The notes beneath the pieces are model-generated. The model was not told the origin of the DNA. It searched no databases and saw only the letters and a program-made list of their open reading frames with translations. Both the position numbers and the translations under genes were made by a program. From Tetragonia tetragonoides (lineage: Eukaryota; Streptophyta; Magnoliopsida; Caryophyllales; Aizoaceae): DNA of 64,000 nucleotides. Shown piece after piece: positions 1-64,000 of the stretch; within the stretch, counting starts at the first letter, position 1, and the number at the start of each line of letters is the position of its first letter. Location: positions 250,501 through 314,500 of the forward strand of contig CM076148.1 of NCBI GenBank assembly GCA_038025085.1, in the 5' to 3' direction.

Positions 1-1440
1 CTATTTTAATTTTTGAAAAAGTCACATACTCATATGTCGTTACGTGTGATTTTCCAACAAATTAACCTATACAAAATAGCACAAATTTGTTAGCTAAATC
101 ATTAACATATCTTGAACAACTTCACTATCCCATTTACCATTGATGAGGGAGAATAAGAAGACATGTTAGGGGCCGACGTATGAGGTTAAGACCTTGTTTG
201 GCAAAGAGTCTTTTGAGCTAAAGATTAGTTGTTTGGGTGCACTTTAGCTATTTGGCAAGGTCAAATGGCTAATTTAAGTATTTGGTAGGTAACTATTCAA
301 ATTAGCTTATTTGACCCTAAAACTAGTTTTTAATGGCTCAAAAGATGAGCCTTTTGAAGTTAGTTGATTGAAACTTACAAATCAATTGATCATTTTGTCC
401 AATACTTAGCTTGTGTACTATTACAAACAACGCAAAGCTAATAACATAATGAGCTCATGTCCTTAATTAACTAGATGTCATTTTACATATTTAAACAACT
501 AACGACCATTTTATCTAGCCATACATTTCAATATAAAATAGGTTAAACAAACGGTTGGTCAAAACGACCAATAGAATCAACTACCAATCAACAGTTAATG
601 AAATCGGCTAACAACTAGGACAATTTAGATGTCAATAATCCAAACTATGACTATTTGGACGACAATAACCCAAATCTGTAGATCTATATATTCACTAGTT
701 ATCATAATTACTCATAATTGTTAACCTTCGATATACATGTCTTGAATCGAATTATTAGACTTCTACCCAAATCCGATTTGAAGCAATACAGTCTTGACTC
801 TCTTGAGTTGTACACATACTTACAAAAATAATGAAAGACCAGATTATTGACCTGCAATCAAACCCAAACTTGACCTATTTTGTAATCGAATTAACACAAG
901 TAATAAAGTTGATCAAATCTGAATCCGATACCAACCCTCATTTTTCTTTTGCTCGTCAAAAGAGGGTGCAAGTGAATGGCGACCGAGGCACTCCCTGCTA
1001 CGTCATGTTCGGACTCTCGTGTTCAATAGCGAACATATCAGACTAGCTGAACAACCAGCACAAGCACTGAACTCGTCAACGTAGCACCAACAAGGGGCTA
1101 GTATAATTCCTAGAAGCCAACAGAAACAAGACATGGAAGGAAATGAGGATTCGAACCCATGACCAACCCTCATTTACTCTGTCTAATTCCCATCAACCTT
1201 TTGCATAACCTCGCATGCTCAAAACTCCAAATACAACTATGATAAAAAAAAAATAAATAACTCCAAATACAACAGGCTGGATTGGTAAATGGGCTATGGA
1301 CTGGATGATAGAGCAGTAAAGTGGACCGAACCGCAGGCTTATCAAATACGGAGTAGAGAGTATCATATCAAGAAAAGAGGAGAGAAGGGGCCCACTAGAA
1401 GTCTTTGTGGTTTCGTGGGGGTTTGGCAAGGGATTACATC
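1..1440. other. Intergenic, no gene recognised
   Basis: AT-rich sequence with only short open frames and no recognisable domain. The part from about 184 to 660 has repeated TTTGGCAAR and TTTGGYC-like words that resemble the edge of a degraded hAT-type MITE, but I could not define matching ends or a target duplication. Confidence 0.5.
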
Positions 1441-1481
1441 GCCATTATCTGTATCTCCTCTTTGAGGCCAGACAGAGGGAC

Positions 1482-1490
<9 letters not shown>

Positions 1491-1524
<34 letters not shown>
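1491..1524. repeat. (GA)n microsatellite in the AKR2 leader
   Basis: An almost pure GA run, followed by a CCG/CCA-rich stretch (about 1600-1635). Both lie in what looks like the non-coding first exon of AKR2, which ends at a GTAAGG donor near 1640. Confidence 0.8.
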
Positions 1525-1527
<3 letters not shown>

Positions 1528-2564
1528 AAGAGAAACTACTACTCTTTATAATTCATTCATTCATCTAATCTGCTGTCACTCTTCTGCAACCTTTTACTCG
1601 CCGCCGCCACCACCACCACCACCGCCGCCGCCGCTACTTGTAAGGTTTTTAATTTATATTTAATTGAATTTGGTTCATGTGATTTGATTATCTTGACACT
1701 TTTTATGCTTTCTCTTTCAAATTATCCACACCACTGTTATCACTTTCCGACTTGTCTCTATGATTCTTTCGTTGCTACTGCTGCTGCTCTTATTCCGTTT
1801 CAATTTATACAGATTCTTTCCATATTTTGTCATTCCCCAATTCGATTTCTCTTTGTATTATCTCACCGCTTTGTATTTGATAATCCAATTGTTTCGATAA
1901 ATCAGCCCATCCCCGATGAAACCACATAATGTCAATGCAATTTCTCCATAATTCCTACACAACTAGATTGTATTATCAGTTTTGTCGCCTCTCTGAATTA
2001 GGGGGATCATTGTTTCGATTATCAACCCTTAAAACCTACTAATGTATTCTTTATTATTATTATTATTGTTTAGCGACTTGTTCAATTGGACCTACTAGGT
2101 ATCCTTTAATTTGTTTGCCGAGCAGGCAATCAATTTACAAGTGTGCGCACAATCCGAATTAGTGCAGTTTCAAACTATTAGGTACTCAGACTGAACAACT
2201 AGATTAAAGAAAAAAAACAAGCAACCTGTTTTTTTATTGAACCAAAACAAATCATGTGGAGCTTGTCATTCTGTCTATAAGTCCACTTGGCCATTTTAAC
2301 ACTTTTATTCATGCCCAGTGGTTAACTTTTGAAATCAAAGGGCATACATATTTTTGAGCTGTGTAAAGACCCTGAATCTATAATTATAGCTGAATACATC
2401 TTTTCACTGTTGACTTGTAGGCAAGTTAGCATGTTATTGGAGTTTGTGAGCATGGATTAACTTTACTTTTAGCACACTTTTGCATCTAGACTCATAGATC
2501 ATCTAGGGGCACCATCCTTGGATATCTAATGGTTTTGATTCCTATTTTATCAGAAGACAATATC

Positions 2565-5500
2565 ATGGCTTCAAACTCAGGGAATGATGTGCCAGCTTCA
2601 GGAAGTTCAGGTACACCAAGTTACTTGGATGCTTATTTATTTCTCTTACAAAGCATGACTCATGTTATGAGCCATTCACTCTTGCTAATTTTCGAATAGT
2701 ATACTTCTCCATTTTGGAGAATGTACCTGAAAGTACCAGGATCCGGGGTGCAGGTATCAAAACGTGGTATGAAGGAGGGCAAAATGAATTTTGTGACCCT
2801 GAGCTTATGGCTATAATTTTATTTTTTTTGGTGCAACTGATGGCTATAAATTTAAGTTCTTCACATACTTTCTTCGGTTTTTAAAAAAATATAATTTTCG
2901 AGTATTGTGAGTTTTTGGCTCTGCCAATTATCATTTTGTTCCTTCCCTCTGTCTTTTGTCTATTTTATCCCTGCTTATGCTTTTATGCCCAACTGTGATT
3001 CTTCTTTTTAATTCAGGTACACCAGAACCCAAAGTTTCCAATTCAGAAGCATCTTCTGCTGCGCCACAACCATCACCAGGAGCTGGACCAGGAAATCCTT
3101 TTGATTTCTCAGCTATGTCAGGCCTGCTTAATGTACGTCCTCATTTGTTTCATAGTCTTTGTAACCTTTCTATGAATCAATAGTCACTTCATTGCATGCA
3201 CAACTATTTTCCAATTGTAACTCTTGGCTTTACTCCATAAAGAGTTTCTTTCACTGGAACTGATGTCTGTGTTTTGGGCCTAAGCTGGCAAATAACTCCA
3301 AAAATGGTTCTGTTTCCAATAGCGTTTCATAGTTGCATCCAGGAATTTTCTCAGTTTTCGTTCTGTGCTCTTGATGTATATATTGTGATAAATGTAGGAT
3401 CCTAGCATCAAGGAGCTGGCTGAGCAGATAGCTAAAGATCCTGCTTTCAACCAGATGGCTGAGCAGCTGCAAAAGACTTTTCATGGTGCCCCTGCTCCTG
3501 CTGAAGAAGAAAGTGTCCCTCAGTTCGATACACAGCAGTATTATTCCACAATGCAGCAGGTGATGGAAAATCCTCAGTTTATGGCCATGGCGGAGCGTCT
3601 TGGTAGTGCTTTAATGCAGGTTAGTTGTCCTATCTTGGAGATATGGATTTTCTGACATCAGACACAGTCCTAAAACAAGATGATTGTAATTATCTCCTAG
3701 GATCCATCAATGTCCAGCATGATGGAGAATTTGGTTAATCCAGCCCAGAAGGACCAGCTAGAAGAACGAATGGCACGTATCAAAGAAGATCCTTCACTGA
3801 AACCCATTCTACAAGAGATAGAGACAGGTGGTCCAGCAGCCATGATGAGGTTGATTGTTAATAAGTCTTGGTTCCTTATTGTAGTTCCACTTCTATCACT
3901 GCTGCTTGACATCCTCTTTTTCTCTTTCCTTGTCCCATTCTGTTTGTGTTTGGCTTCCATTTCCTCAGGTATTGGAATGATAAAGAAGTTCTTCAAAAGT
4001 TGGGTGAAGCGATGGGTCTTGCAGTGCCAGGAGAAGCAGCAACATCCTCTGAGCGTTTGGGGGCAGATGATGCAGAGGAAGGTGGAAATGAAGAAGATGA
4101 GTCAATTGTTCATCACACTGCCAGTGTAGGTGATGTGGAGGTAAGGATGACCCCCCTTACCTTTCTGCTGCCCATGTGGTACTATGTGTTTGTTTTATAT
4201 TACTGTTGTGAGAAGTGGGTGGTCCATTAAAAGTTCAAAAAGCAGAGGATGGATGTTTTTGCAGTGTTACACTGTTACTATTGTTCATTTATATTAACCA
4301 TGGTCTGTAAATCCAAGTATGGAAGATGTTTCATGTTTTGTGGAGGAATAAATGGTCTTTCTGCTGAGTCTTGGAGACTGATCACATTTACTGTTATGAG
4401 TTATGGCAAGATATATGGTTCTGTCTCCTGATGCCTCGTAACTCCGAAGAGACTAAATGCTGAATTCAACTCTGCAGGGTTTGAAGAATGCATTAGCTGC
4501 TGGTGCTGACAAAGATGAAGAAGATTCAGAAGGCAGGACTGCATTGCATTTTGCTTGTGGATATGGTGAGGTATGGTAATCGTCTTCAAAAAAATATTTG
4601 AAAGGAAAATAAATATTTAGTATCTCAACTTTTTGTGGTTGCCTGTTGGAAAATTCATCCTTTTTGTTATGTTATACAAAGATGTTCCAATCTGGTTTAA
4701 TGGAATAAGAAAGAACATAAAAGTAGAGGGAACAGAGAGGGGATAGAGGAGAGTAGGGAGGGTGGAGTTTTGGACTTTTGGAACATGATAATTGGCAAAG
4801 CATATGGGATTGCAGTCTTGTAGAGGAGCTATTTAGGCACTCACACTATCTGGTTCCCTTTATTTTAATATTGTTTAGCAAATGCTAATTGCTGGCTACT
4901 GTTGTACCAATTTTTCTCAATCTTGGCTGTCAATTTTGTCATACATGCACACTGGTTTGTGACTGTATAGACTATAGTTCTCCTTGCTTCGGTTGAATTT
5001 GATTAGTTTGGCACATTGTTCAAAGACATATGCCTTCACTAGGTTCCTTTTTTAATATTAGCTTGATAATGATGATTCAGTACTGATGAAGCAGCATGCT
5101 ATTCTATCATCTCTATGGTGATGAGTCAGTCATTCAGTGCCTAATAAAGCAGGTTAAAACTCGTACCAAGCAGAGTTTGACTTGTATCAGGAGAAATTAC
5201 TTGTTCTGGGTTTCAAATATACTCCCTCCGTTTCTAAATCTCCTTTGAACTTTTCATTTTGGGTTGTTCCATATTCTCCTTTCCATTTCCCCATTTGGTA
5301 ACAATTTTTGTGAAAAAAATCTCTCTTACATCTAAGTTGGGCCACTTGCACCCATGTGCTGCTCTTTCCCTCTTTTTTTTTTTTTCTCTCTCTTCTCACC
5401 TTAATACACAATAAGGGGCAAAACAGGGAAGAAGGCTTGTCTTGGTCTTGGTTCAAGAACACAATGGAAAAGAGATTTAGGAAGGGAAGTAGTAGACTAG

Positions 5501-6062
5501 TAGTAAACCTGGTGTCAAGTTTGTAAGATGATTGATTTCTAGATGGTTGAATGGATGAGTACATAACAAGTTGAACAATGTCGAGCAGCCACATCCAATG
5601 GTTGGGTCATTTTGGTCTTATAGCTGTAATCTGCTGTTATGTTTCATTTTTTGCTGTCTTGTTTTGTGCATGTCGCATGTAGCAAGGTATGTCAGTGTAG
5701 CAATGGATCTGATGTTTTTGATATATTTCAGGCGAAGTGTTCCCAGGTTCTTCTTGAAGCTGGGGCTAAAGTGGATGCATTGGATAAGAACAGAAATACT
5801 GCCCTCCACTATGCAGCTGGTTATGGGAGAAAGGAGTGTGTAGCACTCCTCCTGGAAAATGGTGCTGCTGTGTAAGTATCAAATTAGCTTGTCCTGTTTT
5901 GTTCTTTTGTTAAAGTTGCTGTTTTTTTTTCTCCATCTAAAATGTTGATTACATTGGTGCAGTACTCTTCAGAACCTAGATGGTAAGACACCTATTGATG
6001 TTGCGAAACTGAACAATCAACATGAGGTGCTTAAACTGCTGGAGAAAGACGCATTCCTGTGA
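2565..6062 (+). CDS. AKR2: Ankyrin repeat-containing protein 2 (AKR2)
   Basis: Spliced CDS read as 2565-2610, 3017-3132, 3398-3619, 3701-3849, 3969-4140, 4478-4570, 5732-5871 and 5963-6062. All junctions are GT-AG and the phase holds throughout, giving about 345 aa; from memory Arabidopsis AKR2A is about 342 aa. The N-terminal third is rich in Pro and Ser. The middle has two STI1-like helical segments ([15 protein letters not shown] and [11 protein letters not shown]). The C-terminus has ankyrin repeats ([34 protein letters not shown]). Family knowledge: AKR2 is a cytosolic chaperone that binds chloroplast outer-envelope and other tail-anchored membrane proteins and delivers them to their membrane. 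The start codon lies 11 bp into the second transcript exon (acceptor at 2553), after a leader intron of about 0.9 kb. No damage is seen. AKR2A and AKR2B cannot be told apart here. Confidence 0.95.
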
Positions 6063-7965
6063 TTTGGATGGAATCTTAGCTGGGATGCTACATTATGCCA
6101 GGGGAGAATGTGTGCAATTCAGTGGACTGGATCCCTATTGCAATTGGGGTAGGGCTGTTCTAGTGTAGATAGAATACCCTCAATGCCATTTGCTACTGCC
6201 CAGCGTGCAGTTAGATGATACTGGTAATTTGCTTAATGTTTGTTTTGTGTGTGCCGTAAATTGAGGTTTTTCAGCTTCAGATTTTTGTTTGTGGCATACT
6301 GCTGGTATTTATGATGCACGATTCGCAGTAATTTTTTCGTTCAAATGTTTCATTAATGTTCTTGGACATTGGTCATGTGATGATTATCAGCCAATGAATC
6401 CGATGTTGCCCTGATATTTAAGATTTGTGTCTCAAGTTTGTTGCTGTATCGTGATGCAGCCTTGTAGGTGAACATTTATCTGTTATCAGATAGTAAGTTC
6501 GATCCCATTGGCAATGCCGTACACATCAATGTTCTGTTGGCATTGACAGTGCTTTGACGTGATGCAACTGATAGCTCCATTATAGTGTACTTATTGCGCG
6601 AAACTTCTTCATCGACTACAAGCAGCTACATGTTGGGCATGGATCCTATTCTGTCCCTCTCTCTTTCTCTCTTCCTCAAACTCTTTAAAACTCCAAAACC
6701 CCCCTGAACTAGACCTCTTAGATTCCTACCGCTTACCAATTTGGATCCTCTACTGTTACAACATTCTATTGTTTCTTTTTCACTGTTATTTTAACAACAG
6801 TAGAGGATCCTGACTGACCGCTTACACCCGTCCCGTCATTCATTTTATCTCCTAAGCTTACTAAAGCAGGCCTCTTAGTTAGACAAGAGTAAAAAATGAG
6901 GACACGGCCATGAGACTGGCCGACTGGGCTAAATGGAGTACAATCCAATGATGATTGATGAGCATCGTATCTTCAGCAGTGCAAACCATTAAACATATAT
7001 ACTATGTTTTTATAGGTGAAGGGAACTAAACAACATTTATATTTTCTTTGATCACAACTAAACAACAAGACATAAAAAAAGTAAATTTGGATCTGTATCC
7101 TTCGTACAACTTGCAAACTCCATCCAAAATTTGGGAGATGATCAATTTCGTTAACTCTCTCACTCAGTACCCTTCTTTAATTTTTTTTAAGGGAACTCCC
7201 AGTATTCAGCAAATGAAACAAGAATGGCATGAAATTTCTGCTTGAGTTACCATTTTTGTATGCTTATTCAATACAATAATAAGAGTTGTTCACTTGGTCA
7301 TCATCAGTTTTTTTTTTTGTTCGTCACTTGGCAGAAATTTTCTGGTGTTTCAGTAATACCACCTGGATTTGTTACCCTCTAATACACCCTTGAAAATAGG
7401 GGGGTGGTTTTAGAGTATTTGGAAAAAGAAAAAAGAAAAAAATTGGTTTGAAAATATTCTATTGGTTGGGTAATACCACATAATCAAATAGTTGGTTTGT
7501 TACTGAAACACTTGAAATTTTTCGGTCACTTGGTCATCATCAACTACAACCTACAATTACATCTTCTATTTCGTAGTAATACTATTTAATTTGGAGCAAG
7601 TATTGTGTGAGACCAAATCACAAAAAAATAGAGTCACTCTACCTAAAAATACAGGGTTAGTTTATATCATTATTTCACAAAAAGTGATCCTCATATTAGT
7701 ATAGTCACTTTAAACACCATTTTGTACAAAGTTTTGTGTTTAATTTGGAATTGCTAAATTAGGCCTGAAAAATAAAAATAAAAATAAAAGAAAAAGGAAT
7801 GAGGGTTTGACTTTTGAGCGCTACACATTGGCAAAAGGGAATTTCGTTCAACATCAGAAATTCACAATTAGAGCCTAGAGGACATAAATAATAATTGTAC
7901 TCTTTTTAATTTTCGCGCTGGCATTTTATTTCTTTTACTGCAGAGTAGAACATGATGTCATCAAA
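6063..7965. other. AKR2 3' UTR and intergenic
   Basis: The first 300-400 bases are probably the AKR2 3' UTR. The rest is AT-rich with short frames that match nothing I know. Confidence 0.5.
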
Positions 7966-8037
7966 GCCTCCATAGCATAGTGGTATTGCGTTCGCTTCGT
8001 AAGCGAAAGGTCGCGAGTTCGATCCTCGCTGGGGGCT
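7966..8037 (+). tRNA. tRNA-Thr (anticodon CGT)
   Basis: A 72-nt cloverleaf. The acceptor stem is GCCTCCA with TGGGGGC. The anticodon stem TTCGC/GCGAA encloses loop TTCGTAA, so the anticodon is CGT (threonine, codon ACG). The T arm is TCGCGAGTTCGATCCTCGCT, with a good B box. The D arm is short (GCATAGTGGTATTGC). A TTTTTTT tract about 10 bp downstream fits RNA polymerase III termination. No intron is present. Confidence 0.93.
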
Positions 8038-8589
8038 GTTCTTTGGTTTTTTTAATGATAGCTTTATCACGACTTGTTTCTCAAACATTTCGTTGGCCTG
8101 GCCTGTATCTATTTCAATAAGACACTCAGAGAATGTTAAAAGGAATACAACTGCAGAAGTAATTTTAATTTTTTATTGTTTGTGTGATGAAGAAATGAGC
8201 AAAAAGTATTTAGCACTGCTAATTGTTTTTTTAGTTTTAGGATGAAGCTAGCTAGATTTTGCCGGGAATAGTTGTAATATTGCCAATATATACCATGCTA
8301 CAGCACTTGCCAATTTGCTCATTGGTCTGGTATATATGAATTGAATAATTATGATGTTATTATCAACTTAATTAGAGATTAAGATGGAAATGCATGGAGA
8401 GAGACTATATAGGGTGGAGTGACAATGTTACTAGTACTAAGCACAGAAAGGAACAAAGGGCAGAAAACAAAGGACCAGGGGGTTAAATTAAGAAGCAACA
8501 AGAAATAAATGTTAGGAGTGGAGTGACAGATGAGAGATTGAGAGGTATTACAACATCAGCGCAGCGAGCTAAAAGTAGTGTAGAGCTGC

Positions 8590-8604
8590 TTATTTATGGT
8601 GGTG

Positions 8605-8655
<51 letters not shown>

Positions 8656-9255
8656 AGGTTCAAAGCTGGTAACAGAAGAAGAAGCAGGTGCAGAAGGCTG
8701 CTGGTGATGAGAAGGTCCAGTTGTATCAGATCCTGGGGCACCACCAGTAGAAGCAGCTTCCTTCAAGTAGCCATTCACAGATGAGGCGCCAGCGGGTGGA
8801 CCACCATAGTAGGCCGCATGAGGATGATGATGATGATGATGTGGATGTGGATGTGGAGGGCCAATGTGAAAGACAGGCCCATAGGCGGCAGCATACTGAT
8901 CCATGGCGGCCCTGCTCATCTTAAGGAGGGGTTCACAAGTGCAGATGGAGCCACGATCACCCTCAAGCTCCCTGTAGCGATGGAGGTAAAGCGTAAGGAG
9001 CTCAATGTAGTCGTCAAAACCGAGTTTGCTCATAGCCCAAAGCACATCCTCAGCGGTTATTGTCTTGCGCTGCTCCCTCTGGCACCTCTCATTTGCTTCA
9101 CCAGTTATGAAGCTAATGTACTCTGAAACGCACTCCTGCATACATACATACATTTGCATGCAATAGTAGTAATTAATTGCCATCATTATTTTTGCATGAT
9201 CAACATGTATATATGTTACATAATGAATAATGTAACATGATGCTGTATGAAATAG

Positions 9256-9322
<67 letters not shown>

Positions 9323-9631
9323 CCTGGATTGTTTCCTTTGCATCATCAGATATTTTAGCATGTGGTGGAAGAATCTTACGCATGATCCTGATGACATTGG
9401 CAATGGGCATGAAGCGATCTTGCTCCCTCACGGTACACTCATTCATGTTCATCATCATGTCAGCTTGCTCTACTACTGTCGTCGACTGGTTATGGTTATT
9501 GTTACTAATAATAATGCCGGCATTACTGTTATTATGGTTATTATTATTGGTGTGATTATTCATCGTCATCTGATGGGGCATTATTCGTCCATTGCTTATG
9601 TTGTTGTTCATGTCAGCTGCCGGATTCATGT
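8590..9631 (-). CDS. L1L: LEC1-LIKE / NF-YB6 transcription factor subunit, core exons
   Basis: Two exons in minus order, 9631-9324 and 9135-8590, joined in phase across an intron with an (AT)n tract. From the first Met in these exons (9629) the protein has 283 aa. It holds a complete histone-fold NF-YB domain ([51 protein letters not shown]). The Asp in KISDDAKET, where ordinary NF-YB proteins have Lys, marks the LEC1 type. After the domain, RGS-EPL-K and HIGPPH-type segments are as in LEC1-LIKE proteins. NF-YB pairs with NF-YC and NF-YA at CCAAT boxes, and the LEC1 type promotes embryo and seed maturation. Oddities: the usually conserved Pro in DDYIEPLT is Leu; the C-terminus carries a poly-His run and a long poly-Asn run coded by an AAT repeat. 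A probable first exon at 12174-12238 seems frameshifted and is listed separately. Confidence 0.93.
8604..8655. repeat. (ATT)n microsatellite coding poly-Asn
   Basis: About 17 ATT units. On the minus strand they read AAT and code a poly-Asn run just before the C-terminus of the L1L protein. Length changes here would lengthen or shorten the protein in frame. Confidence 0.9.
9259..9319. repeat. (AT)n microsatellite in an L1L intron
   Basis: About 30 AT units. The tract ends three bases from the donor site of the histone-fold intron. Confidence 0.95.
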
Positions 9632-9740
9632 CTGCTGTCACAAATAAATAAATAATCAAGCCATATAAATTAAATAAGTATATTTATTATGTAAAATGAA
9701 ATACTTAATATTCATGTCTGCTGTCACAAATATATATTCA
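9625..9740. repeat. Partial tandem duplication over the L1L exon 2 acceptor
   Basis: The word ATTCATGTCTGCTGTCACAA occurs at about 9625 and again at about 9711, followed each time by a related AT-rich tail (…TCAAGCCATA…). On the minus strand each copy has a CAGCAG acceptor and an ATG, so the splice acceptor of L1L exon 2 and its Met codon exist twice. Confidence 0.75.
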
Positions 9741-11088
9741 AGCCATACAAATAAATACTCCTATCATATATATACTCCCTATTAAGTACGTAAGCTCTGA
9801 TCTACATTTGTCCCCTTTAGTTTTTTTTTTTGTTTTGTTTAGTTAGCGTTGTCTATACATTTATTATGTGAATGAAATACTTAAGGCTATCTGCGCTAGC
9901 TACTAAGATCCATATAAAATAATACATACATACATACATATAGAGCTGTCAAAATTTAATCCGACCCGAAACCCGACCCAATACAGACCCGAAAAAAGAA
10001 GGTTTTGAACACCATAAATTTAACTAAAACCCAAAAGTGACCGAACCCAAGAACCCGATCATTTTAGCTAGTATGTAGTGATAGAGAACAGCAAGCAGAG
10101 AGAGAGACACAGTATGTAGTATAGATTAGAGAAGAGCAAGCAGAGAGAGGGATCAAATTTAACTAAAACCCGTATGTATGCGTTGATGTTGATGTTGATG
10201 TTGATGTCAGAGTTTTAGCTAGTAATTTGGCCACGAGACACAGTATGTAGTATAGATTTGAGAGATTGGATTTGACTAAGCAACAATAATAAGCTTATAT
10301 AAGGCTAAAGCTGCTAATTGATGTATGTTTGTAGCAGCAGGCCAATTACAGGAAATGGTTCTGGTCTGGTAATTGTACCCAATTTTCATGTTTAAAGTGC
10401 AAAATTGGGGAAAAGAATCCCTTTTAATTGTTGCAATTCATCCATTTACTTGAATTGTTGATGTTTGAATTTGAATGTTTTATTGCAGATGTTAAATTAA
10501 ATGGATGTAAGGTTTACTTATTTGTTGTTACCTCTTGAATTTCGTGATTGAAAGCAAAATGAGTGTTGTTTCCCTCTCTGGGTCATTGTAATCAGTGAAG
10601 TGTAGGACTTTGTAAATTTCTGCAGGAAAATAGTGATTTCTGTTTTAGGATTAAAGTATGTTTATTCCTTGATTTCTACCGCTTGTTTCTCATTCTTTCC
10701 CTAAATTTAGGTTGAGCAAGTTGAGCCCTTTTATTATCGTCTTAGATAGATAATTAATTAAGAAGTGGTATTAAGAATGGGCAATTCTGGAAGTTGGTAA
10801 TGAGATTGGCTTGAAATTGGAACGTACAGGGGAATACGAGTATGTAGACGTGATCATCTCAGCCTCAGGGGAGAGACGACTGATCATTGACATGGTCCGA
10901 ATTCAAGGTGGCGAATTCTTTCAGAGGCTGCCAAACAGAAACAGAGCCTTAAGAAGAAGGAACAAATTTGAAACAGCCCTAACTTTTTGATTTGCAGCAC
11001 CATAAGACAAATTTGACAGAAAAAGAGAAGGGACAAGAAAGGGAAAAAAAGGTACTGTAAGAGTTTTCTAGAAAGTAACTACGTTTAT

Positions 11089-11122
<34 letters not shown>

Positions 11123-12122
11123 AGTGTATACACTCTGTATAGATAGCAAGATAGGAGAGAGTGGGGGTTGAAGTTGAAATTGAAATTGCATGATGTCCAC
11201 GTGTAAGGAGGATAGGGAAAGAAAGGGAAGACAGTGCATGGAAGCCATTTGGGATATTAGAAATAATAATGTTAATTTGATGACCCCCTATTGGGTATTG
11301 GCTCTATTCTAGGACTATTAATTAGTGGTAAAACTTAATTGGAATTGGGCCACTTGGTTCACAATTCACATAATCATGACATGATAGCATCCTTATATGC
11401 AGCCATGCATTCAATTTGCAATTGGCCCTATTCTCTATTCTCTCTCCATTATATCTCATTGTCTGACTGAGTCTCTCTCCTCTCTTCTCTTGTTTGTCTT
11501 GTTGCTGCTGCCAGCTCAGTAGCCACGCTCACTACCCTAACTAACTAGCTCTCAAAATTGAGCATGCATGCATTATTCCGTTATTTTGTTGATCGAATTA
11601 AGTACCTTAATTATCTTATGACATAGAGAGTACTAATAATTCGATCTTGCTTCAATTCCTAATTATTAAAATAAACAAATAAATAAATAATAAAAAACAA
11701 AAGAAGTTAAATGGACTCGCATGTTGGCCGGGTAGTGAAAACTAGCTAGCTAGACTATTAAGTAAGTAATAGTACTCCAAGCTTGCTAATATAATTTATA
11801 ATTGACTAGTTTGCTAATTACAAGCTTGGTTGGTAATCAGCAGAAAGCAATTTCCATCCTGTCAAAATTCGAATGTCGATCGAATGAAACAGGATCATTA
11901 ATTATTTAACTTTTTGAGTTTATATATGATCGAGGCCAAATTAAAATGTAGAAGAAAATATACTCGCATGCATGCATGCCAATGTTCCCATTTTTTTCTT
12001 TTTCTTTTTTTTGGTTTTGTTAATTAATACTCGGTACTACTCGTATTTGTTAATAAAGGAACTAAAATAAAATTCAATTATAGTAAGCAGATATAGAGCC
12101 AATAAGGGATAGAGAAAAGCAA

Positions 12123-12172
<50 letters not shown>

Positions 12173-12173
12173 C
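9741..12173 (-). other. Presumed first intron of L1L
   Basis: AT-rich sequence between the probable first exon and the core exons, with a (GA)n tract at about 11093-11120 and a TTGATG repeat near 10180-10205. I see no coding segment. If the first exon assignment is right, this is an intron of about 2.5 kb. Confidence 0.5.
12125..12169. repeat. (GA)n microsatellite beside the L1L exon 1 donor
   Basis: A pure GA run of about 45 bp immediately downstream, on the minus strand, of the donor of the probable L1L first exon. Confidence 0.9.
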
Positions 12174-12238
12174 CAGATGAATTGGTGTTAGGAGGAAGGC
12201 TTGCTGTAACCATGAAAACCAGCACCACTATGATCCAT
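12174..12238 (-). pseudogene. L1L: Probable first exon of L1L, with an apparent 1-bp frameshift
   Basis: From the ATG at 12238 the minus strand reads MDHSGAGFHGYSKPSS and then stops (TAA at 12190-12188). The GFHGY motif close after the start is the N-terminal signature I know from LEC1-LIKE proteins (GFHGYRKL in Arabidopsis). A good donor (TCTG then GTATTC) closes the exon at 12174. In the next frame the exon continues as LPPNTNSS, which fits the family, and it would join exon 2 in phase. One extra C near 12198-12199 therefore seems to break the frame. Alternatives: a weak donor inside CATGGTTACAG would bypass the break and join in phase after GFH; translation may start at the exon 2 Met; or the base is an assembly error. 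Confidence 0.65.
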
Positions 12239-13473
12239 AATCTCTCTCTACAAGTGTGGAGTGGAGTGGAGATGAAATGAGATGAGAGGGCAAAGAGACA
12301 AGTAGGAAATAAAGGGGTTGAATAGTGGGAGTGATGTGATGAGTGGGCAAAAAATAACATGCATTAATATTTAATAATGTGTGTCTGCCTACTTGGCAAA
12401 TTAAAGGCAAAGGGAAATAAACCCCCAACCAAACTCCTTACCTTCTCTTCTTTACCCTTTCATATCTAATATAGTCCACGTGGCCATGTATAATGGTTAC
12501 AAGTCAAGATGCCCCATTCCCACTTCCCTCACTGGCAGATATATCGAGCTACCTGTAACTGTAAATTACCAGCAAAATCCACATTATTATTCACCACTAA
12601 ATCACATTTAAGACAAAACATACAATTCAAATGAATAAAAAAAAAAAAAAAGAAATCTAGCTACCTACGCCTACTGTCTATAGATGCCTATCTATCTAGC
12701 TATATGTCTCTAATTAATTTCCAACTAAAATTACCAATGCAATTGGGGAATCAGCAGCTTTACAGTAATTAATTTTTGTCACTGCATGCATGCAATTTGC
12801 TTGCCTAGTAACTTGTTTTTGAATGAATTTTATATTAATACTACTCCCATTACCCATTCCTAGTAACTCATCAGCATTCTTATTTTTTACTTTACTTTTT
12901 TCTCTATTCTTTGTTTCTTGTACAGTTGTACTTTCCTAGTGTCATCACCTGAGGCGCGCAATGCAAACCAAATAAAAGTAAGAAAAAAGTAAAATAGAAA
13001 TTGAAATATAATATAGAGTTACAAAATAATCAACTCAAAACCAGTTTGTAGTTGTGCAAATTAAACCACTGATTTTTCCCAACATGCAATGGATCGGACA
13101 ACTTATAACAATGCAGTACCTGGCTATGATATGGAACAATCAAAACAACTATAACTCTACAACTGATGCTGTATTGAGATTGAGTTCAACCTAACAAGCA
13201 AGAGGCATATTTAGACTTTCCAACAAATAGCACTTCCTAAGTTTTTCAAGTGTCAACCAAATAAGCACCTAATCTATTACCCCATATTTAGATGCTTTAT
13301 GTGAAGTCAATGCCTACGCTTTTATTTTGCAACTAAGAAATGTACTCCGATAATAACAATTCTGTGAATCATTAAAGCAGAGAATGGGAGAGAATAGGAG
13401 ACAAGCTAAAACCTTTTGAAACAATAGTACAAGCTTGTTTTGTAATACTTATCAAGAAGGTAGTATTACTCTG
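12239..13473. other. Upstream region of L1L
   Basis: No gene is recognised. This is presumably promoter and 5' flank of the minus-strand L1L gene. GCATGCATGC words (legumin RY-like) occur nearby at 11965 and 12785, but none can be called functional from sequence alone. Confidence 0.35.
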
Positions 13474-13481
13474 TAGCCTAT

Positions 13482-16313
13482 CACTACTACAAAAAGAGGA
13501 TACAAAGTCACTTTTTTTGGCCCTTTAAAGTCGGTTTTAAAAGCAATTTGTAAGTGAGTGACATTATAGACATGACATACAAAGTCGCTTTTTAAGCGAC
13601 CTTAAAGGCTAACATACAAAGTCAACTTCGTAGACAGCTTACAGAGTCGCCTTTTTCAAATAAGTGACTTCGTATGTACAGAAAAGCGACTTCACATCAG
13701 TCTTACAAGTCACTTTTTACAATAAAAAGTGACTTCGTAGGTACCTTATGAAGTCACTTTTTACAATAGAAAGTGACTTCGTAGATAAACCTTATATGTC
13801 GCTTGTATTATAAAAAAAAAAGCTAAAAAAGCGACTTCTTATCATTATTTCTTTTTTAAAATAAATAAATAAAAACCCACTACCAGTAAATTTCCAATAA
13901 ATAAATCAATATACAAAGTTCCAACAAAATACGTTATTATCAACACAACTCCAAATGCCAGCAGATTCATTTTCAATAATGAAGTAAAATGGGACTCCAG
14001 GGATAATACATAATACACTAAAAAGCTCAGCTCATTATATTCTGCACTATCCAGCCAATGGACTAAAAAGCTGATTATACTCTCCACACTCATTATACAA
14101 AATCATACACTAATAAGCTCAGCCACCAACCACCACCAGCAAATAAGGTACTAAACTCCTACAGTCCTACCCTTACATTTGCTTCACCAAGCTAGTATGT
14201 ACTGAAGTCTTGCTCCACTGATGTCATTTACCCATAGACATCTGCACACCAAAAAAAACAAGTACATTATTAGTTAAATGATTTAGCACATAAGAAAACT
14301 AAAAGACAAGCATGCATGGCAACAATAGATACAACAATCTACCTATCACTAAGTAAACATTATAGAGGAACAGAACAAAAGATAACCCCATTTATCTACC
14401 TATCGCTACGTAAACAAACAATTTTAAGTTATGGAAACAGGAAATATGATGCTACGCCACATATCACTAAATCAACTAGAAGCATTTAATTAACATATTT
14501 TAGCACCATGCTTAATTTTGTAACTGAAGCATAGTAGTACAAAACCAATCAGGATCAGTGGTAATGTAGGATTCTCCAAAGTTCTACCTGGTGAACAATA
14601 CATGAACCTGGTGGAACAACTAGCATACTATAGAAAGCAGCTGATCCCTACCTAAGGAAACCAAATCTCTGCAGTCTGTTGTCACAGATACTGTAACAGC
14701 TGCTGGCCTCCTGCTGCTGCTGTCACAGTTGCTGTAACGGCTGATGGCCTGCTGTTGCTGCTATCACAGTTGCTGTAACAGCTACTGCTGCAGTCACAAT
14801 GGCTGCTGGATGCTACTTCTGTGACATCTGTGTACCAGCAGGGTGAGCTAAGCCCATCCACAACCAGGGCTGTGCTTCGGTAACTCGATCTAAAACATTA
14901 CTTCAATCAATGGAGCATAACTACAAATCCATCCAATCCAGAACTCAATTGCACATCAACTGTTACCTGAGCTCCAACTATCTACATCCAAACGCCACAA
15001 CCCTATTCTGAATCCACTCAATCAAATCTGCCATGAACAAATAGGCAAAAGCAATCCAAAAGGGTAAAAGCGTAAAACAAATATCTTGGATTCACACCCA
15101 TATACATCCTTATTGAATCTAAGTATGCTTCTGAGTTCTGACTCATAATGATCCTAGAAATACAAATATTTTTCTATTCTCATCACTCAATCATTTCAAA
15201 ACACAAAATCAGCAAGCAAGAACCCAAATCCAACAAAAGTTAAGCAACAAAAATCAAATTAAATCCACATTCACTCTTTTTGCACTCTTAACCAAATTAA
15301 CAAGAGCCCACAACTACAAATCCTGCACAAAATACCAAAACTCTAGGAGAGAGAAAGAACCATTCAAAGAAAGAAGAATTAAGACCTGATGAACAAGAGG
15401 TCTGGGGGTAGCATTAATGGCGTCAGTGACATTACTAATGATGTCACCTCCGCTGCGAACGTCTCCGCACCTCCATTCAAGTGGTAATTGTCTATCTCCA
15501 ACTGATGGGTCGAGAAGATGGTCATCAGATTAAGATCGAAATTTTCAGATCTAAAAAAAATAACAAATTCGAAACACATCTCGTGATTTACCTTGTGAAT
15601 GTCCAAGTAATCCTCTTACTAAGCTCAAACTTAAGTCTTCCAACCAAATTCGAGCTTCACAAAATGAAATGGTGGACGATAACATCAAAAATTAGGAAAT
15701 ATCGCAGATTAACATCAAGAACATGCAAAAACGCAAGCTCAAAAAATCAACGAAACTTAGAATTAAACATTACCACGAGAAATGAAGATTCATCGACTTA
15801 ACCAGGTGAGTGAGAGAGGAAAGGAGTCTGAATTATTGTTCTTGGCGATGGTTCCTGTTTGTCGCCGAAGCCTAGGAGAGGAAATGAAGAGAGAGAAAAT
15901 GGTTTGGGAATGAAATTAGATCTGGGAGCAGGGAGAGTCGTCTGTGAGAAGATATTGCCGGGTCTTATTTTTAATTTTTTTTATAGCTTTACGTCCCTTT
16001 TTCATAATTAAGCGACTTGATAAGTATGAATCAAGTAGGTCAGTTTTTTGAAATAAACGATTTGTTATGAATGCCATCGGCTACAAAATCACTTTTTCAA
16101 AAAAGCGCCTTTATAGGCACGTAAATATAAAGTCAGTTTTTTAGAAAAAAGTGACTTCTTTTGTGGACAGATCTACGAAGTCGGTTTTTTTTAAAAGAAG
16201 CGATTTTTAAGTTTTTGACTTATTTACAAAACTGCCACCGCTTCAGTATAAAGATCACTTTTCATAAAAGCGACTTCTATTTAGCGACTTTGTAGGTATA
16301 TTTTGTAGTAGTG
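13482..16313. mobile_element. Non-autonomous CACTA (En/Spm) transposon
   Basis: The left end begins CACTACTACAAAAA and the right end is its inverse (TTTTGTAGTAGTG). The element is flanked by 3-bp direct repeats TAT (13479-13481 and 16314-16316), as expected for the CACTA superfamily. Both subterminal regions (about 13500-13850 and 15990-16300) are full of short direct and inverted motifs around AAGTCACTTTTT and AAAAGCGACTT, which are typical transposase-binding repeats. It is 2832 bp long. No transposase fragment is visible inside, so it would need a partner for movement. The interior (about 14100-15950) has a CTG-rich tandem repeat and no recognisable gene. Confidence 0.85.
14681..14800. repeat. 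Imperfect 41-bp tandem repeat
   Basis: About three units, each with TCACAG--(G/A)CTGTAACRGCTG followed by a CTGCTGCTG-rich tail. The first two units are 41 bp and the third is shorter. Inside the CACTA element. Confidence 0.7.
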
Positions 16314-16380
16314 TATGTAGGATTTGAACCTACATACTCTGTGCAGTTGCACGATGCTCTACTAGTTGAGCTAATAGGCT

Positions 16381-19300
16381 ACAAAATATATATACAAGTT
16401 CTCAAAAAAGATTTAGAAGACCAATTAGTGAAGTCTCTTCGCTAACCTTTCATTGAGAGTTCAAATAACAATTTTGCTGTCTTAAACTCACAGCAGAGCA
16501 CAACTAACAGATTAGGTTGATTCAAGTATATGCAACAAGTTTCACAATTTAACAATTTGAGCTTTCTCTGCCAGTAGGCTCTTTGAATACATGCTGTTAA
16601 CCAAAGCTTTCACTGAGACTCAAATAGAGACATCACGATAATATGAGTGCCCCACAATAGCATACCCCACAAATCCACAATTTCCTAAACATGTTTCCAT
16701 AAGATTTCAATTTCAAACCATCAAACAATGTGGGAGACATCCAAATCTATATAATCAGTTTATAACACAGTTTTTAAACCAGAGTTTGACAAGCAAGTAA
16801 AATAATGTGAATGCTGACGTGTAACCTCATGGTTGGATCAAGGAAAAAAAAAAAAAAAAACCCAAACCAAAAGGGCTAATTAACACAACCGTCAGCTAAT
16901 TAACACAACCGTCAGTTACAAAACACCGTTTCACTACAATACAATTGGGCTAATTAATTCCTCAAGCAGTACGAGAAAATAAAACACTTCTCCCACCAAC
17001 GCCACCATTAACGCTCCCCTCACCATCAATAAGACAATAATTGCTCATTCACTTTCTCATCTCAAATACCGATTGCCCCCTCCCTATGGGTCAGCATAAA
17101 TCATTGGATCCAAATTAAGTCGAGGAACTTCAAATTAGGAGTAACACAAGAGGATTGAGAAACCGAATTGGATCCAAAGTACGTTAGGGTTTTGCTATGG
17201 CGGTTGATGTTGTGGTTGATGATGAAGATGAAAGCGAAAACAGGACAATCTAATGTTGATGTTCAAGGGTCACCCAGAATATTGACGCTAGAGCCAAAAT
17301 TCGGTCGCCACCGTCGACGAGTTCAGGTTGGGAACATTTAATTTACAACGAAATTTAGTCAATTAGATTTTGTTCTCCTTAATTCTATGAAATTCACATT
17401 AGATAAGAACCCTCTTCTAGAATTATGAAAATTGAGTAGGAGGAGATGAAAGTCGTCTGATAAGTATCTTAGAACAGATGATAGGAGGAGATGAAAGTCG
17501 TCTGATAAGTGAGCGGATGAAATACCTTCTTTATCAGGTGATATATTTTTTTTTTATCTAACTGATATTTAAGGTACTGCATTAAAAATTTGACTATATG
17601 TGGTGTGACATTGAAATTCCAAATGGTTTCGTTGAGCGACTGCAAAGTTCTTGATTTTTTAAAACTTACTGAGCACAGAGCCCTGTAAAACCTTCATATG
17701 AGGTCATGTTGTAATCTGGCCTTCTATAAATAAAATTACTGTTGAATTAATTGTCAGCATTTTTGTAACTTTGCAGTAGTTTGCTTTCTTCTTATGCTAT
17801 TCTGGAGTTGAAACCTAAATATCGTATGAAAAGCACAGCACAGATTATTAGTGTAGAGTCTGCTTTCAAAACATCAAAGACATTGATGCAAAGTTTGCTT
17901 AGCAATGGAGCTCAAAGAGTCTGTTTTCCAGTGTTTGATCATAATGTACTAATTTTAAATTGCCAAATTGAACTGTTGGCATCTCCAATCAAGGGTCTGT
18001 TATATGAGTAGCAAAGGATGATGATATGATCGTTAATAGAATGATTGTGCAGGCCTGTTCTACCAGTAGTTTAGCTTCTTATTTAATTTACGATCCATTG
18101 GAACAAATGCATTATTTTTTATTGTGTAGAGTTATTATCAGGAAATATGGAGGTTTGCTGGACTGATGAACCAAATAAATACAGAGGTTTAGAGGGAAAC
18201 ACATGTGCTGTAGAGGTACAGGTAGAGGTTTACGGGGGTTCTTTTTGTGCCCTTTACTTTGAAATCTAATGGCATAATATTATAGGTGTGTGTGTATCTG
18301 TGACACCTTCCTTCAAAGCAAAGTGTGTTGACGCCTAAAGTGTTTGTGTATTGAATCTCATGCAAATGAGTTTATTTTCTGATTAATGACCTGAAGTGAT
18401 AACAAACAGAAAATTAAGAAGAACGGAACTTGAAAGTAAACAGTTAGAAATCAGAAAAGATGGAACTTCAAGTCAATCTATTTTCACAGTTTTGAACACT
18501 CACAAGGCAGAGGTCATTATCATAGTCACAATTCCCTTTCGTATGAAATTTTGATTTCTAATATTAATATTCTAATCATGGACCATAAGTGGATGGATCA
18601 CAACCTTTATTTTTGATATCATTTCAGTATCTTTATAGCTAAGTCACCAGTCCCCGTATTTAACTTGAAATTTCATTTGATGATTTCAAGTTGTTGTTTG
18701 AACAGGAGGGGCTAACTGCTAAGTAAACGGCTCAACAACTTTTTCTTCTGCCACATGATTAGCCAGCAACGTAATAATATGCTTACCACGCCATTTACCC
18801 TCCAAAAATGTGTCTCATGTGTTTAGTCATGAAGTATATGTTTAGTTTAACAATGTTTCATTTGTTCAATATGTCTAGATGATTAAACATTAAAAGATAG
18901 CAGCTGTAAAAGACTTAATGATCGCACGAATGCCTGATTTTTGGGGTGTAATGAGTAGCAAGACTTATGGGTGTCTGAATAGTGTTAAGTCATTGAAAGT
19001 TTAATAACACTATTGTTATGCATCACAACTTTTTCATTCTCTTTTAAATTGGGGCTGATCCAGAAGAAAGAGAACTGAGAGAAACGTAAAAAAAGTTCTT
19101 GATTTGTGATCAAAATATCATTAAAATTAATTATCATTTAGTTGATTGGTATTCCCTTTTTTTAATGCAGTCAAAACTTACTGATTTGGTGATTTTGGTT
19201 TTTGTTTTCTCAATTAGTAGCTTATTATTTTGGGTTCTTTTTCTTTTAGTTTTCTGAATGGATTTGATCGATCAGTCACTTGCTAAAGTTGATTTGCTGG

Positions 19301-21325
19301 GTAATTAACCACTTTTGTGCCTAATACAGTTCCTTCACAATTTTTTTGATTTCGTACAACGAGTACCATGTGCTATCAAGAGTGTGGACGATGGTTTCTG
19401 AATCTCAATTGGATTTTGAAGGTTTGTTCTTTCTCATTCTACTCTACATGTTAGTATTGTCACATCTGTAATTACACATACTGCTGTAGTTTTACTAAAA
19501 TACCAGAAAGTAACTTCCACTTTACTTTCCCATTTCATTTTGTCCAAATTATATATGAAGGGAGACACATGAAGTGGTAATGATTTGACCAATTCTTTTC
19601 AAATTCAATGAAACCTAAGAACAATTTGCTTAATGCTCATCAGGTTACAAAGTAGGCTAAGTCTTAATTTAGTGACTTTGCCATAGGAGCAATGTTAAAA
19701 TATTGGCTATCAGATGGGCATTGAGAAGGTTAGTTTTTTTTTTTTAAGTTGGTTCAGTTCCCTTAATTTTAGGTTCTAGAAGTAACAAGATTGACTGATT
19801 GTTAATCGCTGGTCATTCATTTACTAAGATTATATATTGGTTTTATTCTATATAATGAAATGGAGGGAGTGACCCAAACATTGTTGGCTATGGGTAGATC
19901 CATCCACTATGACATATCTTTGCTGTGAACTTTGTGCTGATTATGACTGCAAAAGCACATTGATTTCTCTGTTATTGTTTCAATTATTTTGATGCATATT
20001 TCTGGAGCTTTTTATAGTTGAGAATGAAGTTCAACCGCAAGGACAACCAAGGAGATAGAAAGAATGGTAACGCTAAGCTCAATGCAAACCTTAACTTGAT
20101 GTTACCAATTACCTTCAATTGAATTCCTTCAACCCCTTCAAAACACACAATTTTATATCCCCTTCTTGACGATGAATGTTAGTGACCAACATTGCTGTTT
20201 ATTGGTATGTTGGCTGTCTTTTCATTTCCACTGAACATTTAGTTATTGCATTCTGAGTCTCATTGATTTAATACCAATTTGTTCAACCTTTCCCTTTCTC
20301 CTACTTTTGTTGAGTATGAACACCAATACACCATTGAAGCAATGTTGAGAATCTTCGAGAGAGGAGATGGAAGCTCAGAATGTTTATTAATCTCCATTGG
20401 TAGTCTCTGTACATTTTCAAACTATATATCCTACCAGCTTAACAGAAAATACCAGCTTCTTAACAACATTGCAGGAGTATCCTTTAATGGTGATTGCACT
20501 TTCCCTGATCAACCAAATGCTGATTACACTTTTATTGCAGGAGTTGAAACACTTACTGTCCATCTACAGCATGTATGAACACAAACCTTCCCATTTTGTC
20601 TGTAAACCTGTCTTCTAGGTGAGTTGGTTTTAACTATACTACATGGATTGCCTTCTTGGGTTTCATCTTACAGATCGTAGATATAGGCGTCCCATGAGTT
20701 GTGAACCACTGACCAGAATGAAATGGAATACATCTTGATGTAAGGTTTTATCTAACAGGAGTAAAATGTATTGAGAGAATGATCATATGTTCTGCTACTG
20801 TCAAGTTGCTGAGAATTATTAATTGCGGGTTTTTGAATAAGCTGTTTTCAAATGTGGGATTTGCAGGTTACTTTTGATAATAAACTAAGAAAGAAACAAC
20901 TTAGAAATTAACCTTTTTAGAGTTTATATTGGATATCCATTTGAAGGCATTAGTGTTTAGCATTTTACTATTAGGGGTGGGTCGGGTCAAGTGGCTGTAC
21001 CTATTTGTCGAACTAATAGGCATGATGAGTTTTACAAACGTTTAATTATCTAAAATGGGTTTTATGTTAATCTTGATGGTTCATGGGATGTCCCATTGGA
21101 CTTTCCTTGTGACAAATACTCTTAGTAAGGAATGAAGGATCCTATCTCTAGAAGATTATGATGCATGAAAGAATATCAGTTTCATTCGACCAGGGAGAAT
21201 ATCTATCATTCTATGTATTATGATAGGCTTCACATTTGAGTACATTACTGACGTTTTAATTGTAGGATGAAGCCACGCAGGAGGAGAAGCAGCACCTATA
21301 CACTACTATAAGTGCCGTGTTAGCA
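16381..21325. other. Gene-poor stretch, nothing identified
   Basis: Nearly 5 kb of AT-rich sequence. Open frames at 17781-18011 and 20279-20578 look like chance and match no family I know. A 30-bp word is duplicated at about 17436 and 17483 (AGGAGGAGATGAAAGTCGTC). A lone ATG frame at 17197 is rich in Asp and Glu but stops after 18 codons. A non-coding transcript cannot be excluded. Confidence 0.4.
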
Positions 21326-21326
21326 G

Positions 21327-21425
21327 CTTTTGTTTACCAGAAAAAAGGTTTAGAGGGACAGCTTTTGTTTACCAGAAAAAGGGTTTAGAGGGACAGCTTT
21401 GTTTATCAGGAAAAGGGTTTAAGGG
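21327..21425. repeat. Tandem repeat, about 36 bp x 3
   Basis: Three near-identical units reading CAGCTTTTGTTTACCAGAAA then AAGGTTTAGAGGGA. The third is slightly diverged (GTTTATCAGGAAAAGGGTTTAAGG). Confidence 0.75.
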
Positions 21426-21750
21426 GTTGATTACACAATGGAGCAAGTGATTTCTCTAATTAAAAAGCGGCTTTGAAGCTAGAGTTTTTCCAGTGATGAA
21501 AACCCACTATTATTAGCATATACCCATCCCACTATTTCCTGCTCTTGGATGTAGGGTTGTCAATTCTGCTGAGGCATGGAACTAAAAAGCACCACATGAG
21601 AGCCTTGGCTCACATTATAAATTTATAGTCTTACCATGAAGCAATCAGATAGCATATCATCTGATCACATCATGCAATCTCAACTGGAAATGTAATGCCA
21701 AACCTAACTAAAACAGAAATGATGGTTTTCTTTCAGCCTCAAACCTTTAC

Positions 21751-22236
21751 CTGTCTTTCTGTATTTGGCGTTAAAGCAGCCAGTCCGCAATCTGACAGGT
21801 GAGGGTTGAACTCTTCATCAAGAAGAATGTTTGCTGACTTGAAATTTCTATGTACAACAGATGGCAAGTAGACCTCATGCAAATATCTGAGGAAAAAGTA
21901 GGACTTCAGGACAAAATAACTTGGGAGTATGGAGTCATAAGGAAACTAAATTCAGGTGGTATGTAGCATACTCTAATGCTCTGGCTGTTCCAAGTGCCAC
22001 TCTTATTCGTGTGTTCCATGTCAGTCTCTTACTTCCATCATCAGAGAAGTGTAGCATGTCATGCAGACTCCGATTCTCAATGTATTCATAAACCAAAAGA
22101 CGCTGACCATGTTCTGTGCAATATCCTGCCAGTGAGACAATGTTTGGGTGTCTGAGGCGCGACATATTTGACACAGCTTCAAGGAAATTATCCTCCTCTT
22201 GCAAGGATAATGCTGAATTATCGATCATGAAATGAA
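21751..22236 (-). pseudogene. STRUBBELIG-receptor-family kinase fragment
   Basis: Two exons in minus order: about 22236-21972 and 21886-21751, joined in phase at ALE/YLHE with normal splice sites. The translation covers only the first half of an SRF-type kinase domain: [92 protein letters not shown] in place of a canonical HRDLKxxN loop and DCG in place of DFG are the family's own atypical kinase features. No extracellular repeats, membrane segment, Gly-rich loop or kinase C-lobe is present. Similarity stops abruptly near 22236 without an acceptor site, and no further exon is seen below 21751. This is a truncated duplicate placed tail-side of the trihelix gene. Confidence 0.8.
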
Positions 22237-22849
22237 TTCTCCACAATTTTTGGTTTTCTGTTGCCAAATTCGAAGAGGAAGTGGGACAACTATGCGGAAA
22301 AAAATTTCAGCTCCAAAAAATATCATACAAAGAAATAACAAAATCAAAGGAAGGAGGAAACAGGTAAAAAGGACAGGTTGCTAGTATGTATATAGTATCA
22401 GCAACGAAAAAAATGTCTTTTTATTTATCCATTGGGCCATTCCAGCATTCTTCCCTGTTACAAAAGGTTTTAATGTCTAAACCAAAGATCCAATTCAGTA
22501 AACTTGTTACATGGAAATGGAGCTACATAACCAGCATAACAGATAAAAGACAACAGGTAGTTCGGCTTAAATTATACAGTACAGGATGAGATTGAGATTA
22601 CAGGCAGAGCTGAGAGTACTGTCTTAACCGCAGTGTTCCCACTAGTGATGGTGAGGGGAAAGGGATTCATAACCACTGAATCAACCAGAAAGAATATAAA
22701 ACATCCTCTATTCCCATTACTATCAGCTAAAAACCCGCCACAGGTGTGGTCGACAGCTCCCAAACAAGTAGTGCTTTCTTTCATTATAGCTTCTGCTGAT
22801 ATGCAAGAGCTTTGTGATGATAAAGTTAAAAAGCAGAGTGAGGAGTTTG

Positions 22850-24270
22850 TCAGTGTTTTACCCCTATTTCATTGTGCAGCGCATCTTCATCAGTTCCAGA
22901 ATTAGGTTTTGGGATAGTAATGAGATGATTTCTGTAGAGGGTTTCAAGCTCCTGGAAGTAGGGGCATGACTTGACATTATCTAAACGTTTCTTGCCATTC
23001 TCTGTGGCCTTTTTGAAATACTTGTTAATGTTCTCCCACTTCTCTTTGCATTTCTTTGCATTGCGAATGTATCCCATGTTAGCCATTGCAGCAGAAATTT
23101 CTTCCCAAACAGGAGCTTTTGGGGCGAGATTACGAAACTTGTGATCAAGAGCAGTGCGGAGGGTGATGAGAGCTTGCACCTCAGATGTGGGCCACCTCTT
23201 ATTGTTAGGATCATCAAAATTGCAGGGGTCCCCCTGGAAGTGGGGTTGTTGAGGGCGCAAGGGATGGTCTCCATGGGCATGGGCGAGAGTATTCTGGATC
23301 AAGGAAATGAGAGCGAGACTACGAGCTGCTTCCTGGGAGCGAATATCGTGGTCCCGTTTAGTTCGGTCGAGCTCCTGGCGCCTCCAAGCTTCTTCTCTAA
23401 TAATACGTTCCCTCTCCTTCCTCTCAATGGTCTCCATTAATTGATGGTGCATTTGCTCCTGCTTGTGGGTGACTTGAGCCATCAAAGTTTGGAGGAAGGA
23501 TTCAAGCTTCTTCCTTTTCTTGGTTTTAGGCTTGGCAGTAGTGATAGAAGGAGCAGGAGCATTATGATGGGCCTTGTGTACAGCTGAATCATCACTGGCA
23601 TCTGAAGAAGAGGAACTGAAACAGTTGCAGACAAGTAAATACTCCTACTTTGTTGAAAAGAGAAACTGATATATTGGTAATAGTGGTATTTGTATATGGG
23701 GGACTGGGGTTGTTATTGTTTGCAGTCTGTGTGGGTGCAAAAGGAAACAAAAGAAGACAAGTTTTGTAAGGATTGGATTGGATTGGGAAGGGAAATGGAA
23801 ATGGAAATGGTAAAGGAAAAGAATAAAGGTGATGGGTAAAGCTTGAGTTGAACATTAACCGTCCCCAATCCATTTTTACTTTGTGGTGGTTCGTTCCTCC
23901 ACTCAGAAGAACAAGAACATAAGCAGTTTCCATTGAAATGACTTTTGGCATTTTTATAGTAGGAGTATAATTTAGAGGCCAAGTGAGGAAGCATAAGAAA
24001 TGAGAAACAAAACGGCAAAGAAGACAATTACGGAGTAGTGGTAATAGCACAATTTTACAGATTCAACATTAAGATATTTACTCCATGGCATGCTATTAGT
24101 ATTTACCAAGAAGATTAAATTCAAGATTACTACAGAGTACTACTATACTATAGCTCTGGGTTGTTTAATCAAGAAGAGAAGAAGTAAAAGTAGTAATTTG
24201 TATGATACAGAGAGAGACAGTAAGTAAGTTGTACAAGTAGAAATACTATAATTGAAGAGGGGGGGGGGGG

Positions 24271-24312
<42 letters not shown>

Positions 24313-24750
24313 CCTCAGAGAGAAGTGAAGTTGGGAAATTTGAGAATTGAAAGCAGAAATGAAATTGGCATCCATCTCCGATTTAATCTTAACTAGCTCC
24401 GCCACCGATAGATTTGGATTTTGATATGAAATAGAGGGCGGCAAAAACCCTAGAAGCTCCGACGAATTCATTTGAGCTTCAGGGACATTTACATTTACAT
24501 TTGGTTGGGCCTCAGACTCAGACTCAGACTCAGACTCAGACTTGGTAATACAACAATTTGTTCGATTGGAGCGAATAGGACGGAGCTTCTGGGGTGGCGC
24601 CGGAGAAATCAGAGGCGTTGGTTGATGATGATGATGATTATACTGGTAAGATGATAGAGCTCCACCAATCGACGGCTGAGGATCAGCCTCAGGGAAGGGG
24701 ATAACATCGACGACGCACCCTATTTGCCGCTCACTAAACATTTCTTCCAT
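22850..24750 (-). CDS. Trihelix transcription factor, GT-2 clade with a single trihelix domain
   Basis: Two exons in minus order, 24750-24314 and 23615-22850, give 400 aa. The first exon codes a low-complexity region (His-, Ser/Glu- and Asn/Val-rich, with an SESESESE run). The second codes a Ser/Asp stretch, a basic KTKKRKK segment, a long charged helix rich in Glu, Arg and Gln (about residues 190-260), and a complete C-terminal trihelix domain (RWPTSEVQALITLRTALD, VWEEISAAMANMGY, AKKCKEKWENINKYFKK, CPYFQELETLYRN). The N-terminal trihelix of typical GT-2/GTL1 proteins is absent. Arabidopsis At5g47660 has this same single-domain layout and nearly the same length as I recall it. The expected role is nuclear DNA binding at GT elements. 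Its start lies about 200 bp from the Nudix gene on the other strand, so the two may share a promoter region. Confidence 0.88.
24257..24309. repeat. Poly-G then (GA)n tract in the trihelix intron
   Basis: A run of about 15 G followed by a GA microsatellite that ends only a few bases from the donor of the trihelix intron. Confidence 0.9.
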
Positions 24751-24931
24751 TTACCAACGCCGGGGTGAATCCTCAATTTTAAATCAAACATAAAACCAAA
24801 AAAAAAAAAAAAATACCAAAAGTTTGTGGCGGCTGTGGAAACTGGAAACCCAACTGATGCGTGAAGGTGAAATGCGCTGCCTCGTCTGTGGTAAACGTAA
24901 AACCCCCAAGGTAAATTCCTCCCTCTTAATA

Positions 24932-24953
24932 TATATATATATATATATATATA
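24932..24953. repeat. (AT)n microsatellite
   Basis: About 11 AT units just before the first recognisable Nudix exon. Confidence 0.85.
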
Positions 24954-24966
24954 TTGTTAAATGCAG

Positions 24967-26182
24967 GGTAAGAGAGCTGTATGGATCAAATTACCTATTG
25001 AGCTTGTCCATCTTGTCCAAGGTGCTGTCAAGGTCTCAACAAAATCTAATTTTGATCTGAAGCGTTTCCTCCAATTGTTGTTTTTTAGGTACTGGTGGTC
25101 CAGGAAAAGAATGGAATTTTAAGAGGAAAGGGTGTGTGGAAGTTCCCCACCGGAATGATCAACGAGGTATCCTCCTCAAAAAGTGTTTCAATTTTAATTA
25201 AGATGTATTCTATGTGATTCCTCATTGAACTTATTCATCCTCAGGGGGAGGATATCTGTGCTGCCTCTGTAAGAGAAGTGAAAGAAGAGACAGGAGTAAG
25301 TGCGTAAAATCACTGTTTCAGTAAGGAAGTATATAGGTTTTCTGGTTGTTAATCCTTTGCTACTTGTTCAATTTTGTGCAGATTGAGACCAGATTTGTTG
25401 AAGTGCTAACATTCAGGTATGCCTCTTGACATAGTTTGGTATTCCCAGATAGTTTGCAATTGATCTTAAAGCAGAAAAACAGAAGTCATTTCCTCCTGCA
25501 GTTTTAAAAATAAAATATAAGACAGACAGTCAGAGTGTCAGATAGATTTATCATCTAAATTATCCTAGTAATTTCACATTTTTTAGCTTACTCACTTTCA
25601 TATTATGGTTACAGAGAAAGCCACAAGGCGTTCTTCCAAAAATCCGATATTTTCTTTGTCTGCATGCTACAACCGCTGTCCTTTGACATCCAGGAACAGG
25701 AATCAGAAATAGAGGCAGCTCAGGTAATTTCATTCAGTACTTGGTGGAAGGGATACAATCATATAACTTATAAGCATCTTAGTCTAATATCTCCGTTTTT
25801 ACCATTGCGCCATGAAATACAAGCAAGTAGTTCAAAGTTAGGAACACTGAACATAAAACAACATATCCTGTGATTCCTGCTTTCACATTCATCATTGTTT
25901 CAAAAACTTAGAAAAAGTTAAAAGAAAAAGTGCATGAAGTATCTCTGTCCTATCTTTTCCAATGTGCAGTGGATGCCCTTTGAAGAATATGCAGGCCAGC
26001 CTTTTGTTAAAAGATATGATCTTCTCAAGTACATGGCTAAAATTTGCACAGCAAAAATTGATGGACGAGATTCAGGGTTTCCTGCAAGACCTATTAAACC
26101 AAGCTTCAGAAATGGAAGGGACTTCATCTACTTCAATAATCAGGATTTGGTGCCTCATCTTCATCTATCAAATGTGAATTAG
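24967..26182 (+). pseudogene. NUDT2: NUDT2-like Nudix hydrolase gene lacking the N-terminus and one internal exon
   Basis: Recognisable exons: 24967-25032, 25089-25166, 25245-25295, 25382-25416, 25615-25723 and 25970-26182, all with good splice sites and matching phases. The Nudix box is intact (GMINEGED…REVKEETGI, fitting GX5EX7REUXEEXGU). Further family motifs are KAFFQKSDIFFVCMLQPLSF, EIEAAQWMPFEEY and QPFVKRYDLLKYM. NUDT2-type enzymes hydrolyse ADP-ribose and NADH. Missing: the N-terminal part before GKRAVWIKLP, and the exon that in Arabidopsis NUDT2 joins AVK to VLVVQEK (the EGFW…HHAE…YWIP region, about 45 residues by comparison). Only a 56-bp intron separates the neighbouring exons, so that exon is truly absent here. 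No good start codon is found, although an upstream frame at 24824-24909 could give a different first exon. Probably a decayed copy, or a shortened enzyme. Confidence 0.82.
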
Positions 26183-26480
26183 TGCCTTCTGTAAATCACC
26201 TATTGTTTCTTACGGAGTACTCTACTATTTATTCTAATTGTCAGAGCTCAGAGGGGGCGTGAACTCATGCTACATTACTTGTATAATATCAATACTTAGG
26301 CCAATTCCATTGTATGCATTCTTGAAGGTATTGCATTAGCATTAGGCTGTAACCAAGATTGTAATGCAACTAAAGTTAGTTAAGCAATTAAAAGAGATTA
26401 ATTTTTTCACTCCAAAAAAAAAAAAAAAAAAAGATTGATTTTTCCAACTGGATTAATATGTTTGAGTGCTATATCATCAG

Positions 26481-26484
26481 GACG

Positions 26485-26555
<71 letters not shown>

Positions 26556-26560
26556 CGTCA
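26481..26560 (+). tRNA. tRNA-Leu (anticodon TAG)
   Basis: An 80-nt class II tRNA. Acceptor GACGGTT pairs with AGCCGTC. The anticodon stem CCAGA/TCTGG encloses loop TTTAGGC, so the anticodon is TAG. It has a long variable arm (TCCGAAAGGGCG) and T arm TGGGTTCAAATCCCA. A GTTTTTTT tract follows as a polymerase III terminator. No intron. Confidence 0.95.
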
Positions 26561-26683
26561 GTTTTTTTAATTTTCCTATTAAAAATGAAAGCCATGAAAA
26601 AGAAGATAGTTCATATTACACTGTAAGGTTAATCTTGTTAGGTACTCTTATGTCAAAATTTGAAACGAGATTAGAAAGCTCAA

Positions 26684-26713
26684 GTATATATGACCTTTTA
26701 AGGTCATATATAC
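26684..26713. repeat. Perfect hairpin-forming inverted repeat
   Basis: Arms of 14 bp (GTATATATGACCTT and its inverse complement) around a 2-nt loop. It is AT-rich and lies about 120 bp after the tRNA-Leu gene, in no recognised gene. Confidence 0.85.
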
Positions 26714-29280
26714 ATTATTATCAAATAAATTACCAAAATAGCTTCGGTAGAAAAATATTTTCCAACATATACGCCACGTAGGAATGGAATAAGGTATGGA
26801 AAAATATTTAATTAATTTGGTCCATATTCATCAAAAGCTATTCAACCAAAGCAAGGACGGTGACCAGTTCCTTGCTGAGTTAACTCGCCAACTCGCTCAG
26901 TCCACTGTTCAGGACACCCAGAACCACAACAACGAGAACCTCAGGTAACCGACCATCTCTCTTTTTTCTCTGTTTCTTTCCAAGAAATTCACAATTTTCA
27001 TAGATCTGATGTTTGGGTTTATTTTCCGTTTTTGGTTCGAGTAGAAGCCATGGTTGATCTCGACTTCAACACAATCGACACTCTGGAGTTCGGGCCGTGG
27101 TCGAACAGGAGCGGGTTCTCGAGCAACGGAAGCCCAAACGACCCATTTCATGGTCCGGCAACCACCGTTATTGCCACTTGAAGTTAAAAATGACACCGCT
27201 TGGAAGCTTGCCTCGATGCACGCCAGGATTGTCATGAACATATCAACACACCCAAATGCAATTGATCAAATTTACCATTCCCAATAAAATGATATACAGC
27301 TGAATAGAGACACCATCACACCACTAATTCCTTTTCCACCTTATAACATTAATTAGTGACAAGTCTAAAAGGTGAGTATGCAATCCTTCGTGCTTATCAA
27401 ATCAACGCATATCTGCAAAATGTTGACATAGAAGGCAGGATTGTAGAACTAGCAGCGGCGCCGAAGGTAAGGGCGCTGGAAGTGGTGGTGGGTCTGAAGT
27501 GAGTGGCGGTGGAAGTGCGGACGAAGTGAAGCCGAAGACAACCGTGAACGAAGATGAAAAACCTGATTACTTTTGATGAATATGGAAAAAAAAATAATTA
27601 ATATTGTTCCTTACCATATTCGAATCCTAAATGATGTATATGTTGGGAAATATTTTTTGACCGAAGCTATTTTGGGAATATGTTTGTTAATGATGTATAT
27701 TTGAGGAAATCACACAATAAAATTTGTCTAGTTTCAATAGAGTATCTTCTTCTTCCTTTTTACAAACTGAAGTTCGAGTTTCAACTTTTAACATGACGGT
27801 TAAACATACGTCCCTCTGACTTTATAAATATGTAGTATATCTTAGCTTCTACATGGTCAATATCAAGGTTTCATGTGATAGTGATAATCAGTATCCTGCT
27901 CTATGAAGATGGCAAGATGCTTAATTAACAACCCAATTTCAGTACGCGGGTCAAAATCGCGAAGCTATACATTCCTGTCTTGTTTTTTGGTTTGGTGTAA
28001 AAGACCCATCCTATCTTTTGGATGTGTACATCTAGGCATCTAGCCATGATCTCTTTTACTCAAATAAGTATTGTTCTCAATGTCTGAATGCTTTAATATC
28101 TTCAATTTTGTTGCCTAATTAATTACTCCATTCCTTCATTCTTAGTGTGGCTTTTGGGCGAGACTCAGTAGACTGTGCAAATTTGAAGTACGGATACTTT
28201 GGATAGAGGTGTCACATATCCGACACTGACATTAAAATACAATATAGTATGCTTTATTTTTCCTTTAAATGACGCTTCTCGGTATATGTATTGTGTTAGT
28301 GTCTCTATTTGTATTTGTGTCTATACAACTTAAAGATGAGGAAGAGAATAAAAGGAGGCACAATATAGAATGCAGATGGGAGACCGTTGAGAATTTTTAA
28401 TCTCCCAAATATTGAAGATTAATACGTGGCCTTACAAAATGCATTCACCAAAAAACAAAAGGTCCTTTTAGTTTGACCAAAGTAAAAAATAAAAAATAAA
28501 AAAGAAGAAGGGGGAAGGCTTTTAGTTTGGACTTGTTAGCCAAGGTTGGAATGGTACGTAGAAGATAAAAGAGTAGGCTACCAAACCCGCAGGTTAATCT
28601 TTCCCTTCCTTGTAGTGGTACACCCTCTTCACCTTCGGTCCAAGCATGGACTAATCTGCCCCTCAAGTCTCAACTAATTGTTTTTTAATTTATGTCCATA
28701 GATAGCTGACGTTTTAATTCATCCCAAACAAGCCAAACTTGTAATGTACTTGTTTCTCATTCTCCTAGCTACATCTTCTAGTGATTAAAATAACAACCAG
28801 CTGTTAGTGCCCATCTTGCAAATACTACATTAGATAAATATGCTTAGTCAAAACAGTTCTCATCAACTGTCTGATATTTTTCTTAATTATATCGTCTTCT
28901 TATGTGTTATGTTCAAAAAGAATGATTTAATGAAATTGACTGATTTTTTTTTTCTTTTTAATTTAATTTTCTCGAATGTACCAAGGAAAGTCTTCATTAT
29001 TATAATAATTAACACGAGACATCTAGCGTCCAAGCTTGGCATGATGTTAATTAATTACAGTAGCACTTGAATTCATCGATCTTTGCCTTCGCTTCTCATA
29101 CATGTAAATTCAGTTTTGCAAGACTGTGACGCTAAACAACGACAGAAAATATTATATAGTAATAGCATGTTACATAACAAAAAGTACAGAAAAAAAAAAT
29201 CCGAACAAATACGCTTATAATTAAGGTCAAAATATATGGTGCAATATCAACCACCTCCAAAAAGCAGGAAGCTGTTAGAG
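26714..29280. other. Intergenic, possible gene remnants
   Basis: A GC-richer island at 26850-27550 has short frames that look protein-like: one starting at 27050 (MVDLDFNTIDTLEFGPWSNR), an overlapping one at 27054-27287, and a Gly/Ser-rich stretch near 27450. None belongs to a family I know. They may be remnants of one gene or of a transposon. The remainder is AT-rich and empty. Confidence 0.35.
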
Positions 29281-29390
29281 GCTAAGCCTTATATAAATCA
29301 AAGCCCATGCTGAATTGCTGATTCATTTGCGTCTTACAATAACACTACTTTTACGAGGGGTGAAACTTGGATGAATAACAGAGCACAAAG

Positions 29391-29982
29391 ATGATGACCA
29401 AGTTTTGTGGCTCCCGCAATGCCCTGCTCCTGCTGCTTCCTGCTCTCACCTTCGCGTTAATGATCATCAATTCTCAGAGCCTACCAGTTGCAAGCCAAGA
29501 AGAAGATCTGGAACCGGAGTTGAAATCAGCATTAGAACTGTCAACTAGTGATGAGATTGCGCGAATGGCCGGATATGGACAAGATAAACTCTCCACTGTC
29601 CTAATCACTGGCATGCTTGCTTGCAACAAGGCTTGTCTACCAGCTTCACCTGCCCACCAGCTTTCCCCACACCCTATCTCAGGTATATACATACATATGC
29701 ACTTTGTACCATGATCAGATCATCTTGCGGATGTTTCTTTATTTCTCATTTATTCATGCATGATGCATCTACAGAAAAATCTCAAATAGTATGATTCTTG
29801 TCACATAATGTTTCAACATCTTTTAAGTTCCAATCTTCATTTCATGCGTTTCTGATTCTCTGCTTTCATTATCAACCTGCCCCAGAGGATAACTAGGTAA
29901 AATTGAACCACCACACAGTCAGACACGGCCAGTCGGCCACACCCAACCCAAATGGCCTAACACAAAGTAAGAATTACACACA

Positions 29983-30033
<51 letters not shown>

Positions 30034-30892
30034 AAAAGAAATTAGAATATGAGATACACAAGAAGCTTCTTTTGTTGGGTTAACCTTGGGACTAAAGCTA
30101 TCTTTCTTGTTGCAAGAGGATTTTCTAATGGTGTGACACGCTGCCATACATGTTACACATAAGATGCACGCAAACAATATTATACCTTGTATAGTATGTG
30201 TTTCAGTATTTAATATCGTAATTAAGAAATGTGGTGACACATTAAGAACAAGTTTTTTCATCTGAACCCTTTATTGGCTATCCAAACACGGTCTTCTAGT
30301 GACAAAGACAATGAACTTATAAACCCCCTGTCCAGAAATAACAATCACTTTCTTAAGGAGTAATAGTGACTACTAATTTAGCGGAGCAGTCCTGCTCATT
30401 GTTTTCTGGGTACTCTTTCTCCATCCAAGACATAACAACTCCATTAGAAACTGCTAACATTTTTCAACTCCCTCTTGTGTTTCCTGAGTGAATTCCTCCT
30501 TGATTTCTTTTTCTTTCCTTTTTGATTCTTATTTCTTTTTCACAGGGGCCTTGGTGGGAGCTACATGCTATACCAACAGGGAAGACAAAAAACATACTTG
30601 GGCTAAGGCTGTAACTGACAAATATGGCGAGTTCATAATTGATCTTCCCTCTCAGCTCCATGCAATCCAGGGATTGGACAAGGCATGCTCAGTTAGGGTT
30701 CTACATCTGCCTAAGAATTCACCTTGCCGTCAATCAGCCTTCACAAGGAAACCCAAAAATATCAGGCTATCATCTGTTGGAAACGGAATCCGAGCATACA
30801 CAGCCGGAAGGATAACGTTTCTGCGGACAATTCATAAGAATTCAGAAGCTTGCATGAAGGGACTGGAGGATGAGCAGGGGATGTCATGGTAA
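29391..30892 (+). CDS. Pollen Ole e 1 / extensin-like family secreted protein
   Basis: Two exons, 29391-29682 and 30546-30892, give 212 aa. An N-terminal signal peptide ([16 protein letters not shown]) is followed by an acidic segment. The second exon starts GALVGATCYTNRED and continues with DKYGEFIIDLPSQLHA, ACSVRVLHLPKNSPC and a final Cys near the C-terminus. The pattern of spaced cysteines, a CY…N motif and TD…GEF is that of the Pollen_Ole_e_1 fold. Such proteins are secreted to the cell wall and their biochemical role is mostly unknown. A TATA-like CTTATATAAAT lies at about 29288, 100 bp before the ATG. Two adjacent ATGs exist; the first was taken. The intron has a CA run and a long A tract (29977-30028). 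Arabidopsis At5g47635 is the likely counterpart by position. Confidence 0.82.
29974..30028. repeat. (CA)n plus poly-A tract in an intron
   Basis: About 10 CA units followed by some 30 A. A retroposed poly-A tail is possible, but I found no matching element or target duplication. Confidence 0.85.
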
Positions 30893-31480
30893 ATGTCATG
30901 TTTAAGAGAACGAATTGTGGAGGGGAAAAAGGTAGCAAGGCTCATTCAGATGGCGCTCAGTCACAGCAATGAGTTGAAGGTTTCAAATCCTCACCAACCT
31001 CTTTTATTGAATATAAGAAACAGTGAATTGGAGTTCAAAATTTAAAACAAGAAAAAACCAGAAACAAAAAACAAAAAAACAAACAGTATATAGGATATAC
31101 ATTATATGTTATTGAGTAGCTTCTTATTTCTTACACGTATATATAAGTATGTAATTTTGCTGCGACTTTTGATGAAGTATACTGAGTACTTTTTCCTTAC
31201 ATAGTAAATTGTCATATAAGCTTTGTCTTTACACAACTGTTAGCAAAGCTTTAGCTTCTCATAGACAATATGCTTCACGTTATCTGATGTATCGGCAGTA
31301 TCGCGTTGCGACAACAATTAGAATAGTTGCTTCAGTAGATAGGAATCCTATGAGCTTAATTGGAAGTAAGGAAAGTAATATGAATAGTTTAAGAGAATCA
31401 AAGATCCATAATTTCCAAGCCATTACAGATGAGATAACATGTAGTAGAAGACTATAAGAGCGACTTCCGAATACCTGGAC

Positions 31481-32076
31481 TTATGAAGACTTGTCTTCAG
31501 CTTTTTGCTCATTTCCAGCTAGTATATACTTAGCAACATCAGCGCAGCAAGTAAGCTTATCAGCTTCATTGTCAGGAATCTCAATAGAAAACTCTTGCTC
31601 AAAGGCCATCACAAGCTCCACCCTGTCCAAGCTATCCAGGGATAAATCCTTTTGGAAATCAGCTGTATCAGTTACCTGTAGAAAGGAGGATTTATAACCA
31701 AATGTATGATTCTCCAACCTTGAGCAGGGTTGGAAAAATCTTGAACTTAAATGGAAAGGAAAAAAAAGAGAAATCTTGAGAAGTTAAAACATCAGATTAG
31801 ACAAGTACTAGGTCTTGATGAATCATAGTAAGCTTGCAACTAATAATTGATAATGTGAAAGCATAGATAATGGTATACCTTAGCAGCATCAGTTTTGTCG
31901 AACTTCTTGACCAACCCAATCACTCGATCCATGACCATGACCATGACCTGGTCGGGGCTTTTACCCACACTAGTGCACATTAGCCTACTACTGTATTTGT
32001 TTTGAGTAATTGAGGATTTCCTTAAAGAGGCCTGAACTTTGACATGCCTCAGAATTGAGCTCTTTATGTTCTGCAT
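31481..32076 (-). CDS. mtACP3: Mitochondrial acyl carrier protein (mtACP3 type)
   Basis: Two coding exons in minus order, 32076-31879 and 31675-31481, give 130 aa. The N-terminus (MQNIKSSILRHVKVQASLRK) is rich in Ser, Lys and Arg without acidic residues, as in a mitochondrial presequence. The ACP domain has the phosphopantetheine site DLSLDSLDRVELVM, with Ser81 the modified residue, then EFSIEIPDNEADKL and a helical tail. The wording SLDSLD…ADKLTCCADVAKYIL is that of the plant mtACP3 subgroup. ACP carries acyl chains for mitochondrial fatty acid synthesis and lipoate formation, and is part of complex I. A leader intron (about 32087-32648) holds a hexamer repeat and an (AT)n tract, so the first exon is untranslated (about 32649-32760). 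Confidence 0.93.
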
Positions 32077-32305
32077 CTTGTCACTGCCAATATGAAAGTC
32101 GGGAAGAATAAGATATTGACATGATTTTAGTCCATTAACTATCATAATGGAGGGGAAATTCTAATAATTGAAAGGGATATAGCAAGAAAACATGACAATT
32201 ATTCAATTAACATGAAAACCCAGATGTGTTTGCTAGAAATAACAAAAGGACAGCAAGAGTAATACTTAAATCAACCAACTCAGGGTTGTTATCTTCATTC
32301 ATGGA

Positions 32306-32386
32306 TTTAACATTAACATTAACATTAACATTAACATTAACATTAACATTAACATTAACATTAACATTAACATTAACATTAACATT
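32306..32386. repeat. (ATTAAC)n hexanucleotide repeat
   Basis: About 13 near-perfect copies of ATTAAC in the leader intron of mtACP3. It is not the plant telomere repeat TTTAGGG. On either strand it stays open in frame (Asn-Val or Thr-Leu runs), which creates spurious ORFs. Confidence 0.95.
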
Positions 32387-32534
32387 AGGCCTGATCACCA
32401 AACAAGTAAATCCAACCATTAAGGCTTTAGCCAAGCCAACCAGCAAGCAAGCATAAAACTTTTCAATGAACCAAATGAGAAATCGAACACTGAAGACAAG
32501 GATATGGAAAATGCTGCCCCCCTAAATTTAAGGG

Positions 32535-32535
<1 letters not shown>

Positions 32536-32617
<82 letters not shown>
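32536..32617. repeat. (AT)n microsatellite
   Basis: About 40 AT units in the leader intron of mtACP3, next to the donor site. Confidence 0.95.
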
Positions 32618-32621
<4 letters not shown>

Positions 32622-33000
32622 CAGAGGTTTGAGAATGTTGTAATTTACCTGTGTGAATGGGAATGTGAATTTGTATTTGATGGCTATGCCTGCCAAGTAT
32701 TTGCTTTAATGCCTCTGAGAACTGGAGAAGACGATGCGCTGCCGTCTATCTTTCACTTTGTTGTCAATTTGGTGACTCCACTTCACTTCCACTGAGCCAC
32801 TGAGGTGATGATGACCAAAGCTGCATTTTTTTTTTTGCGGCAATGGGCTCGGCAGGCCTTGTTGGGGGCCCATTCACTGTCCAACTATCACAGCCCTCTC
32901 CCAAAAGCCTCAACTTTAAAGCCCAAATACAACAATATTCTACGGTTAACGTTGATAAGAGAATATAATATCAGTTGGGCCTCAAATCATCCGTTTATCG

Positions 33001-33222
33001 GCATTTTTCTCTTCAAAAGCCTTTAGTTTAGGGGGAACCTCTAATTCAAGTTGCTAAAGAATATAAATATATAAGGAAAGCATTTTTCTCTTCAAAAACC
33101 TTTAGTTTAGGGAGGAACCTCTAATTCAAGTTGCTAAAGAATATAATGAAAGCATTTTTCTCTTCAAAAGCCTTTAGTTTAGAGGGGAACCTCTAATTCA
33201 AGTTGCTAAAGAATATAATAAA
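33001..33222. repeat. 72-79 bp tandem repeat, three copies
   Basis: Copies start at 33001, 33080 and 33152. Each reads GCATTTTTCTCTTCAAAA…, then CTTTAGTTTAG, CCTCTAATTCAAGTTGCTAA and AGAATATAA. The first copy has a 7-bp expansion. They are over 90 percent alike by eye, so recent. Confidence 0.9.
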
Positions 33223-33847
33223 AGTGAGATGGAAAATAATCTTATTGGCGATAATGCATTTTAACAACATCACATCTGTGGTCTTACGATAACACTTACT
33301 TCAACTATTCACATTGTATGAACTTGAGTGTCTTTCATCCAACTTCATACTCTAGTACCGCAAAAACATTAGTTTGAAATTTGACTAAGAAAGTTATAAG
33401 AATGAGTGTTGCTAGGAGTTAACCATTTTTCGTTAGAAATTTATACTATTAATATCTTAAAAATAAGAACATGGTGTCAATATGAATAAGATGGTTCACT
33501 AGATGAACTGTTCATGCAATTTAGCACTTTACGAGTAGTTAGAATATTGAAGGCAAAAATCTCATACTAGCAATGTGAAATTTTCTGAAAAAAAAAGGGT
33601 ATTGTGCAAAAAGGAAAAATAATTTTTTGTCTCATCTTAGGAAGGGAAAATGAAGTGTGTAATTACTTTCGAGTGTTTTGTTCAAAAATGAGAAACAAAA
33701 TTACAAGTAGAAAACGGCTAAAATTAATATACAATCCATTATGATAAATTTGGGGAGAGTGGTGGAGTGGAACCTCCAAACAATGAAACGTCGTATCTCA
33801 AAATAAGAGTGACATTGCGTATGAGTATAAATTACGTAATTGAGTAT
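33223..33847. other. Intergenic, nothing identified
   Basis: AT-rich flank of the MULE insertion with no coding or repeat signal. Confidence 0.5.
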
Positions 33848-34136
33848 GTGGATTGCTATTTACCGCCTAAAATTACTACCTACCGCCTCTATAAATTACC
33901 CAATTGCCCTTCACTCATCCTCACTCATACTCATCCTCACTCAAAGCAAAACCACCACCACCACCACTCACCACCACTCGAAAAACCACTACCACCACCA
34001 CCACCACCACTCACCACCACTCGAAAAACCACTCACCACCACTCAAACTCATCCTCACTCAAAGCAAAACCACCACTCACCACCACCACTCACGGCAAAA
34101 CCACCACCACTCACGGCAAAACCACCACCATTCGAA

Positions 34137-34168
34137 ATGTCAGGGGCTAGCGGCAGCGGCAGAGGCGG
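34137..34168 (+). other. Possible short first exon of the PMD gene
   Basis: An ATG just inside the left terminal repeat opens a 32-nt frame (MSGASGSGRG) ending at a possible GTGACG donor. A matching arrangement exists at the right end, where the transposase gene begins with a short exon (39904-39863). A further frame at 34760-34893 starts GGAGKSMLRLFSGSGPR, in phase with this exon, but it runs one base out of phase with the main PMD frame, so the join is unproven. Confidence 0.4.
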
Positions 34169-34382
34169 GTGACGAGGACGGAGGCGGCGTGGGGGTATAC
34201 ATTCGAATTTTTTTTGCTTTATTTACTCTAATTTGCTTTGATTTTTACGAAATGTGTTGATATAGGAGTGTTTTTATTCGCGGTTTATAGACAATTGAAT
34301 TGAATTTGTGTTGTTTGAAGTTGTGTTGATTGATTTGTGAATTTTCGAGTTCGTCGGAGTAGAGTCGGGCGTCTGAAATAGA

Positions 34383-34540
34383 CGACTCACCCATGGGTGA
34401 GTCGCCTGTCGCAGACGACTCACCCATGGGTGAGTCGAGATCGGCAGACGCCTCACCTATGGGTGAGGCGCCAGTCGTAGACGACTCACCCATGGGTGAG
34501 TCGAGATCGACAGACGCCTCACCCATGGGTGAGGCGTCTG
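34383..34540. repeat. Left array of 33-bp-spaced CCATGG palindromes
   Basis: Five palindromes centred at 34393, 34426, 34459, 34492 and 34525, exactly 33 bp apart. Half-sites are CGACTCACCC or CGCCTCACC(C/T) meeting at CCATGG (CTATGG in the third). Four are perfect over 22 bp or more, and the last is perfect over 30 bp. The spacer carries GCAGA or GAGATCGRCAGA. The array lies between the left terminal repeat and the PMD coding region. Confidence 0.95.
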
Positions 34541-34565
34541 TAGCAGACGCCCGAGGCAAAAAAAA

Positions 34566-34583
34566 ATAATAATATTATTATTA

Positions 34584-34628
<45 letters not shown>

Positions 34629-34700
34629 TATTGTTATTATTATTAATATTATTATTGTTATTATTATTTGTTATTACAATTATTATTAGTTGTCAATTAT
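34566..34700. repeat. ATT-rich microsatellite region
   Basis: Interrupted (TTA)n over about 130 bp, between the palindrome array and the PMD coding exon. Confidence 0.85.
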
Positions 34701-34893
34701 TATTTTAATTGTTTATTACTGATTATTGTTTAATTAATTAAAAATGTGAAATGATAGAGGGGAGGAGCCGGTAAATCGATGCTGAGGTTATTCAGTGGTT
34801 CAGGACCGCGTCACACGAGGACGCGCGGGATTGATGCCTCTGAACGGAGACAAAGAGTGGCAGTTCGGATGAGGGAGATGACTGCTGAGCAAC

Positions 34894-36647
34894 ATGGACG
34901 ATGATCAGATTGACGTCGAATCATCCTCAGATTGGCGCGTGGTGAAGGGCAGAGGCGGTAGGTTTGTTAGTACTGGGTCGTCCAGTACTAGCAAACGATC
35001 TAGAGCGGAGGACGACACTACGTGGCTTGTTACAGGGGCTGTGCCCGGTGGGCCGGCGGATGATAGCGTCATACCGAGCTTCCTGGGCCACGTAGCGTCT
35101 CGTATGTGGAAGGGAGAGATGAGGGGTCTCTTGAAGTGTCAGAACCGATTCAGTGTCTATCAGCGGCTGAGTGAGTGGCGAGCGCAGAAGGCGCCCGAGG
35201 TGAGGGCCCAGATCCAGGGGACTGGGTTATCACACCTGACAGACATTATGTTCAGACATATTGACTTCCCCCTGATATCTGCATTCGTTGAAAGGTGGCA
35301 GCCGGATACGAACTCGTTCCACATGCCGTTCGGAGAGATGACGATCATGTTGCACGATGTATGGCATATTCTTCGGATTCCTGTAGAGGGACAGCTCGTT
35401 TCTAGTGAGGGACGGGATGGGCAGCTGCAGGCGACGGCCATGGAGGTTCTCGGGGTCACCCGAGATGAACTGATGTTTAGCTACTGGCAGGGCGGTGGGG
35501 TCCTCACGGAGTCAATTTTTGACCTTTGCCGAGTGGATGACCGAATGGAGGACATCCAGGCGATAGCTTGGATGTGGTTACTTATTGGATCCACCTTGTT
35601 TGTCGACAAGAGTGGTAACCGTATTAGACCCTCCTGTGTGATGGAGGTGAGGGACGGTGTCGGAACGGCGCATGAGTTCTCTTGGGGATCTGCTGTCCTC
35701 GCCTTCCTATATCGTCAGCTCGGTATAGCTAGTCGGGGGGATTCTCAGGGCATCTGCGGATGCCTAAATCTCCTCCAGGCATGGATATACGAGTACTTTC
35801 CCTGCTTCCGACCTCATCGGGAGCGGATGGTTGTCGGGGACGGCGAGACTCCCCTTGCGTGCGTATGGAGTGCCCAAGCTGAGGGCAAGGACGTGGGTCG
35901 ACTGTGCTCCTTACGTAGACGCTTGGATCAGCTGCGAGCGTCAGAGGTACGTCATGCAGTTATCGGTGTTCATTATTTATTTCGTCGTTTGCTATGTTTT
36001 TTTTACTTCACCGTAGCTTGAACATTTCTACGTAGGTGGTGTGGCTGCCGTACGGTTCTGACCCGATTGCATCTGTACCGAGGACTGTATTCATGGGGTG
36101 GCTACGGTATTGGGATATTATCGAACCGTACATGCCTGGTCGTTGTTTACGACAAATCGGGTACGTACAGAGTATCCCTTTCCCGATCACTAGGCCAGAG
36201 AAAGCGATCAGGTCATGGAGCAGTCGTTCGTACAAGGTTGTCTACCCCGTACGAGTATCATCTGATGCCTGGCGTATGTTCCCGGGATGTTACATTCTTG
36301 GTCTCCATGGGTTTCAGGCATCCACGTCAGATCCCACAGCATGTACGGATGACTACCTCGCATGGTACTACCGTCACTCCCACCCTCTGCTGATACGTGA
36401 CGATGCAGCACCTGTTTCTGTGATTCCTCCACGATCCAACAGCGATTATGTAAGTGATTAACTAAAATATATATTTTTTTACGTATTACATATCTCTGAA
36501 CTCACACTCATTGTTACTTTTTTGCAGTGGGTGAATCGTCTAGCCGTCGCATTTGAGTCTTTCATTACTTTGCTTCCTCCGGAGCAAGCGGAAGGTCCTC
36601 GATCGGTTATGGAGGAGTATATGAGAGATTGGCGGGCTGCCAAATGA
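34894..36647 (+). CDS. Plant mobile domain (PMD) protein, MULE-borne
   Basis: Exons 34894-35946, 36036-36449 and 36528-36647 are in phase and give about 528 aa. Family motifs in order: FRHIDFPLISAFVERWQPDT, TFH-like SFHMPFGEMTIMLHDVWHIL, IPVEG, AWMWLLIGSTLFVDKSGN, SWGSAVLAFLYRQL, LLQAWIYEYFPCFRP, VVWLPYGSD, GYVQSIPFPIT. This is the aminotransferase-like plant mobile domain (PF10536) found in MAIN/MAIL1 and in many transposon genes, often annotated as PP7 long-form homologue. There is no phosphatase domain. Host MAIN-type proteins act in transcription and silencing; transposon copies have unknown roles, perhaps in evading silencing. The frame is intact, but the N-terminus is uncertain, because a related frame upstream (34760-34893) is shifted by one base. 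Confidence 0.85.
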
Positions 36648-36877
36648 TGTATTGACCCTAGATGAATTTGTTATATATTTGTATAAGAGTTTTATTGTTA
36701 TTTATTTGTGTTATTGTAATTTGTTGTTTCTTATTTACCTTTTTTGTTTTATTGTAATTTGTTGTTTTATTTACCTCCAATAATCACGAAAAAATATAAC
36801 ATGCAAAATGTAACAATCACACAAAAATGTGACAATGATATAAGTAGAAAAATATAACAATCACGCAAAACATTCAA

Positions 36878-37796
36878 TTACGTCGACCTCGCTAAACGAT
36901 CCCAATGTGCTCTTCGCCTAACATACATTTGCTCCCAACCAGCGACACTATCAGAACGGGAAGTAAACCATGCTGCGCATATCGGAGGAACAGGGAAATC
37001 TGAGGCTAAATTCAGACGGATATAATGCATGTACGAATCACCTAAATGACCTATGACAATTTTCCTACTTGGACGTGTAGCAGTCGAAGGTGCTTGCAAC
37101 GGTAGCACTGTGTAACAAGAATATAACCCCCTTCCGCTGCCGTATCCGAATAACATAATCGCTGCATTGAAGAGGTTGGCAATCGGGAACAAATCCTCAA
37201 GTACTATCATCCAGTGATCATCGTTACACGCACCTCCGTCCCACATAATACGGCGGTAACCAGCGTCGACCCTGTCAACGTATATGTTTTCGTACAATGC
37301 TCGGTTAGCTAAGAGTTCGTTTGCAATGCAAACTCTCGTCAATCGCCATTGCTCTTGGTCTCCGAAAACGTAGTCCGCAATGACACGGAAACCGCAATTA
37401 CCATCCCCAAGCACATCGAGATATCCTTCAATGAAAGGTATGATGATTCCCGGAATTTTGTTAACATGATAAAATTCAGTGAGATCTATTCCGTGTCCAG
37501 CTGCAAGACAATATAATAGAAAGTCATTAATAGTACTTATCAAAAAGTAATTAACAACATTATGTACATGTTAATAAATTATGGGTTTTCATACCAGTAC
37601 TCCGCACGACGTTACTCGATGAGGATGAGGTACGACCATGCCCGCGGCTCGAACTGGATGACCTAGGGCGACCACGACCCCTCTGGGAGTACTCCCATGA
37701 ACTAGGATCACGTCTGGTAGAGGAACTCCCTCTCGGTCGACCTCTGACTGTCGTGTTCGCTTCCGGCTCGACGTAACTCGCTTCCTCAGGATGAAG
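36878..37796 (-). pseudogene. C-terminal linker and OTU protease domain of the MULE transposase gene, beyond an in-frame stop
   Basis: Directly after the TAG that ends the transposase frame, the same frame continues to 37595 as a Ser/Arg-rich linker (RGRPRGSSS, QRGRGRPRSSSSS). It then splices (donor at 37594, acceptor at 37501) to 37500-36878 in phase. That exon codes an OTU-type cysteine protease domain: catalytic Cys in LGDGNCGFRV, a middle segment IANELLANRALYENIYVD, and the likely catalytic His in MHYIRLN. OTU proteases remove ubiquitin. Fusion of MULE transposase with an OTU or ULP1-type protease is known in plant elements. If read alone, an internal ATG at 37543 could start a separate OTU protein. 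With the stop in place, the domain is cut off from the transposase. Confidence 0.82.
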
Positions 37797-39904
37797 CTAC
37801 TCATTCATAAGGACAGATATGTTGCGCACAACTGCCCGGTCGCTTGAGTTAACCTCGTCGACGAGAGAGTGAAAGTATCGATGGTCCTCAGATGGATGCT
37901 CAGTCATGTCAAGCGTAGCTATCTCCACTGCATCACTAATAACGAGTGTTCGCCAAAATTTGTGGACACTATTCAAGCTAATTGGCGTGCCCGTATCCGT
38001 GGCCGTTTTCAACTCACACGCACACGGGATCTGATGAGTGGATCTCAATACACAACCGCAACGAGCAAATACTTGGTGACTCAATTCTCTCATCCTCGTC
38101 AGCTCAGCCCATAATATTTCTAAGCAGTAATGGGAAACATACCCGGTCAGATAGTTGAATGGGAAACCCGAGTACATCACACTTCTTCGTCTTCTGCACT
38201 CTTCAAGTGTGTACTTGATCTCAGTTATTTGTGACTCGATTGACTTGTTGACCTTGTTCCAAACATTGTCCAAAGCTCCAGTTGAGGAGTTCAACCAGTG
38301 TTTTAGCGCGGCATGTGCACTCTCCACCCTGCAAGTCGTAGTGTTGCCAAGGTGTAGCACCTTATTCGTCCACGCAGCTACAAACATCTCTTTATATCTC
38401 AACCAGGTCTCCTCTACATAGGATATCACGTAAGGGTAATTCTTCCAACTATCCTTCATCAAACGCACTGCTCTATCGTACTCAGCTTCTGTGGAAGCTT
38501 CCATGATAAATTTCCACCTCCCGTTCTTGAACCTCTGCGCGGCTTCAACGACTTTGTTAATGTGCCATGTACAGAGCAAATGGGCACTCTCGGGAAATAT
38601 CTCTCTAATAGGTCTCATCAACCCTAGCTCACGATCGGTCAAAATTGCTGTTGGGTGTACATCATTTCCAATAAGCATCCTCAACTTATCTAAGACCCAC
38701 GCATAGCTTGCCTCAGTCTCATCCTTCATAATGGCATAAGCTATGAGGAAGTTCTTATTGCTTGGAGTCATCCCCACTATCTCAAGAAACGGCATCTTAT
38801 ACTTGTTTGTTTTGTACGTGGAATCTAAGCCAATAAACCAAGGAAAAGACCGAAGTAACTGAATTGATGTAGGGTGTGCCATGAACACGTGAGTTACCTC
38901 ATTAGTAGCTCGGTCGGCTCTTGTCCAATATACGTACTTATTCTCCACAGCTAAATGATGAAACTGACCAATGACATCTCTCTCTTCAAAATCAAGTTTC
39001 CTTATACGATCTCTGTAGTTGTACACATGCCGTCTAGTTGCATTGTCCTCGGGAAATTTTTCCTTAATAGCGGCGAAGATAGCACATGGCTTTGTTTGTG
39101 CCGAAGTCATGTCACGAACGAGTTGCTTTGACCCAGGACTAAGACCACTCATCTGATGATATCCCTCAGGAAACACAGCAAAGTCATGGTTGTGCGTACC
39201 CCTAATCCCAGGCAATGTGACAATCATCCAACTACTGGACCCATACACTTGCTGAGCTCTTAACTGGAACGTACATTTACAAGCCTTTGTTTTCGAATTC
39301 TTCCGAGCAGCAGTATCTAAGTCTCTTAATTCCCCTCTGTAGCGTTCACCTCGATTGCATCTTAACAATTTTACGCTTCCATTCTTCTTGTGTGACAAAA
39401 TTATCAACTCAAACCCGATAGTAAGGGCAATTTGTTTTGCCCAATTAATTGCATCTGTATCACTATCAAATAACTCATCAGTGACGAAATGCGTACTGTA
39501 ATCAACATCATCACCACCGAACCGCTCCAAAGGAACCTAACGAAAACAACGAAAACAATGTTAGCTTAATCTTAAATTCAAACGTCTATCAAAACCGACT
39601 GAACCAAGGGACAGGCGTCTGAAATTTACGCGTGAACCATGGAAGAAACGGAAATCACGGACGCCTCGGCCATGGTCGAGGCGTAAATCTCAGACGCCTC
39701 AACCATGGTATAGGCGTCCGTGATTGACGCCGAAACCATGATGAAGGCGTCCGTGATTCACGGCCCGTCCATGGTCTAGGCGGAAATTTCAGACGCCTCT
39801 TCCATGGACTGGTCGTAAAACACGGACGCCCGTGCAAAAAATATGCGCAAAAAAAAATTTACCTCCGCCACCGTCGACGACACTTCCTGGTCGCCGGCAG
39901 ACAT
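37797..39904 (-). CDS. MULE transposase
   Basis: A short first exon (39904-39863, MSAGDQEVSSTVAE) and a long exon (39536-37797) give 593 aa up to TAG at 37799-37797. An N-terminal FAR1-like zinc-binding region (KACKCTFQLRAQ, TLPGIRGTHNHD) precedes the MULE catalytic core: WFIGLDSTYKTNKYKMPFLE (first Asp), TAILTDRELGLMRPI (second Asp), LLCTWHINK, and a later Glu in CRVESAHAALKHWL. Mutator transposases bind the terminal repeats and cut and paste the element. The intron (39862-39537) contains the right palindrome array. The frame goes on past the TAG into an OTU domain, so this is probably a C-terminally shortened product. Confidence 0.88.
39637..39807. repeat. Right array of 33-bp-spaced CCATGG near-palindromes
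   Basis: Six centres at about 39639, 39672, 39705, 39738, 39771 and 39804, again exactly 33 bp apart. All carry CCATGG except the fourth (CCATGA). The arms (GACGCCT…AGGCGT) are more diverged than at the left end. The array lies in the first intron of the transposase gene. Confidence 0.92.
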
Positions 39905-40707
39905 CCGCGGCCGTTGCTTGAGTGAATGTTGATGAAGGTTGGGTATGAGAGTGGGTGGTAGAGAGGGAGAATTGGTGTGAGAGTTAGAGAGGAAGAGGAT
40001 GCTTGAGTGAATGAGTGAAAATGTGAAAAAGGGCAAAATTGGAATTTCTAGGGGCGGTAGGTAGTAATTTTGTGGCGGTAAATAGTAACACCCTTGAATA
40101 TTTACGTTATAAAATGGAGTATTCCAATCCAATCCAATCCATAACTTGAAATTGAAGTAGAAATTAATGAAATCCCCTTTGGCCATAACCTCCTACACCA
40201 CAGGCGGTCCTGCACTTTTTTATTTTCTGCCCCCGCACAATTTTCCACATCCTATGAAATGAAAATGAAACTGAAAATAAAACTGTAAATGAAATTGATA
40301 TGATCCCCACCCACCCATCAGCCATCACCAATCGCAACCTTCCAGTTCTTCTTCTTCTACTTCTGTTCTCTCTCTCTCTCCTCCCACCCCACATCCTCAC
40401 TCTCTCTCTCTCTCTAACCCTCTCTTGTTTTTGTTGATGGGGTGCATCTACTTTGTGCTACTACTATTTATTTGCTAATTTTATTTAATCTTTTTTCAGT
40501 TTACCCATCTTCTATTCACAAAATTTTGGCTTCTGGTCCTTCGATTTTTGTTCTGTATTGCTCAATCAGTTAGTTTTTAAATTAAAGAAAGACGGAAGGG
40601 GAAAGAGAATAGAAAAGATACAAACTTGGGGAATATTATAGGGGAATCTTGATTAGATTCTGGGTGTGGATAAATATAAATAGGGGGATAAAATCAATTG
40701 AAGAAAA

Positions 40708-43315
40708 ATGGGGAATGTAAATGTTAGAGAAGATGAGAATGGAAGCCCATGTGGGTCTGGGTCTGGGCTGGTTGTGGACGATGAAGAGGAGGATGTGATT
40801 TTGGATTCAACACCTCCTGGTTTGATGGGGAGTCACTCTCCCCCTCACAGTCCTGGAGCTGCGCAATCTCCTCTCAAGTTTGGACCTCAGGTCAGTTCCC
40901 TTCACTTCTTCACTGTATTTTTTGATTGATTCTGGGTTATAATTATATTGGTTGTTCTTGTAATATCAAACCCATCATATACTCTATTTCCCTTCCCTTA
41001 TTGAAGATGTTGTTTTTATTTCCTTGGCTACTCGTTTGATATGGAGACAATGAATTGGTGGAAATTGTAATTGAATTGGACTTGCATTAGGGAATCCTAT
41101 CTTGAAAACTTGAAATATGGTAACACAAAGTAACATGTCATGATGTAATGGACTATGATCCCTTATAATTTATATTCCAGTTAGAGGCAGGCTGGAATAT
41201 ACAGCAATCAAAATAAGCCAAGAAAAACAACACACTGCTATTTAGGATGCATTATACATTTGATTTAAGAAAGCATCTCTATGCTTCATGTGAGATGTTC
41301 CAATCCATTTCTCGTTGATTGATTACCTCAATTAAGACCACCTGTAGCGTCGTTGTTGCAGCTGTAAGTGTTAATATCCTTCTTGAGGAAGAAGTACAGA
41401 GAGGCCTTTCTGGGGGTTTTTGCCAGACTGACATGGTGATCCTTTGTGTTTCACTTTCTGTAATTTCGTTGGCTAATTTCTTATGCAAGTTAGTTTTGAC
41501 GTATCATTGACAATGTGGTCATCTCAGTTGTGAGCTGGTGTGGCACAAATACTTGACTATAAAGAAGCATTGTGGCATGTCTTTTTGAGTACTTTATTAG
41601 TTTCCTGGAAACTCCTAGAGTTGCTTTGCTTTTAATACCTACTGTCTTTGGAGCTGTTTGTATGGGCGTTACGTAGAGCTAAATCTTTTCATGCGCTTTT
41701 CCGCAGAACCCTGTGGCTCCAATACAAAAGCCGGATGAGCTGCATAGCTTGAGTCAATCATGGGTGCATGCAACATCACCGGATGAAGACATAAGCTCTG
41801 AGCCAGGAATTCCAACGATGTTCACTTGGAGTTATGGTGGGAAGGAGGTGGCTGTAGAGGGGTCATGGGATAATTGGAAGACAAGGTTCTGTAGTCTTCC
41901 TTGCAAATTATTGATCTGAATGACAATTGAGGTTGCATTACTTAACTATGAGTAATCTTACATAAGTATTAATCTTACAAATCTCTCTCTCCAGAAAACC
42001 TCTACAGAGATCGGGGAAGGACTTTACTCTCATGAAGGTGCTCCCATCAGGAGTTTACCAGTATAAGTTTGTTGTTGACGGTGCATGGAAATATTCTCCA
42101 GATATACCGTGGACCCAAGATGAGGCTGGAAATTTTTACAATGTTTTGGATTTGCAGGTAACTCTGTTGTTCTTAGAGCTTTGAGGGTTTGATGATGTTA
42201 TCTAATTCTTGGATTGATATTTTGTTTTGGGGTGGTTGCACTTTCTTGGATTGATATTATAGATATTACTCAACAGGGAACTGATATAGTGTGTAAACTT
42301 TCAAGTCAAGGCATAACATGACTATCTAAGAGCATTTGGAAATTTAAGCTGTATGTCAAAGGCTTAGAATCATCATCTGCCTAATGAATATGTACTTCTG
42401 GCTATTTACTGGTGTGCCTCCCTATGTTAACCCTTTAATTCAATTCTTACTGTTGTAGCTGTCTTCGATAATGGGGGCAATCACCATTGGAGACTCTGCC
42501 TACTATACTGTCAAGGCATTTCCTTGTTTATCCATTTGTATAGATGGATATGCAAGTAAAGGAACAGCCCACAAGTCCAACATAGATATTTAAATAAGCA
42601 AATGAATCTTGTTCTCAGATGTTAGCTGTTGAGACGGAGCTATAACGTGTGGTCCTTTATTAGAATTAAGCTACCATAAGATTGATAGATCTCAATCTTG
42701 TTGTGTGGATAGAGACTACTGAGTTGACGTTTTGATGCCAATTAGTTGTATGTCATCCATGAACTAACTTTTCTCTGTGACTTGCTCAGCCAAAGAATCC
42801 ATCATAAAACATATCCATTTTTATCCACTTATTTATATGTTTGTCTATATGTCTGTTTCTTGTTCAAATTGGACATCACTGTCATTTACTCATTTGACTT
42901 CTCTAAAGGCTTCTTGAAGTACTGTGTGATGGCCAACGACACTGCAGATTAGTGATCTTATGATTCTTGACTGAATTCAGTTCACCAAATGCAGGATTAT
43001 GTCCCGGAAGACACGGAGAGTGTATCTGGATTTGAGCCACCACAGTCTCCAGATTGTAGCTACAACAACACAGAACTTAGCCAAGATGATTTTTCCAAGG
43101 AGCCACCAATTGTTCCTCCACACCTTCACATGACCTTGCTTAATGTGCCTTCACCCTGCGCTGAGATGCTGCCTCCTCTGTCAAGACCACAACATGTGGT
43201 GCTCAACCATCTTTACATGCAGAAGGGGAAGAGTGGCCCATCTGTGGTGGCACTTGGTGCTACACATAGGTTCAAGTCCAAGTATGTGACTGTTGTACTC
43301 TACAAGTCTCTGTAG
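40708..43315 (+). CDS. KINB2: SNF1-related kinase (SnRK1) regulatory subunit beta-2
   Basis: Four exons, 40708-40890, 41707-41885, 41995-42157 and 42995-43315, all in phase, give 281 aa. The start MGNVN has the Gly2 myristoylation signal. Next come a Ser/Pro-rich linker ([14 protein letters not shown]), an AMPK-type glycogen-binding domain ([43 protein letters not shown]) and the C-terminal ASC domain ([47 protein letters not shown]). The wording fits KIN-beta-2 better than beta-1. The beta subunit holds together the SnRK1 alpha and betagamma subunits and helps place the complex at membranes, in energy signalling. A CT-rich leader (40370-40420) lies upstream. No defect seen. Confidence 0.95.
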
Positions 43316-44201
43316 GGAGCCTTTTGACGTATTCTGAATCTAGCCAGTTAAATTAATTGGTGATGGCCTGTATACATTGGAACAACGTAATGCGATGATG
43401 CTGTTGATGAAGTAGACTGTGGGAGGTGCTGAAGTACTAATATTCATATTTGCTTGAAATGAGTCAACTCATATACATTTGTCCTCTCATCGTCAAGATA
43501 CACTCTTCGCTCTCACCTTTTTTGGTGGCAGTTTATGGATAAATAGGAAGAAAATCTGTTCCTGGAACCACGCAGAGCACTTGGATAATAAGGATAATTT
43601 TTGCTGGGTACTATTTTGTAGTTGGTGAAGTTGCAGGAGTTGTTTTCTTCATGCATATTTTCCTCTCGGAAGCCATCCAGTTCAGAGGGCCTCTATTTTG
43701 AAGCTGTTCTATAAAAAAGTTTAGAATTGGCTTATCCCTTTGCCTCCCTCTCACTCCTGTTTAACCAGCAGCATTTTTCTGTTTTGGTTCCTGAAGTTCC
43801 AGTTTCTATGTTACTTGATTTGAAATAGGTGGAGTTATGCCAGGAACTTGTTAGTTTTTACCACTAGCATAAATCAGAGATGGTGTGCGACTTTCTACTC
43901 GAACCCTCAATCTGCAGTATAATACATTGAGCAATAATGAAGCTTATGAACATGCAAGTAGGCGAAACTGCATACCACCTCTTAATAAGCAGGAACAGCA
44001 CACGGAGATGCTGATGGCTTTGATGACCAAAATTGACTACAAAATAATGGGAACATAACTAGGCTGCTTCAATAAATATACTACTAGACATGTACTGTTT
44101 ATTGAGAATTCCTATGGCATTACTATTCCTCATCACATAAACACAGTTCCTACGCTAAAATTAATGACATACATATATAATTGCATGGCTTTCGTCGCAA
44201 C
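43316..44201. other. 3' UTRs and spacer between convergent genes
   Basis: The downstream regions of KIN-beta-2 (+) and the OPT gene (-) meet here. No other feature is recognised. Confidence 0.6.
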
Positions 44202-47200
44202 TTAATGAACAGGGCAGCCTTTCACCGCAATTCCTGGGGCAGTGGGGCATGTCGCCAAGGGGCAATGATCAAAGTCTGTTCCCCACCATTTCAGGCTAAT
44301 GTTCTCATTCTGGAGGGCAAAGAAGATCAAAACTGCCATGAAAGCAGTTCCAGCATCTAAAGCTGCAGAAAGAACGTAGTTGTACTTCTTCCACCACTCT
44401 TTCCGGTACTTGAAAACGAAGTAGTTGAAGATGGTGCCTGTGACCAGCCAACTAGCAATGTTGGTTGGTCTTGCTGGTGGCATCCCTGCAAAGCCATACG
44501 ATATAACTGGAACGTTGATCAGTGGGATCCATTTGTTTTTGGGGTAAATCTTATGTAGTATCCACACAGGAACAGGTAATACTGCTCCAATAAGGAACAA
44601 CCACACCAAGTTTCTGTACAACCCTCCTGGTCCAAAGAGTCTGTTCGGTCCAATCAAGCCCCAAATAACGGAAGCATCGAATGTGACTTGGAATTTAGGG
44701 CATGTCCATGGACTGTTGGGATTCAGGGACTCCACATCGCATAGGTTATCAATTGTTGCCAACATCCACCATGCAACTGCAAGGTTGACTACACCAGAAA
44801 CCAATGTTCCTACGAGCTGCCAATCGATTGTAACAAGATAATTAGAGGGGAACATATTTAAACTTTTTTGAGCAATTATTAAACCTTGTCTATTTACTGT
44901 ACTGAATGTATGTTTGGATGGTGAGGTGAAGCTCTAGATACCTGAGCTGTGTACATACACCTGGGTGGAATTTTCATGTAGTGACCGAGTTTGAGATCAG
45001 ATAAGAATGACAGAGCATGAACGGTGCTGAGTCGGCCATACATCTTGAAGAGTAAATTGGCTATGGGTTTCCCAGGGTAGATATAGCCAAATATGAACTG
45101 TGCTATTATGTCATACCCAGGTTGCTGCACTCACACAACAATAATGGTCAGAACTTGGAACCAGAGATATTTCACAGACAAAGATAATCAGCTGGAATAC
45201 AATGACCCAATATATCTAATACCTGGTTCGTAGTCGCTTGGATGACACCAATTGGAAGAGTGACAATCCAAGCCAAAGCAAATGCCAAGAGTAAAGCCCA
45301 CCAAGGCAGCTGCACGTCATCCTTCCAAATGAAGGACATTAAGAGGGACAACACAACACTCAGTGCTAACAGGATAAGGAACCAATACTCAGGAACTGGA
45401 TTATATACGCTCATCAGCTTTGCATGGATATCCATCTTTACATTTTTCATCGCTGTCCTGCTCTGCCTCCAGATGTCCCTGTATATCACAGAACATATAA
45501 TTAGGAATCTCAACACATTATATAAAATCATGAACCAATATAATGTAATCAGATCGTGCACGTGATTAACGCTTACGAAAGCATACCTTCCATGGAATAG
45601 AGCAACATGGGTCAGTGTGGCTGTGAATCTAGCAAATCCAGACCCAATGGAGAGAGCAAAGAGAGGACTGAGATACAGTTTCCCATAACTATTATAAGCT
45701 GCAATGTTAAGATCACGCTGGGGGGTCAATATCTTGGTGGTATCATATTTCAGGCCATCAGCCCGAAAGAGCTGGTTGGAAAATATGGGGAATTTCCTGG
45801 CATCGAAGGTGTCGAACTTCCAGTAGCAAAGAGGGACAATTATGTAGATAAACATGATAAAGCCAACACCGACATTGACAATCGAAGACCAAGGTGCCAC
45901 TAAAGGGCTGCCATGGTACGCAGAGATGCCGGCCCAATCGAGAGTGAAGGCACCCAAACCAAGCCCATTGTAACCTGATCCAATCTGTTGTGCAGTGATG
46001 CTTCGAGGCCAGGCCCAGCACACCCAGGAGAAAAAGCTCAGAATTTGGAAGAGATAACCCGGGAGGGCGTAATAGGCAAAGCTTGCTGCGAAGAACAGGA
46101 GGAAGAACTGCATGCGGGTAAAACCCTTTGATTTTGGCTCCTTTTCATGGAGTGCTCTGCAGCATCAAAATATTCATAAATGTCAAAATTATTTCTGATT
46201 CGGAATCAGATATAGAAATAATAGTTTTGGGTTGACTAAAGAGATAAGGATAGTCTGTAGTGAATATACCCTTTGTAAAGCACTATTGATTGAAAACGAA
46301 TAAAAGAAAAGCAAAATATGGGGAATGCAATTTCCTTCATACATTTTGTTCGGTGTATTTTATCTACGCCAGGTTTGAGTACAAGGAATATTACGATCAC
46401 TGAGTAAGAAAATAGCATGACACAAATTCATCATTTTACTCAAGACTGGCATAAAGGTTGCGCCGAAAAAGACATGAAACAGATGGTCTTCACTTTAGAA
46501 AGGGTCTATTATTATTGTGTAGATTAAAGGAAGTTACTCATATAACTAATACCAATCTAGTTAAGCAAATGTAAGTGCCATGATTTGGCAGACACAAGAC
46601 AGTGTGTTTACTTTAGCAAGAGGGTTAGCCAATTGACTGGCATGTAGGAACATGCAGAGCAGCCTAAGATATGAAGTTTAGGTTCAGAGCAAATTAAATT
46701 TTGTTATAATAAAATTAAAGTTGGTTACTTTGTTGATGATGCTATACTAAGATTGAGTTTTTTTTTTTTATTATTAAAAGCAGCTGTTGCAAGTTCCAAG
46801 TCCTCAGTGAGTTTCAGAAATAGAATAACATAAGTTAAGTACATACTACTCGATGCCATGAACCAAGAAGGATTTTGACGATGCCCATACTCATGGTCAT
46901 GGGTTGAGCTTATGTGTATGCATAAAAACAATATGGTAAGATTGGCCCAAAATTGACAACAAGAGGCAAAAACACAAAAGAAGAATCAAAATACTGGTGT
47001 ACTAAAAATGGGGGTGGGGGAGAGAAAAGGACAAGTAAGTGAAAGGAGAAGAATGAAGGAACCTGAAAAAGGAGACTTGAGCAAGGTTAGCAGGCCACCA
47101 CATCTCAACAGGATCGACCAGATACCTTCGCAACATGCCAGCCCATCCATATCCCAGCACCTGATTTCATTTCCATTTTCATTTCAACCACATAATACAC

Positions 47201-48887
47201 CCGTTTTAATTAGAAAGAAAGAATCTCAACTCCTTTATCTCAACAGCATGAATGCCATTTGCCAAAGCAAACACCCATTTTTGGGAAACCACATTCTATC
47301 CTTCCATTTTTTAATTAAATGACAAATCATTTATCACTGCTACTCTACTCCTGCTTATTTCCTAACATTGAATTCTGACCCCCTTTTTTTTTTTTTTTTT
47401 GGTATGTTAACATGTACAGTAGTATTTTTAATCCTTATTTGACAGTAAACCAATACTGGGTTGAACAATCAAAGGATTAATGCCCTGCAGATGTGAATTT
47501 TACTGGTTTTTTTTTTTTTTTTTTTTACTCTAGGAAGTGAAAATTTGCCAACCCCCTTACCTTAATCTGAATGTCACCAAATAGAGCATCCAATCCCAGT
47601 TAACAAGCTAAGAACCTCATTTATTTATATTTTTTTGTTGATAATTTTAGAAACCCCCCATTTATTTAGGCAACATCTTTCACATTGTAACTATTATGGT
47701 TATTTAATTTTAAGAGATATATAGAATTAAATCACAAAAAAAAAACAAGAAGGTCCATTTATTATGTTAGTAATAGTGAATCAAGTGTTAAGAGATTTTC
47801 AGAAGATAAAGGGGAGAGAAAATTCAAAGTAGACGATGCAGGGTGGGTGGGTGGGTTCCTTCTTCCTTCTTCCTTCTTCCTTCTTCCTTGCAAGTATGGA
47901 CAAACAAGGAAAGACTTTTGACATGCAAAGCCAAAATCAATAATTATACTTTCACACTCTCTACACTACACATATACTCTATCAGTAGACATTATTTGAC
48001 ACCAAAACAAAACCAACAATTCAATCGTTATCGACCCCACCTCAAGCAACGGGATCATCCACAGATGAGAGATGACACTAGACATCAGTAGACATTAAAG
48101 ACATTTGACAGGTGATAATGTCGTCTTAACTTAAGTCATGACAATAATCATGTATGTATGTATGTATGTATCATGTATGTATGTATACCAGATGGAAGAA
48201 GTGCAAGTTTTGGTTGTTTCCTAACTTCCAAATTTGAGGTCAATTTATCTCTTTCCCATTTTCTAAATTCAAATTCAAATTAAATGCACTCATCATGTCA
48301 TCGCTTCTGGTACTGATACTATCAGAGAAATTAAATCAAGAGTGATATTATGGAGAATTGTGAAATTAATTACATACCTGTGTTGTCAATACTATGAAAA
48401 CAGCGCATAGGAATCCAAGTGACTGTTTATAGTAGGCCTTCATCACAGCTATGGCTCCAATCGAGTACGCGTCACCCCCACCATATGACACCCCACAATT
48501 CGCAAATATCGATATTATCACATGTTCTTTTATATTGAATGGCCCTGGATTCAGACTAAATTCCGACCCGAATACACTGTAATTCCGGGTGGGCAATATC
48601 CGAGCCAATAACTTGCCGATTGGAAGCACCGCTATCTGCATGAGGATGGAGGATATGGTTAACGGCTGCGTCCGAAATGCGAAGAAAGTGTTTAGGAATA
48701 TCAGCACAATACACGAACCCAGGCCCAAAAACCAGGCCCGAAACGTCAACACAGGCATGTTCGGGTCGTCGGTCTCCGGCACAACCAGCGCCACCTCTTC
48801 CACCGGACATCTTTCTCTCTCCTCCTCTCCCGCTTCCACCTTACTACTACTCTCACTCTGCCCTTTCTCTCCCACCTTGCTCCCCAT
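44202..48887 (-). CDS. Oligopeptide transporter (OPT family)
   Basis: Six exons in minus order, 48887-48378, 47160-47063, 46156-45587, 45478-45223, 45124-44942 and 44816-44202, in phase, about 743 aa. Family hallmarks are present: NPG at residues 113-115 ([12 protein letters not shown]) and KIPPR at 529-533 ([11 protein letters not shown]). There are many hydrophobic segments, the repeated [19 protein letters not shown] region, and the C-terminus [13 protein letters not shown] proteins of this clade are plasma-membrane proton-coupled carriers of peptides, glutathione or metal-ligand complexes; the substrate cannot be told from sequence alone. The N-terminus is acidic and hydrophilic. The large second intron (47161-48377) contains CTTC and TATG tetranucleotide runs. 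No disruption seen. Confidence 0.93.
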
Positions 48888-51426
48888 TTTTTTTTTGTAA
48901 TTTTATGAAACGTAACGTGAGACTTGAGAGGAGAGAGAGGACTTGTTCTTGGATTGAATAGAGAATGTCCGTGGTTTTCCTTATATATATATATATATAA
49001 AGCTGTGTAATTTTCTGGTTTTGATTTTACGATTTTATCCTTGGACGTGGTGGCGCAATCAAATTCATCAAAAGTGGGGGTAACTTTTTAGAGCATGGGG
49101 TATTCACAAGCTGGGCAGTGTACTGCTTCTTCCTGACACACTTGTTTCACTGCCACGCTGTTTCTTTACGTGGATGTGGGACCCTCCTTCTTTATCCACC
49201 TAGGATTATTTCTCACCCGCCTGTGCTCTGCCCTTCAGCTCCTTGTGTTCTCTCTCTTCTTTCCCAACTTCCCACTTTCCTCTCCATCTATACCTAATTC
49301 CCTGTATTTGCGATTTTTAATTAACGCTCTCCTTTTTCTATTTCTATATCCATCCAGATCCCCAATCTTCCCATATCTTACCTCCTTTACTTCACACAAT
49401 CCCTAATTTTCCTCTAAACCACACATTTATGCAACTCTAATTTTATTCATTTTAGGGTTACACCACCTCACTTTAAGAGTCTTCCATAGTCAATCTAGAA
49501 ATAAGTCATGATCAATTAAGGTTAAATTATCGAGTCAATTTATATCTCATCTCATGGTCTAACAGTTTAATCATTCAAGTATTTATGTTCAAAGAAGAGT
49601 TTTATTTTAATACTTAAATGACCGAGATATTATCCCAGTAGAATTGTTGTGTATAATAGATCTCAAATTCAATATTATCTTTTGATAATATAATGTATGA
49701 ATATGAATCATGTTTGGTTTAACATGACATTTTCTTAAGGAATATATAGTAACTAGTTTTTAATGTTAAGTTTTTGGACCAAAACTAATCATGTTCGCAT
49801 TGGGTCGGCTGTGGTTTTTTTATTCACAAGAATTGAATATTAGACCTTATTTAAAAGGATGAGAGTGTTGAACCACTCACACCAAGTACTTTTTGGTAAT
49901 GTATCTAGAGATAAAGGTGAGGTAATTGAATAATTTCAAGAGTTTTTGATAGTTATGCACAAGTGAGTGTGGTGTGTGTTCATAGCACTTTTTCAAGGGT
50001 AAATTAGTAATTTGGGTTTTTTCTTTTGGATTTTCCATTTTCTTCCTGCTTTCCCCTGGCTAGTAGCTACCTTCTTTGTGGAAGCAGCCAATGGGCTGAA
50101 TAGTGGTGGGGGTGTTGACTGTTGACTTGTGAGAAAGGCAAAATGCACACGCGGGACAGAACAAGAGCTAGAAACAAAACATACTCCTTACTCCTAATCT
50201 CATAGGCCAAAAAGGCAATACTGCTTGTATGTTGCCAAAGTTGACAACTATATCAAACCTTTCTTCTTTTTTTTTGTTACAGGAACCATATCTGTATCGA
50301 ACTTTGGTGCGGTAAGGAAGAGTAACATTTTGGGTGTGTTTTTATCGCTTTAGTTTTAGATTTGGTTTCGTTGAAGTCATTTAACTAATCTAATTTTTCT
50401 CTTACATACTTATTATTTACTGTTTAATTGAATTTAGTTGAAAAGAACACAGTCTTTTAGATGCAGGCGGATATCCAAATTTCGAATAAGAACTGTATGG
50501 ACTGACCGTAGCACAAGCACATCCAAAAAGAGAAAAGGAGGGTGATTGGAATAGGAGGCGCCCCAAGGACCGTTTGACCTGTGAGATGATTGCAGACCAA
50601 CCAAACTGGGAAACTGATGAAATTCACAAAGGCTAAGTAATAATATCTTGTGCTGGTGGGGTCTTCTTCAGCCTCAGACTTTGAAGATGCACCTCCCACC
50701 ACGTACATACATAGTTGATCATTTTTCTGCTCTTTATAGCTTCCAGTTCACATTGCTCCTTATCCATGAGGGCCATGGGTATCAAACTATCAATTGTCTT
50801 TATGGATCACAAACTATCAATGTCTTTTCCTTGACCTGGTCACGCTGCAATGCGCTTTCAACTTTCAGTCCTCATGGACTCCAAATGGCAAACCCTTAAT
50901 TAGTTTTCCAGCCCATCAAGTAACTTATGGGCCAATGTAGTTGGATAGCAGCTAGATAGTGTAAGGCAAGGCCGAAATAGGAAAAGTCAATAAAAACACA
51001 TCTTTTCAGTGTTCGTTGGAGTACATAGTAAGCAAATTTGGGCCTGGGTGGAGCATATTTTGGAATATCATTTGAGATACGACTACTTGAGATTCTTGCT
51101 GCCGGCCAGTACAGTAGTAACCACATTGTTCGTCAAGTCAATGTCTTCATCAAGATAACTAGTCTAGTAAAGAGGTCGTTTGGATGACCCAGAAAAAGTA
51201 AAGAGGTACGTAGTTTGTGATGTTTATGTTGTTACTCCGTTTGTTACCAACTTGCCATTGATACCATAGGATAACAACTATCATACCAGTAACTAATTAC
51301 TCTACTTAAACAAAACGCACGCCGGGAAATCAAGGTGTTTTTGGTGTCTTAATGATAATATAGTACAAATGCAGTGGTTAATACAAACAAATAAAGGAGT
51401 TTGTACAGTAAGTTGGGCACTAATAA
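48888..51426. other. OPT upstream region and intergenic
   Basis: A short (TA)n tract near 48980-49000 lies in the OPT promoter side. The remainder has only short frames, including 50457-50708 on minus, that match no family I recognise. Confidence 0.45.
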
Positions 51427-51545
51427 TTAGATGATAGAACAAGCATTTGGATTCTCATCGCTAAATAAATGAGGCTGGTAATTATTATTATTATTGGAAG
51501 TGCTAGCTGTATTATAGTCGGGCATGTAGGTGTAGGTATAGGTGC

Positions 51546-51577
<32 letters not shown>

Positions 51578-52517
51578 GGGCAGTAATATTCATCATGTAA
51601 TTGGCTCATCATCATCTTCTCAACCTCGCCTTCTTGACTGCTCTGTTTCAATTGATCATCTTGTTTTGGATCGGCCTTAGACTGTTTGTTCTCATCAGCA
51701 GCTTCCAATTGATTATTGTCATTAGGATCTACTGCTACTGCTACTATGGATGCTTGCTTTCTAGTCTTCTTGCTCACATACTCGGCCAACCTAGCCGGAT
51801 CTCCTATTAAACCTTTCACCCTTACTTCATCCTTCGCTACATCTATTTCCACGGATTCTACACCTGCTCATTTACTTAATTGCTTTATTCATCATATTGT
51901 CAAACATATATGCATACTAATTTCTAGCTGATTAATCATTTCAAATTGCAGTTAATATATACTACTAATCATGAATTTCCCTAATGCTCTTTTAATTTCC
52001 TGTTGCATGCTGTGATCCACATACATAGTTACATACATCAAATTCAAAGTCGCCATCACATAGTACCTTTTATCTTTTGAATGCGCTTCCGCATGATCTG
52101 CGCACAAGCTTCACAATGCATTCCAACTCGTAGAACTACCACCCTTGTTATTGCCCGCTCTGCCTCTGCCTGCAACAAACATTTACCCATCCATACTCTT
52201 TTTTAATTTAATTTCTATCAAATTCACTGTGACCATTTTGATGAATTCTTAAGAAGAAAAAAAAGGGAAATTAAATAAGAGTAGCTAGCATACTTGATCA
52301 GTATTAGTGACTGCTCCATTATCATTTGGGACCTTTAAGTCATCTTTAGTCAACTGCTGCTCAGGAGCAGGGGGCCTCCGCCTGGGCAAGGGAGAGACTA
52401 TTTCGACTTTTCGGCCACTTTTCTTCTTAATGCTTTCGCAAAGCTTCGTTGCCTCTGCCGTCTTCCCTTTTACCACTACCTTGCTCGTCTTACGGTCCAC
52501 TGCTACGTCCTCCACTC
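51427..52517 (-). CDS. Heavy-metal-associated isoprenylated plant protein (HIPP), 5' end missing
   Basis: Three exons in minus order: 52517-52294, about 52169-52067, and 51863-51427. They code the second half of a first HMA domain (GVEDVAVDRKTSKVVVKGK), a Pro/Arg-rich linker, a complete second HMA domain with its metal site (RVGMHCEACAQIMRKRIQ, CxxC), a charged Lys/Gln-rich tail, poly-Thr and poly-Asn runs, and C-terminal CSII, a CaaX farnesylation box. HIPPs bind metals through HMA cysteines and are anchored by prenylation. The first exon, which should carry the start and the first CxxC, was not found. A copia element begins 109 bp upstream of the first visible exon, and the sequence beyond it (58292-61000) shows no HMA exon either. 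Probably a broken gene, or one with a very distant first exon. Confidence 0.8.
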
Positions 52518-52620
52518 CTTTAATTTGTTTTTTTCTCATTAAATTTTATGTAATTAGCACTATGTACAACATAATTAAAATTTATTAATGATTGTAGTAT
52601 TAAGCAAAGTAGTAATACTA

Positions 52621-52625
52621 GTATG
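52621..52625. other. Copia target-site duplication, left copy (GTATG)
   Basis: GTATG immediately before the left LTR. The second copy is at 58287-58291 immediately after the right LTR. Confidence 0.93.
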
Positions 52626-53421
52626 TGTTGGGGAAAGCACACAAATACACAAGCGGAAGCAACAAAGACTTTTTCCCCGGTTGTGATGCAAAGATGAGCA
52701 ATAACCAATTCAAGCAACCAAACAATATTGAACCAAAATGACAGCAGCAAATGGAACTATAAATCAGCCCAAAAACAGTAAATAAACAAGGAGACGCAAG
52801 GATTTACGTGGAAACCCCGATGTGGGGAAAAAACCACGGGACCGTTAACAAACGGTGCCAAAACCTCCACTAATCAACAAATTAACAAGTGGGTACAACA
52901 ATAGTTCTTCCCTAGATCAACTAGAGGTATTCACAATCATCAAGGATCAACCTTGGCACAACAAGTCTCCCAAATCATCACCCAAAAGAGTGGAAATACA
53001 ATTTCGTACAAAATAAGAGCTGAATTTAGAAAACTGACTTAGAGAGCTCCAAATGAAATTCTGACCGTTGGATTTGAAGAGGGGGATGTCAGGAACAACG
53101 TGCTGAAATCTCGCGACGATCGGAGTTCGTTTGGTCGTCGATCGGGGCGGATTTCTGGGCTGCCAGCACCAAAATTCGTGGGTGGCTCCTCTTCTCTCTC
53201 TCCTCTTCTCTTCTAGACTTTTCTCCTGAATTTTTTGAGTGTCTAGGCTTTCTCTCTCTTGCACTCAGCCCTTCTAACCTTTTGGCTTATAAGGGAATCC
53301 ACTTGTGAGTGAATATACGAAATTGCCCTTCACTTAAACATCATATGGATAACCCATATGGTAAGCAAATATATCCCAAATTAATTGGGTTCTTCCTCCA
53401 TGTAGGAGGGATACTCCAACA
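52626..53421 (-). repeat. Copia LTR, 3' LTR in element orientation
   Basis: 796 bp, starting TGTTGGGGAAAGC and ending ATACTCCAACA. Identical in length, and as far as I could read in sequence, to the copy at 57491-58286. Confidence 0.95.
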
Positions 53422-53436
53422 AATCTCCCCCTCACT
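53422..53436 (-). other. Polypurine tract of the copia element
   Basis: On the minus strand GGAGTGAGGGGGAGATT abuts the 3' LTR, the usual site for plus-strand DNA priming. Confidence 0.8.
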
Positions 53437-53437
53437 C

Positions 53438-56400
53438 CTACATGGGGGGCTCGACCAAGCCCGCAATCTTTCTACAAACAAGAAGTTTCTCCTTAGGCAA
53501 GGCCTTCGTCAACATGTCCGATCCGTTGAGATCGGTGTGAATCTTCACAAGCTCAAATGACTTGTCTTCTACCGCTTCTCGAATCCAATGATACCTCCTC
53601 CGTATGTGTTTGGTTCGGGAATGGTAGGCTGCATTCTTGGCAAGGTGGATGGCACTTTGACTATCACAATAAAGAGGGTACTTGTCTTGTTTCAAACCCA
53701 ACTCCTCTAGAAAATCTCTCATCCAAATAAACTCCTTGCCAGCTTCAACCGCTGCCATATACTCAGATTCTGTGGTAGACAGAGCAACACACTTTTGCAA
53801 TTTTGATTGCCATGAAACAGCTCCCCCTGCAATTGTCATCAAGTATCCGGAGGTAGACTTACTAGCATCAATATCACCTGACAAATCAGCATCTGTGTAG
53901 CCATCTAACACAGGTTGTCCGGGACCAAAGCATAAACACACTCTAGAAGTACCTCTGAGATACCGCATGATCCACTTTACTGCTGCCCAATGCTCCTTAC
54001 CAGGATTAGACATGAACCTGCTAACAACCCCAATGGCATGTGCAATGTCTGGCCTAGTGCATACCATGGCATACATCAAACTCCCCACGGCGGATGCATA
54101 AGGCACCGTCATCATCTCTTTCTTGTCATTCTCACTTGTAGGACACTGGCTGGAGCTTAGCTTCATGTGACCTGCAAGTGGCGAGCTCACGGGTTTAGCT
54201 TTGTCCATCTTGAACCTCTCTAGCAGCTTCTGGATGTAACTCTCTTGTGATAGCCATATCTTCTTGTTCTTCCTATCACGAGAGATACGCATGCCCAAAA
54301 TTTGCTTTGCAGGGCCAAGGTCCTTCATTGCAAAGGACTTGCTCAAGGCACTCTTCAGGTTGGCAATCTTCTCCTTATCCTGTCCAACAATCAACATGTC
54401 ATCCACATAAAGTAAGAGAATGAGAAAATCACCTCCGGCGTAATGCTTCACAAACACACATGAATCTGCATGTGTCTTGTGGAAACTGTGGTCTTTCATG
54501 AAAGACTCAAACTTCTTGTACCATTGTCGAGGTGCTTGTTTCAAGCCATATAAACTCTTTTTCAAACGGCATACAAGCTTCTCACTTCCCTTCTCTTGGA
54601 AACCTTCTGGTTGCTCCATGTAGATTTCCTCCTCTAAGTCACCATGGAGGAAAGCAGTCTTCACATCAAGTTGTTCCAACTCCAAATCCATGCTAGCAGC
54701 TAAGCCAAGAACAACTCTAACAGAAGACATCTTTACAACTGGAGAGAAAATCTCTTCAAAGTCTATGCCTTTCTTTTGACCTGAGCCTTTCACCACCAAA
54801 CGTGCCTTGTACCTAGGTGGTGAACCATCTTCTCCAGTTTTCAGTCTGTACACCCATTTGTTCTTGAGTGCTCTCTTGCCCTTAGATAACTCCACTAAGT
54901 CATATGTGTGGTTCTCATGCAAGGATTTCATCTCATCTTGCATGGAATTATACCACTCCTTGCAGTGCTCATGTGACATAGCCTCCTCATAGCTTTCAGG
55001 TTCTCCCCCGTCGGTCATCAACACATACTCATCTGCTGGATATTTAGAGGTAGGCTGTCTCTCTCTGGTGGATCTTCTCAACTGTGGTTCTGGTTGTACA
55101 TGGGGTTCTTCTTCATGTGTATGATCTGGTGGTGGCTGAACATCATCACCATCATCACTGTTATGATCATCATTGCCATCTTCCTGTTGTTCTCCCCCTT
55201 GAACTCTAGGAGTTACTTCAGGAAATATTGGATCTGAGTTGGCGCTGTCACTAGGAGAAGGCTCTGGTTGTTTCTTCTTCTCACAATCTGCAAAGGTTTT
55301 GTCTTCAAAGAACACTACATCTCTGCTTCTAATCACTTTCCTGCTAACTGGATTCCACAATCTGTACCCAAACTCATCCTCTGAGTACCCTAGGAAGATG
55401 CATGGCTTTGTCTTGCTATCAAGCTTGGACCTCTCATCTCTGGGAATATGAACATATGCAAGGCACCCAAAGACTCTCAGGTGGCTGAATGATACCTCTT
55501 TACCAGTCCATACTCTCTGCGGAACATCTCCATTAAGAGGAACTGAAGGTGACCGGTTGATGAGGTACACTGCTGTAAACATTGCCTCGGCCCAAAAAAT
55601 CCTAGGCAGCTTCGCATGAGAGAGCATACATCGAATTCTTTCTTCAATTGTTCTGTTCATTCTCTCTGCAAGTCCATTCAGCTGAGGTGTCTTGGGAACT
55701 GTCTTCTCAAGCCTGATGCCCTGTACTTTGCAATACTCTTCAAATGGACCCCTGTACTCTCCACCATTGTCAGCTCTAACACACTTGAGCTTCCGGCCTG
55801 TTTCTCTCTCAACTCTGGCCTGGAACTGCTTGAAAAACTGTAGTACCTGGTCTTTGGTTTTCAACACAAAAGCCCACAGTTTTCTAGAATAATCATCAAT
55901 AAAAGTAACAAAATAAAGTGCACCGCTATGTGACTTAGTATCCATAGAACATACATCAGTGTGAACAAGATCTAATGCATGTTTTCTTCTAGATGGGGGA
56001 CGAGTATGAAATGCTGCCCTATGTTGTTTTCCAGCTAAACAATCAACACAGGGTTTCAAGGACATACCTTGAACATCAGGAAGGAGTTGCTTCTTAGCAA
56101 GCATTTGCATACCTCTTTCACTCATGTGACCAAGTCTCTTGTGCCATAACTCGCTGGAGGAATCATCAACTGCGTGTACTTCTCCTTTGCACAACTTAGC
56201 TTGCATCACATACAAGGATCTCTGCTTGCTCCCACGAGCCACAATCAAACTTCCTTTGATAAGCTTGCACTTTCCACCACCAAAGTTGCTGGAGTAACCA
56301 GCATCATCGAGCAACCCAGGAGATATCAAATTCAGCCGAATGTCTGGAACATGTCGGACATCTCTCAACACCAAACTGCAACCTGTGGATGTCTCCAAAC

Positions 56401-57448
56401 ACACTGTACCCATGCCTACAATCTTGGATGAGCCATCATTCCCCATCTTTACATAGCCAAAGTCACCGCTGGTGTAAGATGAGAAGTAATCTTGGTGCGA
56501 GGTTAGATGAAACGAAGCACCCGTGTCAATCACCCAAGTACAATCATCACTATCTAGATTTAGGCAATGGTCACCAATAAAAAATAATTCATCACTTGTT
56601 GCAATTGCAGTGGTGTTGTTATCTTTCTCTTCTTGTTGTTGCCCGAATGTCTCACCCTTTTCTTTCCTTTCTCTGGACTTGTCTCTCTTCATTTTCCTGC
56701 AATGTTTTTGAATGTGGCCTGGCTTATCACAATAGTGGCAAATGATCTTACCCTTTGATTTTGATCTCCCCCTGGACTTGTCTCTATGCTGGGGATATCG
56801 AGTCTTACTTCTTCCCCTGCTTGATTCTTGTGTCACATTAGCCTCTGGTTGTGTGGAGGAACTCATTTCCTTCCTTCTAGTTTCTTCATTCAACAAACTA
56901 GCTTTGACAATTTCCATTGTCAGCGTGCCCTCTGGTGCGGAGTTGCTAAGTGATACAAATAGAGTGTCCCAACTTTCTGGCAATGAGCAAAGTAGTAGCA
57001 ATGCCTGCAGCTCATCATCTAAATTCATCTTCATTGCAGACAACTTGTTAATCAAACTTTGAAATTCATTCAAGTGAACTACTATGCTATCACCATCTTT
57101 ATATTCCAGTTTCACAAGTTTTCTAATCAATGACGCTTTACTCAAGGCATTCTTCCTTTCATACATGGTCTCAAGTTTCTTCCAAAGAGTATAAGCATTC
57201 GTGTCATTGGCAATATGTTGGAGGACACTCATATCAACAAATTGTCTAATTGTTCCAACGGCTTTACGGTTCAATATTTTCCACTCACTTTCAACAACAC
57301 CAGTTGGTATGGTTGCATTTAAAATTGGTTCATACAAATCCTTCACATAAAGGATATCCTCCATTTTAGTTTTCCACACGGAGTAATTTCCAGAATTCAA
57401 ACTAATCATTCCGTGCACACCAGATTTTTCATCCATCTTTAACAACAC
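53438..57448 (-). CDS. Copia gag-pol polyprotein
   Basis: A single uninterrupted frame of 1336 aa. In order: gag (UBN2/Retrotran_gag_2-like start), a CCHC zinc knuckle (CHYCDKPGHIQKHC), aspartic protease (WVIDTGASFHLT), the integrase zinc-binding part (LWHKRLGHMSERGM … CVDCLAGK) and core (HTDVCSMDT, RADNGGEYRG), reverse transcriptase (VKTAFLHGDLEEEIYMEQPE, LLLYVDDMLIVG) and RNase H (SGYLMTIAGGAVSWQSKLQK, STTESEYMA). The order protease-integrase-RT-RNase H defines Ty1/copia; wording is closest to the TNT 1-94 type. All key catalytic motifs seem intact, so the copy may be autonomous. Confidence 0.97.
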   Translation of the reverse strand: MLLKMDEKSGVHGMISLNSGNYSVWKTKMEDILYVKDLYEPILNATIPTGVVESEWKILNRKAVGTIRQFVDMSVLQHIANDTNAYTLWKKLETMYERKNALSKASLIRKLVKLEYKDGDSIVVHLNEFQSLINKLSAMKMNLDDELQALLLLCSLPESWDTLFVSLSNSAPEGTLTMEIVKASLLNEETRRKEMSSSTQPEANVTQESSRGRSKTRYPQHRDKSRGRSKSKGKIICHYCDKPGHIQKHCRKMKRDKSRERKEKGETFGQQQEEKDNNTTAIATSDELFFIGDHCLNLDSDDCTWVIDTGASFHLTSHQDYFSSYTSGDFGYVKMGNDGSSKIVGMGTVCLETSTGCSLVLRDVRHVPDIRLNLISPGLLDDAGYSSNFGGGKCKLIKGSLIVARGSKQRSLYVMQAKLCKGEVHAVDDSSSELWHKRLGHMSERGMQMLAKKQLLPDVQGMSLKPCVDCLAGKQHRAAFHTRPPSRRKHALDLVHTDVCSMDTKSHSGALYFVTFIDDYSRKLWAFVLKTKDQVLQFFKQFQARVERETGRKLKCVRADNGGEYRGPFEEYCKVQGIRLEKTVPKTPQLNGLAERMNRTIEERIRCMLSHAKLPRIFWAEAMFTAVYLINRSPSVPLNGDVPQRVWTGKEVSFSHLRVFGCLAYVHIPRDERSKLDSKTKPCIFLGYSEDEFGYRLWNPVSRKVIRSRDVVFFEDKTFADCEKKKQPEPSPSDSANSDPIFPEVTPRVQGGEQQEDGNDDHNSDDGDDVQPPPDHTHEEEPHVQPEPQLRRSTRERQPTSKYPADEYVLMTDGGEPESYEEAMSHEHCKEWYNSMQDEMKSLHENHTYDLVELSKGKRALKNKWVYRLKTGEDGSPPRYKARLVVKGSGQKKGIDFEEIFSPVVKMSSVRVVLGLAASMDLELEQLDVKTAFLHGDLEEEIYMEQPEGFQEKGSEKLVCRLKKSLYGLKQAPRQWYKKFESFMKDHSFHKTHADSCVFVKHYAGGDFLILLLYVDDMLIVGQDKEKIANLKSALSKSFAMKDLGPAKQILGMRISRDRKNKKIWLSQESYIQKLLERFKMDKAKPVSSPLAGHMKLSSSQCPTSENDKKEMMTVPYASAVGSLMYAMVCTRPDIAHAIGVVSRFMSNPGKEHWAAVKWIMRYLRGTSRVCLCFGPGQPVLDGYTDADLSGDIDASKSTSGYLMTIAGGAVSWQSKLQKCVALSTTESEYMAAVEAGKEFIWMRDFLEELGLKQDKYPLYCDSQSAIHLAKNAAYHSRTKHIRRRYHWIREAVEDKSFELVKIHTDLNGSDMLTKALPKEKLLVCRKIAGLVEPPM

Positions 57449-57476
57449 AACAAATTCACAATGACTCTAACCAAAG

Positions 57477-57489
57477 CTCTGATACCACT
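57477..57489 (-). other. Copia primer-binding site
   Basis: On the minus strand TGGTATCAGAGC follows the 5' LTR after two bases. It is complementary to the 3' end of plant initiator tRNA-Met, the usual copia primer. Confidence 0.92.
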
Positions 57490-57490
57490 A

Positions 57491-58286
57491 TGTTGGGGAA
57501 AGCACACAAATACACAAGCGGAAGCAACAAAGACTTTTTCCCCGGTTGTGATGCAAAGATGAGCAATAACCAATTCAAGCAACCAAACAATATTGAACCA
57601 AAATGACAGCAGCAAATGGAACTATAAATCAGCCCAAAAACAGTAAATAAACAAGGAGACGCAAGGATTTACGTGGAAACCCCGATGTGGGGAAAAAACC
57701 ACGGGACCGTTAACAAACGGTGCCAAAACCTCCACTAATCAACAAATTAACAAGTGGGTACAACAATAGTTCTTCCCTAGATCAACTAGAGGTATTCACA
57801 ATCATCAAGGATCAACCTTGGCACAACAAGTCTCCCAAATCATCACCCAAAAGAGTGGAAATACAATTTCGTACAAAATAAGAGCTGAATTTAGAAAACT
57901 GACTTAGAGAGCTCCAAATGAAATTCTGACCGTTGGATTTGAAGAGGGGGATGTCAGGAACAACGTGCTGAAATCTCGCGACGATCGGAGTTCGTTTGGT
58001 CGTCGATCGGGGCGGATTTCTGGGCTGCCAGCACCAAAATTCGTGGGTGGCTCCTCTTCTCTCTCTCCTCTTCTCTTCTAGACTTTTCTCCTGAATTTTT
58101 TGAGTGTCTAGGCTTTCTCTCTCTTGCACTCAGCCCTTCTAACCTTTTGGCTTATAAGGGAATCCACTTGTGAGTGAATATACGAAATTGCCCTTCACTT
58201 AAACATCATATGGATAACCCATATGGTAAGCAAATATATCCCAAATTAATTGGGTTCTTCCTCCATGTAGGAGGGATACTCCAACA
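57491..58286 (-). repeat. Copia LTR, 5' LTR in element orientation
   Basis: 796 bp, same ends as the other LTR. A TATA-like CCTTATAAGCC on the minus strand near 58150-58160 could be the promoter core. Confidence 0.95.
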
Positions 58287-58291
58287 GTATG

Positions 58292-59237
58292 CGGGTACTT
58301 CCTTGGAGCTCCTTTGAGCAACACTGCTAACTCAACATAGTCTGTATTCAATGATTAATTTGTGACCAATTAAGTACTATATATACTGATTCCAAAACTT
58401 GCCTCATATAATGTTCATTGGAAAAATTATTTTGTGAAATTGTGATCACATCATTCAGAAGCTACATCAAACATGCATGTTTTGGATTTTCTATGAAACA
58501 AACTGTTGATATTATGGAGTAGTATCAAATACTCAAAAATGAATCCAAGCCCATCCTTCTCATTGCCGGAAATGAGGACAGTATGCAAATTCTTCAATAA
58601 ATTAAGATAGACAAAAAAAATCCGAGTAAGTGTCCAAAAACACAAAGGAATTAATTTGATGGGTAGGTGGAGAAGACGCTGGAAATGAAAGCTCAAATCA
58701 TGGTGCGCACTGTGGCCATACAAGATTATCATTTAACAGAATTTTTGGAAAGAAGGAGAGGGCCTCTCACCAATTAAGGGGACGTACTGAAGGGGGACCA
58801 ATCGCAAGCACCACATAATAATAATAAATAATAATAATAAGCACACCTTATCACCGGATCAAAACTTTGGAATTAAAGTAGAAACTCATCTGTTGCCCTA
58901 CAAAAGGAAGGACCTCCTTATTCATTTTTCCTTCTGTCTTCAACCATATCAATTTGATGCTCATCTCTATCACTCTATCTCATCCACTACTGCCCACAAA
59001 TCAAACATTTCAAGGAGAAGCCTCCCGCGCTTAAACAAGAATTTATGTACTTCAATTTTATTGTATTTCTCTTCTGCGATTACTAAGAGGATTCATTAAT
59101 ATATAAGTCTTGGCTGAGATCAACTCACTGAAAAAATGGGGTTACTATTAGAAATGAAGAGGTCACTTACTACAGTGGCGAAATTTAGAGCAAAAGAATT
59201 GAGGGGCCCAAGACTTGATCCCTTGACCTCTTGGTTG
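58292..59237. other. Intergenic, no gene recognised
   Basis: The region where the missing HIPP first exon would be expected. I found no HMA-like CxxC coding segment on the minus strand. Confidence 0.5.
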
Positions 59238-59363
59238 CTAGAAAACTAGTTTACCACTATGCCAAAGATTTGGGAGCAAAAAATTGAGGAGGCGAAAGCT
59301 TAATCCCCTAGAAAACTAGTTTACCACTATGTCAAAGTACTTTTGTAGTGGTAAACTAGTTTT
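59238..59363. repeat. Direct plus inverted repeat forming an 18-bp hairpin
   Basis: AAAACTAGTTTACCACTA at 59312-59329 and its exact inverse complement at 59346-59363 form a hairpin with a 16-nt loop. The same word also occurs in direct orientation near 59241, within a longer repeat (CTAG…CACTATG(C/T)CAAAG). Confidence 0.85.
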
Positions 59364-59954
59364 TTAACAACCAAAAGATAATGCTACTTTATGCTCAAGA
59401 TGAGATTTGAATCCTACATCTTAGTTAAGGATGAATATTTTTAACACCCATTGAGCTAATTAACTTGATCGTGATGGATGGTCCAATAAAGAAAGAAGGC
59501 AAAAGGATAAGTAGATAGGCCAAGTAGAAGTGGAGTAGTAGTAAGTTTGGAAAGCAGTTTGACCCAGAAACAAAACTAAAGCGATCGAGTTGAGTGTACC
59601 CATCAAGCATTGGGCCTTGAAAATCAATTGTGAAGAGAGTAGCAACAACCGAACTACTTGTACTTTAAATGGACCGAGTGACGGACGATGGGATATGGGA
59701 TATGGGGATAGCCCAAGTAGTGATTACCTTGGCAAAGTTTGAGTTGCTGCTAACTTCAATATATTTGATGAGGTAGCAAAGCAATAACAAATCCAACATC
59801 TACACATTGTCCCCTACCCACTCCAATTAGAAAGGATCCAAAGGAATACACGCATGATCATAAAAATAGATTAAATAAGATTATAGTGATCGATCAGATT
59901 AACATTATTATTTCTCTTTCTATTTCTTCCTTCTATCCCTACTACGTAAACATA

Positions 59955-60116
59955 GGCCTTGTTCTCTTCAACAGAATGGTGCGGGATGGTGAGGAACAGA
60001 ATGAAACGGAACGGAACGGCGCGGATAATTCAAAAATATGTGAGACAAAATAAAGTACAGAATGCGGCGCGAAACGAAACGAAATGCAGCATAAAAACGA
60101 CGAAAAGAACGGGGTC
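59955..60116 (+). mobile_element. MITE-like repeat, copy 1
   Basis: Begins GGCCTTGTTCTCTTCAAC and ends GACGAAAAGAACGGGGTC, so the ends are rough inverted repeats of one another. The inside is full of GGAACGGAACGG and GAAACGAAACG words. Two related copies lie at 61261-61623. Flanks are CATA and ATAG, so no clear TTAA here. Confidence 0.6.
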
Positions 60117-61256
60117 ATAGTCATTAGACTCATTACTAATAAGTCCTCTAAAGATCACCTCTAGCTTAATTATATGGCTCACTCATGCAATCAAAAAGAC
60201 TCCTCATTTTCCACTTATCACCGCCACTAAATTCCTTTGTTGAGGGAGGCTTGCTTCATTACTATCTCACGAAACGAGTAAAAAATGTAAATAATACTCT
60301 ATTAGAATACAAATGACAAAAATGATTAATTCTTTTAAGTACTTAATTGAATAGAACTGAATTGATGTTGTTTTTTTTGGGGCAAAAATAACAAAAGCTT
60401 AATGCATTGGTAAGGGTTATGAATCATGATGTATGAACAATTATATTACTTATGCCCTAAAAAAACAATTATATTATGAAAATGAAGAGTCAAAAGCTTA
60501 GGAATTGCATGATTAGAAGGAATCGCAATTCAAATTATTGAAGTGAGGCCCTTTTTTTTATGGAAAATATTAATGAAGCATATTACTATTAGACGACATT
60601 AAATATAAAATAATGGGATGAGACTTGAGAGTGGGTAAAGAAGTCCAAACTAATAAAGGAAGAGTGTGGATATTGAAAGGGGTACGTTTAGCTTAGGCAC
60701 CGACGGAAATGAGGAGTGAAATGGTATTAAAGAAAATGTTGGTACAAGTGATGGGACCTACCGTAACCAACGGAAGATGGAGTTCCTGTCCTTTTTACAA
60801 AAATTCCACAAATTTTTACCTAATCTCATAATTAGGAAGGATTCTAATCTTATTGTGAGGTGACATTAGATGTGCAAGTGGGGGAGAGGGGAGGAGAGAG
60901 AGTTGGGAGGAAGGAGAGAGAAAGGAAGAGAAATAAAAGAAGAAGTAAGAAGGTTCTAACTCTTGAGATCATGATTAAACCATTGCAAAAATTCCAGGTA
61001 CCAAGATCGAATATGATCAAGTCGAGTGGTACTAGGAGTCTAGGACTGGACTACGTAAATAAATAAGCATTCTGTAGAATTATAATTATAATTATAATTA
61101 AATTCCCAAGGTTGATGTTGCTGGGCCGTCGGGCACGTAAAGAGCTGGCCATGTGGGGGGTTGTCTACTAGTAAGTACTTCCCCCAATTCCCATTGTCCC
61201 TTCTATTTCCTCTCGCACACCATGTTACCTACATCTACATCTATCTTCTTCGTGAC
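60117..61256. other. Intergenic, nothing identified
   Basis: AT-rich spacer with a GA-rich purine stretch at 60880-60950. No gene recognised. Confidence 0.45.
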
Positions 61257-61260
61257 TTAA

Positions 61261-61404
61261 GGCGTCGTTTTCACGTTGCATTCCGTTTCGTTCCTCATTT
61301 TGTATTTCATTTTGTCTCACATTTTTTTGAATTATCCGCGCCGCACTGTTCCTTCTGTTCCGTTCCTCACCGTCCCGCACCATTCCGTTGAAGAAAACAG
61401 GGTC
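61261..61404 (-). mobile_element. MITE-like repeat, copy 2 (inverted)
   Basis: Inverse complement of the same family, flanked on both sides by TTAA (61257-61260 and 61405-61408). Its end is GAAGAAAACAGGGTC. Confidence 0.65.
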
Positions 61405-61408
61405 TTAA

Positions 61409-61623
61409 GGCTCTGTTCTCGTCAACGGAATGATACGGGACGGTGAGGAACGGAACGGAACGGAAATTGCAGGTGCGGAATGGAAATTGCAGCACGAGAC
61501 GGAATAGAATAATAAATATAACTTGTGTGGTACGGAACGGAAATTATGGTGCGGTGCATAACGGATGCGGTACGGTGTAGAACGGAACGAAATGCAGCAT
61601 AGAAACGACGAAAAAAAAGGGCC
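61409..61623 (+). mobile_element. MITE-like repeat, copy 3
   Basis: Begins GGCTCTGTTCTCGTCAACGG and ends GACGAAAAAAAAGGGCC, flanked by TTAA (61405-61408 shared with copy 2, and 61624-61627). It is longer than copy 1 through internal duplication of GGAACGGAAATTGCAG-like words. Confidence 0.65.
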
Positions 61624-61884
61624 TTAATACATGCTCTCATACATCTCACGTACCCCTTATTCGTTTTTTGTTCCCTGTTTCTAGGGATTATGGGGTCAAT
61701 GATCAAGAATCAAGATAGGAGTTAGGGTGTTGCATTTTCAACTAATTTCTACCGATTTGTTCAAATTTTGTAAGGTTTTGTTATTGATTTTCACTGACTT
61801 TAATTCGTAAGGTTATGTAACTGATTTGATAATATAAGATCTTATTATTGATCTAGTAAGTGTCAGTTTAGTGGTTGAATAGTA

Positions 61885-61888
<4 letters not shown>

Positions 61889-61969
<81 letters not shown>
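61889..61969. repeat. (AAT)n microsatellite
   Basis: About 27 near-perfect AAT units. Confidence 0.95.
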
Positions 61970-61970
<1 letters not shown>

Positions 61971-63739
61971 TTCAACGGAAAAGGAATACCTAAGTAAAAC
62001 AAAAATCTCCACTTAAAAAAAAAGTAAAACAAGAATATTAGAAATGAATATAATTGTAATGTTAACTAATTAGAATAATTAAGTGGTAGTGATTTTAGTA
62101 CTATTATACTCAAAGAAAAGGAGGTAAGACAATGATGAGAGGAGAAGAAATTGGAAGGAGTATAAGAGTCCAAAATGGGGAATAATGAAGATGAGTGGAA
62201 TTGGGTAGTATTACTATTAGTAGGGACTAGGGAGGGTAGGAAGGATCAATCAAAAAGACAAGAGAAAAGCACATGGCACAAGGTCGTCTAGGGACCTGTT
62301 TGGTGTTGGCCTGTTGAGTGAGGCACCAATCATGGAAATAACCCAACCTCAGCCATGAGCCATGACCATTCCATGACTTAATTATGTGAAACGATGGGCA
62401 AGGTTGCTGAGCCAATGAATTTCAACGCTCTTTGAATACTTCTTCACGCTTTGCCATTTTTATCATTAATTTGTGAAAAAAAAAATATAAAGTTTTATAA
62501 TGTAAAAATAATATTATTAGATCCATTTTAATTTCTTTAAGTATGACTTTTGAAAATTATATTTTCATAATTTTTATACTTATATAGTAATAAAAGTTAT
62601 TCACATCAAAGTTGTGAGGTGTTTGGATGTTGGCTTATGGGGTGTCTTTTGGTAAAATTGGAAAGTTGTGGGGAGTTTTTGGATGTTGGCGTGTGGAATG
62701 CCTTTTGGCAAAATTGGATGGTTGACCAGTCCCACATCGAACATTGGTGTTTGGATGTTTAGCTTGTAAGATTGGCTTTTGGGTTCCCACAAGCCAACTT
62801 TTGAAAAACCAAGGAGGTTGGCTTATGGGTATTGGCTAATGTCATTAATGTAGTCCAATGACATAATAATCCAATACTTGCAATTATTTACCTCTATGCC
62901 ATCAAATTCCTCAATCATATGAATGTCCTTATAGGTTATTTTACATATAACCAGCTAATGTTACAAGCCAATGTTACCAAACATCTCTTTCCAGACATCC
63001 AATATTATCAGCCGGTCAAATCAGCTAACAATACCATCCATCGACCACCAGCTACCGGCTAATGACACCAGCCAATTGCGAAACAGGGCCCCTGTCTTGA
63101 AGATCTTGAAAAAAGCTAAGCGTCAACCTTTTCGGCTGCCAGAATACGATATGAAGGTGTGTTATTTTCCAAATAGTCAGTAACACAAATTCTGATATGA
63201 GGGCGCCTCAAACAAGCCTAATGTCATAATGATGTCAGGCTCACTCAGACTTGACTATAGAACTGACTTCATATTAAGGCGGTCTCATATAAACTCATTG
63301 AGTCAGTAACTAGTTCACTTCTATTTAATAGATGTTAATTAAGTTTAATAATCTATTTTTTCTCTTACACATTAAAAAAAAAAAAACACCTTTAAACTAT
63401 AGTTATTTTATTTATCCTTGTATATTTTGGAGTTGTTGGTATGGATGGTATGCTTGAGTTGTAATTTTCCTCGTCACGCCCACCATATTAATCAATGAAT
63501 GCATGAATTGGAGACCCACTTAGATGGCATTTTGTGCAGCCCCTTCTTTCTTTCTCACTCACTCTCTCTGTCTCTCTCTCTCTCTCTAAACTGGCAGCCA
63601 CCTGGATCAGGACTATTAATTAGCCCATTCATTCTCATAAAGTCGGTAGTATTAATTCTCTTCCTGAATTACTTATATTGCGAGGTTCAAATCCATCGAA
63701 TCTCCTCATTCATTCTCAAGATTGGTCAGCAACAGCAAC
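61970..63739. other. Intergenic with a degraded repeat
   Basis: At 62615-62720 two imperfect copies of TTTGGATGTTGGC(T/G)T(A/G)TG…TTTTGGYAAAATTGG lie in tandem. With CAAGCCAATGTTACCAAACAT and AAACAGGGCCC further on (to about 63110), they suggest an old MITE, but ends could not be fixed. A (TC)n run is at 63560-63588. Confidence 0.4.
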
Positions 63740-63768
63740 CATGGGATGCACTCCAGGGGAGGAGAAGG
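63740..63768 (+). CDS. Possible first coding exon of a gene leaving the window
   Basis: After a TC-rich leader, CAACCATGGGATGC gives an ATG in good context and codes MGCTPGEEK up to a GTAACT donor at 63769. Gly2 and Cys3 could be acylated. Nothing more of this gene is visible, so neither family nor function can be given. Confidence 0.25.
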
Positions 63769-64000
63769 TAACTAATATTACTCTTTACATTTTTATTCAT
63801 ACTTCCCATTTGATCCTCCATCATCCTTGTCAATACCCCCTAAATTAAAGCCACCTCTTTTATATTCTGTAATTTCCTAAAAAGTGTTTCCAATTGAATA
63901 AATGCTTCTTACTTTCTAGGATCAAATATATATCTTGAATGAATATACCTAAAGCATTTCATTTCTGTTTTTCCTTTTTTAAGTGTTTGACCTGAGAATA

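What the first reader, a model, noticed from the sequence alone, without database searches (positions are those of the whole stretch)
34383..39807. Mirror-placed arrays of CCATGG palindromes with an exact 33-bp period at both ends of a MULE
The left array has five palindromes centred at 34393, 34426, 34459, 34492 and 34525. The right array has six centres at 39639, 39672, 39705, 39738, 39771 and 39804. Both step by exactly 33 bp. Each array lies just inside a terminal repeat, apparently in the first intron of the gene that starts at that end. Left units are nearly perfect palindromes of 22-30 bp, right units are degenerate in the arms but keep the CCATGG core and the phase. I know of no such described MULE feature. 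Possible roles: sites for a dimeric transposase on one face of the DNA (33 bp is close to three helical turns), an enhancer or insulator, or hairpins that attract or block small-RNA silencing. The period and the palindromes are seen; the roles are inference.
Basis: partly seen in the sequence, partly recalled or inferred. Interest (0 to 1): 0.78.

Follow-up and report, generated by a model that had tools for sequence, protein, structure and literature searches.

The report
Phased palindrome arrays in plant MULEs
A plant jumping-gene family and its miniature offspring carry rows of the same two-sided DNA motif spaced 33 bases apart near their ends, which looks like a docking array for a protein rather than an ordinary junk repeat, though no binding has been shown.

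Summary
In detail: both arrays are present in 33-bp register. The motif CGCCT-N3-CCATGG-N3-AGGCG (up to 3 mismatches) hits the 64-kb window 12 times, all in these arrays; 0.03 expected. The element is a 6.2-kb TIR-MULE with a PMD gene and a MULE transposase, in a 753-Mb plant genome. By gene model both arrays lie in first introns. Of 70 transposase-selected loci 69 have their own transposase-end array; of 20 left ends fetched 17 have a phased array; 8 of 8 TIR-selected loci have one. Genome-wide, three CCATGG at exactly 33/33 bp give 2107 (overlapping) matches, reversed control 0; any gap pair 16-44 gives 2883. Intervals between cores diverge to 55% mean identity, yet spacing and AGGCG half-sites stay. 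A 550-bp MITE (29 near-full copies among 40 scored) keeps TIRs, leader and one array. In recent copies positions 5-6 bp from each dyad carry far more shared variants than spacers or flanks (P < 4e-7). Best reading, inferred: a phased array of dyad protein-binding sites by which an element protein recognises its own copies, as VANC does in VANDALs. Which protein and which function are unproven. New variant of a known kind.

The parts
33848..40093 (.). whole MULE copy, 6246 bp; no TSD found for this copy, 8-bp TSD in relative L040
33854..33940 (+). left TIR (80% identical over 87 bp to the right one, ends approximate)
34137..34194 (+). PMD gene exon 1 (inferred); in-frame TGA in this copy, open in the other copies printed
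34383..34536 (.). left array: 22-bp dyad units starting at 34383, 34416, 34449, 34482, 34515 (five; fuller relatives have six, often alternating two types)
34894..35947 (+). PMD gene main exon, Plant mobile domain PF10536 (exon end inferred)
36036..36461 (+). PMD gene, following exon region (C-terminal part of PF10536, 29.5 bits, below the 34.9 cut-off on its own)
36878..37570 (-). region with a DGNCGFR motif that resembles OTU proteases (recalled; no Pfam hit)
37797..39536 (-). transposase exon 2, MULE domain PF10551; the frame ends at an in-frame stop where 670-codon frames of relatives go on
39537..39862 (-). transposase intron 1 (inferred), contains the right array
39596..39815 (.). right array: 22-bp dyad units starting at 39596 (CCAAGG core), 39629, 39662, 39695, 39728 (CCATGA), 39761, 39794
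39863..39904 (-). transposase exon 1 (42 nt, inferred)
40004..40093 (-). right TIR (inner end approximate)

Best explanation
Each array is a row of dyad-symmetric protein-binding sites, CGCCT-N3-CCATGG-N3-AGGCG, separated by 11 bp of free sequence so that centres recur every 33 bp. I infer that a dimeric protein made by the element (transposase, PMD protein, or both) loads on the array and so finds and marks its own family: it keeps the copy accessible against silencing and/or helps transposase assemble at the nearby TIR. Shown by sequence: motif, phase, place next to both ends, presence in full-length elements and in an amplified MITE, long-term constraint on half-sites and spacing, fast change of the N3 letters at the transposase end. 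Inferred: that a protein binds, which protein, and what binding does.
For: Exact 33/33 spacing of three CCATGG: 2107 forward matches, 0 for the reversed control; all gap pairs 16-44: 2883 against 133. 69 of 70 transposase-selected loci have their own right array; of 314 steps between consecutive exact cores in 70 distinct arrays, 288 are 33, 20 are 66 or 99, 6 are off phase. Left: 84 of 90 steps are 33 (counted from the listing). 8 of 8 TIR-selected loci have the array. 49 distinct intervals from 29 listed matches, mean pairwise identity 0.55: 0.32-0.41 bit at +-4 to 6, 0.81-2.00 bit at +-7 to 11 (not part of the search pattern), 0.50-0.69 bit at +-12 to 16. Left dyad kept in 73-100% of 106 units per pair at +-1 to 11, with a two-sided change at +-9 (A.T 87, C.G 16). 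A 550-bp MITE with an 8-bp TSD keeps TIRs, leader with exon-1 remnant and five units; 29 near-full-length copies, itself included, among 40 scored. Precedents: VANC21 sits on tandem motif arrays in introns, intergenic and terminal non-coding parts of VANDAL21 (PMC5735166, passages); the Galileo THAP domain binds tandem repeats in its long TIRs (PMC3688188, passages); anti-silencing use of captured PMD by MULEs was suggested (PMC5418596, passages).
Against: No binding, methylation, small-RNA or expression data. In recent copies the CCATGG core is not significantly more constrained than flanks (9 shared and 8 single against 86 and 100, P = 0.62), and left cores can be AA/TT. The MITEs and L128 were found with array-bearing queries, so derivatives without arrays would have been missed; the 8 TIR-selected loci are close relatives. 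The array is about 170 of the MITE's 550 bp and could be a passenger with the leader. Two of 20 fetched left ends show no unit. Six stretches upstream of other PMD genes have no phased array (0 of 6). The PMD main exon has no significant match among solved structures (best E 0.19), so DNA binding by PMD is unsupported here.
Confidence: 0.5

Rival explanations
1. Neutral minisatellite carried along: an old tandem repeat with 33-bp units persists because copies are young and unequal exchange keeps unit length.
For: Copies are young (exon 2 mean pairwise divergence 1.3% in 28 copies). Unit number varies by whole units; the window's left array has one unit fewer than the six-unit relatives. Units convert each other, some in inverted sense (three inverse pairs among 98 loops; several unit pairs match more than permuted).
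Against: Right-hand spacers differ between units while length stays 33; across subfamilies half-sites keep information that N3 and spacers lose; 2107 against 0; substitution excess confined to +-5,6.
Confidence: 0.22
2. A fold-back structure: cruciform DNA or a long hairpin in intron RNA that affects splicing, small-RNA production or transposition.
For: DNA folding z-scores -16.5 (left) and -11.4 (right). Within right units, pairing at +-4, 6, 8 and 9 exceeds permutation within units (0, 0, 0 and 2 of 1000), not at +-5 (420) or +-7 (998). RNA of 56 arrays is a little more stable than with N3 blocks permuted among copies (-144.5 against -143.1, 0 of 51 as low).
Against: Tandem dyads fold well by construction; the permutations ignore shared descent; +-5 and +-6 are paired only 0.38 and 0.19, so the fast letters break the stem.
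Confidence: 0.15
3. Host transcription-factor enhancer inside intron 1 of each gene.
For: Both arrays lie in 5-prime introns just inside the TIRs.
Against: The MITE family lacks both gene bodies and keeps the array, though it also keeps the leader and exon-1 remnant.
Confidence: 0.13

Closest known systems
VANDAL elements of Arabidopsis with VANC anti-silencing proteins
   Same: Tandem arrays of short motifs in non-coding parts of the element (introns, intergenic, termini) that diverge fast between relatives (PMC5735166 and PMC10398659, passages). That VANDALs are MULEs is recalled.
   Different: PMD gene; no search for a VANC protein was made; TIRs present; a 22-bp dyad at fixed 33-bp phase; the VANC21 motif YAGTATTAY does not occur inside the element (6 sites in the window, none between 33848 and 40093).
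Galileo and Foldback-like elements; Phantom; Tm1
   Same: Tandem repeats near the ends; in Galileo they hold extra transposase-binding sites; Foldback and Phantom are named there as untested (PMC3688188, passages). Tm1, a Mutator/Foldback family, was seen only in search listings.
   Different: Galileo has a P-element-type transposase; here MULE, and the arrays are phased dyads in introns inside the TIRs.
PMD-carrying plant MULEs
   Same: MULE transposase plus plant mobile domain; an anti-silencing role for captured PMD was suggested (PMC5418596, passages).
   Different: The passages describe PMD-C fused to MULE transposases in grasses and Amborella; here PMD is a separate gene, on the opposite strand to the transposase; no array is mentioned in the passages read.
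MULEs with multiple TIRs
   Same: Repeated terminal sequence in plant MULEs (PMC3310237, passages).
   Different: There whole long TIRs are duplicated, not short phased dyads.
SIRC cassettes of Arabidopsis
   Same: Short repeats with diverse spacers, linked to MITEs; part of the repeats hold small palindromes (PMC10342631, passages).
   Different: Defined as direct repeats; no fixed period in the passages read.

Membership tests
TIR-MULE | MULE transposase domain | tested here: met
   PF10551, E 5.2e-26
TIR-MULE | terminal inverted repeats | tested here: met
   80% over 87 bp
TIR-MULE | 8-11 bp target-site duplication | tested here: met
   8 bp in L040 and L129; none found at the window copy or L130, a T-rich 8-bp candidate at L131
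VANDAL/VANC system | motif arrays in non-coding parts of the element | tested here: met
VANDAL/VANC system | VANC21 motif YAGTATTAY in the element | tested here: not met
   no site inside 33848-40093; other VANCs have other motifs
VANDAL/VANC system | VANC protein | not tested
   no VANC sequence or profile was run; Pfam names PMD and MULE in the frames scanned
VANDAL/VANC system | loss of DNA methylation on protein binding | not testable with these tools
   no methylome
Galileo-type multi-site transposon ends | transposase binds the tandem repeats | not testable with these tools
   no binding assay
Galileo-type multi-site transposon ends | P-element-type transposase | tested here: not met
   Pfam finds MULE, an RNaseH-like SWIM-associated domain and a weak AFT match
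minisatellite of free period | period drifts between relatives | tested here: not met
   2107 exact of 2883; 288 of 314 right steps; 84 of 90 left steps

The most novel reading that the evidence does not exclude
The array is an evolving address code: core, half-sites and 33-bp phase form a scaffold read by the element's own protein, while the N3 letters at +-4 to 6 are under diversifying selection in the proliferating lineages, so that lineages escape a host recogniser or partition their own copies.
Probability: 0.2. Interest if true: 0.85.

Novelty: new variant of a known kind. Interest (0 to 1): 0.62.

Why it matters
How plant transposons recognise and protect their own copies is known in detail for few families. 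A compact array of near-fixed geometry, shared by a PMD-bearing MULE and its MITEs and giving about two thousand overlapping matches in one genome, can be tested directly by binding, methylation and small-RNA mapping. Comparing transmitted with single-copy variants also offers a way to look for selection on transposon cis elements within one genome.

Tried and rejected
Coding repeat: 33 bp is 11 codons and the left array is open in one plus-strand frame, but the right array has stops in gene sense, and by eye none of 13 relatives read has an 11-residue repeat. Unit shuffling as the source of the variable letters: 98 distinct loops in 52 arrays, none shared between unit positions, three inverse pairs. 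Mutational hotspot in resting copies: in 69 copies singletons at +-5,6 are 6 on 24 sites, against 28 on 63 spacer and 100 on 299 flank sites; in the smaller set of 28 copies they are 8 on 24 (0.33 per site), above exon 2 (0.107), intron flank (0.189) and spacer (0.157) and below the outer arms (0.403), so a mild hotspot is not excluded. Coevolving coding change: shared variants at codon positions 1/2/3 are 15/16/16 on 633 each in the transposase and 20/21/24 on 352/352/351 in PMD (that set holds three pairs of the same copy: L001/window, L005/L040, L006/L041). Old alleles moved by short conversion tracts remain possible.

Corrections and dropped rows: the array at L028 is its neighbour L027's, so may count it twice; one search repeats the main counts without it. 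For L032 onward uses a second copy nearby; its own array is seen. The 71 loci are 70 of the 75 transposase places scored (window copy included) plus L041, found by its left array. One search used 52 of 71 arrays; searches used 28 of 31 (L041, L028, L032 out); one search left out L041, L041 and L028. One search used 29 of 50 plus rows: 4 off-phase rows out, overlapping rows thinned. In one search the unit centre was one base off; one search corrects it; of 24 left ends L044 and L056 gave no unit and L051 was not counted in the pair table because its sense was not set. Ten searches of an open-access library listed no title or abstract start that describes such an array in a MULE; the listings were capped and this is no proof of absence.

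Full report
Observation. The two arrays are real and in phase. The motif CGCCT-N3-CCATGG-N3-AGGCG, written down from other loci of the genome, hits the 64-kb window 12 times with up to three mismatches, all in the two arrays (five left, seven right), against 0.03 expected.

The element. It spans 33848-40093, with TIRs 80% identical over 87 bp. The plus-strand gene encodes a plant mobile domain (PF10536), the minus-strand gene a MULE transposase (PF10551). A DGNCGFR motif follows the transposase and looks OTU-like, but no Pfam model scored it here or in four relatives, so that label rests on recall. This copy is decayed: a TGA in PMD exon 1 and a stop in the transposase frame where relatives run on. 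In 7 of 7 relatives printed the PMD frame runs on upstream, and transposase exon 1 joins exon 2 in frame, so both arrays fall in first introns; this is a gene model. Mercurialis, Euphorbia, Spinacia, Chenopodium, Corchorus and Orobanche hold relatives of both proteins; in Corchorus two of them have consecutive locus tags (CCACVL1_20265 and 20266).

The family. The window lies in an unnamed 753-Mb genome, a plant by its genes. A transposase search scored 75 of 2650 candidates, all 95% or more identical. I read the transposase end of 70 of these 75; 69 have their own array, L028 has none of its own in the DNA held. With L041 this gives 70 distinct arrays. Of 314 steps between consecutive exact cores, 288 are 33 bp, 20 are 66 or 99, six are off phase. 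Of 20 left ends fetched for such copies, 17 have four or more units, one has one, two have none; over all left ends read 84 of 90 steps are 33. Eight loci chosen by TIR sequence alone all had the array; they are 8 of the 40 listed, taken from those not already in the transposase set. Six stretches upstream of other PMD genes had no phased array.

Genome-wide phase. Three CCATGG with both gaps free between 16 and 44 bp give 2883 forward matches, the reversed pattern 133. With both gaps fixed at 27 bp (33-bp period) there are 2107, control 0, so one of 841 gap pairs accounts for 73%. These matches overlap: the 46 in-phase plus rows among the 50 listed fall into 19 loci. The four off-phase rows come from two other loci.

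Footprint across subfamilies. From 29 of those matches I took 49 distinct 27-base intervals, mean pairwise identity 0.55, minimum 0.19. Outward from the core, positions 4-6 carry 0.37, 0.41 and 0.32 bit, positions 7-11 (AGGCG) 1.30, 1.53, 0.81, 2.00 and 1.63 bit, positions 12-16 0.50-0.69 bit. Half-sites were not part of the search pattern; the core was, so this says nothing about the core. All listed matches lie in the first 6 Mb of one chromosome and are not independent. The left arrays are the same motif with N3 mostly CAC/GTG: 106 units from 21 copies keep the dyad at +-1 to +-11 in 73-100% per pair, with a two-sided change (A.T to C.G) at +-9 in 16 units.

Fast letters at the transposase end. 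In 52 six-unit arrays diversity is 0.27-0.37 at +-5 and +-6 against 0.033 outside the array. In 28 copies exon 2 differs by 1.3% while +-5,6 differ by 35%. Taking variants seen once as mostly post-insertion and shared ones as transmitted, 69 copies give 42 shared and 6 single at +-5,6; 16 and 28 in spacers; 86 and 100 in flanks (P = 3.7e-7 and 1.1e-7). The excess is symmetric about the dyad and peaks at 5 and 6 (22 and 20 shared; other offsets 1-9). Because single variants are not in clear excess there, change in the proliferating lineages, by selection or by conversion from an older pool, fits better than a hotspot in resting copies; the smaller set leaves room for a mild hotspot. The whole 5-prime end also has more shared variation than exon 2 (about 0.13-0.14 against 0.025 per site), so it has a deeper history. 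Copies are not independent; P values are indicative. Against my reading, the core is not significantly constrained in this set (P = 0.62).

Non-autonomous relatives. L041 is an internal deletion copy with both arrays. L128 has inverted ends of about 490 bp (89%), each with five units, around other sequence. L129 holds a 550-bp element with an 8-bp TSD, TIRs, leader with exon-1 remnant and five units; removing it and one TSD restores an open frame. A search with it scored 40 of 1789 candidates; 29, itself included, cover nearly all of it, the others at 88-95%. Of those I read only L131 besides L129; L130 is a related subtype. All were found with array-bearing queries, so they cannot show that arrays are required.

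Mechanism. Near-fixed phase with free spacers, two-sided half-sites and survival in a MITE without the gene bodies point to a cis array for a dimeric or oligomeric protein. I favour recognition of the DNA itself, by transposase or by an anti-silencing protein, over gene enhancement. VANC arrays in VANDALs (PMC5735166, PMC10398659; passages) and Galileo ends (PMC3688188; passages) are precedents. Ikeda et al. (PMC5418596; passages) suggested anti-silencing use of PMD by MULEs; for the host PMD proteins MAIN and MAIL1 a promoter motif enriched in down-regulated genes is reported, with recognition only suggested (PMC7156037; passages). None of this shows binding here.

Noticed in passing
G000 C9:42.07-42.32 Mb and C15:4.42-4.61 Mb: Two dense clusters of PMD-domain open frames, higher scoring than the MULE copies.
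   Followed up: no
right arrays of L011, L017, L024, L082: L011 folds into one long stem, L017 has units 3 and 5 as exact inverses in their variable part, L024 and L082 are the most stable per base: hints of inverted conversion inside arrays.
   Followed up: partly
L027/L028 (C6:10675752-10679909): Two transposase copies head to head 0.6 kb apart with one array between them.
   Followed up: partly
L128:500-1900: Sequence between two array-bearing ends without similarity to the window element, possibly captured.
   Followed up: no
window 53438-57448 (-): 1336-codon open frame that looks like a Copia-type polyprotein, by eye.
   Followed up: no
window 8590-9186, 22850-23485, 44202-48887 (-): Open frames resembling an NF-Y subunit, a trihelix factor and an oligopeptide transporter, by eye.
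   Followed up: no
L132:414-498: An array whose first step is 18 bp, a break of phase.
   Followed up: no
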